Shown: positions 1 through 64,000 of the stretch, in pieces
Numbering within the stretch: position 1 is the first letter of the stretch
How the letters are laid out: the number at the start of each line of letters is the position of its first letter
NCBI RefSeq assembly: GCF_011752065.1
Contig: NZ_JAAIJY010000005.1
Location: forward strand, 1 to 64,000
DNA: 64,000 nucleotides
Reading direction: 5' to 3'
DNA from: Actinomyces sp. ZJ308
GTDB lineage: Bacteria > Actinomycetota > Actinomycetes > Actinomycetales > Actinomycetaceae
Notes under the pieces: generated by a model
The model's input: the letters and a program-made list of their open reading frames with translations, nothing else
Databases searched by the model: none
What the model was told of the DNA's origin: nothing
Translations under genes and position numbers: made by a program

Positions 1-101
1 CACGCATCACCCAACGAATCCTGGCCCTGACAGCCGCCATCTGGCACAACAGCCTCACCAGCGCGCCTGTCCTACGCTCCCTGACCCCCTACGACCACTA
101 A
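1..101 (+). pseudogene. IS982-family transposase, C-terminal end (5' part lies outside the window)
   Basis: The frame starting at base 3 reads 32 residues ending in ...SLTPYDH and then a TAA at 99-101. The segment ILALTAAIWHN followed by a short variable stretch and a final YDH is, from memory, the typical end of IS982-family transposases, which catalyse cut-and-paste transposition. Only the end is visible, so whether the element is intact cannot be judged. The uvrA start lies 38 nt after the stop, so the element's terminal inverted repeat must fall within roughly 102-138. I could not fix its exact edge. Confidence 0.6.
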
Positions 102-124
102 CCCACCCCTTGGACTTACTCATC

Positions 125-130
125 TAGACT
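125..130 (+). promoter_or_regulatory. -10 hexamer for uvrA, leaderless type
   Basis: TAGACT lies 8 nt before the GTG of uvrA, and no Shine-Dalgarno sequence is visible. No good -35 is visible 16-18 nt upstream, where the sequence belongs to the transposon end. The hexamer may be native or supplied by the element. Confidence 0.45.
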
Positions 131-138
131 CGAATCCC

Positions 139-2985
139 GTGAACGACTCTCTCACCATCCGTGGGGCCCGCGAGCACAATCTCAAGGGCGTCGACCTGGA
201 CCTGCCTCGCGACACGATGATCGTCTTCACCGGCCTGTCCGGCTCGGGCAAGTCCTCCCTCGCCTTCGACACGATCTTCGCCGAGGGACAGCGCCGATAC
301 GTGGAGTCCCTGTCCTCCTACGCCCGCCAGTTCCTGGGCCAGATGGACAAGCCCGACGTCGAGCTCATCGAGGGCCTGAGCCCAGCGGTGTCCATCGACC
401 AGAAGTCCACCTCGCGCAACCCCCGCTCCACGGTGGGCACCGTGACGGAGGTCTACGACTACCTGCGTCTGCTGTACTCGAGGGCCGGGGTACAGCACTG
501 CCCCGTCTGCGACGCGGTCATCTCCTCCCAGACTCCCCAGCAGATCGTCGACCAGGTCCGCTCCCTTCCCGAGGGCACCCGCTTCCAGGTGCTCGCTCCG
601 GTGGTGCGGGGCCGCAAGGGCGAGTACTCCGAGCTGTTCGGCGAGCTGCGCGGACGCGGCTTCAACCGGGTACGTGTCGACGGCGTCTCCGAGCGCCTCG
701 ACAACCCCCCGACCCTCAACAAGCGCCTCAAGCACGACATCGAGGTCATCGTCGATCGTCTCGTCGTCCGTGACGGAATCCGCCAGCGTCTGACCGACTC
801 GGTCGAGACGGCGCTCGCTCTTGCCGAGGGGCTGGTCATCATCGAGCAGGTCGACCTGCCCGAGGACGACCCCGACAGGGAGCGTCGCTACTCCGAGAAG
901 CGCGCCTGTCCCAACGAGCACCCCCTGGCGCTGGACGAGATGGAGCCGCGTACCTTCTCCTTCAACGCACCCTATGGCGCCTGCCCGGCCTGCACGGGCA
1001 TCGGGACCCGGCTCGAGGTGGACCCCGAGCTCGTCGTCCCCGATGAGGAGCTCACCCTGGCCGAGGGCGCCGTCGCCCCCTGGTCGAGTCACCAGAAGTA
1101 CTTCACCCGCCAGCTCGAGGCCCTGGGCAGGGAGCTGTCCTTCGACGTCGACACGCCCTGGCGGGCGCTGCCGGCGCGTGCTCGGGAGGCGATCCTTCGC
1201 GGCAAGGACTACGAGGTCAAGGTCACCTACCGCAACCGCTGGGGGCGCGAGCGCATCTACTCCACCGGCTTCGAGGGTGTGCTCGACTACGTCATGCGCA
1301 AGCACGACGAGACCGAGTCCGACTGGTCCCGTGAGCGCTACCAGGCCTACATGCGCGAGATCCCCTGTCCCGTGTGCGACGGCGCCCGGCTCAAGCCCGA
1401 GGTGCTGGCCGTGCGCGTGGGAGACCTGTCCATCGCCCAGCTGTGCGAGCTGCCCATCAGCGAGGCCCGGGACTTCCTGGCTGAGCTCAACCTCACCGGC
1501 CAGGCCGCCCAGATCGCCGGCAGCGTCCTGACCGAGATCAACGCGCGCCTCGGCTTCCTGGTGGACGTGGGGCTGGACTACCTCAGCCTGGCCCGCGGTG
1601 CGGCCACGCTCTCCGGAGGCGAGGCCCAGCGGATCCGTCTGGCCACCCAGATCGGCTCCGGCCTGGTGGGCGTCCTCTATGTTCTGGACGAGCCCAGCAT
1701 CGGGCTCCACCAGCGCGACAACACCCGTCTCATCGAGACCCTTCAGCGACTCCGGGACCTGGGTAACACGCTCATCGTCGTCGAGCATGATGAGGACACC
1801 ATCCGCTCGGCCGACTGGATCGTCGACATCGGCCCCGGCGCCGGCGAGCTGGGCGGGGAGGTCGTCTACTCCGGTGACGTCGCGGGCCTGGCCGGGGTCG
1901 AGGGCTCCGTCACCGGCGACTACCTGGCCAGGCGGCGTCGGATCGAGATCCCCGCCAAGCGGCGCAAACGTGACAGGAACCGCGAGGTCACCGTCGTCGG
2001 CGGCCGCGAGAACAACCTCAAGGACGTCACCGTGTCCTTTCCGCTCGGCGTGCTCACCGCCGTGACGGGAGTGTCCGGCTCGGGTAAGTCCTCCCTGGTC
2101 AACTCCATCCTCTACCAGGTGCTCGCCAACCGGCTCAACCGTGCCCGCGGTGTTCCCGGAAGGCACAAGACGGTCCGCGGAGTGGAGCACCTCGACAAGG
2201 TCGTCCACGTCGACCAGTCGCCGATCGGACGCACCCCCCGATCCAATCCCGCCACCTACACCGGGGTGTGGGACCACATTCGCAAGATCTTCGCCGCTGT
2301 GCCCGAGTCGAAGGTGCGTGGCTACGGACCCGGGCGCTTCTCCTTCAACGTCAAGGGCGGGCGCTGCGAGTCCTGCAAGGGAGACGGCACGCTCAAGATC
2401 GAGATGAACTTCCTGCCCGACGTCTACGTGCCCTGCGAGGTCTGCCACGGCGCCCGCTACAACCGGGAGACCCTGGAGATCCGTTACAAGGACAAGACTG
2501 TCGCCGACGTCCTGGACATGACCATTCACCAGGCCGCAGAGTTCTTCTCCTCCTCCACAGTCATCTCCCGCCACCTCAACACCCTGGTTGAGGTGGGACT
2601 GGGATACGTGCGCCTGGGACAGTCCGCGACCACGCTCTCCGGCGGTGAGGCCCAGCGCGTCAAGCTCGCCACCGAGCTCCAGCGCCGCTCCACCGGGCGC
2701 ACCATCTACGTCCTCGACGAGCCGACCACCGGGCTGCACTTCGAGGACATCCGCAAGCTGCTCGGGGTGCTCCAGGGCCTGGTGGACAAGGGCAACTCCG
2801 TGGTCGTCATCGAGCACAACCTCGACGTCATCGCCAACGCCGACTGGGTCATCGACATGGGTCCCGAGGGCGGCAAGGGCGGAGGAACCGTCGTCGTCAC
2901 CGGCACGCCGGAGAAGGTCGCGGCCACGGAATCCTCCTACACAGGCCAGTTCCTGGCTCCGATGCTTCGGGACACCCACGGCTGA
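139..2985 (+). CDS. uvrA: Excinuclease ABC subunit A (UvrA)
   Basis: UvrA is the damage-recognition ATPase of UvrABC nucleotide excision repair and loads UvrB on damaged DNA in the cytoplasm. The 948-residue protein has the full family length. It has two ABC ATPase halves: Walker A GLSGSGKS near residues 32-39 and GVSGSGKSS near 644, with ABC signatures LSGGEAQR near 491 and 833. Zinc-finger cysteines include a CESC/CEVC set starting near residue 743. The GTG start gives the usual beginning ([19 protein letters not shown]). There is no Shine-Dalgarno, but a -10-like TAGACT sits 8 nt upstream. The IS982-like remnant directly upstream could have altered its expression. uvrC is about 9 kb downstream and not co-transcribed. 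Confidence 0.97.
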
Positions 2986-3030
2986 GCCGCGGGTGGCGCT
3001 GAGCTGACGAGGCCAGCGGGTGGTTCGGTG

Positions 3031-5763
3031 TCAGGGCCGGCTGCGGCCTTCCGCTCTCTTCGCCCGCTCGCGGTGCTGCTCCTGCGCGTAGCGGTTGTAG
3101 AGCAGCGAGAGGATGAAGCAGATGATGCCCGCGGCAGCCAGCGAGATGACCCGAATCATCGAGTTCTGCGAGGCCGCGTCCACGGCGGCGAGCTTGAGGA
3201 CGGACAGGAGTACCAGGGTCAGTCCGTAGTGGCGCAGGATCGTCAGGTGCGCCTTGAACCCGAAGACGATGCAGGCCCCGCCGGTCAGCAGCACCAGCAC
3301 CGACATGAGCACCGAGCCCGGACCGATGCTGGTTGCCACCATGACCGAGAGCCACATGAGCAGAGAGTTCCCGACAGCCAGGCTCAGGCACACCTCTGTG
3401 CGCCGCCCCCAGGGGAGCAGGATCCACGTGGCACCGGCCCCCAGTCCCAGGGCGACGGCCACCAACGCTAGGGTCCAGGCCGTCGAGGTCAGGTCCTCCG
3501 CCCACGACAGCGTCACGGTGGCACTGATGGCGATGATCCCCGAGACGATCCAGGACGGGGCCGGTGCCCCGGCCAGTGAGCTGTGCGGGTCGGGCAGGGC
3601 CTCGCCGTGGGGACCCACCCTGTAGCGGGCTCCTCGGCTCTGGCCGCTGAGCACCCGAAGGGGGGTGGCACCGCTCGAGAAGGCCCCCAGGGCGATGAAG
3701 GCGATCAGGACCAGGCCTGGAACCATGTGCAGGCCCGCCCGGGCGTTCGGGGAGTCATTCACAAGGCCCCTTGCGAGGAACGGAGTGAGAACCGCGAGGT
3801 TGAAGACGATAGCCGCCAGTGCCAGTCGCAGGGCCACAAGCCGCGGCTGAACCTGTGACGGCGCAGGTGCAGGTGCAGGCATGCTGCGCGCGGCCCGATC
3901 GCCGAGGCCCTCTGTCACAGCCACCAGGAGTACGGAGACCGCAACGGCGGTGATGAGCGACAGGATCTCGGCACGGGAGTAAGCGATGTCGGGGAGTGTG
4001 AGGATCGGAGCGGTACCGAGGAGGGCCAGGATCGGAGCCGGTTCCACCCGGCCGCCCACGACAGCAGGCAGGAAGCAGAGCATCGCGGTCACGACCACGA
4101 AGAGATAGACGCGGGGGTCGTTGACGATCGCCATTCCCACCAGTGCGAAGGGGAAGAAGGACGCCTCGTGGCCGATCGCCATGGCGCTGCGCCACGGGTC
4201 GGGGCTGTGGGGTATGAGGGAAGCGAGCGCCGCTACGGCCAGCAGGAGGAGCTCGAGAATGAAGGTGGCGATGACAGCGGAGTGCGTCAGCTCGAGGCCC
4301 ACCTGCTCCGTCAGCAGGTTCCTGTAGGCCACCAGGAGTGCCGCGGCGGCCAGGGCCCAGTCCCAGCCTGCCGCCCGGACACCGGTACTCCACAGACCTC
4401 TGCTTGCGTGCATCGTCTGGCAGACCAGCAGCAGGCACAGAGCCATCACGGTAGCGGTGCCACCGACTGGGGAGATGCGCAGCATCGGCCTGATCGGCGC
4501 GAAGACGAGCGCGACCACAGTCGCCGCCAATGATGTCACCGGATACCAGGCAGCCAGGCGCATCCGCTGCGTACCCCGCGAGAGGAACCCGCAGGTGAGT
4601 GCCAGGACCGCGACGTAGACGCCGATCATCAGCCAGGTGACGATCGCGGAGCTCGGCTGATGCGTCACATGGTTGACCGCGAAGCCGATGGTCACCAGGG
4701 CGCCGATGGTGGAGACGACCGCGGTGAACAGCACCCGTGTCAGATGGGATACGACCAGCAGCACGAGCCCCCAGCAGGCCATGAGGCCCAGAGCGGGCTC
4801 CGGGCTGAACATCCCGTCCAGAAGGACTGCTCCCACGATGGAGACGAAGCCGAGCCCGCCACCGGTTCCCGTGATAGTCGCCGCGGCGACCCGGTAACGG
4901 GGCCGGCTGGTCCCCAGGCGGGCGCCGGCTGCCGTCATCGCCACCGCGATCAGTGCCAGAGCCAGGATCTTGACCGGGTCGGGAATGGAGTCCCACACAA
5001 GGGCCAGAAGACTGACCCCTGCGGACAGGACGAGCACCGCAGCGGCGCCGGAGAGCAGATAGCGCCCGAGGTTGCCCTCCCGCACCGTCCGCTGTACCCA
5101 ACTGGGGATCTCGCCGGCATCGGTGGCACCCATGATGCCACGACCAGCGGGCTCCTCCTGAAATGACTGCGGCCCGGGGACGGCAGTGGACGGGGCGGGT
5201 GCATGTCCCGTTGAACCGGGGCTCGTCCAGGACTCGGCGGAGTGCTCGGGAGCGATGCGGCTGGGCTCCTCATGACGTTGAGCCGTCGGCTGCTCGGATT
5301 CTGGGGTGCCGGGCGAGTCGGAGCTCTGTACCGGAGCGGTCCGCCCAGTCTCTTCATCCTTCATGGCCTCGTCCTCGACGATTCGTGCCAAGGACGGGGG
5401 CGTGGGCAGATCCTGATGAGGAACCTCGATGATGGTGCTCGTCGCAGGGCTGCCCGCCAGAGGCGATGTCACCGCCGTAGGTGAGTCCGCGCTGGGCCGA
5501 GGCACGGCGACGTCGTCACTGACATCAGTGACATCATGCGTGACATCAGTGACGACCATGCCGGTCTCAGCAGCCGCAGAGGAGGGGGCGCGATAGGTGC
5601 TTCTCTCCGTCATGGGCCGCCCACCTTCCGCCCGCGCCGGACCGCCGGCGGTGTAGGTCAGCCAGGTGACGCGTTGTGCAACCCAGTCGATCTTCTTCTC
5701 GATGAGGTCCAGTCTCTGCAGGAGCAGAGTGATATTCGGACCCGCATTGGGTGGGGTGGGCAT
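3031..5763 (-). CDS. DUF2339-type polytopic membrane protein
   Basis: The 910-residue protein has a short N-terminal amphipathic or coiled segment (about residues 10-36, LLLQRLDLIEKKIDWVAQRV). A Ser/Thr/Pro-rich, probably disordered region follows to about residue 200, then about twenty hydrophobic helices to the C-terminus. This matches the DUF2339 family of large membrane proteins, whose function is not known to me. The ATG at 5763 is chosen because GAGGAG lies 7 nt upstream. The open frame continues 61 codons further, but that extension is low-quality sequence. The gene converges on uvrA with a 45-bp gap. The linker contains a DNA micro-repeat encoding DVTxDVTDV (5515-5553). Confidence 0.8.
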   Translation of the reverse strand: MPTPPNAGPNITLLLQRLDLIEKKIDWVAQRVTWLTYTAGGPARAEGGRPMTERSTYRAPSSAAAETGMVVTDVTHDVTDVSDDVAVPRPSADSPTAVTSPLAGSPATSTIIEVPHQDLPTPPSLARIVEDEAMKDEETGRTAPVQSSDSPGTPESEQPTAQRHEEPSRIAPEHSAESWTSPGSTGHAPAPSTAVPGPQSFQEEPAGRGIMGATDAGEIPSWVQRTVREGNLGRYLLSGAAAVLVLSAGVSLLALVWDSIPDPVKILALALIAVAMTAAGARLGTSRPRYRVAAATITGTGGGLGFVSIVGAVLLDGMFSPEPALGLMACWGLVLLVVSHLTRVLFTAVVSTIGALVTIGFAVNHVTHQPSSAIVTWLMIGVYVAVLALTCGFLSRGTQRMRLAAWYPVTSLAATVVALVFAPIRPMLRISPVGGTATVMALCLLLVCQTMHASRGLWSTGVRAAGWDWALAAAALLVAYRNLLTEQVGLELTHSAVIATFILELLLLAVAALASLIPHSPDPWRSAMAIGHEASFFPFALVGMAIVNDPRVYLFVVVTAMLCFLPAVVGGRVEPAPILALLGTAPILTLPDIAYSRAEILSLITAVAVSVLLVAVTEGLGDRAARSMPAPAPAPSQVQPRLVALRLALAAIVFNLAVLTPFLARGLVNDSPNARAGLHMVPGLVLIAFIALGAFSSGATPLRVLSGQSRGARYRVGPHGEALPDPHSSLAGAPAPSWIVSGIIAISATVTLSWAEDLTSTAWTLALVAVALGLGAGATWILLPWGRRTEVCLSLAVGNSLLMWLSVMVATSIGPGSVLMSVLVLLTGGACIVFGFKAHLTILRHYGLTLVLLSVLKLAAVDAASQNSMIRVISLAAAGIICFILSLLYNRYAQEQHRERAKRAEGRSRP

Positions 5764-5976
5764 GGCGGTTCTCCTCGTCACTCGGGGCCTGACAGGAAGC
5801 AGCTCGTCACTCAACCGGTTCAAACGAGAATAGGGGGCGAAGCCGAGGCGCGGTAGGGGAAATGCTCCCCTGTGGATAATCCGCTGAGACTGCGAGGGCG
5901 CTGGCAGCTCCTTCGCAAACGAACAGAGTCGAACAAACTGCCCCAAGAACGGCCAGCCTGAGTTAGGCTACGCGTC

Positions 5977-7353
5977 ATGAGCGAGAACGGACTCACTGCT
6001 GCCCAGCACAAGATGCGCGACGCAGGCGTCGCCGAGCAGGCCATCACGGTCTTCACGCACTACTACCAGTCCCTGGAGGCCGGAGCCACGGGACTCATTC
6101 CCGAGGAGACTATTGAGCCGCTGACGCAGATCGATTCCCTCGCCGACGTCGAAGTCAGTGAGGAGGCGGCCAAGGAGGCGTTGAGCAGGACAGTCCTCAT
6201 CCGTCTCAACGGGGGGCTGGGGACCTCCATGGGTCTGGATCGTGCCAAGTCCCTCCTCCCGGTGCGTGACGGCAAGACCTTCCTCGATCTGCTGGTCGAC
6301 CAGGTCGCGGCGGCCCGCCGGCGCTATGGGGTGAGTCTGCCGCTGATCCTCATGAACTCCTTCCGCACCCGCGAGGACTCGCTGGAGGTGCTGGCCGGGC
6401 ACCCCGACATCCAGGTCGACGGCCTGCCCCTGGACTTCCTGCAGAACCGGGAGCCCAAGCTTCGTGCCGACGATCTGAGCCCGGTGGAGTGGGAGGCCGA
6501 CCCCGAGCTCGAGTGGTGCCCACCGGGGCACGGCGACATCTACACGGCGCTGCTCGCCTCCGGCCTGCTCGACGCACTCCTGGACAAGGGGTACCGGTAC
6601 GCCATGACCGCCAACTCGGACAATCTCGGGGCGGCGCCGTCGGCCAGGATCGCCGGCTGGTTCGCGGCCTCGGGCGCCCCCTACGCCCCGGAGATGTGCC
6701 GTCGCACGCCGGCCGATGTCAAGGGTGGGCACCTGGCCGTGCGCAAGAGCGACGGGCGCATCATCCTGCGGGACACGGCGCAGACGCCCGATGACCAGAT
6801 GCACTACTTCACCGATCAGTTCCGCCACCCCTTCTTCCACACCAACAACCTGTGGTTCGACCTCAAGGTGCTGCGCGACACCCTCAGCGAGAGGGAGGGG
6901 ATCCTCGGGCTGCCGCTCATCAGGAACAGCAAGACCGTCGATCCCGCGGACTCCTCCTCGACACCGGTCATCCAGCTGGAGACCGCCATGGGGGCTGCGG
7001 TGGAGGCCTTCGAGGGCGCGACCGCCATCGAGGTTCCCCGTTCCCGGTTCCTGCCGGTCAAGACCACCAACGACCTGCTGCTCGTACGCTCGGACGTCTA
7101 CGAGGTCGACGACGACGGCCTGCTGCAGATGGTCCCGGAGCGCGCCTGCACCGTGAGTCTCGACCCCCGCTTCTACAAGAAGATCCAGGACTTCGAGGCC
7201 CGGTTCCCGGACGGTGTTCCCTCGATCAAGGACGCGCAGTCGTTGACCGTGGAGGGAGACTGGGCCTTCGGCGGCGACGTCGTCGCCACCGGTGAGGCGC
7301 ACGTGGGGCAGGAGGGCTCGCCCGGAAAGATCGCCGACGGCGCCCGGATCTGA
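5977..7353 (+). CDS. UTP--glucose-1-phosphate uridylyltransferase, UDPGP family
   Basis: This enzyme makes UDP-glucose from UTP and glucose-1-phosphate for cell-surface glycans and galactose metabolism. The 458-residue protein carries the nucleotide-binding loop LNGGLGTSMG followed by the K in DRAKSLLPV. Later come MTANSDNLGA and KTTNDLLLVRSDVY. These mark the eukaryotic-like UDPGP family rather than the short bacterial GalU family. There is no Shine-Dalgarno: TAGGCT at 5964-5969 lies 7 nt before the ATG, so the mRNA is probably leaderless. A clear hairpin terminator follows at 7394. Confidence 0.9.
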   Translation: MSENGLTAAQHKMRDAGVAEQAITVFTHYYQSLEAGATGLIPEETIEPLTQIDSLADVEVSEEAAKEALSRTVLIRLNGGLGTSMGLDRAKSLLPVRDGKTFLDLLVDQVAAARRRYGVSLPLILMNSFRTREDSLEVLAGHPDIQVDGLPLDFLQNREPKLRADDLSPVEWEADPELEWCPPGHGDIYTALLASGLLDALLDKGYRYAMTANSDNLGAAPSARIAGWFAASGAPYAPEMCRRTPADVKGGHLAVRKSDGRIILRDTAQTPDDQMHYFTDQFRHPFFHTNNLWFDLKVLRDTLSEREGILGLPLIRNSKTVDPADSSSTPVIQLETAMGAAVEAFEGATAIEVPRSRFLPVKTTNDLLLVRSDVYEVDDDGLLQMVPERACTVSLDPRFYKKIQDFEARFPDGVPSIKDAQSLTVEGDWAFGGDVVATGEAHVGQEGSPGKIADGARI

Positions 7354-7393
7354 TTGCTCGCCGGAGACCGCCTCTGGGCGACTCCGATCGGGC

Positions 7394-7428
7394 GGGGCTC
7401 CGGTCTTCACGGCCGGAGCCCCGTTTCT
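7394..7428 (+). terminator. Rho-independent terminator after the uridylyltransferase gene
   Basis: Ten-base arms GGGGCTCCGG and CCGGAGCCCC surround a 9-nt loop, and a short GTTTCT tract follows. Confidence 0.75.
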
Positions 7429-7481
7429 GAGTGCCTGGCGCTTGTGGGCCAGTGAGAGTGAGCGAGAGTGAGAAAAGGAAA

Positions 7482-7511
7482 CGTCCGTCATTCCTCGAGG
7501 AATGACGGACG
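7482..7511 (-). terminator. Perfect 30-bp palindrome, terminator of tRNA-Val(CAC)
   Basis: Two perfect 15-nt arms meet at CTCGAG, with first arm CGTCCGTCATTCCTC. On the minus strand the hairpin is followed by TTTCCTTTTC, which fits a terminator 18 nt after the tRNA. On the plus strand it would lie just after the uridylyltransferase terminator. Confidence 0.7.
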
Positions 7512-7528
7512 CAGCACGTGTGGTCCGG

Positions 7529-7601
7529 TGGGCGATACTGGAATCGAACCAGTGACCTCCTCGGTGTGAACGAGGCGCTCTAACCCCTGAGCCAATCGCC
7601 C
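7529..7601 (-). tRNA. tRNA-Val (anticodon CAC)
   Basis: A complete cloverleaf of 73 nt reads on the minus strand. The acceptor is GGGCGAT paired with ATCGCCC, with discriminator A. The anticodon arm is CCTCG-TTCACAC-CGAGG (anticodon CAC) and the T arm is ACTGG-TTCGATT-CCAGT. CCA is not encoded. The gene is divergent from the tRNA-Gly/Cys/Val group. Confidence 0.93.
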
Positions 7602-7613
7602 GGTGCGGCGCTA

Positions 7614-7643
7614 ACCATAGCCAGGCTTGCGGCTCCGGAGCAA
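7614..7643 (-). promoter_or_regulatory. Promoter of tRNA-Val(CAC)
   Basis: On the minus strand TTGCTC (7643-7638), an 18-nt spacer and TATGGT (7619-7614) form a plausible housekeeping sigma promoter about 12 nt before the tRNA. Confidence 0.5.
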
Positions 7644-7679
7644 ACGGCTGTTCGGTGAGGTGAATCACCGCTATGCTGT

Positions 7680-7710
7680 TTGCCTGTCGGCGCGATCGTG
7701 ATGCTATGGT
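7680..7710 (+). promoter_or_regulatory. Promoter of the tRNA Gly-Cys-Val group
   Basis: TATGGT at 7705-7710 matches the -10 of the divergent tRNA gene. The best -35 is TTGCCT at 7680-7685 with a long 19-nt spacer, so only the -10 is reasonably sure. Confidence 0.4.
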
Positions 7711-7752
7711 TTTCCAGCACCGAGCGGTTCGGCCGGACCGCGAGGAGAATAT

Positions 7753-7825
7753 GCGGATGTGGCTCAGTTGGTAGAGCATCACCTTGCCAAGGTGAGGGTC
7801 GCGGGTTCGAGTCCCGTCATCCGCT
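7753..7825 (+). tRNA. tRNA-Gly (anticodon GCC)
   Basis: The acceptor GCGGATG pairs with CATCCGC, with discriminator T. The anticodon arm is TCACC-TTGCCAA-GGTGA (anticodon GCC) and the T arm is GCGGG-TTCGAGT-CCCGT. First of three tRNAs in a row. Confidence 0.95.
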
Positions 7826-7861
7826 CCGAGGAGCCGGGAGCGCCCAGCCCCAGCATCTCAT

Positions 7862-7932
7862 GGTGGGTTGGCCGAGAGGTTAGGCACCGGCCTGCAAAGC
7901 CGTTGACACCGGTTCGAATCCGGTACCCACCT
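7862..7932 (+). tRNA. tRNA-Cys (anticodon GCA)
   Basis: The acceptor GGTGGGT pairs with ACCCACC, with discriminator T as expected for Cys. The anticodon loop is CTGCAAA (anticodon GCA). It lies 36 nt after tRNA-Gly and one nucleotide before the next tRNA. Confidence 0.95.
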
Positions 7933-7933
7933 C

Positions 7934-8008
7934 GGGCGATTGGCGCAGCGGTAGCGCGCTTCCCTGACACGGAAGAGGTCACTGGTTCGAACCCAGTATC
8001 GCCCACCA
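7934..8008 (+). tRNA. tRNA-Val (anticodon GAC), CCA encoded
   Basis: The acceptor GGGCGAT pairs with ATCGCCC. The anticodon arm is CTTCC-CTGACAC-GGAAG (anticodon GAC) and the T arm is ACTGG-TTCGAAC-CCAGT. The 3' CCA is encoded at 8006-8008, unlike in the neighbouring tRNAs. Confidence 0.95.
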
Positions 8009-8011
8009 CGT

Positions 8012-8045
8012 ACGAAGGCCTGAGCCGTTGAGCTCAGGCCTTCGT
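8012..8045. terminator. Hairpin shared by the tRNA group and the convergent HAD gene
   Basis: Thirteen-base arms (ACGAAGGCCTGAG at 8012-8024 and CTCAGGCCTTCGT at 8033-8045) surround an 8-nt loop. There is no T tract. Its place between convergent units suggests a two-way terminator. Confidence 0.6.
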
Positions 8046-8057
8046 CGTCGCGGATGG

Positions 8058-8921
8058 TCACCCAGCCAGCCCGAGACGCTCAAAGGCCCTGGCCAGGCCG
8101 TCGGCCTCGACGTCGTCGGTGACCAAGTCGGCCGCCTCCTTGACCGCCGGCGACCCGTTGCCCATCGCCACCCCCGTACCGCAGTACTCCAGCATCTCGA
8201 TGTCAACGGTCGCATCGCCGAAGGCCACCGCTTGCCGCCTGTCTGCGTCGCGGTGGGCCAGCAGCACGTCAATGGCGTGCCGTTTGGACACGCCCGCACA
8301 GCTCGCATCGCCGAAGAGCGGCTCATGACTGCTCCCGCCCCAGGACCCGATGACCAGGCCCGGGAGCTCTCGGTGCGCTGCGGCCAGATCAACGTCGGGT
8401 GAGGCCAGCAGAAAGCTGATCTTGTTGACATCATCGCGCACCAGCTCATCGGTGAAGACCATTCCTGGGAACACATCGTCGACCTCCATGCTGCTCGCAC
8501 CTGCCGCGCCCTTTCCGGCGGCGTAGGCGCGGATCGCGGGCCGCGCCGTCTCTCGGAAGGTGCCAGGGGCGTACAGTCCCGAGTTCGCCTCGAGATAGAA
8601 GTCCAGGCCCCTCCTCCTCAGCCAGGAGACGATCTTCTCGCACTGCGCCCTTGAGAGGTGCTGATGAAGGAGAACCTCGCCGTCATCCTCCACGTAGGCG
8701 CCGTTACCTCCGATCATCCCGTCCAGCCCGATCCGCCAGATCGTCTCCGGCATCTCTGCGCGCGAGCGCCCTGTGCACACGTAGACGCGGTGACCGGAGT
8801 CTCTGGCCTCTCTGATGGCCCGGACCGCGGAGTCGGGCAGGACGTTGCTGTACGTGACGAGCGTGCCATCAACGTCGAGAAACACCGTGCGGGGAACGGA
8901 TGCAGGGGCGGCGGTGCTCAT
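8058..8921 (-). CDS. HAD-superfamily phosphatase, Cof type
   Basis: The 287-residue protein belongs to the Cof-like HAD hydrolases, which dephosphorylate small phosphorylated metabolites. Motif I is LDVDGT with nucleophile and acid Asp16/Asp18, motif II is CTGRS, and motif IV is FGDATVDIEMLEY near the C-terminus with the typical VAMGNG after it. The ATG at 8921 is chosen because AAGGAGG lies 6 nt upstream. A longer open frame (51 more codons) has no support. The substrate cannot be read from the sequence. It stands divergent from uvrC. Confidence 0.85.
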   Translation of the reverse strand: MSTAAPASVPRTVFLDVDGTLVTYSNVLPDSAVRAIREARDSGHRVYVCTGRSRAEMPETIWRIGLDGMIGGNGAYVEDDGEVLLHQHLSRAQCEKIVSWLRRRGLDFYLEANSGLYAPGTFRETARPAIRAYAAGKGAAGASSMEVDDVFPGMVFTDELVRDDVNKISFLLASPDVDLAAAHRELPGLVIGSWGGSSHEPLFGDASCAGVSKRHAIDVLLAHRDADRRQAVAFGDATVDIEMLEYCGTGVAMGNGSPAVKEAADLVTDDVEADGLARAFERLGLAG

Positions 8922-9027
8922 CGGATCCTCCTTGGTGAACCCGTCACCGGGCGGCGGTGGAATCGTCCCAGCCCGCGCGGCCGGGGCGTGTCGTGCATGA
9001 GGTCGGATGGCGTCTACCCTAACGGGC

Positions 9028-11163
9028 ATGGCCGACCCCTCGACGTACCGTCCCGCCCCCGGCGAGATCCCCACGTCACCGGGCGTCTACCGGTTCCTGG
9101 ACGGGCAGGGGCGAGTCATCTACGTCGGAAAGGCCAAGAACCTGCGGGCCCGCCTGTCCAGCTACTTCCAGGACCTCGCCGCCCTGCACCCGCGCACCCA
9201 GAAGATGGTGACCACCGCCTGCGCCGTGGAGTGGACCGTCGTGTCCACCGAGGTGGAGTCCCTGGCCCTAGAGTACTCCTGGATCAAGGAGTTCAACCCC
9301 CGCTTCAACGTCATGTACAAGGACGACAAGTCCTACCCCTACCTGGCGGTGACCATGGGGGAGACCTACCCCCGGGTCCAGGTGGTCCGCGGGGCCCGCA
9401 AGCCCGGGACCCGGTACTTCGGTCCCTTCGTCCAGGCCTGGTCCATCCGCGAGACCGTCGACCAGCTGCTGCGCGTCTTCCCGGTGCGCTCCTGCTCAGC
9501 CGGTGTCTTCCGCCGCGCACAGGCCTCGGGGCGGCCCTGCCTGCTGGGCTACATCGACAAGTGCTCGGCGCCTTGCGTGGGCCGCATCAGCCCCCAGGAC
9601 CACAGGGCGCTGGCCGAGGACTTCTGCGCCTTCATGGCCGGTCGCACTGGCCCCTACCTGCGCCAGGTCGAGTCCGAGATGAAGGCGGCCGCCGCCGCCC
9701 TCGACTTCGAGAGGGCCGCCCGCCTCCGGGACGACGCCGCCGCGCTGCGCAAGGTCATCGAGGGCAACGCCGTCGTCCTGCCCGACGCCACCGATGCCGA
9801 CGTCTTCGCCCTGGTGCGCGACGAGCTCGAGGCCGCCGTCCAGGTCTTCCACGTGCGCGGCGGACGGGTGCGCGGGCAGCGCGGCTGGGTCGTCGACCTC
9901 GTCGATGAGGCCGGAAACGCCGAGCTCATCGAGCGTCTCCTCGAGCAGGTCTACGCCTCCCTCCTCGATCCCGCCGACGCCGGAGCCGTCCACCAGGGTG
10001 GAGCGCCCACCTCATCCGGAACCACCACCTCCGTCGGCGTGGGCGACCGCGCCCCCTCCAGCCCTCAGCCCCGCAGCGGACCGAAGGGCTCGAACGGCGC
10101 GTCGGCGGCCACCAGCGTCGACGACGTCGCCCACACGGCCACCACCGCGGTTCCCCGAGAGATCCTGGTCCCCGAGATGCCCAGCAACGCCGCGACCGTG
10201 CGCGCCTGGCTGGCCGGGCTGCGCGGCGCCAAGGTCGACCTACGCGTGCCGCAGCGCGGCGACAAGGCCGCCCTCATGGACACGGTGCGCAAGAACGCCG
10301 AGGAGGCCCTGCGCCTGCACAAGACCCGACGCGCCGGCGACCTCACCCAGCGCACCCTCGCCCTCGACGAGCTCGCCGAGGCCCTCGACCTGCCCGAGGC
10401 GCCCCTGCGCGTCGAGTGCTACGACATCTCCCACACCCAGGGCACCTACCAGGTCGGCTCCATGGTCGTCTTCGAGGACGGCGCACCGCGCAAGTCCGAC
10501 TACCGCCGATTCACCGTGCGAGGGCAGGACGGCAGTGGTGCCACCGATGACACCGCCGCCATGCACGAGGTCCTTTCCCGTCGGTTCAAGCGGCTCATCG
10601 CCGAGCAGGGGCAGGGCGAGGCGGCCGCCCGGGCGGCGGAGGAGATCGAGGACGTCGAGGGCGTCGCCGTCGCGTCCGGACCCATCGACCCCGAGACCGG
10701 TAAGGCGAGGCGCTTCTCCTACGCCCCCGGACTCGTCGTCGTCGACGGCGGTCTGCCCCAGGTCAACGCCGCTCGCGCCGTCCTCGATGAGCTCGGCATC
10801 GACGTGCCGCTCATCGGGCTGGCCAAGCGCCTCGAGGAGGTGTGGGTACCGGGGGAGGAGTTCCCCGTCATCCTGCCGCGCACCTCCCCGGCCCTCTATC
10901 TGCTTCAGCACCTGCGCGACGAGTCCCACCGCTTCGCCATCACCCACCACCGCAGGAAGCGCTCAGCAGGCATGACCCGCTCCGTCCTGGACGGGGTCCC
11001 CGGCCTGGGGCCGGCCCGCCAGGCTGCCCTGCTGCGTGAGTTCGGCTCGGTCAAACGTATACGGCAGGCAGAGGTCGACGACATCACCCGCGTCAAGGGC
11101 ATCGGCCCGGCCCTGGCCGGCAGCATCCTGGCCCACCTCAACGGCTCGCAGGAGGACTCTTAG
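9028..11163 (+). CDS. uvrC: Excinuclease ABC subunit C (UvrC)
   Basis: UvrC makes the dual incisions of nucleotide excision repair. The 711-residue protein has an N-terminal GIY-YIG nuclease domain ([23 protein letters not shown]), a Cys-rich patch ([18 protein letters not shown]) and a UVR segment ([19 protein letters not shown]). It also has the RNase H-like endonuclease half ([23 protein letters not shown]) and a C-terminal helix-hairpin-helix pair ([19 protein letters not shown]). A Ser/Thr/Gly-rich linker of about 50 residues (roughly 320-375) separates the two halves and looks longer than usual. The ATG at 9028 is preferred over one 21 nt upstream because TACCCT at 9015-9020 lies 7 nt before it, a leaderless arrangement. 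Confidence 0.95.
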
Positions 11164-11216
11164 GATCCTACCGGGATCCGGGACCGGGGCGTAGTCCCGC
11201 ATGGCACAATCGGTTC

Positions 11217-12074
11217 GTGGAGATACTGCGAGTGCTCAACAACAACGTCGTGCTGGCACGCGACGAGATTGGGCGCGAGGCGATCCTCACCGGCAGGGGA
11301 CTCGGATTCCAGCGCAAGCGTGGCCAGAGCGTCGACACCTCCCTCATCTCACGTCGCTACATCCCCGCCGACAACGCCCAGTCGGTGGCCGAGGTCATTG
11401 CCGGGATCCCGCTTGAGCGCCTGGCTCTCGCCGAGCGCGTCTTCCGTCAGGCGGCCCGGAAGCTGGGAACGGATGTCCCCTCCTCGAGCGTCATCGCCGT
11501 CGTCGACCACATCAACCAGGCCATGGAGCGGGTCCGTCAGGGACTGACCATGGACTATCCGCTGCGCGCAGAGGTCGCCCACCTGCACCCCGAGGAGCTG
11601 CGACTGGCCGAGGCCATGGTCGAGGAGATCAATGCCGCGCAGGAGATCCAGCTGCCCGGCGGTGAGGCCGTTGCCCTGGCCCTCCACCTCTTCACCGCCG
11701 CCATCGGTGCCCCCTCGGCGCAGGCCGCCAGCGAGCAGTCCAGGCTCATCGGCCAGGTCATGGGACTGCTGGAGAAGACCCTCGGGGAGGCCTTCGACCC
11801 CGACTCCGTCAACGCTGCCCGCTTCGCGGTTCACCTGCGCTACTTCCTGGTGCGAGCGCGCACCTCCGTCCAGATCGAGGACGGTACCGCCTCCCTGGTG
11901 ACCCAGGCGCTTCGCGTTTCCCACCCCGACTCCTACCGTGTGGCTCTACGCATCCGGGACCTGCTGGAGATCCGACTGGGCACCACCGTGACAGCCGATG
12001 AGACCGCCTACCTCGCTCTGCACGTGGCCCGGCTGACCTCCGCCCTCCCACAGACCACTCAAGGTGACACGTAA
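11217..12074 (+). CDS. BglG/LicT-family transcriptional antiterminator
   Basis: The 285-residue protein has an N-terminal RNA-binding CAT domain (about 1-55, ILRVLNNNVVLA). Two PRD domains follow (about 70-170 and 175-280) with conserved regulatory histidines (VVDHINQAM, VAHLHPEEL, AVHLRYFLVR, YLALHVARL). PRD proteins are phosphorylated by PTS components. When active they bind a ribonucleic antiterminator (RAT) and prevent termination. A matching RAT/terminator lies at 12147-12220, right before the PTS gene, so the target is evident. The GTG start has no Shine-Dalgarno; CACAAT at 11205-11210 lies 6 nt upstream, which suggests a leaderless transcript. Confidence 0.92.
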   Translation: MEILRVLNNNVVLARDEIGREAILTGRGLGFQRKRGQSVDTSLISRRYIPADNAQSVAEVIAGIPLERLALAERVFRQAARKLGTDVPSSSVIAVVDHINQAMERVRQGLTMDYPLRAEVAHLHPEELRLAEAMVEEINAAQEIQLPGGEAVALALHLFTAAIGAPSAQAASEQSRLIGQVMGLLEKTLGEAFDPDSVNAARFAVHLRYFLVRARTSVQIEDGTASLVTQALRVSHPDSYRVALRIRDLLEIRLGTTVTADETAYLALHVARLTSALPQTTQGDT

Positions 12075-12088
12075 CACAGAACGAGATC

Positions 12089-12117
12089 TTGTCCGGCGAT
12101 TCGATCATCCATAGTAT
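12089..12117 (+). promoter_or_regulatory. Promoter of the beta-glucoside PTS operon
   Basis: TTGTCC, a 17-nt spacer and TAGTAT form a good housekeeping promoter directly before the RAT leader. It would give the PTS operon its own start point apart from the antiterminator gene. A perfect 7-bp inverted repeat GAATTCC-GGTAA-GGAATTC follows at 12125-12143 and might be an additional operator. Confidence 0.6.
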
Positions 12118-12146
12118 TCGTAACGAATTCCGGTAAGGAATTCACA

Positions 12147-12174
12147 GGATTGTGACCCGTCCGGGGCAAGACCT
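12147..12174 (+). promoter_or_regulatory. Ribonucleic antiterminator (RAT) site
   Basis: The 28-nt sequence begins GGATTGTGACCCG and ends GGCAAGACCT. It closely follows the BglG/LicT RAT pattern (GGATTGT..AC...GGCAAAACC). Its 3' end overlaps the 5' arm of the terminator, so the two structures exclude each other. Confidence 0.85.
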
Positions 12175-12220
12175 GAGACACGACGGCGCTAACGCGCTGC
12201 CACTGTCTCGGGTCTTTTTT
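12169..12220 (+). terminator. Conditional terminator in the beta-glucoside operon leader
   Basis: The arms AGACCTGAGAC (12169-12179) and GTCTCGGGTCT (12205-12215) pair with one wobble, and a run of six T ends the element. The upstream RAT hairpin uses part of the first arm, which gives LicT-type control. Confidence 0.85.
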
Positions 12221-12257
12221 GTTTCCCGGAAGTGGTTACTGACTCAGGAGGACATCA

Positions 12258-15625
<3,368 letters not shown>

Positions 15626-15657
15626 GCCCAGGTAAACCGGTGCCCGGTCGCTCCGAC

Positions 15658-16959
15658 TCAGACGCTGGGACGGATCGCCCAGGCACCGGCCCGCGCCCGG
15701 TCGCCGGCCGTCCGGACGTCGTCGGCGTAGGCCACGACGACGCCCAGGCGCCGGCCGGCATGGGCCTCGGGCTTGCCGAACAGCCGCAGGTCCACGCCTT
15801 CCTGCGCGAGTGCCTCATCAAGGCCCTCGAAGCTCACGCCCTCACCGGGCGCGGACCTATCCGCGGCCTTGATCGTCACCGAGGCGCCGGGGGAGCGCAG
15901 CGAGGTGTCCACGGGTAGGCCCAGCAGAGCGCGGGCGTGCAGCTCGAACTCGCTCAGGCGCTGGCTCGCGAGCGTCACCAGCCCGGTGTCATGAGGACGC
16001 GGAGAGACCTCGGAGAAGAGGACCTCCTCACCGCATATGAACAGCTCGACCCCGAACAGCCCCCAGCCGCCCAGCGCCGTGGTGACGGACCGGGCCACCT
16101 CGCGCGCCCGCTCCAGGGCCGCCGGACTGAGGCTCTGCGGCTGCCAGGACTCCACGTAGTCCCCGTCGACCTGGCGGTGCCCGATCGGCTCGCAGAAGCT
16201 CGTCACCGTCTGGCCGGTCCGCGGGTCGCGCGAGCGCACCGTGAGCAGCGTGATCTCGGTGTCGAAGCGGACGAGGCCCTCCACGATGACCCGCCCCCGG
16301 TCCACGCGCCCATCAGCGGCCGCGTAGCGCCATGCCGACTCCAGGTCCTGCGGGCCGTGCACCACCGACTGGCCGTGGCCCGACGATGACATGACCGGCT
16401 TGACCACGCACGGGAAGCCCACCTGCCGGGCACCGGCCGTCAGCTCCTCCAGGCTTGAGGCGAAGGCGTAGGGGCTGGTCGGCAGCGCCAGCTCCTCGGC
16501 CGCGAGACGGCGGATCCCCTCACGGTTCATCGTCAGCTGTGTCGCGCGGGCCGTCGGCACCACCCGCACCTCACCGGCCTGCTCCAGGGCCACCAGCGCA
16601 TCGGTGGCCAGCGCCTCGATCTCGGGGACCACGATGGCGGCGCCACTGGAACGGATCGCCGCGGTCAGCGCCTCGGGATCGCTCATGTCCACCGTCAGGG
16701 CGTTGTGGGCCACCTGCTGGGCCGGAGCCCCGTCGTAACGGTCAATGGCCGTGACCTCCACTCCCAGACGGCTCAGCGCGATCGTCACCTCCTTGCCGAT
16801 CTCGCCGGCGCCCAGCAGCGCCACCCTCGTCGCGCTGCGGGTCCAGGGCGTGCCCAGAACCGGAGCGGCCGGCTGCACCGCCGCAGTCTCCAGGGACGGT
16901 GAGAGGGACGGGTGGGTGCTCTGGTCGGACATCTGATCGGACATGGGGGAGGGGCTCAT
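15658..16959 (-). CDS. purT: Formate-dependent phosphoribosylglycinamide formyltransferase (PurT)
   Basis: PurT makes formyl-GAR from GAR, formate and ATP in purine synthesis. The 433-residue ATP-grasp protein shows [21 protein letters not shown], the ATP-grasp glycine loop [24 protein letters not shown], and the metal and nucleotide motif [25 protein letters not shown]. The N-terminus carries a Ser/Pro-rich tail of about 35 residues before the core. The ATG at 16959 has CAGGAGG 4 nt upstream, which rules out the much longer open frame. The 3' end is 32 bp from the convergent GH1 gene. The gene sits between uvrC and rapZ, where actinobacteria usually have no insertion. Confidence 0.93.
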
Positions 16960-17079
16960 GGGGCCTCCTGGCGTCTGGTGCCGAGAACCGGCGACAGCGA
17001 GTACGGGCAACGGTGAAACGCTACCGGTAATCCGGCGTCGGCGATGGGCGGACTCATTCGGGCGTGCGATGCTTGGGCC

Positions 17080-18054
17080 ATGGATGACGAGCGCCGCCCC
17101 CAGCCCTCCTCCGGTAAGCGCAAGCGGCTTGAGGACACGGTTCCCATCGAGATCCCCGCCCTCGACGAGGCCACTCCTCCCGTCCCGCCCGCCGAGCGTC
17201 CCGAGATGATCATTGTCACGGGTATGTCCGGGGCCGGGCGCTCGCGCGCGGCCAACGCCCTGGAGGACCTCGACTGGTACGTGGTGGACAACCTTCCGCC
17301 CCAGCTGCTGCCGGCCCTGTCCGGCATGATGACGACGGTCGGCGCCGGTGTGCACCGGCTGGCCGCGGTGGTCGACGTGCGCAGCCGCGAGTTCTTCTCC
17401 CACTTCATGGACTACCTGCGCAAGGTCCGGGACAACGGCACCGACGTGCGACTCATCTTCCTGGACGCCTCCGACGCCGTTCTGGTCAGGCGCTTCGAGT
17501 CCTCACGCCGGCCCCACCCGCTGCAGGGCAACGGCTCCGTCCTGGACGGCATCGAGCACGAGCGCACCTTGCTGGGAGGGCTGCGGGGGGTGGCCGACAT
17601 CGTCATCGACACCTCCAACTACTCCGTCCACGACCTGGCCCGTCGGGTGCGCGAGCTCGTGGCCCACGAGTCCGACCTGGCGCTTCGCATCAATGTCATG
17701 TCCTTCGGGTTCAAGTACGGCATCCCCCTGGACGCCGACCACGTCCTGGACGTGCGCTTCATCCCCAACCCCTACTGGGTCTCCGAGCTGCGCCACCTCA
17801 CCGGCCGAGACTCGCCCGTGGCCGACTACGTCTTCGCCCAGAAGGGGGCGGCCGCCTTCGTCGACGGATACGCGGACCTGCTCATCCCCGCGCTCCCGCA
17901 GTACGTTGATGAGCTCAAGCCTCACGTTACCCTGGCCGTGGGCTGCACCGGGGGCAAGCACCGATCGGTGGCCTCGGCGGAGAGGCTCGGGGCCAGGCTG
18001 AGACGAGCTGGCTTCGAGGTCGTTGTCCAGCACCGTGACCTGGGACGGGAGTAG
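17080..18054 (+). CDS. rapZ: RapZ-type nucleotide-binding protein
   Basis: The 324-residue protein belongs to the RapZ/YvcJ P-loop family. In Enterobacteria RapZ controls the glmZ sRNA; the actinobacterial role is unclear. The P-loop is GMSGAGRS, with Arg in the Lys position as in other actinobacterial members. WYVVDNLPP follows, and the C-terminal domain has [11 protein letters not shown]. About 40 residues of polar N-terminal extension precede the core. ATG 17080 is preferred; GATGCT at 17068-17073 lies 6 nt upstream, a possible leaderless start. The next gene, yvcK, begins 4 nt after the stop. Confidence 0.93.
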
Positions 18055-18057
18055 ACA

Positions 18058-19059
18058 GTGGGAACGACGATCGATGCGGCCGGGTGGCCCCGCCGCGGTG
18101 AGGAGGGGCCCGCCGTCGTCGCTCTGGGGGGCGGACACGGCCTGTCAGCCACTCTCCGGGCACTGCGTCACGTCACTCACCGGCTCACCGCCGTCGTCAC
18201 CGTCGCCGACGACGGCGGCTCCTCAGGGCGCCTGCGTCGGGAGTTCGACTGTCTGCCGCCGGGGGACCTGCGCATGGCGCTGGCCTCTCTGTGCGAGGAC
18301 TCCGAGTGGGGACTGACCTGGCGCGACGTGCTCCAGCACCGTTTCGAGGGCCAGGGCGAGCTCGACAACCACGCCCTGGGGAACCTGCTCATCCTGGCGC
18401 TGTGGCAGCTGCTGGGAGACGACGTCGCCGGACTCGACTGGGTGGGGCGCCTGCTGACGATCCACGGCCGGGTCGTGCCCATGTCCTCCTCACCCCTGGT
18501 CATCGAGGCGGACATCGTCTCGGGCGGGACCAGCCGCAGGGTCAGCGGTCAGGTGGCGGTCGCCTCGGCCCGAGGACGTCTGGAGAACGTGGGGATCGTT
18601 CCCGAGGACGCCGACGCCCACCCCGAGGCGCTGCGCGCCATCGACGAGGCGGACTGGGTGGTCCTGGGACCGGGCTCCTGGTACACCTCGGTACTTCCTC
18701 ATCTCATTCTCCCCTCCATGCGTCATGCGCTGGTGAACACCTCGGCCCGCAAGGTCGTGGTCCTCAACCTCTCCGCGCAGCAGGGCGAGACCGACGGGAT
18801 GACCAGCGCCGACCACCTGCGGGTGCTGCGCCAGTACGCACCCGACCTGCGCCTGGACGTGGTGCTGGCCGACCCCTCGACCGTCGAGGACGTCGTCGAT
18901 CTCGAGTCGGTGGCCTCGGCCATGGGGGCCACCGTCGTCCTGCGGCAGGTGCGGACCGGTGAGGCCCTGTGCCACCACGACCCGCTGCGCCTGGCGGCCG
19001 CCTTCCGGGACGCCTTCGAAGGGGCGCTGGGGGACGTCACCGACGAGACGCAGACCTGA
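18058..19059 (+). CDS. YvcK/CofD-like uridine diphosphate sugar-binding protein
   Basis: The 333-residue protein belongs to the YvcK (gluconeogenesis factor) family, needed for growth on gluconeogenic carbon and for envelope homeostasis in other Gram-positives. The GGGHGLSATLRAL loop starts the fold. TVADDGGSSGRLRREF, LPPGDLRMAL and VLGPGSWYTSVLPHLI are diagnostic. It starts with GTG 4 nt after the rapZ stop and is probably translationally coupled. whiA lies 317 bp downstream with its own leader. Confidence 0.93.
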   Translation: MGTTIDAAGWPRRGEEGPAVVALGGGHGLSATLRALRHVTHRLTAVVTVADDGGSSGRLRREFDCLPPGDLRMALASLCEDSEWGLTWRDVLQHRFEGQGELDNHALGNLLILALWQLLGDDVAGLDWVGRLLTIHGRVVPMSSSPLVIEADIVSGGTSRRVSGQVAVASARGRLENVGIVPEDADAHPEALRAIDEADWVVLGPGSWYTSVLPHLILPSMRHALVNTSARKVVVLNLSAQQGETDGMTSADHLRVLRQYAPDLRLDVVLADPSTVEDVVDLESVASAMGATVVLRQVRTGEALCHHDPLRLAAAFRDAFEGALGDVTDETQT

Positions 19060-19376
19060 GGCAACCGGCGGTTGCGTCGGACAACCGCGCTGACGAGCCG
19101 GCCGGTCGCAACGGATCAACGGATCATGACAGAACGTGACACTGGACTCATTGATGAGTCCGGATGCTCGCCATCGTTCATAATTCTCCGCGGCCCCGCC
19201 CAGCCAGCAGCAGGGTGCCACGGCTAAGAATTTTCCTAGACGCGTCTCCTGGCGCTGCGTCACCCTGAGCGAGACCGGCAGGTGGCAATCACCCCATTCG
19301 CACCGACCATACCGACCATAAACGATCTATAACCGACCACGACCCCCGACGACCCCCGACCACGAGGAGCCCACCC
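19060..19376 (+). promoter_or_regulatory. 317-bp leader of whiA with a palindrome and short tandem repeats
   Basis: No gene is seen. A perfect 18-nt palindrome (GGACTCAT-TG-ATGAGTCC) lies at 19144-19161 and could end yvcK transcription or serve as an operator. Near the start of whiA are short direct repeats, CCGACCATA twice in a row (about 19303-19320) and ACGACCCCCG twice (about 19339-19358). A -10-like element cannot be chosen with confidence. Confidence 0.4.
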
Positions 19377-20357
19377 ATGTCGCTGACGGTCACCGTCAAG
19401 GATGAGCTCGCGCTCGTCGCCACCGAGAACGCCGCCCAAAGGCGGGCGGAGGTCTCCGCGATGCTGCGCTTCGCCGGGGGGCTGCACATCGTCTCGGGAC
19501 GCATCGTCGTCGAGGCCGAGCTCGACCACGGTGGAGCCGTACGTCGGCTGCACCAGCACCTCAAGGAGCTCTACGGGATGGAGCCCGAGGTCATGGTCGT
19601 CCAGGGCGGCTCCCTGCACCGGGGGTCCCGCTACGTGCTGCGAGTCACCCAGCGGGGCAAGGACCTGGCCCGGCTCTCCGGGCTGGTCGACGATCGGGGC
19701 CGGCCGGTGCGCGGCATGCCGGTCGCCGTCGTCCAGGGCGGACGCAACGCCGCCGCTGCCGCCTGGCGCGGGGCCTTCCTCGCCCGCGGCTCGCTGACCG
19801 AGCCCGGCCGGTCCTCCTCCCTGGAGGTCACCTGTCCCGGGTCCGAGGCGGCGCTCGCCCTCGTAGGAGCCGCGCGGCGCTTCGACATCTCGGCCAAGGC
19901 CCGCGAGGTGCGCGGAGCCGACCGCGTCGTCGTCCGTGACGGTGAGGCCATCGGCATCCTCCTGGAGCGGATGGGGGCGCCGGAGGCCTTCAAGGTGTGG
20001 GCCGAGCGCCGCTCCCGACGCGAGTCGAGGGGCACGGCCAACCGCCTGGCCAACTTCGACGACGCGAACCTGCGCCGTTCGGCCCGCGCGGCCGTGGCCT
20101 CGGGGGCCCGGGTCGAGCGCGCCTTCGAGATCCTGGGGGACGATGTTCCCTCCCACCTGCTCCAGGCCGGCAGGCTGCGCATCGCGCACAAGCAGGCCTC
20201 CCTGGAGGAGCTCGGCCAGCTCTCCGACCCGCAGCTGACCAAGGACGCCGTCGCCGGACGCATCCGCCGGCTCCTGGCCATGGCGGACAAGCAGGCGCAT
20301 GAGCTGGGCATCCCGGACACCGAGTCGGTTCTCACTCAGGAGATGCTCGAGCCCTGA
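19377..20357 (+). CDS. whiA: WhiA sporulation/division regulator
   Basis: WhiA is a DNA-binding protein with a degenerate LAGLIDADG homing-endonuclease fold and a C-terminal HTH. In Streptomyces it controls sporulation division with WhiB, and it is kept in non-sporulating Gram-positives. The 326-residue protein shows [51 protein letters not shown] and the HTH region [20 protein letters not shown]. The ATG has GAGGAG 8 nt upstream. The order rapZ-yvcK-whiA-gap is the standard actinobacterial cluster. Confidence 0.96.
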
Positions 20358-20485
20358 GTCCAGATGGGACCTCGGTCCTGACTCCGGGGGCAATCGATGG
20401 TCATAGACCCCGACGAGGCTGGTTTCTGCGTCACAGTGTTCGCCCGTGGCGTGGCCGGCGGCTCCCAGCGGCTGCCCAGTGTGGC

Positions 20486-20491
20486 TAGACT
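20486..20491 (+). promoter_or_regulatory. -10 hexamer upstream of gap
   Basis: TAGACT in the gap leader, about 113 nt before the start codon. No matching -35 is evident. Confidence 0.35.
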
Positions 20492-20520
20492 CGGCCGTGC
20501 CGGAGCTGAATCGGATGTGA

Positions 20521-21612
<1,092 letters not shown>

Positions 21613-21642
21613 GACCAGACCGAGAGCATGACTCTCTAGGAG

Positions 21643-21680
21643 ACGGCGCCCGCGCCACGCTATGCGTGCGCGGGCGCCGT
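21643..21680 (+). terminator. Strong hairpin between gap and pgk
   Basis: The arms ACGGCGCCCGCGC and GCGCGGGCGCCGT pair over 13 bp, with a further inner CACGC/GCGTG stem. Little T follows, so it may be a processing or attenuation structure that lowers pgk-tpiA expression relative to gap. Confidence 0.6.
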
Positions 21681-21723
21681 CCGTCAGATCCCACACCATC
21701 ACCCACAACCGATGAGAGGCTTT

Positions 21724-22917
21724 ATGAAGACCATCGAGTCCCTGGGCGACCTCAAGGGCAAGCGAGTCCTGGTCCGCTCCGACTTCAACGTGCCGCTGGA
21801 CGCCGACAAGAACATCACCGACGACGGCCGTATCCAGGCTGCTCTGCCCACCCTGCGCGCCCTGCTCGACGCCGGTGCCAAGGTGATCATCACCGCCCAC
21901 CTGGGTCGTCCCAAGGGGCAGGTCAACCCCGACTACTCCCTGGCCCCCGTCGCCAAGCGCCTCGCCGAGGTCACCGGCGCCAAGGTGACTCTCGCCGAGG
22001 ACACCGTCGGTGAGTCCGCCAAGGCCGCCGTCGCCGCGGCCGGCGACGGCGAGATCGTCCTGCTGGAGAACGTGCGCTTCAACGCCGCCGAGACCTCCAA
22101 GGACGACGCCGAGCGCGCAGCCTTCGCCGCCGAGCTCGCCGCCCTGGCCGACGTCTTCGTGTCCGACGGCTTCGGCGTCGTGCACCGCAAGCAGGCCTCC
22201 GTCTACGACGTCGCCAAGCTCCTGCCCTCGGCCGCCGGCCTGCTCGTCGTCAAGGAGATCGAGTCGCTGGGCCGCGCCGTCAACGACCCCGAGCGCCCCT
22301 ACACCGTGGTGCTCGGCGGCTCCAAGGTCTCCGACAAGCTGGGCGTCATCTCCAACCTGCTGGGCAAGGCCGACCGCCTCCTCATCGGTGGCGGCATGGC
22401 CTACACCTTCCTGGCCGCACAGGGCCACGAGGTGGGGACCTCCCTGCTGGAGAAGGATCAGATCGAGACCGTCAAGGGCTACCTGGAGACCGCCAAGGCC
22501 AACGGAGTCGAGCTCCTCCTCCCCGTTGACACCGTCGTGGCCCCCGCCTTCGCCGCGGACGCCCCGGCCACCGTCGTGCCCTCCGACGAGCTGCCCGCCG
22601 ACCAGATGGGCCTGGACATCGGTCCCAAGACGCGAGAGCTCTTCGCCGACGCCATCGCCACCTCCAAGACCGTGGTGTGGAACGGCCCCATGGGCGTCTT
22701 CGAGTTCCCGGCCTTCGCCGAGGGCACCAAGGCCGTGGCCAAGGCGATCTCCTCCTCCGACGCCTTCTCCGTCATCGGTGGTGGCGACTCCGCCGCGGCC
22801 GTGCGCACGCTCGGCTTCGATGAGGCCACGTTCTCCCACATCTCCACCGGTGGTGGCGCGTCCCTCGAGCTCCTCGAGGGCAAGACCCTGCCGGGTATCG
22901 CAGTGCTCGAAGACTGA
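21724..22917 (+). CDS. pgk: Phosphoglycerate kinase
   Basis: PGK transfers phosphate from 1,3-bisphosphoglycerate to ADP. The 397-residue protein has the signature [12 protein letters not shown], the substrate-binding HLGRPKG, the hinge LLENVRF, the ADP loop [12 protein letters not shown] and the C-terminal [13 protein letters not shown] 21724 is preferred for the GAGAGG 4 nt upstream; another ATG lies 12 nt upstream. tpiA starts 15 nt after the stop. Confidence 0.98.
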
Positions 22918-22932
22918 AGGAAGGCAACCTAG

Positions 22933-23712
22933 ATGAGCAACCGCACCCCGCTCATGGCGGGCAACTGGAAGATGAACCTCGACCACCTCGAGGCGAACCA
23001 CCTCGTCCAGGGCCTGGCCATGGAGCTCAAGGACCGCGACCACGACTACGCCAAGTGCGAGGTCCTGGTGATCCCGCCCTTCACGGACATCCGCACCGTG
23101 CAGACCGTCGTCGAGGCCGACTCCCTGAGCATCAAGTACGGCGCCCAGGACGTCTCCACCCACGACAACGGCGCCTACACCGGTGAGGTCTCCACCGAGA
23201 TGCTCACCAAACTCGGCTGCAGCTACGTGGTCATGGGCCACTCCGAGCGCCGCGAGTACCACGGCGAGTCCGACGCCCTCGTGGGCGCCAAGGCCCGCAA
23301 GGTGCTCGACGCCGGCATGACCCCCATCCTGTGCTGCGGTGAGGCGCTGGAGATCCGCAAGGCGGGTACCCACGTCGAGTTCGTCCTGGGCCAGATCCGC
23401 GCCGCCCTCGAGGGGTGGAGCGGTGATGACATCGCCAAGATCGTCATCGCCTACGAGCCCATCTGGGCCATCGGCACCGGTGAGACCGCCACCGCCGAGG
23501 ACGCCCAGGAGGTGTGCGGAGCGATCCGTGAGGCCCTGCGTGCCGACTACGGTGACGCCACTGCCGACGCCACCCGCATCCTCTACGGCGGTTCGGCCAA
23601 GCCCGGCAACATCAAGGAGCTCATGGCCCAGCCCGACGTCGACGGCGCCCTGGTCGGCGGAGCCTCCCTCAAGGCCGACTCCTTCGCCGCCATGGCGGGC
23701 TTCTACGCCTGA
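22933..23712 (+). CDS. tpiA: Triosephosphate isomerase
   Basis: TIM interconverts DHAP and glyceraldehyde-3-phosphate. The 259-residue protein has N-terminal MAGNWKMN with the catalytic Lys, His103 in VVMGHSERR, Glu175 in [12 protein letters not shown], and the phosphate loop [11 protein letters not shown]. The ATG lies 15 nt after pgk, with a purine-rich GGAAGG in the gap. A long perfect hairpin follows. Confidence 0.98.
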
Positions 23713-23728
23713 TCAGCCTGAGGCGCAC

Positions 23729-23775
23729 CGCCGGGTCCTGGACACCTCACACCAGGAGGTGTCCAGGACCCGGCG
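23729..23775 (+). terminator. 19-bp perfect hairpin after tpiA
   Basis: The arms at 23729-23747 and 23757-23775 pair perfectly (first arm starts CGCCGGGTCCTGG). There is no T tract. A -10-like TAGACT at 23785-23790 follows, so secG probably has its own promoter. Confidence 0.7.
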
Positions 23776-23898
23776 CGTTGCAGGTAGACTGCCGAGCGGA
23801 CAGGTGGGGGCGCAGACCCCGTCGAGAACCGTGCCGGACCCCAACCGGCGCGTCAGACCCCCACGGCAAGACGAAACCAACGACGAAGGGAACGCGGC

Positions 23899-24141
23899 GT
23901 GAACGTTGTGCGTATCGTCCTTCAGGTGCTGCTCGTCCTCTCGAGCTTCTTCCTCATCATGTCGATCCTCCTGCACAAGGGCAAGGGAGGCGGCCTGTCG
24001 GACATGTTCGGCGGCGGCATCTCCTCCTCGGCCGGATCCTCCGGCGTGGCCGAGCGCAACCTCGATCGCATCACGGTGGCCGTGGCCATCACCTGGACGA
24101 TCACGATCGTCGGGCTCGGCCTGGTCGCCAAGCTCGGCTGA
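23899..24141 (+). CDS. secG: Preprotein translocase subunit SecG
   Basis: SecG is the small auxiliary subunit of the SecYEG channel. The 80-residue protein has two transmembrane helices (about 5-24 and 55-76) around a Gly/Ser loop [12 protein letters not shown], which is the family hallmark. It starts with GTG, preceded by GAAGGG. A SecG gene after tpiA is common in actinobacteria. Confidence 0.93.
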
Positions 24142-24148
24142 GCGTCGG

Positions 24149-25156
24149 CTGGTTGCGACGAGCACCTCGAAGACGACGGCTCCGGCCGCCGGTACCACCC
24201 ACGACCCGCGTGGTGACGCCCTGGACCGGGCGCTGCGCGGCTACCTCTCCCACCTGCGCGTCGAGCGCGGGCTGAGCCCCCACACCCTGAGCGCCTACGA
24301 ACGCGACCTCGGCCGGTACCTGCGCTACCTGAGAAACAGCGGCATCGCGGCCCCACAGGAGGTGAGCCGCAACGACGTGGCCGGCTTCCTCGAGGTACTG
24401 CGCTCCGGAGCCGACGGCGGCCGCCCGCTGGCATCGTCATCCGCCTCCAGAACCGTCACCGCCGTACGCGGTTGGCACAAGTTCCTCCTGGCCGAGGGCG
24501 CCACCCCCCAGGACCCCTCGGCCACGGTGCGCCCGCCCCAGCCCGGACGGCGACTGCCCAAGGCCCTGAGCATCGAGGAGGTCCGCAGCCTCCTGGAGGC
24601 CGCCGGCATCGACGACTCCCCGGTGAGCCTGCGGGACCGGGCGCTGCTGGAGGTCCTCTACGCCACCGGCGCCCGCATCTCCGAGGCGGTCGGGCTCGTC
24701 GTCGACGACCTCGACACAGACTCCCGGCTGCTGCGACTGTTCGGCAAGGGGCGCAAGGAACGCGTCGTCCCCATGGGGACCTACGCCTGGGAGGCGCTGG
24801 ACGCCTACCTGGTACGAGGCCGGCCGGTCCTGGCGGAGAAGGGCAGGGGAGTACCGCAGGTCTTCCTCAACACCCTGGGACGTCCCCTGAGTCGGCAGAG
24901 CGCCTGGGCCGTTCTGCAGCAGGCCGCCGAACGGGCCCGGCTGACCGGGGGCGGGGCCTCCGACGAGCGCCACATCTCTCCCCACACCCTGCGTCACTCC
25001 TTCGCCACCCATCTGCTGGCGGGAGGAGCGGACGTGCGCGTCGTCCAGGAGATGCTCGGGCATGCCTCCGTCACCACCACCCAGATCTATACGAAGGTCA
25101 CCGTCGACCACCTGCGGGAGGTCTACGCCACCAGCCATCCGCGAGCACTGGCCTGA
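24149..25156 (+). CDS. xerD: Tyrosine recombinase XerD; start codon uncertain
   Basis: XerD works with XerC at dif sites to resolve chromosome dimers. The C-terminal catalytic set is complete: Arg in ATGARISEA, Lys in [21 protein letters not shown], His in LGHASVTTT, and Tyr in IYTKV. The SAM-like core-binding domain begins at [23 protein letters not shown]. The odd point is the start. In this frame there is no ATG, GTG or TTG between a TTG at 23906 (deep inside secG) and a GTG at 24362 (inside the core-binding domain). The coordinate given is a CTG just after the secG stop, used as a placeholder. Near-cognate initiation, a sequence error or a frameshift are all possible. Confidence 0.85.
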
Positions 25157-25341
25157 GCTTAGAACGCGCGCCTGGTGCACCCAGCGACCCGGCTCCCGGT
25201 GAGGGAAGCCTGAGTATCGACGGGGCATCGACGGGGCATCGGCGGGGTTCAGCCTGGAAGCAGGCCATCGTCTGGGTCGTTCTCTGGCGTGTCCTGTCTG
25301 AACTGGGCGAGGTCGGGCGGCTTTCGACTAGGCTGGAGAGC

Positions 25342-26214
25342 GTGAATGACTCCATCCAGCCAGGCCTGATCGACAACCCCGGCTCCGAAGAGAGCGAGGA
25401 GAAGGACTTCCCCGTTCCCGCGCCGCTGGAGTCGCACGGACCCGCTCGGGTCATCTCCATGTGCAACCAGAAGGGCGGCGTCGGCAAGACCACGACGACG
25501 ATCAACCTCGGAGCGGCCCTGGCCGAGCTGGGGCGCAAGGTCCTCATCGTCGACTTCGACCCCCAGGGAGCCGCCTCAGCCGGACTGGGCATCAACGCCC
25601 ACGAGCTCGACTCCACGATCTACGACCTGCTCGTCGCCAGCCGCCCGGACATCCGCACCGTCATCCACGAGACCACGGTGGAGGGGCTGGACATCGTCCC
25701 GGCCAATATCGACCTGTCCGCCGCCGAGGTCCAGCTCGTCAACGAGGTCGCCCGTGAGCAGGCCCTCAAGCGGGTGCTGCGTCCCGTCCTCGACGAGTAC
25801 GACGTCATCCTCGTGGACTGCCAGCCCTCCCTCGGACTGCTCACCATCAACGCCCTGACCGCCTCCCACGGCGTCATCATCCCGCTGGAGACCGAGTTCT
25901 TCGCGCTGCGAGGGGTGGCGCTCCTGGTCGAGACCGTCGAGCGGGTCAAGGACCGCCTCAACGCCACCCTGGAGATCGACGGCATCCTGGCCACCATGGT
26001 GGACTCGCGCACCCTGCACTCGCGCGAGGTGCTCGAGCGCCTGGAGCAGGCCTTCGGCGAGCAGCTCTTCGACACGCGCATCCGGCGCACGATCAAGTTC
26101 CCGGACGCCTCCGTGGCCAACGAGCCGATCACCAGCTACGCGCCCTCCCACCCCGGCGCGGACGCCTACCGCCGGCTGGCCCGCGAGGTCATCGCCCGCG
26201 GCGATGTCGCCTGA
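25342..26214 (+). CDS. ParA/Soj-family ATPase next to scpAB
   Basis: The 290-residue protein is a MinD/ParA-type ATPase. It has the deviant Walker A KGGVGKTTTTINLG, the Walker B region VDCQPSLGLLTINAL, and SVANEPITSYAPSHPGADAYRRL at the end. It is the scpA-linked ParA found in many actinobacteria rather than the oriC ParA, and probably acts in chromosome organisation. A polar N-terminus of about 35 residues precedes the core. The GTG at 25342 is preceded by TAGGCT at 25329-25334 with 7 nt between, so it is probably leaderless. The open frame continues far upstream through antisense-like sequence. It overlaps scpA by 11 nt. Confidence 0.92.
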   Translation: MNDSIQPGLIDNPGSEESEEKDFPVPAPLESHGPARVISMCNQKGGVGKTTTTINLGAALAELGRKVLIVDFDPQGAASAGLGINAHELDSTIYDLLVASRPDIRTVIHETTVEGLDIVPANIDLSAAEVQLVNEVAREQALKRVLRPVLDEYDVILVDCQPSLGLLTINALTASHGVIIPLETEFFALRGVALLVETVERVKDRLNATLEIDGILATMVDSRTLHSREVLERLEQAFGEQLFDTRIRRTIKFPDASVANEPITSYAPSHPGADAYRRLAREVIARGDVA

Positions 26215-27025
26215 GCCGGAGGATCAGGGCCCGCCCAGGCTGCCCGGTTTCAGTGTTGCGCTGCCCCAGTTCGAGGGGCCCTTCGACCTGCTCCTGAGCC
26301 TCATCGCCCGCAAGCGGCTCGACGTCACCGAGCTGGCGCTGGCGGAGGTGACTGACGACTTCATCGCCCACATGCGCTCGGACTGGGACCTGGAGCGGGC
26401 CTCGGAGTTCATCGTCGTGGCCTCCACGCTCCTGGCGCTCAAGGCCCACCGCCTCCTGCCCCATGACGAGGATGATGAGGAGCCCGACCTCGAGCTGCTT
26501 GAGGCGCGCGACCTGCTCTTCGCCCGGCTCCTGCAGTACCGGGCCTTCAAGGAGGCCGCGGCCTTCTTCCGCCACCGGGCGGAGACCTCCGCACGCAGCC
26601 ATCCTCGTATCGTGGCGCTGGAGCCGCAGCTGGCCGCGCTTCTGCCGCGGCTCGTGGCCACCATTACCCCCGAGGAGCTCACTCGGCTGGCGGTCGGGGC
26701 CTTCACCCGGCCCACTGATCCGGGCGTTCAGACCGTCCACCTTCATGAACGGGTCCCGGTCGGGGAGCAGCTGAGCCTCATCGCGCTGAGGCTGCGCCAC
26801 CACGGGGCGCTGACCTTCGCCCAGATCATCGAGGACGCCGAGCGCACCGCCGTCGTCGTCGCCCGGTTCCTGGCGCTGCTCATCCTTCACCGGCAGGGCA
26901 GCGCCGAGCTGGAGCAGATCGAGGCCATGGGGGAGATCACCGTGACCTGGTGCGGCGGTCAGGGCGACCTGAACGGCATGATGGCCTCCGACGACCTGAC
27001 CGAGCTCGAGGAGGAATTCGCATGA
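26204..27025 (+). CDS. scpA: Segregation and condensation protein A (ScpA)
   Basis: ScpA is the kleisin subunit bridging SMC heads in bacterial condensin. The 273-residue protein has the N-terminal signature FEGPFDLLLSLIARKRLDVTELALAEVTDDF and the C-terminal winged helix (VTWCGGQGDL). The ATG lies inside the end of parA, which implies translational coupling. Its stop overlaps the scpB start (ATGA). Confidence 0.95.
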   Translation: MSPEPEDQGPPRLPGFSVALPQFEGPFDLLLSLIARKRLDVTELALAEVTDDFIAHMRSDWDLERASEFIVVASTLLALKAHRLLPHDEDDEEPDLELLEARDLLFARLLQYRAFKEAAAFFRHRAETSARSHPRIVALEPQLAALLPRLVATITPEELTRLAVGAFTRPTDPGVQTVHLHERVPVGEQLSLIALRLRHHGALTFAQIIEDAERTAVVVARFLALLILHRQGSAELEQIEAMGEITVTWCGGQGDLNGMMASDDLTELEEEFA

Positions 27026-27621
27026 GCGATGTCGCCCAGCCGCAGCTGCGCGCCGCCGCCGAGGCGATCCTCATCGTGGCCGACGAACCGGTGACCACCA
27101 CCGCGATCGCCGAGGCCCTCGGCCTCGAGGAGCGGGCGGCCGAGGAGCTGCTCGAGAACCTGGCCGCCGAGTACCGGGGCCAGACGCCCGGCAGCCGTCC
27201 TCACGGATTCCTCCTGCGGCGTGCGGCCGGTGGATGGCGCTTCGCCTCCGTGCCCGAGCACGCCGACCTCGTCGAGCAGTTCATCATCGGCGGCGCCACG
27301 GCACGCCTGAGTCAGGCCGCCCTGGAGACGCTCGCCGTCGTCGCCTACCGGCAGCCGGTCACCCGCGGACGCGTCGCGGCGATCCGCGGCGTCAACGTCG
27401 ACGGCGTCATGCGCACCCTGCACGCCCGCGGCCTCATCGAGGAGGCCGGGGCCGAGACCACCGGTGCGATCCTGTACCGGACCACGGGAGAGTTCCTGGA
27501 GTACCTGGGAATCGACTCCCTGGACGATCTACCGCCCCTGGCCCCCTACCTGCCCCAGGTCGAGGCACTGGGGGAGATCGTCGAACAGGCCGATGAGATG
27601 GCCACGAGGAGGACCCCATGA
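27022..27621 (+). CDS. scpB: Segregation and condensation protein B (ScpB)
   Basis: ScpB forms a dimer of winged helices that binds ScpA. The 199-residue protein has LRAAAEAILIVADEPVTTTAIAEALGL at the start, RLSQAALETLAVVAYRQPVTRGRVAAIRGVNVDGVMRTL in the middle and a characteristic end (FLEYLGIDSLDDLPPL). The ATG overlaps the scpA stop, and its own stop overlaps the next start (ATGA). Confidence 0.96.
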   Translation: MSDVAQPQLRAAAEAILIVADEPVTTTAIAEALGLEERAAEELLENLAAEYRGQTPGSRPHGFLLRRAAGGWRFASVPEHADLVEQFIIGGATARLSQAALETLAVVAYRQPVTRGRVAAIRGVNVDGVMRTLHARGLIEEAGAETTGAILYRTTGEFLEYLGIDSLDDLPPLAPYLPQVEALGEIVEQADEMATRRTP

Positions 27622-28592
27622 CCCGGAAGAAGCACCGCAGCAGAACCGATTCCGTGCCCCACAGCGACTTCGGCGACCAGGAGTTCTACGACGAGGACGA
27701 TCTCGAGGAGCTGAGCGAGGAGACCGACGCCGCCGACCTGGCCGCCTTCGACGCCGAGGCCATCGACGAGGACGAGGAGACCCGCGTGCTCCAGATGCGT
27801 GAGCACGCCTCCAAGGGAGGACAGGACGACCCGCACGTGGCCTCCGGCCAGCGTCTGCAGAAGGTCCTCGCCCACGCCGGGCTCGCCTCGCGCCGGGCCT
27901 GCGAGCAGCTCATCTCCGACGGCCGCGTCAGCGTCGACGGCATCACCGTCACCGAGCCGGGCGTCAGGGTGGACCCGTTGACCCAGGAGATCCGCGTCGA
28001 CGGCGGCCGGATCCTCACCAACCCCGAGGTCATCACCCTCATGCTCCACAAGCCGGCCGGCGTCGTCACCACCATGGAGGACCCCGACGGCCGCCCCACG
28101 GTGGCCCGGTACGGGCGCGACTACCTGGCTCAGCACCCCGAGCTGCCCGACTCGCTGCGCCTGGTGCACGTCGGCCGCCTCGACACCGAGACCGAGGGGC
28201 TGCTCCTGCTGTCCAACGACGGCGAGCTCTCCCACCGACTCATGCACCCCAGCTTCGAGATCGCCAAGACCTACGTCGCCATCGTCGAGGGACAGGTCGA
28301 GCCCTGGGTGCCGCGCAAGCTAAGGCGCGGCATCGAGCTCGAGGACGGTGAGGCCCGGGCGGACCGGGTCACCGTCAAGGACTCCGGCCCTCGCGGCTCC
28401 ATCGTCGAGATCACCCTCCACTCCGGCAAGAACCGGATCGTGCGGCGCATGCTGGACGCCGTCGGACACCCGGTGACGCGCCTGGCGCGCACACGACTGG
28501 GACCGCTGCGGATGGGCAGCCTGCGCCCCGGTGAGACCAGGGCCCTGACCGGTGAGGAGATCACGGCCCTGCAGCAGGAGGTCGGGCTGTGA
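27618..28592 (+). CDS. Pseudouridine synthase, RsuA/RluB family
   Basis: The 324-residue protein would convert uridine to pseudouridine in 23S rRNA (RluB-like). An acidic N-terminal tail of about 70 residues (rich in Glu/Asp) precedes an S4 domain (LQKVLAHAGLASRRACEQLI). The catalytic domain has Asp in VGRLDTETEGLLLLSNDG and the late SGKNRIVRRM motif. Start and stop overlap scpB and the next gene by 4 nt each, so the chain parA-scpA-scpB-rluB-tyrA reads as one unit. Confidence 0.93.
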   Translation: MTRKKHRSRTDSVPHSDFGDQEFYDEDDLEELSEETDAADLAAFDAEAIDEDEETRVLQMREHASKGGQDDPHVASGQRLQKVLAHAGLASRRACEQLISDGRVSVDGITVTEPGVRVDPLTQEIRVDGGRILTNPEVITLMLHKPAGVVTTMEDPDGRPTVARYGRDYLAQHPELPDSLRLVHVGRLDTETEGLLLLSNDGELSHRLMHPSFEIAKTYVAIVEGQVEPWVPRKLRRGIELEDGEARADRVTVKDSGPRGSIVEITLHSGKNRIVRRMLDAVGHPVTRLARTRLGPLRMGSLRPGETRALTGEEITALQQEVGL

Positions 28593-29761
28593 GCGCGCCT
28601 GAGCCACGGGCGTCGGTGTCCACGCGGGTATCCACGCGCGGACCGGTGCTCATCATCGGCACCGGGCTCCTGGGAACCTCGCTCGCCCTGGCGCTGCGGG
28701 CTGCGGGCGTCGAGGTCCAGCTCTCCGACACCTCACCCACATCCCTGGCCCTGGCCCGCGACATGGGAGCGGGTACCCCCCACAGCGAGGAGAGCCCCGA
28801 GCCGCAGATCGTCGTCGTGGCCACCCCGCCCGACGTGACCGCCGACGTCGTCGTCGCACAGCTGGCGGCCCACCCCCATGCCGTGGTCACCGACGTCGCC
28901 TCGGTCAAGGAACGGGTCGTCGCCGAGGTCCACGCCCGGGCGGGCCTCGATGCAGGCAGATACGTCGGCTCCCACCCGATGGCTGGCCGCGAGCGCTCCG
29001 GCGCCGGCGCCGCCGACTCCGACCTCTTCGCCGGGCGCCCCTGGGTGGTTGTCGGACAGGACTCGGCACCCGAGGCCGAGCTGGTGGTCAGGAACCTGGC
29101 GGTCGACGTGGGCGCCACCCCGGTACGCATGGGCGCCGCGGAGCATGACGCCGCCGTGGCCGCCGTCTCCCACATGCCCCAGCTCGTCGCCTCCCTGGTG
29201 GCCGCCCGCCTCGAAGGCCTGGGGGAGAGCGCCCTGGCCCTGTCTGGTCAGGGCCTTCGCGACGTCACCCGGATCGCGGCCTCGGACCCGCGACTGTGGT
29301 CGGCCATCATCGTGGGCAATGCCGGTCCCGTGGCCGACCTGCTGCGCCAGATCAGCGACGACCTCGGCACGCTGATCAGGGGCATCGAGGCCGCTGCCTG
29401 TGAGCCCGGAACTCCTGAGTACACGGCTCCCGGTGCGGCGCACACCATCGCACCGGGAGCCGTTGGTGCCGTCACCGACGTCATGACCCGGGGAAACACC
29501 GGCCGCGCCCGCATTCCCGGCAAGCACGGCGGGGCGCCGCGCCGCTACGCCGAGGTCCAGGTCCTCGTGCCCGATGCGGTCGGTGAGCTCGGCAGGCTCT
29601 TCTCCGACGTCGGTGGCGCCGGCGTCAGCATCGAGGACTTCTCCCTGGAGCACTCGGCCGGGCAGAGCGCCGGCATCGCGCTCATCTCCGTCCTGCCGGC
29701 GGCCGCCCAACGGCTGGAGGAGGCTCTCGATGCCTGTGGCTGGCGCGTCGTTGCGGGGTGA
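28589..29761 (+). CDS. tyrA: Prephenate dehydrogenase
   Basis: The enzyme oxidatively decarboxylates prephenate in tyrosine synthesis. The 390-residue protein starts with a Rossmann loop (IIGTGLLGTSLALALR), has SHPMAGRERSGAGAAD in the active site, HMPQLVASLVAARL, and a C-terminal ACT-like domain (about 315-385, AEVQVLVPDAVGELGRLFSDVGG) that likely senses an amino acid. The GTG overlaps the rluB stop (GTGA). cmk::der starts 129 bp later. Confidence 0.92.
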   Translation: MSAPEPRASVSTRVSTRGPVLIIGTGLLGTSLALALRAAGVEVQLSDTSPTSLALARDMGAGTPHSEESPEPQIVVVATPPDVTADVVVAQLAAHPHAVVTDVASVKERVVAEVHARAGLDAGRYVGSHPMAGRERSGAGAADSDLFAGRPWVVVGQDSAPEAELVVRNLAVDVGATPVRMGAAEHDAAVAAVSHMPQLVASLVAARLEGLGESALALSGQGLRDVTRIAASDPRLWSAIIVGNAGPVADLLRQISDDLGTLIRGIEAAACEPGTPEYTAPGAAHTIAPGAVGAVTDVMTRGNTGRARIPGKHGGAPRRYAEVQVLVPDAVGELGRLFSDVGGAGVSIEDFSLEHSAGQSAGIALISVLPAAAQRLEEALDACGWRVVAG

Positions 29762-29890
29762 AACCGGTTCAGTCCGTCCGTGGCAGCGGCCTGTGTCAGT
29801 ACTCATGGGAGCCTGATCCGCGGTATTGCAGCGGAGTGTGGGACGCTTGGCCCAGTTCATGACCGGAATCGGACCCTGATGGAGGGCACC

Positions 29891-32050
29891 ATGGGAATCG
29901 TCGTCGCGATCGACGGACCGAGCGGATCGGGCAAGTCCACCGTCTCACGGCGCGTGGCCGCCACGCTTGGGCTGGCCTACCTCGATACCGGCGCCATGTA
30001 CCGGGCCGCGGCCTGGTGGTGCGAGCACGAGGGCGTCGACCTGGCCGATGAGGCCGCGGTCGCCGAGGCCGTCGTCGCGATGCCGCTGCACATGGGACTG
30101 GATCCTGAGCAGCCCACCTTCACCGTGGCCGGCACCGACGTCTCGGCCGCGATCCGTGACCCGCACATCGCCACCGTCGTCTCGAAGGTCGCCACCAACC
30201 TCGAGGTGCGTGCCGAGCTGGCGCGCCGTCAGCGCGACATCATCCGCTTCGAGGCGACCGGGCACACCGGCTCCTTCTCCGAGGGTGCCGGCATCGTCGC
30301 CGAGGGTCGTGACATCACCACTGTCATCGCCCCCGACGCCGACGCCCGTCTGCTCGTGACCGCCTCGGAGGAGGCCCGCCTGGCACGCCGGGCCGGGGAC
30401 CTGGAGGCCGCAGGCAAGCAGGTCGACGCCGACGCCCTGCGCGACCAGGTGGTGCGCCGCGACCGCGACGACTCCACGGTCTCCCAGTTCCTCACCGCGC
30501 CCGAGGGCGTCACCCTGGTCGACACCTCGGAGATGACCCTGGAGCAGTCCGTGGAGCGGGTTCTGGACCTGGTCGAGGAGGCTGCCGACGCCGCCGCCCA
30601 GCGCGACGCCGAGGAGGACCTGCGGGCCCAGGCCATGCGTGAGGGCCTGGCGGACTACGAGCTCGACGAGGAGGACCTCGCGCTCCTGGAGGCGGACGGC
30701 GTCCTCCCGAGCGGTGACCGTACCGAGGCCGGGCTTCCGGTCCTCGCCGTCGTCGGCCGCCCCAACGTGGGTAAGTCCACCCTGGTCAACCGGGTCCTGG
30801 GGCGCCGCGAGGCCGTCGTCCAGGACACCCCCGGCGTGACCCGCGACCGGGTCTCCTACCCGGCTGAGTGGGCCGGGCGCCGCTTCACCATCGTTGACAC
30901 GGGCGGCTGGGAGGTGGACGTGGCCGGCCTCGACGCGGCCGTGGCCACCCAGGCCGAGGTCGCCGTCGAGATGGCCGATGCGGTCCTGCTCGTCGTCGAC
31001 GCCCAGGTCGGCATCACCGAGACCGACGCCCGGGTGGTCAGAATGCTGCGCCGCAGCGGCAAGCCCGTGGTCCTGGCGGCCAACAAGGTCGACTCGCCGG
31101 CGCAGGAGGGGGATGCCGCCGCCCTGTGGAACCTGGGACTGGGCGAGCCCTTCCCCGTCTCAGCCCTGCACGGCCGGGGCAGTGGTGAGGTCCTCGACGC
31201 CGTCATGGAGATCCTCCCGGAGGTCTCCGCCGTGGCCACCGCCGCGCCCGAGGACGACCTGCACCGGGTCGCCCTCGTGGGACGGCCCAACGTCGGCAAG
31301 TCCTCGCTGCTGAACTCCATCGCGGGCAGGGAGCGCGTGGTCGTCAACGAGACCGCCGGCACCACCCGCGACCCGGTCGACGAGATCATCGAGCTCGACG
31401 GACGCCAGTGGGTCTTCGTCGACACCGCCGGGATCCGCCGCCGGGTCAAGCAGTCTCGAGGTGCCGACTACTACGCGGTGCTGCGCACGCAGGGAGCCAT
31501 CGACAAGGCCGAGGTCGCCGTCGTCCTCCTGGACGCCTCCGAGCCGATCAGCGAGCAGGACGTGCGTGTGATCCAGCAGGTCGTCGACGCCGGGCGTGCT
31601 CTGGTCCTGGTCAACAACAAGTGGGACCTGGTGGACGAGGAACGTCAGAAGATGCTCCTGTGGGAGGTCGAGCACGACCTGGCCCACGTCTCCTGGGCCC
31701 CCCACATCAACCTGGCCGCCCGCACCGGCTGGCACACCAACCGGCTCGTGCGCGCCCTCGACGCGGCCCTGGAGGGGTGGACCACGCGCGTGCCCACGGG
31801 GCGCCTCAACGGCTTCCTGGGGCAGCTGCAGTCCGCGACCCCGCACCCGGTGCGCGGCGGCAAGCAGCCCCGCATCCTCTTCGCCACCCAGGTGCAGGTC
31901 GCCCCGCCCAGGATCGTCATCTTCACCACCGGCTTCCTCGACGCCGGCTACCGTCGCTTCATCGAGCGCCGCCTGCGCGAGGAGTTTAGCTTCACCGGAA
32001 CGCCCATTCAGATCGGGGTACGCGTGCGAGAGAAGCGTCGTCGGCGCTGA
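29891..32050 (+). CDS. Cytidylate kinase fused to GTPase Der
   Basis: The 719-residue protein joins two enzymes. Residues 1-225 are CMP kinase (P-loop GPSGSGKST at 9-17, [18 protein letters not shown]), which phosphorylates CMP/dCMP. Residues about 280-715 are Der/EngA, a ribosome-assembly GTPase with two G domains (G1 motifs GRPNVGKS at 289 and 464, then [40 protein letters not shown]) and a KH-like end. An acidic linker (about 235-275) connects them. In many actinobacteria cmk and der are adjacent genes; fusion is known to me from Bifidobacterium-like genomes. The ATG has GGAGGG 4 nt upstream. Confidence 0.94.
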
Positions 32051-32120
32051 GCACCGGTTTGGCGGGTGCGTACCTCCTGCCCGCTGCCAGAAACGAGACC
32101 CACGTCAGTAAGGAGAAGGC

Positions 32121-33309
32121 TTGACCACCCCAGACGCCACCGAGCACCAGCGCAGCGGCTCACTGATCCCGCACCGGGCGGTGGACCCGATCATGCTCTT
32201 CTTCGATCTGGTCTATGTCTTCCTGATCACCGAGCTCAACGGCGTCATTCGCGGCGAACCCGGATGGAGGGGGCTGGCTCATGCCGGGATACTGCTGGTC
32301 CTCATCTACTGGCAGTGGACGCTGGTGACGGTTCAGTCGAGCCTGCGTGACTCCTCCTCGAGCCGGCACCGATTCGTCATCATGCTCCTCATGATGCTCG
32401 CCATCATCAATGCCGTTGCCCTGCCTCAGGCATTCGGAGACAGAGCCCTCGTCTTCGGTGCGGCCTGCTGGGGATCACGCCTGGTCATCACCTTCCTGCT
32501 GGCCCGCGGTGAGAACAGCACCGCCTTCCGCATGGACCTGACGTCCAGCCTCGTCCAGGGCCCTCTCATCCTGGGCGGTGCTCTCCTGGGCGGCAACGGC
32601 CAGCTCGTGCTGTGGGCCCTCGCCGCGCTGGTCGAGCTCAGTGGCCCCCTGCGCCACAGCAGGTCCATGAGCGCTCAGAGCTACGACGTCGCGAACATCG
32701 TGGAACGATTCAGCCTGCTCATCATCGTGGCCCTGGGCGAGACGATCGTGTCCATCACGACGCCCCAGACCGAGCTCGAGCACCTGACCTGGCTTGATGT
32801 CACGGCCCTGGCGGCGGCCTTCGTCCTCGTGGGAGGACTGTGGTGGTCCTACTTCCACCACAGCCTGGGGCTGGTCGAGCACTTCATCGGCCGGGCACGT
32901 ACGCCGTTCCTCGCGGTGCGCAACCTCTTGGTCTACGGTCACCTGCTCCTCGTGGGAGGTCTGATCGCCCTGGCCGTCGGTCTCCACCATGTCATGGCGG
33001 AGCCGCTGCACCATGTCCCGATGGAGACCACCGCGCTCCTGTGCGGCGGCGCCGTCATCTTCTTCGCCATGTTCGCGGTCGTGCGTCTGCGTACCGCCCG
33101 CAAGATCTACCGGTCCCGCGTCATCGCCAGCGCCTTGTGCCTGGTGCTCATCATCGCAGGCCCCCCACCTGAGCGGAGTGCTCCTGGTCAGTATGCTCGC
33201 CCTCATCACGGTGGCGCAGTGCCTCTGGGAGACCCTGGCTCCGACCAGCGCGGGCGTTCCCGACCTCGACGAGCTCGCTGGTCAAGCATCCCAGCGTCGA
33301 GTCCCCTAG
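32121..33309 (+). pseudogene. LtrA family membrane protein, frameshifted in a C6 run
   Basis: The frame from TTG 32121 (AAGGAG 5 nt upstream) encodes about 346 residues of an LtrA-type protein (low temperature requirement A) with about ten transmembrane helices. The start LFFDLVYVFLITEL and later WWSYFHH are typical. At 33161-33166 six C's shift the frame: after LVLIIAG the sequence turns into non-membrane peptide. The frame obtained with five C's reads PHLSGVLLVSMLALITVAQ, clearly the last helix, and ends at TAG 33307-33309. The gene is therefore either broken, phase-variable or affected by a sequencing error. The long continuation of the shifted frame to 34406 runs antisense over another gene and is not real. 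Confidence 0.8.
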
Positions 33310-33442
33310 GTCCTGTTGCGTATGTCCGGGTGGGGGCCGTCCCTCGCCAGTCGCCGATGTTGCGGTCGTACCTTATGTCACGCGTTCGGAGGGGTAAAGG
33401 GTACGACCGCGCAGGTGCTCCATCCTACTTTCGCAACAGACC
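33309..33442. mobile_element. Small inverted-repeat-bounded element (MITE-like or IS remnant)
   Basis: A stretch of about 134 bp is bounded by GGTCCTGTTGCG on the left and CGCAACAGACC on the right, inverted copies of GGTC(C)TGTTGCG differing by one indel. Ends of this type resemble those of IS5/IS6-like elements (inference). Inside lies a second inverted repeat of 11 bp, GCGGTCGTACC (33362-33372) and GGTACGACCGC (33400-33410). No transposase or meaningful ORF is present and no clear target duplication is seen. It abuts the ltrA stop. Confidence 0.45.
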
Positions 33443-33467
33443 CCAGTGCCGGGCGCCTTGTCTCTCC

Positions 33468-33965
33468 TCACTGCTCCTTGGCCCAGGCAGCAACGCGGTC
33501 GGCGCTCTCCTGCTCCGAGAGGTCCTCGACCCGGGTCATGACCGACCACCGCACGCCGAAGGGATCGCGGATGGAGGCGAACCTGTCCCCGGACACGAAG
33601 GTGTCAGGCGATTCCAGCAAGGTCGCGCCGGCGGCGGCAGCCCGCTCAGTGACGGCGTCGACGTCCGGGCAGTACAGGCCGATCGAGTAGCAGACCGGCT
33701 CGTCCGACGGGGTTGCAACCAGACCGGACAAGGCGGACGGCTCACCGATCTGGATCCTGCCCTGACCGAAGTCGAGCTCCGCATGGACGACCGCCCCCTC
33801 GATCTCGACACTGTCCACGAGGCGCGCCTCGAAGACGTCACGATAGAACCGAAGCGCCCGGTCGGCGCCGTCAATGGCCAGAAACGGCGTGACGCTGGTG
33901 AACCCGTGCGGAGTCCCGTTAGTCGTGTACTGACCAGTGGCTCCGGATACATTGCGTGTACTCAT
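33468..33965 (-). CDS. VOC superfamily (glyoxalase/PhnB-like) protein
   Basis: The 165-residue protein has the beta-alpha-beta-beta-beta repeats of the VOC fold (TPFLAIDGADRALRFYRDVFEARLVD, ELDFGQGRIQIGEP, VSGDRFASIRDPFGVRWSVMT), close to PhnB-like proteins and bleomycin-resistance-type domains. The substrate is unknown. ATG 33965 has TACAGT 7 nt upstream (33978-33973), a leaderless pattern. It is divergent from an AraC regulator 71 bp away, which suggests control by it. Confidence 0.82.
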   Translation of the reverse strand: MSTRNVSGATGQYTTNGTPHGFTSVTPFLAIDGADRALRFYRDVFEARLVDSVEIEGAVVHAELDFGQGRIQIGEPSALSGLVATPSDEPVCYSIGLYCPDVDAVTERAAAAGATLLESPDTFVSGDRFASIRDPFGVRWSVMTRVEDLSEQESADRVAAWAKEQ

Positions 33966-34036
33966 GTCAACGACTGTAGGGACGATGAGGCGCCTCCACT
34001 TGAAGATCTGCGACAGATTCGCAATGGTGAGGAGCC

Positions 34037-34852
34037 GTGCCCAAGACGACTGCTGATCAACGGGGGATTCTCTACCCGTCCAGGCTCCCGACCTTTCACC
34101 GCGAACCTGTGTCCGAGGCGCTGGCCGACTGTGTCCGTTGGATCTGGATACCGCGCTGGAACCTGCCACCAGGGCGACGAGATCGGCAGGAGGTTCTTCC
34201 GTTCCCCGCCTGTAACCTCGTCGTTGAACCGGATGGCGTCACACTGCACGGCCCCACGACGAGCATCTCCCACCGCGAGCTGCAAGGCCAGGGCTGGGCT
34301 GTCGGAGCCCTCCTGCGACCTGCCGGGGCAGGTTCCTTGTGCTCACCGTCTCTCCTGCGCGACAGTCATCAGCCTGTCAAGGCTCCTGGTCTACACGCTA
34401 CGGTGATTGAGGCGATGGCGGAGCCGAACATGGAGAGCGGTGGAAGACGAGCTGCCGACGCGCTCGCTGCATGGGTGGGGAGGCACACCGGGCCGCTGAA
34501 CGATCTGGCTCTCATGGCCAACGCCATGGAGGACACCGTGGCCTCCGACAGAAGCATTCTGCGAACGGACCGGCTCGCTGGTCGGCTGAGCATCTCCACT
34601 CGGAGCCTGCAGCGACTCTCCGAGAGGTACATCGGCCTGACTCCGCTCGCCGTCATCAGACGCTACCGGCTCCAGGAAGCGGCACAGCGGCTCCGTGAGG
34701 AGTCCGCACTCACCGTCGCGCAGGTGGCCGCCGAGCTCGGCTACGCCGACCACTCCCACCTGACCGCCGACTTCCGACGGGTCCTGGGCTTCTCACCGAG
34801 CTTGTACCGACAACAGACCATCAGGGATCGTCAGGCTCTCAGTGACCGGTAG
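34037..34852 (+). CDS. AraC-family transcriptional regulator
   Basis: The 271-residue protein has an N-terminal sensing domain of the DUF6597 type (about 10-115, including SEALADCVRWIWIPRW) and a C-terminal AraC double HTH (about 165-260: LAGRLSISTRSLQRLSERYIGLTPLAVIRRYRL and VAQVAAELGYADHSHLTADFRRVLGFSP). The start is GTG with GTGAGG a few bases upstream. Its divergent neighbour, the VOC protein, is the likely target. The inducer is unknown. Confidence 0.88.
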   Translation: MPKTTADQRGILYPSRLPTFHREPVSEALADCVRWIWIPRWNLPPGRRDRQEVLPFPACNLVVEPDGVTLHGPTTSISHRELQGQGWAVGALLRPAGAGSLCSPSLLRDSHQPVKAPGLHATVIEAMAEPNMESGGRRAADALAAWVGRHTGPLNDLALMANAMEDTVASDRSILRTDRLAGRLSISTRSLQRLSERYIGLTPLAVIRRYRLQEAAQRLREESALTVAQVAAELGYADHSHLTADFRRVLGFSPSLYRQQTIRDRQALSDR

Positions 34853-34882
34853 CGGGTTCAAACCTCGGGCAGCGCCGCCCGA

Positions 34883-35272
34883 TCAATAGAGCATGGAGTG
34901 GAAGTTCCACCACGCCGTCAAAGTGTTGAGAGTCAGTATCGTCGTCAGTGCCAGCAATGCGCCGAAGAACTGCGCCCAGAACGTCGTGCGGTGCCGCCGC
35001 ATCTGGAGGAGCGCCCATACATCGGCCGCAGCCAGCAGGAGGGTCATGACCCCCAGCAACAGGATGGCCGGGTTCTCGTCCACAGCCTCGCGGGTCTGAC
35101 CGATGCAGTCCGAGGCTGGGATACACGCGGGGAGCTCGTAGGTGTTCTGCCAGCCGGTCGTTGCAATGACGCCCACTGCCAGTGACGCAACCACGACAAC
35201 CGTCCCGACGTAGGTGAGTGCCAGATGCAGCCATCCGCCTGTTCTATGGAGATCGGCTGACGGGGGTTTCAT
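34883..35272 (-). CDS. Small hypothetical membrane protein
   Basis: The 129-residue protein has three hydrophobic segments (about 14-38, 67-88, 97-118). An extracytoplasmic loop between the first two carries two cysteines (CIPASDC). I recognise no family. The ATG at 35272 has TATGAT at 35284-35279, 6 nt upstream, a near-consensus -10 and leaderless arrangement that supports expression. It lies between convergent AraC and the AlkD-like gene (same strand, 21 bp apart). Confidence 0.65.
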   Translation of the reverse strand: MKPPSADLHRTGGWLHLALTYVGTVVVVASLAVGVIATTGWQNTYELPACIPASDCIGQTREAVDENPAILLLGVMTLLLAAADVWALLQMRRHRTTFWAQFFGALLALTTILTLNTLTAWWNFHSMLY

Positions 35273-35293
35273 CGATCAATCATATGGGGTGAG

Positions 35294-36124
35294 TTACGTT
35301 CTCAGTGACCGGTAGTGGGTACGGACCTCGGGGGAGAGCCGCTCGATGGCGTAGCGCAGCATCGTTCGCGGCATGCGTGCGGCGTACCGGTCGAGGAAGT
35401 CGACGAGCGAGCCCTCATCCACGCGTTTGCCGGCCTCCCGCAGCATCCAGCCCACAGCCTTGTGGATGAGGTCGTGAGGATCGTCGAGCAACCGCCGGGC
35501 GACGGCGTAGGCAGGCCAGTCGGTGCCGGCCCGGGTGGTGGCGAAGGTGGACATGACTGCCACTCGCCGCTCCCACAGGCTGCTGCTCGCGATGAGATCG
35601 TCGATCCGGGAGGGCAACCCTGGCGATCCCGCGAGGGGGACCAGGAGCCAGGCACCCACGAGGTGCTCGGCCGAGGTGTCCACCAGGTCCCAGTTGTTGA
35701 CCAGGTCCCGGCCGACCCAGTCCAGGTACCTCTGCCCCAGATGCTCGCGCCTGGCCAGCGCCTCCTGGATGGCTGGTGCATCAGGATCCTGCTTGGCCCG
35801 CCTCGAGCCCAGCAGACGGCCGATTCGCTTGGCCTGGGCTACGGCGACGCACAGCGCGGCCATCCGCTCCTCGTGCCAGGGGCTGGCCACCAGACGCTCC
35901 AGTTCGGCGTCGTCGAGGACGGAGCGCTTCGCAACGGCGCGAACCTGCGGCACGGGCACGCCGTGAAAGCGGTCGCCCTCCCCGTAGCCCCCGGGCACGG
36001 CGCGCAGGTAGCGGGCGACCTGTGCCGCCTTGGACTCGTCGGCCAGCTCGAGCAGAGCGTCGTGAACGGCGTCGGCAGAGGTGAGAACCGGCTGGCCTCT
36101 TGTCGGTGTTTGAGAAACCATCAT
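35294..36124 (-). CDS. AlkD-like DNA alkylation repair protein
   Basis: The 276-residue protein is made of HEAT-like helical repeats typical of AlkC/AlkD glycosylases, which excise alkylated bases. Recognisable are FHGVPVPQVRAVAK near the N-terminus, WELVD-like NNWDLVDTSAEHLVG, LWERRVAVMSTFA and the late DLIHKAVGWMLREAGKR. The start is ATG 36124 or the next ATG 3 nt later; only a weak GCGGGG lies upstream. It is divergent from pgi. Confidence 0.85.
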   Translation of the reverse strand: MMVSQTPTRGQPVLTSADAVHDALLELADESKAAQVARYLRAVPGGYGEGDRFHGVPVPQVRAVAKRSVLDDAELERLVASPWHEERMAALCVAVAQAKRIGRLLGSRRAKQDPDAPAIQEALARREHLGQRYLDWVGRDLVNNWDLVDTSAEHLVGAWLLVPLAGSPGLPSRIDDLIASSSLWERRVAVMSTFATTRAGTDWPAYAVARRLLDDPHDLIHKAVGWMLREAGKRVDEGSLVDFLDRYAARMPRTMLRYAIERLSPEVRTHYRSLRT

Positions 36125-36185
36125 GAGGACCCCGCAATCCTGAGAACGGTTGGCACCGGAGAGTGGCGCGCGGCTGTGACACCCA

Positions 36186-36191
36186 TAGACT
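36186..36191 (+). promoter_or_regulatory. -10 hexamer of pgi, leaderless type
   Basis: TAGACT lies 6 nt before the ATG of pgi. No Shine-Dalgarno is present and no strong -35 is visible. Confidence 0.55.
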
Positions 36192-36197
36192 GTAGCC

Positions 36198-37853
36198 ATG
36201 CTGAATCCGGTTGACCCCACCACCACGCCCGCCTGGAAGCGCCTCATCGAGCTCCACGACTCCATGACCCCGGACCTGCGCACCTGGTTCGCCGACGATC
36301 CCGAGCGCGCCGAACGCTTCTCCTACGAGCTGGGAGACCTCTACGTCGACCTGTCCAAGAACCTGCTGACCGACGACGTCCGCGACGCCCTGACCGAGCT
36401 CGCCGTGCAGGTCGATGTTCCGGGCCGCCGTGACGCCATGTACGCCGGCGAGCACATCAACATCACCGAGGACCGCGCCGTTCTCCACACCGCCCTGCGC
36501 CGCCCGGCCTCGGACTCCTTGAACGTGGACGGTCAGGACGTCGTCACCGACGTCCACGAGGTCCTGGAGAAGATCTACGCCTTCGCCCGCCGCGTGCGCT
36601 CGGGGGAGTGGACCGGCATCACCGGCAAGCCCATCAAGACGGTGGTCAACATCGGTATCGGCGGCTCCGACCTCGGACCGGTCATGGTCTACGAGGCCCT
36701 CAAGCCTTATGTGCAGAAGGGCCTCCAGTGCCGCTTCATCTCCAACATCGATCCCACCGACTGCGCGGAGAAGGTCGCGGACCTCGACCCCGAGACGACC
36801 CTGTTCATCATCGCCTCCAAGACCTTCACCACCCTGGAGACCCTCACCAACGCCCGCATGGCCCGCGACTGGTTCCTGGCCTCCCTGAAGGCCAAGGGCA
36901 TCGAGACCGACGGCGCCATCGCCAAGCACTTCGTGGCCGTGTCCACCGCCCTGGACAAGGTCGCCGAGTTCGGCATCGACCCGGCCAACGCCTTCGGCTT
37001 CTGGAACTGGGTCGGTGGGCGCTACTCGGTGGACTCCGCCGTCGGCACGGTCCTGGCCGTGGCCATCGGCCCGGAGAGCTTCGCCGACTTCCTCTCCGGC
37101 TTCCACACCGTCGACGAGCACTTCGCCACCAAGGCCCCGGCCGAGAACGTCCCCATGCTCATGGGCCTGCTCAACGTCTGGTACGTCAACTTCTTCAAGG
37201 CCGGCTCCCACGCCGTCCTGCCCTACGCCCAGTACCTGCACCGCTTCGCCGCCTACCTCCAGCAGCTCACCATGGAGTCCAACGGCAAGTCCGTGCGCTG
37301 GGACGGCAGCCCCGTGACCACCGAGACCGGCGAGGTCTTCTGGGGCGAGCCGGGCACCAACGGACAGCACGCCTTCTACCAGCTCATCCACCAGGGCACC
37401 CAGCTCATCCCCGCCGACTTCATCGCCGTGGTCAACCCCGCCCATCCCGTCAAGGACGGGGGAGTGGACGTCCACGAGTTGTTCCTGTCCAACTACCTGG
37501 CCCAGACCGCAGCGCTGGCCTTCGGCAAGACCGCCGACGAGGTGCGTGCGGAGGGAACTCCTGAGGAGATCGTCCCTGCTCGCGTCTTCGCGGGTAACAG
37601 GCCGACCACCTCGATCCTCGCCCCGGCACTGACCCCTGCGGTCGTCGGCCAGCTCATCGCCCTCTACGAGCACATCACCTTCACCCAGGGCATCGTGTGG
37701 GGCATCGACTCCTTCGACCAGTGGGGCGTCGAGCTCGGCAAGAAGCTGGCCCTGGAGATCGCCCCCGCCGTTCAGGGAGACGAGGCGGCTCTCAAGAACC
37801 AGGACGCCTCCACCCGCGGCCTCATCACCCGCTACCGCGGCCTGCGTCGGTAG
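36198..37853 (+). CDS. pgi: Glucose-6-phosphate isomerase
   Basis: PGI interconverts glucose-6-phosphate and fructose-6-phosphate, joining both PTS sugar routes to glycolysis and the pentose phosphate branch. The 551-residue protein has full length and shows [16 protein letters not shown], the phosphate loop [13 protein letters not shown], the signature [19 protein letters not shown] with the catalytic Glu/His, and [14 protein letters not shown] near the end. It is probably leaderless (TAGACT 6 nt upstream). A GNAT gene starts 4 nt after the stop. Confidence 0.98.
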
Positions 37854-37857
37854 CCCG

Positions 37858-38391
37858 ATGTGCAGCGACGGCGACTTAGTCCCGATAGACCCGCACGAAG
37901 ACGCTCCGCATGTCCACGTGCGTGTGGCGGGTACGGCGGATGCGTCGTGTATCGGCCGCCTGCTGTTCGACTTCAACACCGAGTTCGATACCCCGACGCC
38001 GTCGGCGCAGGACCTCACCTCCAGGTTCCAGACGATGCTGGAACGTCAGGACATCCTGGTGCTGTTGGCCGAGGACAGCAGCACTGACAATCCTCGGGCA
38101 GAAGGTTTCGCCTACCTCACCTTGCGTCCCACACCTTATGGCGACGGGCCGATCGCTGAGCTCGAGGAGCTCTATGTGCGACCGAACGTGCGCAACCATG
38201 GCATCGGTTCCCGGCTGCTCCTGGAGGCGCTGGAACAGGTGAGACAACGGCGTGCGCTTGAGATGCGTATCGGCGTCGATGAGGTCGATCGTGAGGCGCG
38301 ACGGTTTTATGAGCGGCACGGCTTCTCGAACCTGGAGCCCGGTGACAGCAGCCGGATGCTCTGTTATGTCACCGAGCTGGTGGAACCGTGA
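37858..38391 (+). CDS. GNAT-family N-acetyltransferase
   Basis: The 177-residue protein has the GNAT fold. Motif A is ELEELYVRPNVRNHGIGSRLLLEAL (acetyl-CoA loop R-x-x-G-I-G), followed by DEVDREARRFYERHGF in motif B. The substrate is not predictable. It starts 4 nt after pgi and may be translated by coupling; later in-frame GTG codons are possible starts. A rhodanese gene follows 48 nt later. Confidence 0.85.
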   Translation: MCSDGDLVPIDPHEDAPHVHVRVAGTADASCIGRLLFDFNTEFDTPTPSAQDLTSRFQTMLERQDILVLLAEDSSTDNPRAEGFAYLTLRPTPYGDGPIAELEELYVRPNVRNHGIGSRLLLEALEQVRQRRALEMRIGVDEVDREARRFYERHGFSNLEPGDSSRMLCYVTELVEP

Positions 38392-38439
38392 GCAGCTGAT
38401 TCGTTCCGGTGACAACTCACAACCCTTAAGGAGAACACG

Positions 38440-38739
38440 ATGGAGGATATCGGTGTCGACGAGCTGCGTGGGCGGCTCGAGGCGGGGGAGGATCTTGTCG
38501 TCCTCGACGTGCGTGAACCCGACGAGGTGGCGCGTTCGGCGATCTCCGGCTCGGTCAACATCTCTCTGGGGCAGGTAGTCGATCGGATGAGCGAGCTCGA
38601 CCCGGCCAGACCCACTGCAGTCATCTGTGCCGGTGGAGTGCGCTCCGCCAAGGCGATCGAGGCGCTGACCGCGGCCGGCTACGCCGGCGAGCTGGTCAAC
38701 GTCACCGGCGGCATGAAGGCCTGGCTCAGCCAGCAGTAG
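38440..38739 (+). CDS. Single-domain rhodanese
   Basis: The 99-residue protein is one rhodanese domain: VVLDVREPDEVARSAISGSVNI, catalytic Cys63 in the loop CAGGVRS, and VTGGMKAW at the end. Such proteins carry persulfide sulfur in the cytoplasm. AAGGAG lies 6 nt before the ATG. Its 3' end overlaps the convergent HAD gene by 14 bp. Confidence 0.93.
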   Translation: MEDIGVDELRGRLEAGEDLVVLDVREPDEVARSAISGSVNISLGQVVDRMSELDPARPTAVICAGGVRSAKAIEALTAAGYAGELVNVTGGMKAWLSQQ

Positions 38740-39604
38740 TAGGCCGGGAGCGTCGAAGCAGCTCCTCAACCGTGCGCAGTACGCCGTCCTCGGTGTTGGC
38801 CGGCGCCGTGAAGGCGGCCGCCGCGTGGATGCCGGGGTGGGCGTTGCGCATGGCGAAGCCCAGGTCCGCATACTCGTAGAGGTCCAGGTCGTTGAGATAG
38901 TCCCCGAAGACGGCGGTCTGCTCCGGAAGGATCCCGAGCCTGGCCTGGAGCGCCGCCAGTGCGCGTCCCTTCGAGGCCTGCGGGGACGTCATGTCCAGCC
39001 AGTGCAGACCGGACACCATTGTGTGGACATTCGGAACCGCTGCGCTCAGCGCTTGCGAGCTGCCGTCCTCGACGTCGTCGAAGTCGAAGACAGCGACCTT
39101 GAGCACCTCATCCAGGGGGGTCGTCATGAGGTCGTCAACGATCTCCAACGCCCCGTAGTAGAGCCGGGCCTGATCCAGGAAGGCGGGGTCGGACCTCTCG
39201 ATGTAGGCGCACCGTTTGCACGCCACCACGGCGCCGACGTCGTAGCCGGAACTCGCCAGCTCCCGGGCCGTAGCGATGGCGGTCGAGGCGTCCTCGGCAC
39301 TGATGGTGTCGGAGTGAATCTCCTCGCTCCCGTGGATGACGAGGGCCCCGCTCTCCGCGATGATCGGGGAGTCATCAACGGTATGGCCGAGAACCGCACG
39401 AAGGTTGGCCAGCTGCCTGCCCGACGCGGGGACGAAGACGATGCCGGCCTCGCGCATCCGGTCCACGAGCTGGTCCAGCCCGGCAGGAACACGACCGTCA
39501 CCGTCGATGAGGGTCCCGTCCATGTCTGTGACCACGAGGCGCAGATCGATCTCGGTGGGGAGCGGTGCAAGGAGGTCCGGTTCAAGGGGAAGACGCTTCA
39601 CCAT
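38726..39604 (-). CDS. HAD-superfamily phosphatase, Cof type (second)
   Basis: The 292-residue protein has motif I VVTDMDGTLIDGDG (nucleophile Asp27), VPASGRQLANL, KVAVFDFDDVEDG, and motif IV AVFGDYLNDLDLYEYADLGFAMRNAHP. It is distinct from the first HAD protein in this window. The start is ATG with GAGAGG nearby. A CKRC pair in the cap (near residue 129) is unusual for the family. Substrate unknown. Confidence 0.87.
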   Translation of the reverse strand: MVKRLPLEPDLLAPLPTEIDLRLVVTDMDGTLIDGDGRVPAGLDQLVDRMREAGIVFVPASGRQLANLRAVLGHTVDDSPIIAESGALVIHGSEEIHSDTISAEDASTAIATARELASSGYDVGAVVACKRCAYIERSDPAFLDQARLYYGALEIVDDLMTTPLDEVLKVAVFDFDDVEDGSSQALSAAVPNVHTMVSGLHWLDMTSPQASKGRALAALQARLGILPEQTAVFGDYLNDLDLYEYADLGFAMRNAHPGIHAAAAFTAPANTEDGVLRTVEELLRRSRPTTAG

Positions 39605-39641
39605 CTCATCCTCTCAAGGTTGGTGCCTCGATGTGGACAAC

Positions 39642-39689
39642 GACGGGCGCCTGTTGCCCACACACGTCGGTGGGCAACAGGCGCCCGTC
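39642..39689. terminator. 19-bp perfect hairpin between the CAP and HAD genes
   Basis: The arms at 39642-39660 and 39671-39689 pair perfectly (first arm starts GACGGGCGCCTG) around a 10-nt loop. It lies 37 bp after the CAP gene stop on the minus strand. There is no long T tract. Confidence 0.65.
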
Positions 39690-39725
39690 AGAGGAACAGC
39701 TCGTGCTCTTGGAGCCTCAGCCCAG

Positions 39726-40667
39726 TCAGCTGGCCTGGCGGCGACGCATGACGAGGAAGGCGCCAGTGCCGAGCAGGCCGGCAGCAAGGACGGCGATGAC
39801 GATGCTCGGACCGGTGGTGGCCAGCGCGGGCTTCGTCGGAGTGGTGCCGGGAGCCGCGACGGCGGGAGTCGAGGACGGCTTGGCCGGGGTGCCCGTGGCC
39901 GTGGTGGTCGTGGTCCCGGTGGTCGCCGTGGTGGCTGGAGCCGACGGCGTCGGCGTGGCCTCAGGGGTGGTCTCCGTGGCCGGAGGGGTGGTCTGAGTGG
40001 TGGTGGGAGGCGTGGTCTCCGGGGACGGTGCTGACGGCGTGGTCTCCGGGGTCGGTGCCGGAGTGGTCACCGTGGTGGTGTCCGTCGGCGGGGTGTTGCT
40101 GGACGGAGGCGTGTTGCTCGTCGTCGTCGGGGTCAGCGGCGTGTTGCTGGGGTTATAGGCCGCGAAGTTCTGGGTGGCGTACCACTTGCCGCTGGAGGTC
40201 TGAGCGAAGCCGATACCGATGGAGTTGACGTTCGGGTCGACCATGTTCTGGTAGTGACCGGGGGAGTTGAGCCACTGGTCGAAGATCAGGGCACCGGTGT
40301 CGCCACCAGCAGTACGCCATGCCACGTTCTCAGAGCCCGTGGTCCAGCCAGCCGGGTATGCGGAGGTGAAGTTGGGGCGGTGTTCCATGGTGTCGGTGCT
40401 GGCCTGGTGCTCGGACCACTCCTGGGCGACGGAGTCGAGCTCCTGATACCGAGTGACCGGCTGAAGATTCAGGCTGCGGCGAAGCTCATTGACCTTGGTC
40501 AGGACGGTGTCGGCGTACTGAGCCCCCTCCGCAGTCACCTGGGCGGGAACCGCCGCGGCAGCGGCTGGTGCACCCTGAGGGGCGGCCGGAGCGGCCAGTG
40601 CGGTTGAGGAGACGGTCAGCGGCACGACGGTGAGCGCAGCTGCGGCGATGACGCGCTTGATGTTCAT
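39726..40667 (-). CDS. Secreted CAP/SCP-domain protein with LAXTG wall anchor
   Basis: The 313-residue precursor has a signal peptide (about 1-25, ending ALA-APA). A CAP domain covers about 45-170, with EHRPNFTSAYPAG, SENVAWR, FDQWLNSPGHYQNMVDPNVNSIGIGFA and the end YATQNFA. A Pro/Thr-rich stalk of about 100 residues follows. The C-terminal sorting signal is LATTG, then a hydrophobic helix, then RRRQAS. LAXTG is the motif of class E sortases in high-GC Gram-positives, so the protein is probably wall-linked. The ATG at 40667 has AGAGAG upstream. No sortase gene is in the window. Confidence 0.9.
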   Translation of the reverse strand: MNIKRVIAAAALTVVPLTVSSTALAAPAAPQGAPAAAAAVPAQVTAEGAQYADTVLTKVNELRRSLNLQPVTRYQELDSVAQEWSEHQASTDTMEHRPNFTSAYPAGWTTGSENVAWRTAGGDTGALIFDQWLNSPGHYQNMVDPNVNSIGIGFAQTSSGKWYATQNFAAYNPSNTPLTPTTTSNTPPSSNTPPTDTTTVTTPAPTPETTPSAPSPETTPPTTTQTTPPATETTPEATPTPSAPATTATTGTTTTTATGTPAKPSSTPAVAAPGTTPTKPALATTGPSIVIAVLAAGLLGTGAFLVMRRRQAS

Positions 40668-41104
40668 GTGTCGTTCTCTCTGATCGGGGATGTGAGAACA
40701 CAGTCGGATTCGCAGCAACCGGCTATGAGCCGGTGCGCAGGATGCTGTGAGACACCCTTGATGTTCGGTGTTCACTCAACCACAGTCCCGAGCACCTCGC
40801 ATGTTATTGGCTTGTGACGTTTCTGACCGTATTTGGCGTCCGGCTGAACTGGAGGGATGGGTGTAGGTGTCGTGCTTTCGTGTGGCTGTGTCAGCAAAAA
40901 GTGGGAGTGCATGCTCTGAGAGCCGATGAGCGGCGTCGTTCCAACGTTTACGGGATCGTAATTAACGTATGGGAAGGCAACCGAAGAGAGAAATAAGAAT
41001 AAATACACCTGATGGTTGTTATTCAAGATGTGGATGTTGTGATATTGACGAGACTGTGGCTGGAAAAACGAAGCAGCCTTGCTGCAAAGATGTATTCGCA
41101 CATA
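40668..41104. other. AT-rich intergenic region beside tRNA-Pro
   Basis: This 437-bp gap, especially 40900-41100, is far richer in A/T than the rest of the window and carries stop-rich, weak ORFs only. The longest, 114 codons on the minus strand (40772-41116), has no recognisable domain. The first part should contain the promoter of the CAP gene; TAACAT on the minus strand near 40809-40804 is a weak candidate. It may be a remnant of foreign DNA at the tRNA 3' side. Confidence 0.4.
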
Positions 41105-41136
41105 AAAGATCCGCACCCCGGAAGGTGCGGATCTTT
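41105..41136 (-). terminator. Terminator of tRNA-Pro(GGG)
   Basis: The arms AAAGATCCGCACC (41105-41117) and GGTGCGGATCTTT (41124-41136) pair perfectly. On the minus strand a TTTT run ends the stem, right after the tRNA. Confidence 0.8.
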
Positions 41137-41143
41137 AGTCTGG

Positions 41144-41217
<74 letters not shown>

Positions 41218-41313
41218 TTGTCCCGCGGCAACCAGCCGCTCGCAACGAGTAGAACCCTAACCCATCGAGCGGCTCCTTCAGAAATCTGGCAGCGGTGAGG
41301 CCGCTCACCCCGG

Positions 41314-41751
41314 TCAGAGGCGGTCATCCTGATGGCGACCCCCTCCCATGAGCGCGTCGAGCTGGCGTCTCTCCCTCTTCGTGGGTCGTCCGGCGCCCCG
41401 GTCCCGGATGACAGCGGCCGGCGCGTCCAAGGGGGACGGGCGAGGAGGAGAGGTGTCGATGTACGCGGTACGAGCGATCGGGGCGCCTACCCGCTTGGTG
41501 AGAACACGAGTGACGGTCAGCAGCCGGTCGAAGCCATCGACGCGGTAGCGGACCTCGTCTCCCACCGAGACGTGCTGGGCCGGTTTGACGGTCTCGCCGT
41601 TGACACGCACGTGCCCCGCCCTGCAGGCGCTCGTCGCGGCCGAGCGGGACTTGATCTGCCGCACGCTCCACAGCCAGACGTCGATACGAACCGACGCCGG
41701 CCCATTGGGACTGCTGCTGGCGCCGGATGCGGGCTGAGAACGAGCTGCCAT
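41314..41751 (-). CDS. S4-domain RNA-binding protein, Hsp15-like
   Basis: The 145-residue protein has an S4 domain (about 21-70, VRIDVWLWSVRQIKSRSAATSACRAGHVRVNG) followed by VSVGDEVRYRVDGFDRLLTV and a basic C-terminal tail (RPTKRERRQLD). This architecture is that of HslR/Hsp15, which rescues stalled 50S subunits carrying peptidyl-tRNA. The ATG has TAGGAT at 41763-41758, 6 nt upstream, a leaderless pattern. The HNH nuclease gene lies upstream on the same strand, 21 bp away. Confidence 0.88.
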   Translation of the reverse strand: MAARSQPASGASSSPNGPASVRIDVWLWSVRQIKSRSAATSACRAGHVRVNGETVKPAQHVSVGDEVRYRVDGFDRLLTVTRVLTKRVGAPIARTAYIDTSPPRPSPLDAPAAVIRDRGAGRPTKRERRQLDALMGGGRHQDDRL

Positions 41752-41772
41752 GGCGGCATCCTAAGCGGAGGG

Positions 41773-42834
41773 TCAGCGCCGTGCCCTGGATCGGATTCGA
41801 CGCCGCCGTCCACTGCGCCGTCGGGTGCGACCGCGAACGATGAGTCCCCACCCCAGCACGAGGGCACCCAGGGCGGCCAGCGCTGAATAGGTGGGAGTCC
41901 GCCATATGGTGGCCCCCATCTCCCTGGCGGTGCGAGTGGCCTGCTCGGGAAGGGACTCGGCTCCGTCACCGCCGGCGAGGCAGTCGGTCAGGGTGGAGCG
42001 CAGGGCCTCCTTGTCGGCCTGCGGAAGGCCGAGCCGATAGGCGCCGGCCACCGAGACGAAACGGCGTGCGTAGGTGCAACGGTAGGAGGCGTTGGCAGGC
42101 CACCAGCCACCCGGGCCGGTGGGGCGCCAGCTGCCGGTATCGGTGGAGCCGACGGGGCAGCTCGCCGGACCACAGGCGCCCTTGGCCTGGTTGGCCTCAC
42201 CGTCGACGGCGACGAGGTTCAGCGGGTCGTTGGCCGATAGCAGACGGGTGCGTTCATCCCACTGCCAGGCGCCGTGAGCGTAGAGGTAGTTCAGCGGTAT
42301 CACGTGGTCGATCTGGACGGCGGCTGAGGTGTCCTGGCCACGTCTGAAGGCGATCTCCTTGCCGGTGTAGGGATCTTGGAGCGTGCCCGACCAGACGGTG
42401 GCGTCGGGGCACACCCCCGCGCCCCGGCCACGTCCCTCCTCGCGGGGCTGAACCCCGTCAGCGCGGGAGTAGTCGGTATCCGTCAGGTCCCGGGCCAGGA
42501 TCTCGTTACGGGTGTCGCAGCCGTCCCCGTCGACGTCGGTCCACGCCTCGCCGAACCAGCCGGTGCGGGAGCCTCCCTCGCCCCAGGACTGCGCAGCGGG
42601 AGCGTCCTCGGGCAGCTGTGACAGCGCCTCGAGAGAGGCGCGGGTGGACAGGATGAAGTCTCCCCGCTGGTCCCACGGCGCCTCGTGAAGGGCGGCAAGC
42701 TCGGCGGCCGCGGACTCCTGCGTCGCCGTGTGAGAGGCGTCGTCGGCCAGGACCGGAGAAGCCGCCACAAGGCTCCACATACCGAGTGCGCCAAGAGCAC
42801 CAAGACGCGTCAGGAACCGGCCGGGGAAGCTCAT
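41773..42834 (-). CDS. Secreted, membrane-anchored HNH-family nuclease (DUF1524-like)
   Basis: The 353-residue precursor has a signal peptide (about 1-31, ending VLADD). An extracellular domain carries an HNH core: QIDHVIPLNYLYAHGAW and later NDPLNLVAVDGEANQAKG, with SYRCTYARRFVSVAGAY. This resembles the GmrSD C-terminal/DUF1524 nuclease family common in secreted actinobacterial proteins. A transmembrane helix (about 318-335) and a very Arg-rich cytoplasmic tail end the protein, so it is surface-held. The role may be use of external DNA as a nutrient or competition (inference). The start ATG has TACCGT at 42846-42841, 6 nt upstream. Confidence 0.87.
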   Translation of the reverse strand: MSFPGRFLTRLGALGALGMWSLVAASPVLADDASHTATQESAAAELAALHEAPWDQRGDFILSTRASLEALSQLPEDAPAAQSWGEGGSRTGWFGEAWTDVDGDGCDTRNEILARDLTDTDYSRADGVQPREEGRGRGAGVCPDATVWSGTLQDPYTGKEIAFRRGQDTSAAVQIDHVIPLNYLYAHGAWQWDERTRLLSANDPLNLVAVDGEANQAKGACGPASCPVGSTDTGSWRPTGPGGWWPANASYRCTYARRFVSVAGAYRLGLPQADKEALRSTLTDCLAGGDGAESLPEQATRTAREMGATIWRTPTYSALAALGALVLGWGLIVRGRTRRRSGRRRRIRSRARR

Positions 42835-42911
42835 GGGTCAACGGTAGCCGCCACCTCCGACACGCAGGAGCCCCCGGGCCGGTGACACACAGCAGCAGAG
42901 GACCTCGAGCG

Positions 42912-43706
42912 TCAGACGACGCTGTGGTTCGCGGCGGCCGGCTCATCCAGGTACCAGGTGGTCTGCCGGCCCCGGCAGCACGAGGCGGGCGCCGTGACCA
43001 CATCGGGAGCGCCCAGTCCCAGACGCACCGCCTCGGCCTTGGCCGCACCGCCGGCCACGACCATGATCCGGCGGGCGCGCTGCAAGACCTCGAAGGTCAG
43101 CGAGTAGCGCTCAGGAGGTGGCTTGGGCGAGCTGCGTACGGCCACGGCGGCGATCCCCACCGCGAGTGCGGCGGGGTGCCCCGGAAAGAGTGAGCAGACA
43201 TGGGCGTCAGGGCCCAGTCCCACATGGACGACGTCGAAGCCCCCACTGGTCAGGCCGGACGCCTCAAGCTCGTGGACCATGCGCGCCGTGGCCTCATCGA
43301 GCCCACTGACGTCTTGTGGAGGGGCCAGACGGTGCACCTGAGCCCCTGGGACACCGGCGGCAACCAGCGGCTCGGCCAGCAGGTCGTTGCGCTCCGGGTC
43401 TCCAGCGGGCACGAAGCGCTCGTCTCCGAACCACAGGTGGATGCCGTGACGCACCGGCTCGGGCTGGTCGGCAACGAGCGGGGCCAGTGACTCGGCCAGC
43501 GCCACCCCGCCGGAGCCGCCCGTCAGGGCCAGGTGGGCAACCCCTCGGTCCGCGACCGCCTCAGCCAGGACCCGGATGGTCTCCTGGCAGGCCAGCTGGG
43601 CGGCGTCGCTCAGAGTCGGTGCCACGACGACGGCCGGTTCTGAGGCCGCCGCCGCACCCATCTGGATCTCGGTGATCGCCTGGCCGTCGGCAGTGTCGTC
43701 AGTCAT
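42912..43706 (-). CDS. pgl: 6-phosphogluconolactonase
   Basis: Pgl hydrolyses 6-phosphogluconolactone, the product of Zwf. The 264-residue protein has LALTGGSGGVALAESLAP, HLWFGDERFVPAGDPERND, VHVGLGPDAHVCSLFPGHPA and SLTFEVLQRARRIMVVAGGAAKAEAV, all typical of the DevB/SOL family. It overlaps opcA by 8 nt and forms the last gene of zwf-opcA-pgl. Confidence 0.95.
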   Translation of the reverse strand: MTDDTADGQAITEIQMGAAAASEPAVVVAPTLSDAAQLACQETIRVLAEAVADRGVAHLALTGGSGGVALAESLAPLVADQPEPVRHGIHLWFGDERFVPAGDPERNDLLAEPLVAAGVPGAQVHRLAPPQDVSGLDEATARMVHELEASGLTSGGFDVVHVGLGPDAHVCSLFPGHPAALAVGIAAVAVRSSPKPPPERYSLTFEVLQRARRIMVVAGGAAKAEAVRLGLGAPDVVTAPASCCRGRQTTWYLDEPAAANHSVV

Positions 43707-44667
43707 TGGCGGGCTCCTCCAGCAAGGTGGCCAGGACCTCCTGGTAGACGAGGTCGGGGGTGAGTCGGCGCAGTTCCTCGTTGAGGGTGCTCACCGGCTC
43801 GCGGCGGGCCATCGTCACCGCCTGGGGCTCGGGGGAGCCGGGGCGGGTGATCGTGACCCGCTCCAGGTCGTGACGGGCGATGATGATGTCGCCGTCGTCG
43901 GTCCTGGCGGTGATCGACGAGATGCCCTTGAAGCCCTCCTCATCGACCCGTTCCACAGGGACGTCCAGCCGTAGCCGCAGCCAGGCGATCATGAGAGAGA
44001 GCGAGGAGTTACGGGGCTCGCCGGCCACGACCACCTCACGCAGCCTGCCCGAGCGAAGGATCGGGTCCAGGGTGGAGGCCACCATGGCGCGCCACAGGGT
44101 GATCCGGGTCCAGGCCAGGTCGATGTCTCCGCGCACGCTCACCGGCGCCAGCTCCCGCAGCGCCCTGGCCGGGAAGGCCTGTGCGGGAGTGTTGGTGATG
44201 CGGGTGGAGCCCAGGCGCCCCAACGGGTCCTGCGAGGGGACCTCGGGGACGGTCGTCGGCCACCACACGACCACCGGTGCCTCGGGCAGGAGGAAGGGGA
44301 CCACCAGCGTGTCGGTGTGCAGCGCCGCCTCGTCCCAGGGACGCAGGACCAGCGTCTCGCCGGCACCGGCGTCGTGTCCGACGCGGATCTCGGCGTCCAG
44401 GTGCCCGCCCGCCTGAGCGGAGACGTGCCCGTCGCGGCTGCGCGCAGTCGACCGGTCGGTGTCCTCGGCAGCCGGCTTGACGACGGCGATGACCCGGCTC
44501 GGGTGGTCCCGGCTGGCTCCGTGCGCGGCGCACAGCGCCTCCTCGAGTCCCTCCTCGTCCGTGGAGATGACGAGTGTCAGCACCCGGGAGGACCCGGATG
44601 TGCCCTCGTGCTCCAACAGGTGGGAGACGATCCGGGAGGTGGTCGTTGCGGTCAGCGTGGTGATCAT
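43699..44667 (-). CDS. opcA: Glucose-6-phosphate dehydrogenase assembly protein OpcA
   Basis: OpcA is an allosteric activator and assembly factor of Zwf, found in cyanobacteria and actinobacteria. The 322-residue protein shows RVLTLVISTDEEGLEEAL, LVVPFLLPEAPVVVWWPTTVPEVPSQDPLGRL and RVTITRPGSPEPQAV. The zwf stop overlaps its ATG, and its stop overlaps the pgl start, so the three are coupled in translation. Confidence 0.94.
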   Translation of the reverse strand: MITTLTATTTSRIVSHLLEHEGTSGSSRVLTLVISTDEEGLEEALCAAHGASRDHPSRVIAVVKPAAEDTDRSTARSRDGHVSAQAGGHLDAEIRVGHDAGAGETLVLRPWDEAALHTDTLVVPFLLPEAPVVVWWPTTVPEVPSQDPLGRLGSTRITNTPAQAFPARALRELAPVSVRGDIDLAWTRITLWRAMVASTLDPILRSGRLREVVVAGEPRNSSLSLMIAWLRLRLDVPVERVDEEGFKGISSITARTDDGDIIIARHDLERVTITRPGSPEPQAVTMARREPVSTLNEELRRLTPDLVYQEVLATLLEEPAND

Positions 44668-46247
44668 GAGCGCCTCCAGGTGCGGCCGTCGCGGGCAAGG
44701 AGTTCATGGGCACTGGCCGGTCCCCAGGAACCGGGGCGGTAGTCCTCGGGACCTCCTCCGCCGCTCCAGTGCTCGATGACGGGGTCCAGGATGCGCCAGG
44801 ACAGGTCGACCTCGCGCTGGTGGGGGAACAGCGGTGCGTCGCCCAGGAGCGCGTCGAGGATGAGGCGCTCGTAGGCCTCCGGCGACTCCTCGTTGAAGGT
44901 GGCGCCGTAGCCGAACTCCATGGAGACGTCGCGCAGCTCCATCTGGGTGCCGGGCACCTTGGAGGCCAGCCGCAGCGTGATGCCCTCATCGGGCTGGATC
45001 CGCAGCACGATCGTGTTGGCGCCCACGGCAGTGGTGGCTGCCGACTCGAAGGGCAGGAACGGAGGCTGCTTGAAGACGACCGCCACCTCGGTCACCCGGC
45101 GGGTGAGGCGCTTGCCGGCACGCAGGTAGAACGGCACCCCGGCCCAGCGGCGGTTGGCGATCTCCAGGCGCAGGGCGGCGAAGGTCTCGGTCCGGGAGTC
45201 GGAGGCGACACCGTCCTCCTCCAGGTAGCCCCGTACAGGCAGTCCTCCCTGGAAGCCCGCCTCATAGCGCCCCCGTGCAGTGGTGAGGTCCAGGTCCAGC
45301 ACCCCGTCGCGCTCCAGGCGCACGCAGTCGAGAACCTTCTCCTTCTCCAGGCGGATAGCAGCCGCGTCCATGCTGGTGGGCTCCTCCATGGCGGTCAGCG
45401 CCAGGAGCTGGAGCAGATGGTTCTGGATGACGTCGCGTGCCGAGCCGATGGTGTCGTAGTACCCGGCCCGGGTGCCGATACCGATGTCCTCGGCCATCGT
45501 GATCTGGACGTGGTCCACGTAACGCTGGTTCCACAGCGGCTCGAACATCGTGTTGGCGAACCGCAGCGCCAGGATGTTCTGCACCGTCTCCTTGCCCAGG
45601 TAGTGGTCGACCCGGAAGACGTCGTCGGGACGCACGATCCTTCCCACAAGGGCGTCGAGCTCGCGGGCGCTGGTGCGGTCGTGCCCGAAGGGCTTCTCGA
45701 TGACGACGCGCCGCCAGGCGTCGGCCGACTCCTCCACGAGCCCGGAACGGGCGATCCGCTCGGTCACGGCCGGGAACCAGCCCGGAGGGATCGACAGGTA
45801 GAAGGCGCGGTTCCCCCGGGTGCCGCGGGTGGCGTCGAGGTCATCGACGACGCGGGTGAGCTGCTCGTAGGCGGCATCATCCTCGAAGGAGCCGAACTCC
45901 ACGAAGCGCATCCCCGCGGCCAGCTGCTCCCAGATCGCGGGGCGCCACGGGGTGCGGGCGCCGGCGCGAGCGGCCTTCTCCACGTACTCGCGCAGGTCGT
46001 CGTCGGACCAGGATCGTCGCCCCACCCCCACCAGCGAGAAGCTGGGGGAGAGCAGGCCGCGGTTGGCCAGGTCGTAGATGGCGGGCAGGAGCTTGTGGCG
46101 CGCGAGGTCACCGGTGATGCCGAACATCACCAGGACGCAGGGATCGGCGATGCGCGGCAGGCGAAGATCGCGGGCGTCGAGAAGCGGGTTGGCTGCTCGC
46201 GCGGGCCGCGACAGCGGTAGTGGAGTCGCAGAGTCGGAGCTGGACAC
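44664..46247 (-). CDS. zwf: Glucose-6-phosphate dehydrogenase
   Basis: Zwf oxidises glucose-6-phosphate with NADP as the first step of the oxidative pentose phosphate branch. The 527-residue protein has VMFGITGDLARHKLLPAIYDL (coenzyme loop), the active-site signature region RVDHYLGKETVQNIL, the EKPFGHD loop and FYLRAGKRLTRRV. The GTG at 46247 is chosen because AGAAAGG lies 6 nt upstream; a TTG 24 nt earlier is less likely. It is divergent from gnd. Confidence 0.95.
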   Translation of the reverse strand: MSSSDSATPLPLSRPARAANPLLDARDLRLPRIADPCVLVMFGITGDLARHKLLPAIYDLANRGLLSPSFSLVGVGRRSWSDDDLREYVEKAARAGARTPWRPAIWEQLAAGMRFVEFGSFEDDAAYEQLTRVVDDLDATRGTRGNRAFYLSIPPGWFPAVTERIARSGLVEESADAWRRVVIEKPFGHDRTSARELDALVGRIVRPDDVFRVDHYLGKETVQNILALRFANTMFEPLWNQRYVDHVQITMAEDIGIGTRAGYYDTIGSARDVIQNHLLQLLALTAMEEPTSMDAAAIRLEKEKVLDCVRLERDGVLDLDLTTARGRYEAGFQGGLPVRGYLEEDGVASDSRTETFAALRLEIANRRWAGVPFYLRAGKRLTRRVTEVAVVFKQPPFLPFESAATTAVGANTIVLRIQPDEGITLRLASKVPGTQMELRDVSMEFGYGATFNEESPEAYERLILDALLGDAPLFPHQREVDLSWRILDPVIEHWSGGGGPEDYRPGSWGPASAHELLARDGRTWRRS

Positions 46248-46679
46248 GTCAGCCTTTCTGAGAATCGACAAACGGTGGAGACTGCGTCAGCAGACTTTCG
46301 GCAAGTCGCCGTGGTCCGCTGGGGCCTGGTCGGCCGCCGCAGAGGCCGAGGGGCTGTGCGGGCCGACTGTCGCCGACTGTCACTGTAACGTGCCTGCTGA
46401 GGACTCGCCTGGGAGGGACAGGCCCACCGTGAGCCCGGGTGAGCCTTTGCACTATGTCGGGGGAGCGCCTGAACCACGGACGATCTTCGTGCACGAGGCC
46501 CGGACGCGGTAGGGTCGATGACGTTGACAGGTGCCGGTTGGTACCCGCCGGCGTCTGGACCCGGATCGCCGTCGCATCGGCCTCGCCTCGCAGGCCGCAA
46601 CCAGCATCCCCGTATCGTCCGGTACCACCTCTTGGAATCGCAGGGCTGTCACAGGCCTGTCGCACACGAAAGGACCTCC
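46248..46679. promoter_or_regulatory. 432-bp divergent control region between zwf and gnd
   Basis: No gene is seen. For gnd, TTCGTG (about 46485-46490), an 18-nt spacer and TAGGGT (46509-46514) form a plausible promoter with a leader of about 160 nt. For zwf, TACAGT on the minus strand (46387-46382) is a weaker -10. The region joins the two arms of the pentose phosphate genes. Confidence 0.4.
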
Positions 46680-48155
46680 ATGAGCAGCTTCACCCCCGCA
46701 CCAGCCACAGCCGACCTCGGTGTCTTCGGGCTGGGGGTGATGGGAGCCAACCTGGCCCGCAACCTGGCTCGTCACGGTCACTCGGTCGCCGTCTTCAACC
46801 GTACGCTCGCCCGCACCGAGCGGCTCATCGAGCGCTACGGCTCGGAGGGCGACTTCGTGCCCGCGGCCGACCTGAAGGACTTCGTGTCCTCCCTGCGCAC
46901 CCCCCGCGTGGCCATCATCATGGTCCAGGCCGGGGCCGCCACCGAGGCGGTCATCGAGGAGCTCGCCGAGCTCATGGAGCCCGGTGACATCATCGTCGAC
47001 GCCGGCAACACCTTCTACACCGACACCCGCCGCCGTGAGGAGTCCCTGCGCGAGCGCGGACTGCACTTCGTGGGGATGGGCGTCTCCGGCGGTGAGGAGG
47101 GGGCGCTCAACGGTCCCTCGATCATGCCCGGCGGCACTGATGACTCCTACAAGCGCCTGGGGCCGATGCTGGAGTCCATCTCCGCCCACGTCGACGGCGT
47201 CCCCTGCTGCACCCACGTGGGTCCCGACGGCGCCGGCCACTTCGTCAAGATGGTCCACAACGGCATCGAGTACGCCGACATGCAGCTCATCGCCGAGGCC
47301 TACGACCTGCTGCGCCACGTCGGCGGGTTCACCGTCCCCGAGATCGCCGAGGTCTTCCGTTCCTGGAAGGACTCCGAGCTCGACTCCTACCTCATCGACA
47401 TCACCACCGAGGTCCTCTCCCACACCGACGCCGCCACCGGGGAGCCGTTCGTCGACGTCGTCGTGGACGCCGCCGGTCAGAAGGGCACCGGGGTGTGGAC
47501 CACCCAGACGGCCCTCGAGCTGGGAGTGGCCGTGCCCGCCATCGCCGAGGCCACCTTCGCCCGTGCCGTCTCCTCAGCCGGCGCCGCCCGAGCCGCCGTC
47601 CAGGCCGCCGACATCGCTCCGGGCACCTCGGCCCCGACCCTGGCGGGCCCCGAGGAGCGACGCGCCTTCGTCGACGCCGTCAGGCAGGCCCTCTACGGCT
47701 CCAAGATCGCAGCCTATGCGCAGGGCTTCGACGAGATCGCCACTGCCTCGCTGCAGTTCGGCTGGAACATCGACCTGGGCGCCATGGCCCGCATCTGGCG
47801 GGGCGGCTGCATCATCCGGGCCCGCTTCCTGGACGACATCACCCGCGCCTACGACGAGGACCCGAACCTGGCCAGCCTTCTGACGGCGCCGGTCTTCGCC
47901 TCCTCCCTGGCCAAGGTGCTGCCCGCCTGGCGCCAGGTGGTGGCCACCTCCGCCACGTCCGGCGTTCCGGCTCCGGCCTTCGCCTCCTCACTCGCCTACG
48001 TCGACCAGCTGCGCTCCCCGCGCCTGCCGGCGGCCCTCATCCAGGGGCAGCGCGACTTCTTCGGCTCCCACACCTACCACCGCACCGACGACGTCGAGGG
48101 CGTCTACCACACGCTGTGGGCCACGCCGGAGCGCACCGAGGAGAAGTGGAGCTGA
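46680..48155 (+). CDS. gnd: 6-phosphogluconate dehydrogenase, decarboxylating
   Basis: Gnd makes ribulose-5-phosphate and NADPH from 6-phosphogluconate. The 491-residue protein has LGVFGLGVMGANLARNLARHG, the catalytic GVSGGEEGALNGPSIMPGG, FVKMVHNGIEYADMQLIAEAY, and IWRGGCIIRARFLDDI. The C-terminus has the usual FFGSHTYHRTD. ATG 46680 is set by AAAGGA 7 nt upstream; the longer frame is not supported. Confidence 0.97.
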   Translation: MSSFTPAPATADLGVFGLGVMGANLARNLARHGHSVAVFNRTLARTERLIERYGSEGDFVPAADLKDFVSSLRTPRVAIIMVQAGAATEAVIEELAELMEPGDIIVDAGNTFYTDTRRREESLRERGLHFVGMGVSGGEEGALNGPSIMPGGTDDSYKRLGPMLESISAHVDGVPCCTHVGPDGAGHFVKMVHNGIEYADMQLIAEAYDLLRHVGGFTVPEIAEVFRSWKDSELDSYLIDITTEVLSHTDAATGEPFVDVVVDAAGQKGTGVWTTQTALELGVAVPAIAEATFARAVSSAGAARAAVQAADIAPGTSAPTLAGPEERRAFVDAVRQALYGSKIAAYAQGFDEIATASLQFGWNIDLGAMARIWRGGCIIRARFLDDITRAYDEDPNLASLLTAPVFASSLAKVLPAWRQVVATSATSGVPAPAFASSLAYVDQLRSPRLPAALIQGQRDFFGSHTYHRTDDVEGVYHTLWATPERTEEKWS

Positions 48156-48216
48156 GGCTCGACCAGGCAGTCATCTGGACCCATATGGACCGCCTCCCGT
48201 CGGTGGATGCCCCAAC

Positions 48217-50943
48217 ATGACGACCTCCGCACCCGCTCGCTCGGACAGCCCCACGAATCTGCGTCACGAGGAGGCCTCCTGGCGGGCCTCGGTGTGCCAG
48301 ATGACCTCCAGCCACGTGGCCATCGACGTCACCACGGCAACCAGTCCCCGGGAGACGGCCTTCAGCGTTCGTTGCCTGATGCGGCTGCGCATCGGGCAAC
48401 GAGCCGAAGGCCTCTGGGTGGACTTCGTGGGGCAGTCGGTCGACTCGCTCAGCGTCGACGGGCAGCGGGTCGCGGCGGCCTGGGACGGAGCCCGTATCGC
48501 CCTGCCGGTCATGGAGCCGGGCGAGCACGCGGTGGAGATCGAGGCACGCGGCCTCTACTCCAACTCGGGTCAGGGGCTGCACCGCTTCCACGACCCGGTT
48601 GACGGCGCCACCTACCTCTACACCCACTTCGAGCCCTCCGACGCCCGTAGGGCCTGGCCGGTCATGGAGCAGCCGGACCTCAAGACCTGCTTCTGCCTGG
48701 AGGTCACCCACCCGCGCGGCTGGACGGTCATGTCCAACACCCGTGCGGTGGCAACCGGCTCAGGCGCCCGCGTAACGGCGGGCGCCGACAGTGTTGCGGA
48801 CAGTGCTGAGACGGATAGCGGCGTCGAGGTGACCTCCTTCGCCCCCTCAGAGCCTCTGCCCAGCTACCTCACCGTGCTGGCGGCCGGCCCCTGGCACCGG
48901 GTGACCGGCCAGTGGAGCTCCCCGAGCCGTCAGGGCCTGACGATCCCCCTGTCATGGTCCTGCCGGTCCAGCCTGGCCGAGCACCTCGACGCTGCCGAGC
49001 TGCTCGATGTCACCCGTGCAGGCCTGGACCTCTACGACCGGGCCTACCGCTACGGCTTCCCCTGGGACTCCTAGGACAGCGTGCTCGTCCCGGAGTACAA
49101 CCTGGGCGCCATGGAGAACCCCGGCTGCGTCACCTTCAACGAGGACCTCTACCTCTTCCGCGGACCGGTCACCCGTTCCCAGAGAGCCGGACGCGCCAAC
49201 ACGATCCTCCACGAGATGTGCCACATGTGGTTCGGCGACCTCGTCACTCCCACCTGGTGGGAGGACACCTGGCTCAAGGAGTCCTTCGCCGACCACCAGG
49301 GCACCTGGGCCGAGGCCGAGGCGGCGGGCTACACCGAGGCGTGGGTGAGCTTCGCCTCCACCCGCAAGGCCTGGGCCTACCTGGAGGACTCCCGGCCGGC
49401 CACCACCCACCCCATCGTGGCGCAGGTCGACGACGTCGAGGCCGCCCGCCAGGCCTTCGACGGCATCACCTACGCCAAGGGCGCCGCCGTTCTCAAGCAG
49501 CTCGTCGCCTACGTCGGCCATGAGGCCTTCCTGGAGGCCTCCGGGCTTCTCTTCGAGCGCCGCGCCTACGGCAACGCCACCCTGGACGACTTCCTGCAGG
49601 TGCTCTCACGGGTCTCAGGCCGCGACATGCAGGACTGGGCCCGAGCCTGGCTCCGCACCGCAGGGCCCTCCGTCATCACCGACGAGCTGATCACCCACGA
49701 GGGGCGGATCGCCTCGCTGACCCTCCGCCAGGAGGGAACCGATCTGGCCACAGGAGCGCCGGTTCTGCGCCCGCACACGCTCGTGGTCGGGCTGTACTCC
49801 TTCGGCGAGGACGGCGCGCTGGTGCGTACCCACCGGCTGCCGGTGACCCTGGAGACCGAGCGGCTCGAGATCACTGAGGCTGAGGGGCTGCCCGCTCCCG
49901 ACGTCGTCCTGGTCAACGACGAGGACCTCACCTACGCCGTCGTGCGGCCAGATGACGCCTCCCTGTCCCGCCTCGCCGCCTGTCTCGGATCCCTCCGAGA
50001 CCCCATGGCCCGGTCGCTGGCCTGGTCGATGCTGCACAACCTTCTGCGCGACGCGGTCATTGGCGCACCACTGTTCGTGGAGACCGTCCTGGCCCATGCC
50101 GACGACGACACCGAGCCGGGCACCCTGGCCACACTGCTGAACCAGGCCCTGCGAGCCGCCTGCCGATACACCGGTCCATGCATGCGTCGCACGCTCCTGG
50201 ACAGGCTCCTCGCCGATGACCCGGCAGGGCACCCGAAGGGATCGAAACCCGCTTGCATGCATGGTGGCTGGGGCAGGCTTCGCGGCGCCGCACCGGGCTC
50301 GGACGTGCAGCTCGTGCGCGCCCGTGCCTGGCTGGAGGCCGCGGGACAGGCGCGGCTGGTCGGTGAGGAGCAGCAGGCCCAGGCGGTGGCCCGTATCCGT
50401 GAGATGCTGAGCGGCGACCTTCCCGGCCTGGAGCTGGACGCCGATCTGCGATGGCGGGCGCTGACGGCCTTGGCGCGGTTGGGGGCCGTCGACCCCGACG
50501 AGCTCGACGTGCAGCGTGAGGCGGATCCCACGGCCAGCGGCATCACCCACCACCTGAGGGCTTCCAGCTCGCTGCCCCGCAGGGGGCTCAAGGAGGAGGT
50601 CCTCGGCCGGCTCCTCCACGATACTGCTTTGAGCAACGACCACATCGACGCCCTCATCGCGGGCTTCGCAGTCGACGCCCACCGTGAGCTGACCGCCCCG
50701 TTCACCACCAGCTACCTCCAGGAGCTTCAGAGGATGTGGTCCGAGCGCGGTCAGGAGATCGCCACACGGCTGGTGACGGGGTTGTTCCCCGCCTGCGGGG
50801 ACGAGGCCGATGCGCAGGCCGTCGAGGACTGGCTCGATACCCATCCCGAGGCGCCGCCGGCTCTGCGTCGGCTGCTCCTCAAGAGCCTCGACGACCTACG
50901 CCGTGCTCTCACCGCCCGTCGTGTCGCCTCGGCGTCGCCCTGA
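48217..50943 (+). pseudogene. pepN: Aminopeptidase N (PepN), interrupted by an in-frame TAG
   Basis: M1-family zinc aminopeptidase, 908 codons, which removes N-terminal residues from peptides. The frame is continuous except for one TAG at 49072-49074 (codon 286). The protein reads ...RYGFPWDS, stop, DSVLVPEYNLGAMENPGCVTF. In homologues this position is normally Tyr (as in ...YDQVFVPEYN, from memory), so TAC to TAG is the simplest explanation. All other key features are present: GAMEN, the zinc site HEMCHMW (His332, Glu333, His336) with the distal Glu in WLKESFADH. The downstream part could start at GTG 49081 but lacks a Shine-Dalgarno and the N-terminal domain. It is a pseudogene unless the stop is an error or is read through. 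Confidence 0.85.
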
Positions 50944-51198
50944 GAAACGAGTCCTCCCCTGAGTTATGAGACCTTCGTCCTAGCCTGAGCAACATCAGTG
51001 GATCCCGTGACCGGTCCGAGACATGTATTCGGTGCTCATGATCACCCTGAGGGGTTGGCTGAGGGCGGACAGTGGGTAGGCTTCTCGCCATTCGCGGCAA
51101 GCCATGTCGTGGTGTTGACTCGACGTCAGTGCAACGAACGGTATGGTGGTGCGTGAGGCGGCGCAACGGGCGCCGCAACGAACCGAGGGGCAGGAATA

Positions 51199-51651
51199 AT
51201 GTCGAGCAGTCCGATCGAGCAGGATCCCTCCTCCACCCAGACCTTCGGGGTTGCCGATGTCGTCAACTCAGTGGAATCCCCGGTGGTGGGGCTGAGCCAG
51301 CAGGACGCCGCCGCGATCGCTGCCCTACCGTCGGGAACGGCGCTTCTCCTCGTCCACCACGGGCCGACCACCGGCGCGCGCTTCCTGCTGGATGCCGAGG
51401 AGACAACCGTGGGACGCCATCCGCGTGCCGACATCTTCCTCGACGACGTCACCGTCTCCAGGAAGCACGCGGTCTTCTCCTCCCTGCCCGACGGCGGCTA
51501 CGGCGTCCGTGACTCCGGTTCCCTCAACGGCACCTATGTCAACCGCACACGCGTCGAGCAGGTGGCCCTCCGCTCCGGTGATGAGGTCCAGATCGGCAAG
51601 TACCGGATGACCTACCACCCCGGCCCCCAGGGCGGAGCCGCGTCTCGGTGA
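51199..51651 (+). CDS. garA: FHA-domain regulator, GarA/OdhI type
   Basis: GarA/OdhI binds and inhibits 2-oxoglutarate-using enzymes; phosphorylation by a PknB/PknG-type kinase switches it off. The 150-residue protein has a flexible N-terminus with Thr residues in SSTQTFGVADV (candidate phospho-site) and a C-terminal FHA domain (about 55-140) with VGRHPRADIFLDDVTVSRKHA and SLNGTYVN. AGGGGCAGGA precedes the ATG. It heads the conserved unit garA-ftsR-bifunctional nuclease-merR. Confidence 0.92.
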   Translation: MSSSPIEQDPSSTQTFGVADVVNSVESPVVGLSQQDAAAIAALPSGTALLLVHHGPTTGARFLLDAEETTVGRHPRADIFLDDVTVSRKHAVFSSLPDGGYGVRDSGSLNGTYVNRTRVEQVALRSGDEVQIGKYRMTYHPGPQGGAASR

Positions 51652-52412
51652 GCGCCGCAACCGCACGAAGCAAGAAGCGAGACGCCCCCTCCTCCTTGCT
51701 TGAGGGCTCCGGGCGCGCGGCCGGCGGAAGCTGGCCCCGCGGCATCTCTCGAGAGCCGGCGATGAAGATCGGACAGGTGGTGGATCTCCTCAAGGTGGAG
51801 TTCCCGGCCCTGTCGATCTCCAAGGTCCGCTATCTCGAGGGGGAGGGGCTCATCAGGCCCCACCGCGTCGGAAACGGGTACCGTCGCTACTCGCAAGCCG
51901 ACCTGGAGCGCCTGCGCTACGCCTTGGCGGTGCAACGAGACGAGTATCTTCCCCTGCACGTCATTCGTGACCGTCTGGCGCGTCTGGACGCTGACGCCGG
52001 GGCTCCCGCACCTCAGCCTGTCGCCCGGGTCGTCGCCCGTGACGGCCAGATCGTCGATGACGGGCCCATGGATCTGGAGGCGCTCCTGACCCACTCCGGT
52101 GCCAGCGAGTCGCAGATCGAGGAGCTCGTCGCCGTCGGACTCATCAGCCCCGATGTTCGCGGCCGTTACAGCCAGCAGAACCTGAGAACCGTGCGCCTGG
52201 CCCTGGAGATCACCCGCAAGGGCGTACCGCTGCGCAACCTGCGCGCGGTGCGTGCCTCGGCCGAGCGCGAGGCGGACACCATCGACCAGGCGGTGGCTCC
52301 TCGCCGGTCCCGGTCTCGCAGCGCCGGTGAGGAGACGGCACGGGAGCTGGCCGAGCTCGTCGCGGACCTGCACACAATCCTGCTGCGCCGTGCCGTCGAC
52401 GCACTGGGGTGA
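51648..52412 (+). CDS. ftsR: MerR-family regulator FtsR
   Basis: The 254-residue protein has a MerR winged HTH (about 39-110: MKIGQVVDLLKVEFPALSIS, YLEGEGLIRPHRVGNGYRRY). A second domain follows with the pattern SESQIEELVAVGLISPDVRGRYS. This matches the FtsR (Rv1828-like) family, which activates ftsZ in Corynebacterium. GTG overlaps the garA stop (GTGA). A basic 38-residue N-terminal extension precedes the HTH; the internal ATG at the HTH start is an alternative start. Confidence 0.9.
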   Translation: MSAATARSKKRDAPSSLLEGSGRAAGGSWPRGISREPAMKIGQVVDLLKVEFPALSISKVRYLEGEGLIRPHRVGNGYRRYSQADLERLRYALAVQRDEYLPLHVIRDRLARLDADAGAPAPQPVARVVARDGQIVDDGPMDLEALLTHSGASESQIEELVAVGLISPDVRGRYSQQNLRTVRLALEITRKGVPLRNLRAVRASAEREADTIDQAVAPRRSRSRSAGEETARELAELVADLHTILLRRAVDALG

Positions 52413-52535
52413 CGACGTGCTTGCGAGAGCGCCCCAGTGCTGGTGCTCGGGCAGAGCCGGGTGTCGACGAAAGTCAGCACCCGTCGTATGCGTGTTCCCG
52501 GGACAGGGGTGAGCGCCGCCCCTTAGGGTTGAGGC

Positions 52536-53018
52536 GTGCCATTGATGCAGTTGGTGGGCGTCAGGTCCACCAATCCTGATGACGGCCTGGTCGCTGTCCT
52601 CGTGGAGGACGGTGGACCGGCGATGCTGGCGATTCCGGTGACGCCGCACGAAGGGCTGGTGCTGCACGCCCACGGCTCATATCGGTCGCCGACCTGGCCC
52701 AGGCTCCTCGATGACGTCGTCGAGGCCCTGGGCGGGCGCATCGGGCGCACTGAGCTGGACGTCGACGACGATGCCCGCATCGTCGCCAGGCTCGTCGTCG
52801 AGCTACCCGCACATGAGGACAAGGTGACGACGGTTCCCTGCACTCCGGGCGAGGGGCTCCTCCTGAGTGGTTACCACCAGCTGCCGGTGCACGCCAGCAG
52901 CTCGCTGACGCGTTTGAGGGCCGTCGATCTCAGCGATGACCAGGGGGCCGAGAGGCTCGCGCAGTGGCGACGAATGCTGTCCGAGACCACTGACCTCACT
53001 GACGACACGCGGGACTGA
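52536..53018 (+). CDS. Bifunctional nuclease domain (DUF151) protein
   Basis: The 160-residue protein corresponds to the Rv1829-like family with a BFN domain (LVAVLVEDGGPAMLAIPVTPHEG, WPRLLDDVVEALGGRIGRTELDVDDDARIVARLVVE). The biochemical role in bacteria is unsettled. The GTG start lacks a Shine-Dalgarno; TAGGGT at 52524-52529 lies 6 nt upstream, a leaderless pattern. Position between ftsR and a second merR gene is conserved in actinobacteria. Confidence 0.9.
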   Translation: MPLMQLVGVRSTNPDDGLVAVLVEDGGPAMLAIPVTPHEGLVLHAHGSYRSPTWPRLLDDVVEALGGRIGRTELDVDDDARIVARLVVELPAHEDKVTTVPCTPGEGLLLSGYHQLPVHASSSLTRLRAVDLSDDQGAERLAQWRRMLSETTDLTDDTRD

Positions 53019-53284
53019 TGTGACTCGTGTGACTAGAGTTGTGATCTATAACACTATCGATCGGTCGCGCTGAGGTGATGAAACGGCGCTGTCGCGGGGA
53101 ATTGTCGACTCTTCGAGCAGGATGCTCGACCTCACCTAGAGATTCATGCCTGACGGCACATCGAGATCGGGCGTGCCCTTCGTTGAGCATCGCCCCAACT
53201 GGCCCTATCGTGGAGCCGTGGCCGCACGAGGCGAGCCGCCGCGTCGGTCTCAGACGCGTCTTCTTCCGGTGACAGGAGCAGCTC

Positions 53285-53863
53285 GTGAGCATGAATGAAG
53301 CCAGTGCGGTAGCTAGGCCTCAGCGTACTCAGGGCATGCTGTTCGGCGACCCGCTTCCTCAGCTCGACGCCGACTCGGGCTATCGGGGACCGGTCGCGTG
53401 CCGAGCCGCCGGCATCACCTACCGCCAGCTCGACTACTGGGCCCGCACCGGCCTGGTCGAGCCGTCGATCCGCAGTGCCAAGGGATCGGGCTCCCAGCGC
53501 CTCTACTCCTTCCGCGACATCCTGGTCCTCAAGGTCGTCAAGCGGCTTCTGGACACCGGCGTCTCCCTCCAGCAGATCCGCACGGCCGTCAGCGCCCTGC
53601 ACTCGCGTGGCGTGGAGGACCTGGCCTCCATCACTCTCATGAGCGACGGGGCCTCGGTCTACGAGTGCACCTCCGCGGACGAGGTCGTCGACCTTGTCGC
53701 CGGCGGCCAAGGCGTCTTCGGCATCGCGGTCGGCCGGGTCTGGCACGAGGTCGAGGGGGCTCTGGCGGACCTTCCCGTCGACCACGCCCAGGCGCTCGGG
53801 ACGCCACTGGTCGAGGATGAGCTGGCCAAGCGTCGCGCTGCTAAACGGCAGCAGGCCATCTGA
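53285..53863 (+). CDS. MerR-family transcriptional regulator (Rv1830-like)
   Basis: The 192-residue protein has a MerR-type HTH (about 40-105: VACRAAGITYRQLDYWARTGLVEPSIR, GSQRLYSFRDILVLKVVKRLLDTGVSLQQIRTAV), with a C-terminal part (DLVAGGQGVFGIAVGRVWHEVEGALADLP) typical of the Rv1830 family. The GTG is preceded by AGGAGC. Target genes are unknown. Confidence 0.9.
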   Translation: MSMNEASAVARPQRTQGMLFGDPLPQLDADSGYRGPVACRAAGITYRQLDYWARTGLVEPSIRSAKGSGSQRLYSFRDILVLKVVKRLLDTGVSLQQIRTAVSALHSRGVEDLASITLMSDGASVYECTSADEVVDLVAGGQGVFGIAVGRVWHEVEGALADLPVDHAQALGTPLVEDELAKRRAAKRQQAI

Positions 53864-53897
53864 GCTCCGCCGGACGCGCCGTCGAGCACGTCGTTCG

Positions 53898-53933
53898 CCG
53901 AGGCTGGAACCAATACCGCGGTTCCGGCCTCGG
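53898..53933 (+). terminator. Hairpin after the second merR gene
   Basis: The arms CCGAGGCTGGAACC and GGTTCCGGCCTCGG pair with one mismatch around an 8-nt loop. The following sequence (TCGTATCCT) has only a weak T content. Confidence 0.55.
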
Positions 53934-54010
53934 TCGTATCCTGGCTCTGCCGGCCCAACCTATGACAGGACAAATATCATTCCGGCATCGTTCAAGGATC
54001 AGGAGAGAAC

Positions 54011-54970
54011 ATGACTGGAACACCGACGCGCGCCTTGGCCGATCTCCAGGTCAGCCCCATTGGGCTGGGAGGTAATGTCTTCGGCTGGACAGCGGATGAA
54101 GCCACCTCCTTCGAGGTGCTCGACGCATACCTGGACGCCGGAGGGAACCTCGTCGACACCGCTGACGGATACTCCTTCTGGGCGCCGGGAAACTCCGGAG
54201 GGGAGTCGGAGAGCGTCATCGGAAGCTGGCTCGCCTCACGCCCCGTCCGTGATCGGATCGTCCTGGCCACAAAGGTCTCCACCAAGCCCGACCGGCCCGG
54301 TCTGAGCGCCGACAACATCCGCCTGGCACTGGAGGAGTCACTGTCCCGCCTGCGCACCGACGTCGTCGACATCTACTACGCGCACTTCGATGACGAGTCC
54401 ACAGCGCTGGAGGAGACCGTGGTGGCCTTCGAGGAGGCTCGCCGTGCCGGCATGATCCGCCACGTGGGTCTGTCCAACTACACGCCCGAGCGCATCCGGC
54501 AGTGGTTCGCCATCGCCGACTCCGAGGGCTGTGCTCGGCCCATCGTCCTGCAGCCCCACTACAACCTCCTCCACCGCGACGACGTCGAGGGCTCGGGCGG
54601 CAGGGGACAGGCGGCGGCCGAGCTCGGTATGGGGCTCATGCCCTACTTCGCCCTGGCCGCGGGCTTCTTGACTGGAAAGTACCGTCGCGGTGAGGTCATC
54701 GACGGTGACCGGGCCGGGATGGTCGCCGACTACCAGCGGCCGGAGTGCTACGACGTCGTCGACGCCCTCATCCAGGTGGCGGCGGATCACGCGGTGGAGC
54801 CGTCCGCCGTGGCGCTGGCCTGGCTGCGCGACCGGCCCGGCGTCACCGCCCCGTTGGCCTCAGCGCGCAGCCTGAGTCAGCTGCGGCCGATCATGGACGC
54901 TCTGACTCTTGATCTCAGTGCCGAGGAGACCCGGGCTCTCACCCGGGTCTCCGATGCCGCACGCTCCTGA
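54011..54970 (+). CDS. Aldo/keto reductase
   Basis: The 319-residue protein has the AKR barrel: IGLGGNVFGW, DAGGNLVDTADGYSFWAPG with the catalytic Asp-Tyr pair, the Lys in LATKVSTKP, YYAHFDDESTALEETV with the His, RHVGLSNYTPERI, and LQPHYNLLHRDDVEG. It resembles the AKR class often annotated as oxidoreductases of unknown substrate. AGGAGA lies 5 nt before the ATG. Confidence 0.93.
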   Translation: MTGTPTRALADLQVSPIGLGGNVFGWTADEATSFEVLDAYLDAGGNLVDTADGYSFWAPGNSGGESESVIGSWLASRPVRDRIVLATKVSTKPDRPGLSADNIRLALEESLSRLRTDVVDIYYAHFDDESTALEETVVAFEEARRAGMIRHVGLSNYTPERIRQWFAIADSEGCARPIVLQPHYNLLHRDDVEGSGGRGQAAAELGMGLMPYFALAAGFLTGKYRRGEVIDGDRAGMVADYQRPECYDVVDALIQVAADHAVEPSAVALAWLRDRPGVTAPLASARSLSQLRPIMDALTLDLSAEETRALTRVSDAARS

Positions 54971-54991
54971 CCCACTCCCGGGGCGGGGCGC

Positions 54992-56593
54992 CTACTCGGT
55001 GCGTTGACCCAGGACGTAGCGGCGGCTGTACCCGTCGGTGAGGTCGGTGATGGTGACGCGCACCAGGCCGGCCTCATCGATGCGGTAGTGCTCCTGGATC
55101 CGCGGGCCGTGGTCACGCCGTTCCACGCAGTAGGTGCGCAGTTCCTGGTCATCCACGTCCCGCAGCGAGGCCTCGAAGGGGAAGACGATGTCCTGGTAGG
55201 GGGCGATCTCGCCGCGAGGCTCTCCGGCCTCGTCGACGTCGGCGCACTCCACGAAGCGGTACCAGCCGATGTTGTGGGCGGCGTCGTACTCACGGGTCAG
55301 GACCGTTCCCTCCCGGCCGCCGGGAGAGGCCTGAACGGACTCCGGGCTGAGGATCGCATCGAAGGTGAGCCGATGGCCGCCGTCGGCCTCACGGAAGACG
55401 CCGAAGCCGCGTGAGAGCCGGTCCGTGAGGTCGTAATCGCTGGTGCGGTCCGCCGCAATGGCCAGGCCGATTGCCGTCGAGGCCCCCGGGTAGGGGGAGC
55501 GGTGGACTCTTCGACCGAAGCGCTCGCGCAGGAGCCGGGGGACCAGCGGAAGGCCGGAGGCGCCCCCGACCAGGTAGACGCCGGCGATATCGGTCAGGTC
55601 CGGGCTGCCGTCGTCGAGCCTGCCGACCAGCGGAGCCGTCGTGGCCAGGGAACGCTCGATCAGCGGGGTGCCGGCGTGGTACAGGTCGGCCACGGGCAGA
55701 ACGATGTCCTGACCCCGCAGGACAATAAGCACTCGTCGGCTCTGGGGGGTGAGGTGCTCCTTGGCGTCCCGGCACTGGTCCAGCAGGTCGTCGAGCTCGG
55801 TGGGGGAGAGGTCCTCCTCGGCGATACCCGCCTTGTTCAGCACCATCGTCGCCATGAGCAGATCAACGTCGTCCCCACCCAGGTCGCCCAGCCCATGGGA
55901 GGCCAGCACCTCGTGGGAGGTGCCGACGACGTCGACCAGCGAGGTGTCGAAGGTGCCTCCTCCCAGGTCGTAGACCAGGACCCGGGTGCGCCTGGAGGAG
56001 ACGGTGGTGGCCTTGCGGTGGGTGTACTCGAAGCCGGCGGCGCTGGGTTCGTTGAGCATCGCGGCGACGCAGAAGCCCGCCTGCTGGAAGGCCTCCAGAG
56101 TCAGCAGGCGCTGAGCCCCGTAGGCGTGGGCGGGTACCGCGACGACCGCACGAGCGCGGCTGATATCCACGTCCTGCCTCGCCAGCTCGGTTTTGAGGTG
56201 GCGCAGGTAGCTGGAGAGAACCTCCAGGACGGAGAAGCTCTGGTCGCCCAGTACCACCGGGGTCGAGGCCGTCAGCGTGGGGGAGGCCAGAACCCGTTTG
56301 AGGCTGCGCAGCAACGGAGCTCCCTGGTGGGTGGCCTGCCTGGCAGCGAAACCGTGGACGAGCCGGCCGTCGCGCAGAGCCGTCAACGAGGGGATGAAGT
56401 CGTGCTCGTCGCCGTTCTCGTCGGCGAAGCTGAGAACCGGGTAGTTCCCCCGATCCGCGCGTGCGACGACGGTTCGGGTCGTTCCCAGGTCGATTCCCAG
56501 GTCGATGTCGGTCATCGACTCGGTGTCGTTCTCCTGTCCGGGGAGGGCCCCGCTGTGGATCCTGTCCAGGCTGTTCGTGGTGTCCGCTGCCAT
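54992..56593 (-). CDS. Divergent Hsp70-family ATPase
   Basis: The 533-residue protein has the actin-like Hsp70 ATPase fold: LGIDLGTTRTVVA (phosphate 1), VAVPAHAYGAQR, LVYDLGGGTFDTSLV (phosphate 2) and YLVGGASGLPLVPRLL (adenosine motif). The C-terminal 150 residues are beta-rich and lack the standard DnaK peptide lid, so it is not DnaK. It may be a specialised chaperone (inference). ATG 56593 has TAGGGT at 56605-56600, 6 nt upstream, while the later ATG (codon 27) has a badly spaced AGGAGA. It is convergent with the aldo/keto reductase. Confidence 0.88.
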   Translation of the reverse strand: MAADTTNSLDRIHSGALPGQENDTESMTDIDLGIDLGTTRTVVARADRGNYPVLSFADENGDEHDFIPSLTALRDGRLVHGFAARQATHQGAPLLRSLKRVLASPTLTASTPVVLGDQSFSVLEVLSSYLRHLKTELARQDVDISRARAVVAVPAHAYGAQRLLTLEAFQQAGFCVAAMLNEPSAAGFEYTHRKATTVSSRRTRVLVYDLGGGTFDTSLVDVVGTSHEVLASHGLGDLGGDDVDLLMATMVLNKAGIAEEDLSPTELDDLLDQCRDAKEHLTPQSRRVLIVLRGQDIVLPVADLYHAGTPLIERSLATTAPLVGRLDDGSPDLTDIAGVYLVGGASGLPLVPRLLRERFGRRVHRSPYPGASTAIGLAIAADRTSDYDLTDRLSRGFGVFREADGGHRLTFDAILSPESVQASPGGREGTVLTREYDAAHNIGWYRFVECADVDEAGEPRGEIAPYQDIVFPFEASLRDVDDQELRTYCVERRDHGPRIQEHYRIDEAGLVRVTITDLTDGYSRRYVLGQRTE

Positions 56594-56900
56594 GCGGTGA
56601 CCCTATCGTGACGAGCCCCTCTTTCCGGGCAATGCCACTACGTCAAGCCTTGTTTGTGGGACGTGACAATCGGCTCAGAGGGGTTGGCCCCTCGTTGGGA
56701 CGAAAGGCCGTGTCGCCGGACCACGGTCCTCACGTAGGCAGGAGGTGCCCGGTGCTGGTCGCCAGCCTGTACGCGATCGGTTAGGCAGCGGAGCGATCAG
56801 CGGGTAACAATACTGGTGGGTTGCGCTCACGCGACCCGGACCTCCGTGCTCGCCCGTCAGGGTGGCAGAGAGGGTCACTCAATCTCCCATCGGGAACGGT
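56594..56900. promoter_or_regulatory. 307-bp gap upstream of the PiT transporter
   Basis: No gene is seen. A short hairpin GAGGGG-TTGG-CCCCTC lies at 56678-56693. TAACAATACT near 56803-56812 may contain the -10 for the transporter, with a leader of about 80 nt. A PHO-type box could not be recognised. Confidence 0.35.
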
Positions 56901-58139
56901 ATGAGCACCATTCTCTTCCTCGTGATCGTTGTCGTCGTGACGGCGCTCGTCTTCGACTTCACCAACGGTTTCCACGACTCGTCCAACGCCATGGCGACGT
57001 CGGTGGCGACCGGAGCCTTCACACCCAGGCGGGCGGTTCTGGTCGCCGCCGTACTCAACGTGATCGGCGCCTGCCTGTCCACCGAGGTCTCCAAGACGAT
57101 CTCTCACGGGATGTTCGACGACGCGGTGATCCAGGCGGCGCCGGCCATGATCTTCGCGGGTCTGGCCGGCGCTATCCTGTGGAACCTGGCGACGTGGTTG
57201 TTCGGACTGCCGTCGTCGTCGTCGCACGCGCTGTTCGGGGGACTCATCGGGGCAGTGGTCGTGGCCGCCGGGGTCCAGGGCGTCCACTGGGGGACAGTGA
57301 TCTCCAAGATCATCCTCCCGGCCGTCATCGCGCCGGTGGTGGCCGGGGTGGCGGCGGCGCTGGCCACGGCGCTCGCCTACCGTATCGCCCATCCGAGCAA
57401 CCCCTACTCGCAGCGGCTCTTCCGCAACAGTCAGCGAGTGACCGCCTCCCTGGTGGCGCTGTCCCACGGCACATCCGACGGGCAGAAGACCATGGGGGTC
57501 ATCACCCTGGCGCTCGTGGCCGGTGGCTACCAGGAGGCCGGTACCGGACCCCACTGGTGGGTCATCGGAGCAGCAGGACTGGCCATCGGCCTGGGCACCT
57601 ACTCAGGCGGGTGGCGCATCATGCGCACCATGGGACGCGGACTGGTTCATGTCGAGGCTCCCCAGGGCTTCGCCTCCGAGACCGCCTCGACGGTGGCGAT
57701 CCTGGCCTCCTCCCACCTGGGCTTCGCCCTGTCCACCACCCACATCTGCACCGGCTCGATCCTGGGCTCGGGAATCGGCCGGGGCACCAAGGTGTCGTGG
57801 GGGACGGCCGGGAAGATGGGGGTCGCCTGGTTGGTGACGCTTCCGTGCTCAGGCCTGGTCGGTGCCGCCACGTCCTACGTCGCAGTCAGAGGCGGGGTAC
57901 CGGGCACGATCGCGGTCATCTGCCTGCTCATCCTCGGGGCCCTGGCGATCATCAGACAGGCCGGTCACAATCGCGTGGACTTCTCCAACGTCAACGACGC
58001 CTCAGAGGTCGTCGTCGCCAAGCAGGACCCTGAGCTGGGACGCGAACCGCGTACGCTCGAGGAGGTGCGTTCCGAGATCGTCAGTGGCTCGACGGATCAT
58101 GAGAACACGCAGCGGATGACGACGGGATCCATGGCATGA
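56901..58139 (+). CDS. PiT-family inorganic phosphate transporter
   Basis: The 412-residue membrane protein imports phosphate, usually with H+ or as a metal-phosphate. Both halves carry the family signature: DFTNGFHDSSNAMATSVATG near residue 18 and ALSHGTSDGQKTMGVI in the second half. About ten to eleven helices are predicted. ATG 56901 puts the first helix at the N-terminus; a GTG 39 nt upstream would add 13 residues. It overlaps the following small membrane gene by 4 nt (ATGA). Confidence 0.92.
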   Translation: MSTILFLVIVVVVTALVFDFTNGFHDSSNAMATSVATGAFTPRRAVLVAAVLNVIGACLSTEVSKTISHGMFDDAVIQAAPAMIFAGLAGAILWNLATWLFGLPSSSSHALFGGLIGAVVVAAGVQGVHWGTVISKIILPAVIAPVVAGVAAALATALAYRIAHPSNPYSQRLFRNSQRVTASLVALSHGTSDGQKTMGVITLALVAGGYQEAGTGPHWWVIGAAGLAIGLGTYSGGWRIMRTMGRGLVHVEAPQGFASETASTVAILASSHLGFALSTTHICTGSILGSGIGRGTKVSWGTAGKMGVAWLVTLPCSGLVGAATSYVAVRGGVPGTIAVICLLILGALAIIRQAGHNRVDFSNVNDASEVVVAKQDPELGREPRTLEEVRSEIVSGSTDHENTQRMTTGSMA

Positions 58140-58381
58140 CCGGTATGACGATCGACTGGGCCTCCTTGGGACTGGTGACCGCGGTGACGGTACTGGGCAC
58201 CGCGTTCATCCTCATCATCTGTTCTCTGGCGGCCCGCATGCTGGCCACCGTGCACGCCAAGCACGAGGCCGGCGAGGTCGAGGGCGTGCGTACGGCCCAG
58301 GTCCTGGCGGGCGTCTTCATCACCATCGCCGCCATGATCGCGCTGTTCGGCCTGTGGCTCATCATTCCGTACTTCCACTGA
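58136..58381 (+). CDS. Small two-helix membrane protein coupled to the PiT transporter
   Basis: The 81-residue protein has two transmembrane helices (about 10-34 and 54-77), joined by a charged segment (HAKHEAGEVEGVRTAQ). I recognise no family. The ATG overlaps the transporter stop, so translation is coupled and a partner role is likely (inference). An alternative start is ATG 58145. Confidence 0.72.
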   Translation: MTGMTIDWASLGLVTAVTVLGTAFILIICSLAARMLATVHAKHEAGEVEGVRTAQVLAGVFITIAAMIALFGLWLIIPYFH

Positions 58382-58457
58382 TCGTTCATCGGCCGTCCAG
58401 CGGTCACCTACTGGGCGCGCACCCGGTACGGGGGAGTGGTCCTGCTAACATCCGACC

Positions 58458-60002
58458 GTGACTGAGGACCTCAAGGGCCTGGCCCTGGATGAGATTGCTA
58501 CTTCCACCGCGGCCGATGACCCGGACTACCCCTGCTTCCACGTCGTCCCACCGGTGGGACGACTCAACGACCCCAACGGGCTCCTGGTCGACGGCGGCGT
58601 CTACCACGCCTTCTACCAGTTCAGCCCCTTCCATCCCCACCGCAAGCTGGTCTACTGGGGGCACGCCTCCTCGACGGATCTCCTGCACTGGCACCACCAT
58701 GAGCCAACCATCATCCCGGACTCCTTCTACGACCTCTCCGGCGCCTACTCCGGCAACGCGATCGTGCTGGAGGGCAGCGAGCTCGACGGAGCCCCGGCCC
58801 GGGCCCCGTACCAGCTCTTCTACACCGGCAACCTCAAGGACCCCGTCACCGATGAACGCACCGCCAGTCAGTGCCTGGTGACCAGCGGTGACCTGACCGA
58901 CTTCACCAAGTGGCCCGGTAACCCCCTCATCCCCGCCAACGCCGAGGGCTACACGGCCCACTACCGGGACCCGCAGGTCTTCCGCGACCCGGACCGGCCG
59001 GGGGAGTACCGGATGCTCCTGGGCGTCCAGCGCGTCAACGAGACCGGTGCCGCAGTCCTGTACCGGTCCCGGGACCTGGTCTCCTGGGAGCTTGAGGGGG
59101 AGCTGACCTTCCCCGACGCCGGCGGCGTCTTCGACTCCTTCGGATACATGTGGGAGTGCCCCGGCCTGGTGCGGGTGACCGACGAGGACACCGGCGAGGA
59201 CTGGGACGTTCTCATCTGGTGCCCTCAGGGCATCGCCCCGCAGGCAGAGGGCTTTGAGAACATCTTCCCCTGCGTCTATACGGTGGGGCACCTCGTGGGT
59301 ACCGAGCTGCGAGACACCGACGGCACCTTCCACGAGGTCGATCGCGGTTTCGAGTTCTACGCCCCCCAGGTCTTCGCCCGTCGGCCCTCCGAGCCGGGAC
59401 CGACGCTGCTGACCGCCTGGGCCGGCAACGCTTCCGAGGACGACCAGCCCTCGATCGATACCGGTCGGTGGGTCCACGCGCTGAGCCTGCCTCGAGCCCT
59501 GAGCCTGAAGGGCGGCCGGCTCATCCAACGTCCCTCGACCGACCTGCCCCACGACATCGGGCAGCCGGCTCTGGTGGATGCGGTCCTGGCGGCGGGCCGG
59601 TACGAGGTTGCCGAGCTGCGCGGGCACCGCAGCTGGCAGCTGCGTCTGGAGGCCGGGGCGGCGGGCGGTTCAGGCGCCTGGGGACTGAGGATCGGCGGCG
59701 AGGAGTCTCACGTGGACATCGTTCTGGGCGGGGGAGCGCTCCGGGTGGATCGCTCGACCTCCCGCTACTGTCAGCACGGCTCCACGCGTACGGTGACGCT
59801 TCCTGAAGGCTGTGCACCGGTGCTGGAGGTCATTCACGACCGCTCGCTGACCGAGGTCTTCGTCGGCGACGGGGCCCTGACCTTCACACTGCGCAGCTTC
59901 GTCGACGTTGGCACCTCGGGGGCGCGGCTCGTGGTGGAGGGACCGCTCGCGCTCAAAGCCGGCAGTGCCAGGACTTTCACACCGGCTCCCGAGATGCTCT
60001 GA
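58458..60002 (+). CDS. Sucrose-6-phosphate hydrolase, GH32
   Basis: The 514-residue enzyme cleaves sucrose-6-phosphate from the sucrose PTS to glucose-6-phosphate and fructose. Catalytic residues are visible: nucleophile Asp38 in LNDPNGLLV, transition-state stabiliser Asp171 in YRDPQVF, acid/base Glu233 in WECPGLV. The last 130 residues are the GH32 beta-sandwich. The GTG start has no Shine-Dalgarno; TAACAT at 58446-58451 lies 6 nt upstream. The PTS gene lies 215 bp downstream with its own promoter. Confidence 0.93.
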   Translation: MTEDLKGLALDEIATSTAADDPDYPCFHVVPPVGRLNDPNGLLVDGGVYHAFYQFSPFHPHRKLVYWGHASSTDLLHWHHHEPTIIPDSFYDLSGAYSGNAIVLEGSELDGAPARAPYQLFYTGNLKDPVTDERTASQCLVTSGDLTDFTKWPGNPLIPANAEGYTAHYRDPQVFRDPDRPGEYRMLLGVQRVNETGAAVLYRSRDLVSWELEGELTFPDAGGVFDSFGYMWECPGLVRVTDEDTGEDWDVLIWCPQGIAPQAEGFENIFPCVYTVGHLVGTELRDTDGTFHEVDRGFEFYAPQVFARRPSEPGPTLLTAWAGNASEDDQPSIDTGRWVHALSLPRALSLKGGRLIQRPSTDLPHDIGQPALVDAVLAAGRYEVAELRGHRSWQLRLEAGAAGGSGAWGLRIGGEESHVDIVLGGGALRVDRSTSRYCQHGSTRTVTLPEGCAPVLEVIHDRSLTEVFVGDGALTFTLRSFVDVGTSGARLVVEGPLALKAGSARTFTPAPEML

Positions 60003-60078
60003 GGACCCCGTCATCAGAGGGAGAGACGGCGACTCAATCGCGCGGAGATGAGGAATTGACCGGGACTTCCCTCTCCGG

Positions 60079-60107
60079 TTGCAGGGTGCTGTGACGCACT
60101 GTACTGT
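60079..60107 (+). promoter_or_regulatory. Promoter of the sucrose PTS gene
   Basis: TTGCAG, a 17-nt spacer and TACTGT make a good housekeeping promoter about 110 nt before the PTS start codon. Confidence 0.6.
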
Positions 60108-60124
60108 GACTATCGATTGACACA
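60105..60124 (+). promoter_or_regulatory. Candidate operator of the LacI-type sucrose repressor
   Basis: TGTGACTATCGATTGACACA is an imperfect 20-nt palindrome (8 of 10 half-site pairs match) centred on ATCGAT. It overlaps the end of the -10 and the probable transcription start, the place for a repressor. The repressor gene lies downstream of the PTS gene. No second copy was found in the window. Confidence 0.5.
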
Positions 60125-60217
60125 GGTGTGGCCGCCGGGAGTCAGCGACGTTCCCGACCAGTGGGTTTCCCAGCCCTCCCAGCTGTTGCGGTCCCATCAC
60201 GAGAAAGGAACCCCCGG

Positions 60218-62293
60218 GTGGCAATGGATCACGCCCGCGTGGCGAAGGACGTCCTGACGTACGTCGGTGGCGCCGACAACATCAACGCAGCAGCGCACTG
60301 CGCAACGCGTCTGCGTCTTGTCCTCAACGACATGGACAAGGTCGACCAGAAGGCTCTCGACAAGGATCCCGACCTCAAGGGCACCTTCATCGCGGGAGGC
60401 ATGTTCCAGATCATCGTCGGACCGGGAGACGTCGACCTCGTCTTCTCCGAGATGATCCACACCGGAGGGGTCAAGGAGGTCTCCAAGGACGAGGCCAAGG
60501 AGCAGGCGGCCAAGAGCGGTAACCCGCTGTCCCGCTTCATCAAGGCGATCGCCGACATCTTCGTGCCGCTGCTCCCGGCCCTGGTCGCCGGCGGTCTCAT
60601 GATGGCGATCCACAACGTCCTGACGGCCGACTTCTTCACCTCGCCCTCCTTCGTCGCCCCCGACAACCCCACAGGCGCCTACGGGCTCGTCGACAGGTTC
60701 TCCTGGCTCGCCGACTACGACGACGTCATCAACCTCGTCTCCTCAGCGGCCTTCGCCTTCCTGCCGGTGCTCGTCGGCTTCTCAGCGGTCAAGCGCTTCG
60801 GCGGCAACGTCTACCTGGGGGCGGCCATGGGCGCCGCCATGGTCTCCACCCAGCTGACCAGCGCCTACGAGATCGAGACGGCCCGGGAGGCCGGGTCCAT
60901 CGAGGTGTGGCACCTCTTCGGCCTGACCGTGGACAAGATCGGCTACCAGGCCATGGTCATCCCCGTCCTGTGCGTCTCCTGGCTGCTGGCCTACATCGAG
61001 AAGTGGCTTCACAAGCGCCTGTCCGGAACGGCCGACTTCCTGCTCACCCCGCTCATCACCCTCCTGGTGACCGGATTCCTCACCTTCGTCGTCGTCGGCC
61101 CGCTGGCGCGCGAGCTCTCCGACGGCATCACCAACGGCCTGAGCTGGCTGTACACGACCGCCGGTCCCGTGGGCGGGTTCCTGTTCGGCCTGGTCTACTC
61201 ACCGATCGTGGTCACCGGTCTGCACCAGTCCTTCCCGGCGGTAGAGCTGCCGCTCATCGCGCAGATGAGCAGCGGCGGTCCCGGTTCCTTCATCTTCCCG
61301 ATCGCCTCCATGGCCAACATCGCCCAGGGCGCCGTGACCCTGGCGGTCTTCTTCCTGACCAAGGACTCCAAGATGAAGGGACTGGCCGGCGCCGGTGGCG
61401 TCTCCGCGATTGTCGGCATCACCGAGCCCGCCATCTTCGGTGTCAACCTGCGTCTGCGCTGGCCCTTCTTCATCGGAATGGGGGTGGCCTCCCTCGGCGG
61501 CGCCGCCGTCGCCCTGCTCGACATCCACAACCAGGCCCTGGGCGCCGCCGGATTCGTCGGTTTCGTGTCGATCGTCCCCGACGACATCGTCAAGTACCTC
61601 GTGCTCGAGGTGATCGTCTTCATCGCCGCGTTCGCCGCTGCCTTCGCCTACGGCAAGACCCGTGGCAAGGCCTCGCTGGCCGGCGACGACGTCGATGGCG
61701 CGGACGAGGCGGCCCTGGAGGCAGAGGCCATGGCCGAGCACGCCGAGACCGTCGAGCTGCCCGCCGAGGCCGCTGAGGACTTCACCGTCACCGCCCCGAT
61801 CCAGGGACGCGCGATGCCGTTGTCGGAGGTGGAGGACCAGACCTTCGCATCCGGCATGCTCGGCCCGGGCATGGCCATCGCCCCGGCCGAGGGGCCCGTC
61901 GTCTCCCCGGTGGACGGAGAGGTTCTCGTGGCCTTCCCGACCGGGCACGCCTACGGCCTGCGCGCCGCCAGCGGCGTCGAGCTGCTCATCCACGTCGGGA
62001 TGGACACCGTCCAGCTCGACGGCAAGCACTTCAGCCCGAAGGTCAAGGCCGGAGACAAGGTTCTGCGCGGCATGCCGCTGGTGGACGTCGACTGGGCCGC
62101 GGTCGGCGCCGCCGGCTACCAGACCGTCACTCCGATCGTCGTCTCCAACGTCCAGAGCTACGAGGGCATCGAGGAGCACGGTTCCGGAACGATCCACCGA
62201 GGTGACGCCCTCTTCGACGTCGTGCGCAAGGCCGAAGATCCCGCCGACGACAAGGCCGGCGCCCAGGCCGACACCGCGGAGGTCAAGGCCTGA
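60218..62293 (+). CDS. PTS sucrose-specific EIIBCA transporter
   Basis: The 691-residue membrane protein imports and phosphorylates sucrose. EIIB comes first with phospho-acceptor Cys28 (AAAHCATRLRL). EIIC has about ten helices and the motif GITEPAIFGVNLRLRWPF. EIIA is C-terminal with His592 (LLIHVGMDTVQLDG). The GTG at 60218 is chosen for GAAAGGA about 8 nt upstream; an ATG 6 nt later is possible. Its neighbours, GH32 hydrolase and LacI regulator, fix the substrate as sucrose or a close relative. A two-way terminator follows. Confidence 0.92.
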   Translation: MAMDHARVAKDVLTYVGGADNINAAAHCATRLRLVLNDMDKVDQKALDKDPDLKGTFIAGGMFQIIVGPGDVDLVFSEMIHTGGVKEVSKDEAKEQAAKSGNPLSRFIKAIADIFVPLLPALVAGGLMMAIHNVLTADFFTSPSFVAPDNPTGAYGLVDRFSWLADYDDVINLVSSAAFAFLPVLVGFSAVKRFGGNVYLGAAMGAAMVSTQLTSAYEIETAREAGSIEVWHLFGLTVDKIGYQAMVIPVLCVSWLLAYIEKWLHKRLSGTADFLLTPLITLLVTGFLTFVVVGPLARELSDGITNGLSWLYTTAGPVGGFLFGLVYSPIVVTGLHQSFPAVELPLIAQMSSGGPGSFIFPIASMANIAQGAVTLAVFFLTKDSKMKGLAGAGGVSAIVGITEPAIFGVNLRLRWPFFIGMGVASLGGAAVALLDIHNQALGAAGFVGFVSIVPDDIVKYLVLEVIVFIAAFAAAFAYGKTRGKASLAGDDVDGADEAALEAEAMAEHAETVELPAEAAEDFTVTAPIQGRAMPLSEVEDQTFASGMLGPGMAIAPAEGPVVSPVDGEVLVAFPTGHAYGLRAASGVELLIHVGMDTVQLDGKHFSPKVKAGDKVLRGMPLVDVDWAAVGAAGYQTVTPIVVSNVQSYEGIEEHGSGTIHRGDALFDVVRKAEDPADDKAGAQADTAEVKA

Positions 62294-62319
62294 GTCGCCG
62301 GGCGACGTGACAGACAACC

Positions 62320-62354
62320 AGTGAGGCCCCGACGTCAACAGTCGGGGCCTCACT
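62320..62354. terminator. Two-way terminator between sucrose PTS and its repressor
   Basis: The arms AGTGAGGCCCCGAC and GTCGGGGCCTCACT pair perfectly around a 7-nt loop, between convergent genes. Confidence 0.75.
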
Positions 62355-62369
62355 GTCACTCACGGCTCA

Positions 62370-63398
62370 CTAGGCGGTACGGCCCGCCAACAGCCTGACT
62401 GCCATGGGTGAGGGGACCCGAAGCTTCTTCCGTGGCCGGTCGGAGTGATCCGTGTCCGAGGAGGCCGGGGCGGCGGGCTCGATCCGGTTCAGGAGCAGGT
62501 CGACCGCGGCTCGGGCCAGCTTGGCAATGGGCTGCTGGACGGTGGTCAGCGACGGCAGGGCGCGACGCATCGCAATCGTGCCGTCGAAACCAACCACCTT
62601 GAAGTCCTCCGGGACCCTCAAGCCCTTCTCGGCGGCCCATTCCATCACCTGCGCGGCGGTGAGGTCGTCGGTGGCGAAGACCGCGTCGATGTCGTCGGCG
62701 ACGAGGTCGAGCCGATCGCGGATGAGACCGGGGCGCTCGGCGTCAGGCGTGTTGAAGTCGACGGTGAGGACCACGGGCTCGATGCCCGCCTGCTGGAGCA
62801 CCTGGCGATACCCCTTCTCCCGCAGGTTGTGGATGCCGGTGCGGGAGGTCAGCAGCGCCGGACGACATGCCCCTCTCTTGAGCAGGTGCTCTGCGGCGAG
62901 ACGACCACCGGCCTCGTTGTCACAACGGACGTTGGGGACGGTGGGGGAGAGGTCCCGGTCGACGCTGACCACGGGGAGGTGGATCGAGCTGTAGTCGGCC
63001 AGGCCGTCGTTGTGGGCGCTGGAGATGATGCCGTCGACCCGGTGGGAGACCAGGAGATCGAGGTACTCGCGCTCTCGGTCCGCCTTGCCCATGGAGTTGC
63101 AGACGAATGTCCTGTAGCCGTGGTCGGCCAGGAAGTCTTCGACGTGCTCGGTGAGCTCACCGAAGAAGGGCAGCGCGACTGTGGGGACGATCAGCCCGAT
63201 CGACTGCGTCGACTTGCCGTGCAGCGCCCGGGCGATCTGATTGGGGCGGTAGTTGAGCTGCGCGATCGCCTCGGCTACCCGCTCCCGTGTCTCCTGGGAG
63301 AGATAGCCGCGGTTGTTGAGCACGCGGGAGACTGTAGTCAGCGAGACGCCTGCAGCCTGGGCAACATCAGCCAGTGTGGGTTCGCGGTGTGACTCCAC
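62370..63398 (-). CDS. LacI-family repressor of the sucrose cluster
   Basis: The 342-residue protein has an N-terminal HTH (residues 8-30, TLADVAQAAGVSLTTVSRVLN) with hinge NYRPNQIARAL, and a periplasmic-binding-protein-like sensor (IGLIVPTVALPFFGEL, VDGIISSA, VFATDDLTAAQVMEWA, VVGFDGTIAMRRALPSLTTVQQPI). It fits ScrR-type regulators. The sensor part has a short basic insertion near the end (DRPRKKLRVP). The start is GTG 63398. Confidence 0.9.
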   Translation of the reverse strand: MESHREPTLADVAQAAGVSLTTVSRVLNNRGYLSQETRERVAEAIAQLNYRPNQIARALHGKSTQSIGLIVPTVALPFFGELTEHVEDFLADHGYRTFVCNSMGKADREREYLDLLVSHRVDGIISSAHNDGLADYSSIHLPVVSVDRDLSPTVPNVRCDNEAGGRLAAEHLLKRGACRPALLTSRTGIHNLREKGYRQVLQQAGIEPVVLTVDFNTPDAERPGLIRDRLDLVADDIDAVFATDDLTAAQVMEWAAEKGLRVPEDFKVVGFDGTIAMRRALPSLTTVQQPIAKLARAAVDLLLNRIEPAAPASSDTDHSDRPRKKLRVPSPMAVRLLAGRTA

Positions 63399-63507
63399 TA
63401 GTGGGTCCTCGAGCTCCTGAGTCGTTCACGGACAGTGCGATCTGCTCTCAAGCATATGCCTCGAAGGCCGCATTACCCAACTGACCTGCGTAAACGCGGG
63501 CCAAGCG

Positions 63508-64000
63508 TTACGCGATCGGCAGGATCTCGGAGTAGAGGGAGATCATGGCTCGGGCCATCTGGGCGTGGCCGGCGTCATCCGGGTGGATCTGGTCGATGGC
63601 CAGCCGGTCCTCGTCTCCGTTGATCGCCGTGGTCAGGGCGTCGGTCGAGGTCAGTGCCAGGGAGGTCGCCTTCTCATGGACGAGCCGGTGAATGGCCTGG
63701 AAACGCGGACCGGTCTCCAGGGAGGGGAAGTAAGGGGCGATGATGACCGCCGCGCCCCGCAAGCGGGTGGAGATGAAGCTGAGGTCATGGTCGATCGCCT
63801 GCTCGACCAGCTCGCGCTGAGAGGGGAGGAAGGCTGCGTCGTTCAGCCCCAGGCTGATCGTGACGACGTCGGGCTCACAGCGCAGAACCGCCTCCAGCCA
63901 GGTCGTGTCGCGGCACGACGGCGAGCGCTGGCCACCGGGCAGATGGCCTCCACGACGCGCGAAGAACCCGAGACCGTCCGCCGCCAGGTTCACCTCCCGC
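63508..64000 (-). CDS. SGNH/GDSL-family hydrolase (5' end outside the window)
   Basis: The visible 164 residues hold block III (VVTISLGLNDAAF, with the Gly-Asn pair of SGNH enzymes) and the catalytic Asp-His end DQIHPDDAGHAQMA. The nucleophile GDS block must lie beyond the right edge; the frame stays open to base 64000. Such enzymes are esterases or acyl-hydrolases. It has a stop TAA next to a short GCGTAA/TTACGC repeat. Confidence 0.75.
   Translation of the reverse strand, partial: REVNLAADGLGFFARRGGHLPGGQRSPSCRDTTWLEAVLRCEPDVVTISLGLNDAAFLPSQRELVEQAIDHDLSFISTRLRGAAVIIAPYFPSLETGPRFQAIHRLVHEKATSLALTSTDALTTAINGDEDRLAIDQIHPDDAGHAQMARAMISLYSEILPIA

Follow-up and report, generated by a model that had tools for sequence, protein, structure and literature searches.

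A single in-frame TAG codon in pepN2, a second M1 aminopeptidase gene of Actinomyces sp. ZJ308

The M1 aminopeptidases are recognized by the zinc motifs GAMEN and HExxH...E, and the closest described members for the present locus are the Streptomyces lividans-type PepN proteins, which we take to belong to MEROPS family M1 and which are represented by an NCBIfam model of 832 positions (TIGR02412). Recent pseudogenes carrying a single lesion also occur in bacterial genomes. The gene described here, which we name pepN2, lies in a window of 64,000 nucleotides (the whole stretch of DNA that was analysed) from Actinomyces sp. ZJ308. Both halves of pepN2 fit complementary parts of TIGR02412 (positions 2-246 for the upstream half and 249-831 for the downstream half), and GAMEN and HExxH are present. 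Streptomyces proteins are 44-48% identical to the downstream half among the best 80 of 327 loci. Unlike the S. lividans-type enzymes, pepN2 is broken by a TAG codon; the scores of the two halves, 222.5 and 582.0 bits, both fall below the curated whole-protein cut-off of 591.2 bits because the frame is cut. Among the titles listed for Actinomyces aminopeptidase N in the literature, none pointed to a pepN2 pseudogene.

The interrupted frame and its orthologues

Translation of pepN2 gave a frame of 908 codons followed by a terminal TGA, with one internal stop, preceded by the residues PWDS and followed by DSVLVPEYNLGAMEN (Table 1). The Pfam matches of the two halves are complementary, with Peptidase_M1_N upstream and Peptidase_M1 and ERAP1_C downstream (PF17900 matched in the upstream part, PF01433 in the downstream part with an E-value of 4.1e-42). 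GAMEN, HEMCH and, further downstream, WLKESFA are all found in the translation. The locus thus has the family profile and zinc motifs of an M1 aminopeptidase, and lacks a single uninterrupted frame. The 622 codons past the TAG carry on the same protein, with 81-88% identity to the closest 11 relatives, which rules out a chance open frame. A sequence-only reading of the window had described a pepN-type frame with a lone TAG and perfect downstream catalytic motifs, and both points are confirmed by the translation and the Pfam and NCBIfam matches.

Table 1. Positions of pepN2, its parts and its neighbours in the window
Feature	Position	Strand	Evidence
pepN2, second M1 aminopeptidase gene with one internal stop codon	48217..50943	+	Translation, ORFs, Pfam/NCBIfam, orthologues
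In-frame TAG, codon 286	49072..49074	+	Translation and alignment
Upstream ORF, 285 aa; covers the N-terminal domain and the beginning of the catalytic domain, stops at the TAG	48217..49074	+	ORF list, Peptidase_M1_N
Downstream ORF, 620 aa from GTG; GAMEN/HExxH catalytic core and ERAP1_C domain	49081..50943	+	ORF list, Pfam
Upstream neighbour, 6-phosphogluconate dehydrogenase-like (name from sequence reading)	46518..48155	+	ORF list; same neighbour in G039
Downstream neighbour, FHA-domain protein (name from sequence reading)	51199..51651	+	ORF list; same neighbour in G039

The downstream half was used as the query against 49 genomes of the genus, one per species and including the source genome. 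One of these carries the TAG, 28 have an open frame, two have remnants and 18 lack an orthologue, their sole match being the more distantly related M1 protein (35-47% identity); the pepN2 copy is therefore absent or wrecked in 20 of the 49 genomes. The remnants, in G038 (L169) and G043 (L168), are spread over several frames, with the YDS motif still visible in both. The 28 open-frame orthologues are 50-88% identical to pepN2, and among the matches listed, the relatives at 81-82% identity include Actinomyces oris, A. johnsonii, A. naeslundii and Actinomyces sp. oral taxon 170, which suggests that the source belongs to their group. The closest of those listed, G045 (L014, G045:C1:924811-929343, and L171), is 88% identical over 511 residues, and an in-frame internal deletion removes about 87 residues from its C-terminal part.

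An alignment of 28 rows was built from pepN2 and 27 orthologues, leaving out the two remnants and the divergent 28th open orthologue, G047, which was read separately. The column of the stop holds Tyr in all 27 orthologues (26 TAC and one TAT), G047 also has Tyr at this site, and a stop occurs there in none of them. Tyr also stands at the matching position of a solved alanine aminopeptidase chain, 7v9n. The proposal that the TAG replaces a conserved Tyr through one transversion from TAC is therefore borne out, by Tyr in 28 of 28 open Actinomyces orthologues and by TAC in 26 of the 27 aligned relatives.

Several further observations were made in this comparison. In G039 (L004), Cys follows WFG in HEMCHMWFG, adjoining the zinc motif, at a position that is Asp in the other 27 aligned sequences. 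An apparently conserved in-frame TGA in G007, G036, G037, G042 and G044 was rejected, as these are ordinary terminal stops that the alignments had run past. Searches of plasmids and phages with pepN2 DNA returned two partial, weak plasmid matches and no phage match, so these searches give no sign of a mobile origin for pepN2.

The other M1 gene and selection on pepN2

A second pepN had been suggested as something to look for, and one is present: contig C78 of the source genome carries another M1 gene, open for 875 codons between stops and with no internal stop, whose protein is 39% identical to pepN2 over the part compared. A gene of this type is present in 48 of the 49 genomes, the G015 copy being split over two frames; none was found in G037, a genome that is 89% complete. 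In G015 the sole M1 gene found (L170, G015:C1:1014500-1019000) spans two frames, through either a frameshift or a sequencing error.

The presence and absence of pepN2 were mapped on a midpoint-rooted tree of this one protein from 47 of the 49 genomes, with remnants scored as lost; G015, with its M1 match in two frames, and G037, which gave no second match, were left out. Seven changes were required by Fitch parsimony and seven losses by Dollo parsimony. With the other M1 gene in 48 of 49 genomes and seven changes or losses needed for the distribution of pepN2, it is pepN2 that varies within the M1 pair of the genus. In the clade resembling A. oris and A. naeslundii, which holds G045 as the sister of the source genome, pepN2 is present in 12 of the 12 genomes of the tree, and with the gene in all 12 its dispensability there is not obvious. 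The sequence-only reading had also expected peptide nutrition to change if a major M1 peptidase were lost or duplicated. This nutritional consequence is weakened by a predicted second M1 frame that is whole and by the number of genomes without an intact pepN2.

Apart from the TAG, pepN2 shows no further change at the columns that are invariant in its 27 relatives. A codon model of 12 genomes and 882 codons gave an overall omega of 0.108, with 0.133 on the source branch versus 0.107 elsewhere (lnL -13792.59 versus -13793.08); twice the difference is about 1.0, which is not significant. From the likelihood profile, the approximate 95% upper limit of omega on the source branch is near 0.21, and we infer from this limit that the neutral share of the terminal branch would be no more than about a tenth. 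In the same branch test G039 had an omega of 0.084 and G045 one of 0.168, the highest of the three branches and the one with the larger likelihood gain (twice the difference about 5.3), a hint that relaxation may have affected the deleted copy of G045 and not the stop-bearing copy.

These data suggest that pepN2 was under purifying selection up to recently. Of the features expected of a recent pseudogene, a disabling change absent from the orthologues was found and relaxed selection on the branch was not. A young lesion would leave omega unraised, and so would a wrong base call. With no other decay and no raised omega, the stop is thus either young or not real, as the sequence-only reading had proposed, and the decay data fit both alike.

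Accounts of the TAG codon

We favour a very recent nonsense mutation, which probably inactivates a dispensable second M1 aminopeptidase in the strain or species, and give this reading a probability of about two in three. It builds on the stop itself, the conserved Tyr, the second open M1 gene, the repeated loss in the genus and the lack of decay. If the base is real, translation of pepN2 would end at codon 286 and leave a fragment of 285 residues without the zinc site; the fragments would be inactive, and the other M1 gene would presumably cover the general activity.

The leading alternative, which we consider doubtful, is that the TAG is an error of the base call or the consensus, or a mutation that became fixed in the culture used for sequencing and nowhere else, and that the natural gene is whole. 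A single wrong base would account for a gene that is otherwise free of deviations at invariant columns and has an omega that is not raised. The source assembly is a draft of 80 contigs, and the TAG brings with it a CTAG, a tetranucleotide that is under-represented across the whole window (17 found, this one included, versus 95 expected from shuffles). Against an error, single-substitution errors in a consensus are uncommon, and the source genome has a completeness of 99.98 and a contamination of 0.33. In addition, when 52 ORFs from a 70-kb stretch of G039 were compared with the window, no other lesion was seen in any gene judged credible; many of these ORFs are spurious (the G+C content of the window is 68%), and credibility was judged with the ORF lists. 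The other stops seen in this comparison lie where another ORF is overlapped in antisense or in the wrong frame, within tRNA genes, ahead of a start codon, or in the gap that separates the two genes at 37858-38391 and 38440-38739. Because no other credible gene of the window was judged broken, the assembly does not appear error-ridden, and one wrong base is possible.

Two differences from G039 were recorded in the course of this comparison. The GNAT-like and rhodanese-like genes at 37858-38739 (names from sequence reading) are separate in the window and form a single open frame in G039 (C8 958471-959556, L165). At 11217-12074, an antiterminator-like protein of 285 residues (name from sequence reading) is whole, and it is the G039 frame (L164 14131-14892) that shifts after about residue 160.

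It is improbable that the TAG yields a working product, either as co-translated chains of 285 and 620 residues that reassemble or by readthrough, with the downstream frame under selection. For the first of these, which we regard as very improbable, translation would terminate and re-initiate at the GTG 6 bases beyond the TAG, which opens a frame bearing all the catalytic motifs, and the two polypeptides would assemble as a split M1 enzyme. However, the cut falls inside the catalytic domain and not at a domain border, since the downstream part enters the 218 positions of Peptidase_M1 at position 27; the GTG simply encodes Val, and G014 and G021 have GTA and GTT in its place; and no orthologue examined carries the split.

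Readthrough of the TAG by a suppressor tRNA, stop-codon reassignment or a programmed event would make the full-length enzyme and would suit a frame that is as conserved past the TAG as it is in relatives, but it is scarcely credible, since the called anticodons of all 51 tRNA genes (Rfam RF00005) decode sense codons, with no CUA at any locus by ARAGORN and GTA as the anticodon of the sole tRNA-Tyr, and the site is free of a stop in every orthologue examined. TAG is also an ordinary terminator in the window, ending 6 of 28 frames conserved with G039 (TGA ends 20 and TAA 2), where conserved means at least 84% identity over at least 140 residues and includes a few antisense or otherwise spurious frames. 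PylS gave no match at E<=0.001 in the source genome, a cut-off that was passed in one of 14 genomes in a control search, with weaker matches in 12 more. The RNA surrounding the stop does not fold better than shuffled sequences (z 0.59), and no Rfam family reached its gathering score within 47500-51300. Readthrough by a dedicated system is hence unlikely, and the earlier suggestion of tolerance by readthrough finds no support. Among the tRNA genes, one on a contig of 4374 bases (L146 63-157, G000:C52) was called as Ile with anticodon TAT and has an unusually long variable region, with 95 bases in total.

Comparison with single-lesion pseudogenes

Under the favoured reading of a recent nonsense mutation, the lesion in pepN2 means little by itself, being a further instance of a duplicated peptidase gene that breaks in one lineage; what it belongs to is a pattern of several losses or breakages of the second M1 gene across the genus, with the other M1 gene present in 48 of 49 genomes. 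Compared with recent single-lesion pseudogenes of bacteria, pepN2 differs in that its base is known from the consensus of one assembly of one strain. It resembles them in having one nonsense codon in a conserved frame, a paralogue in the same genome, and remnants of the gene in two other species.
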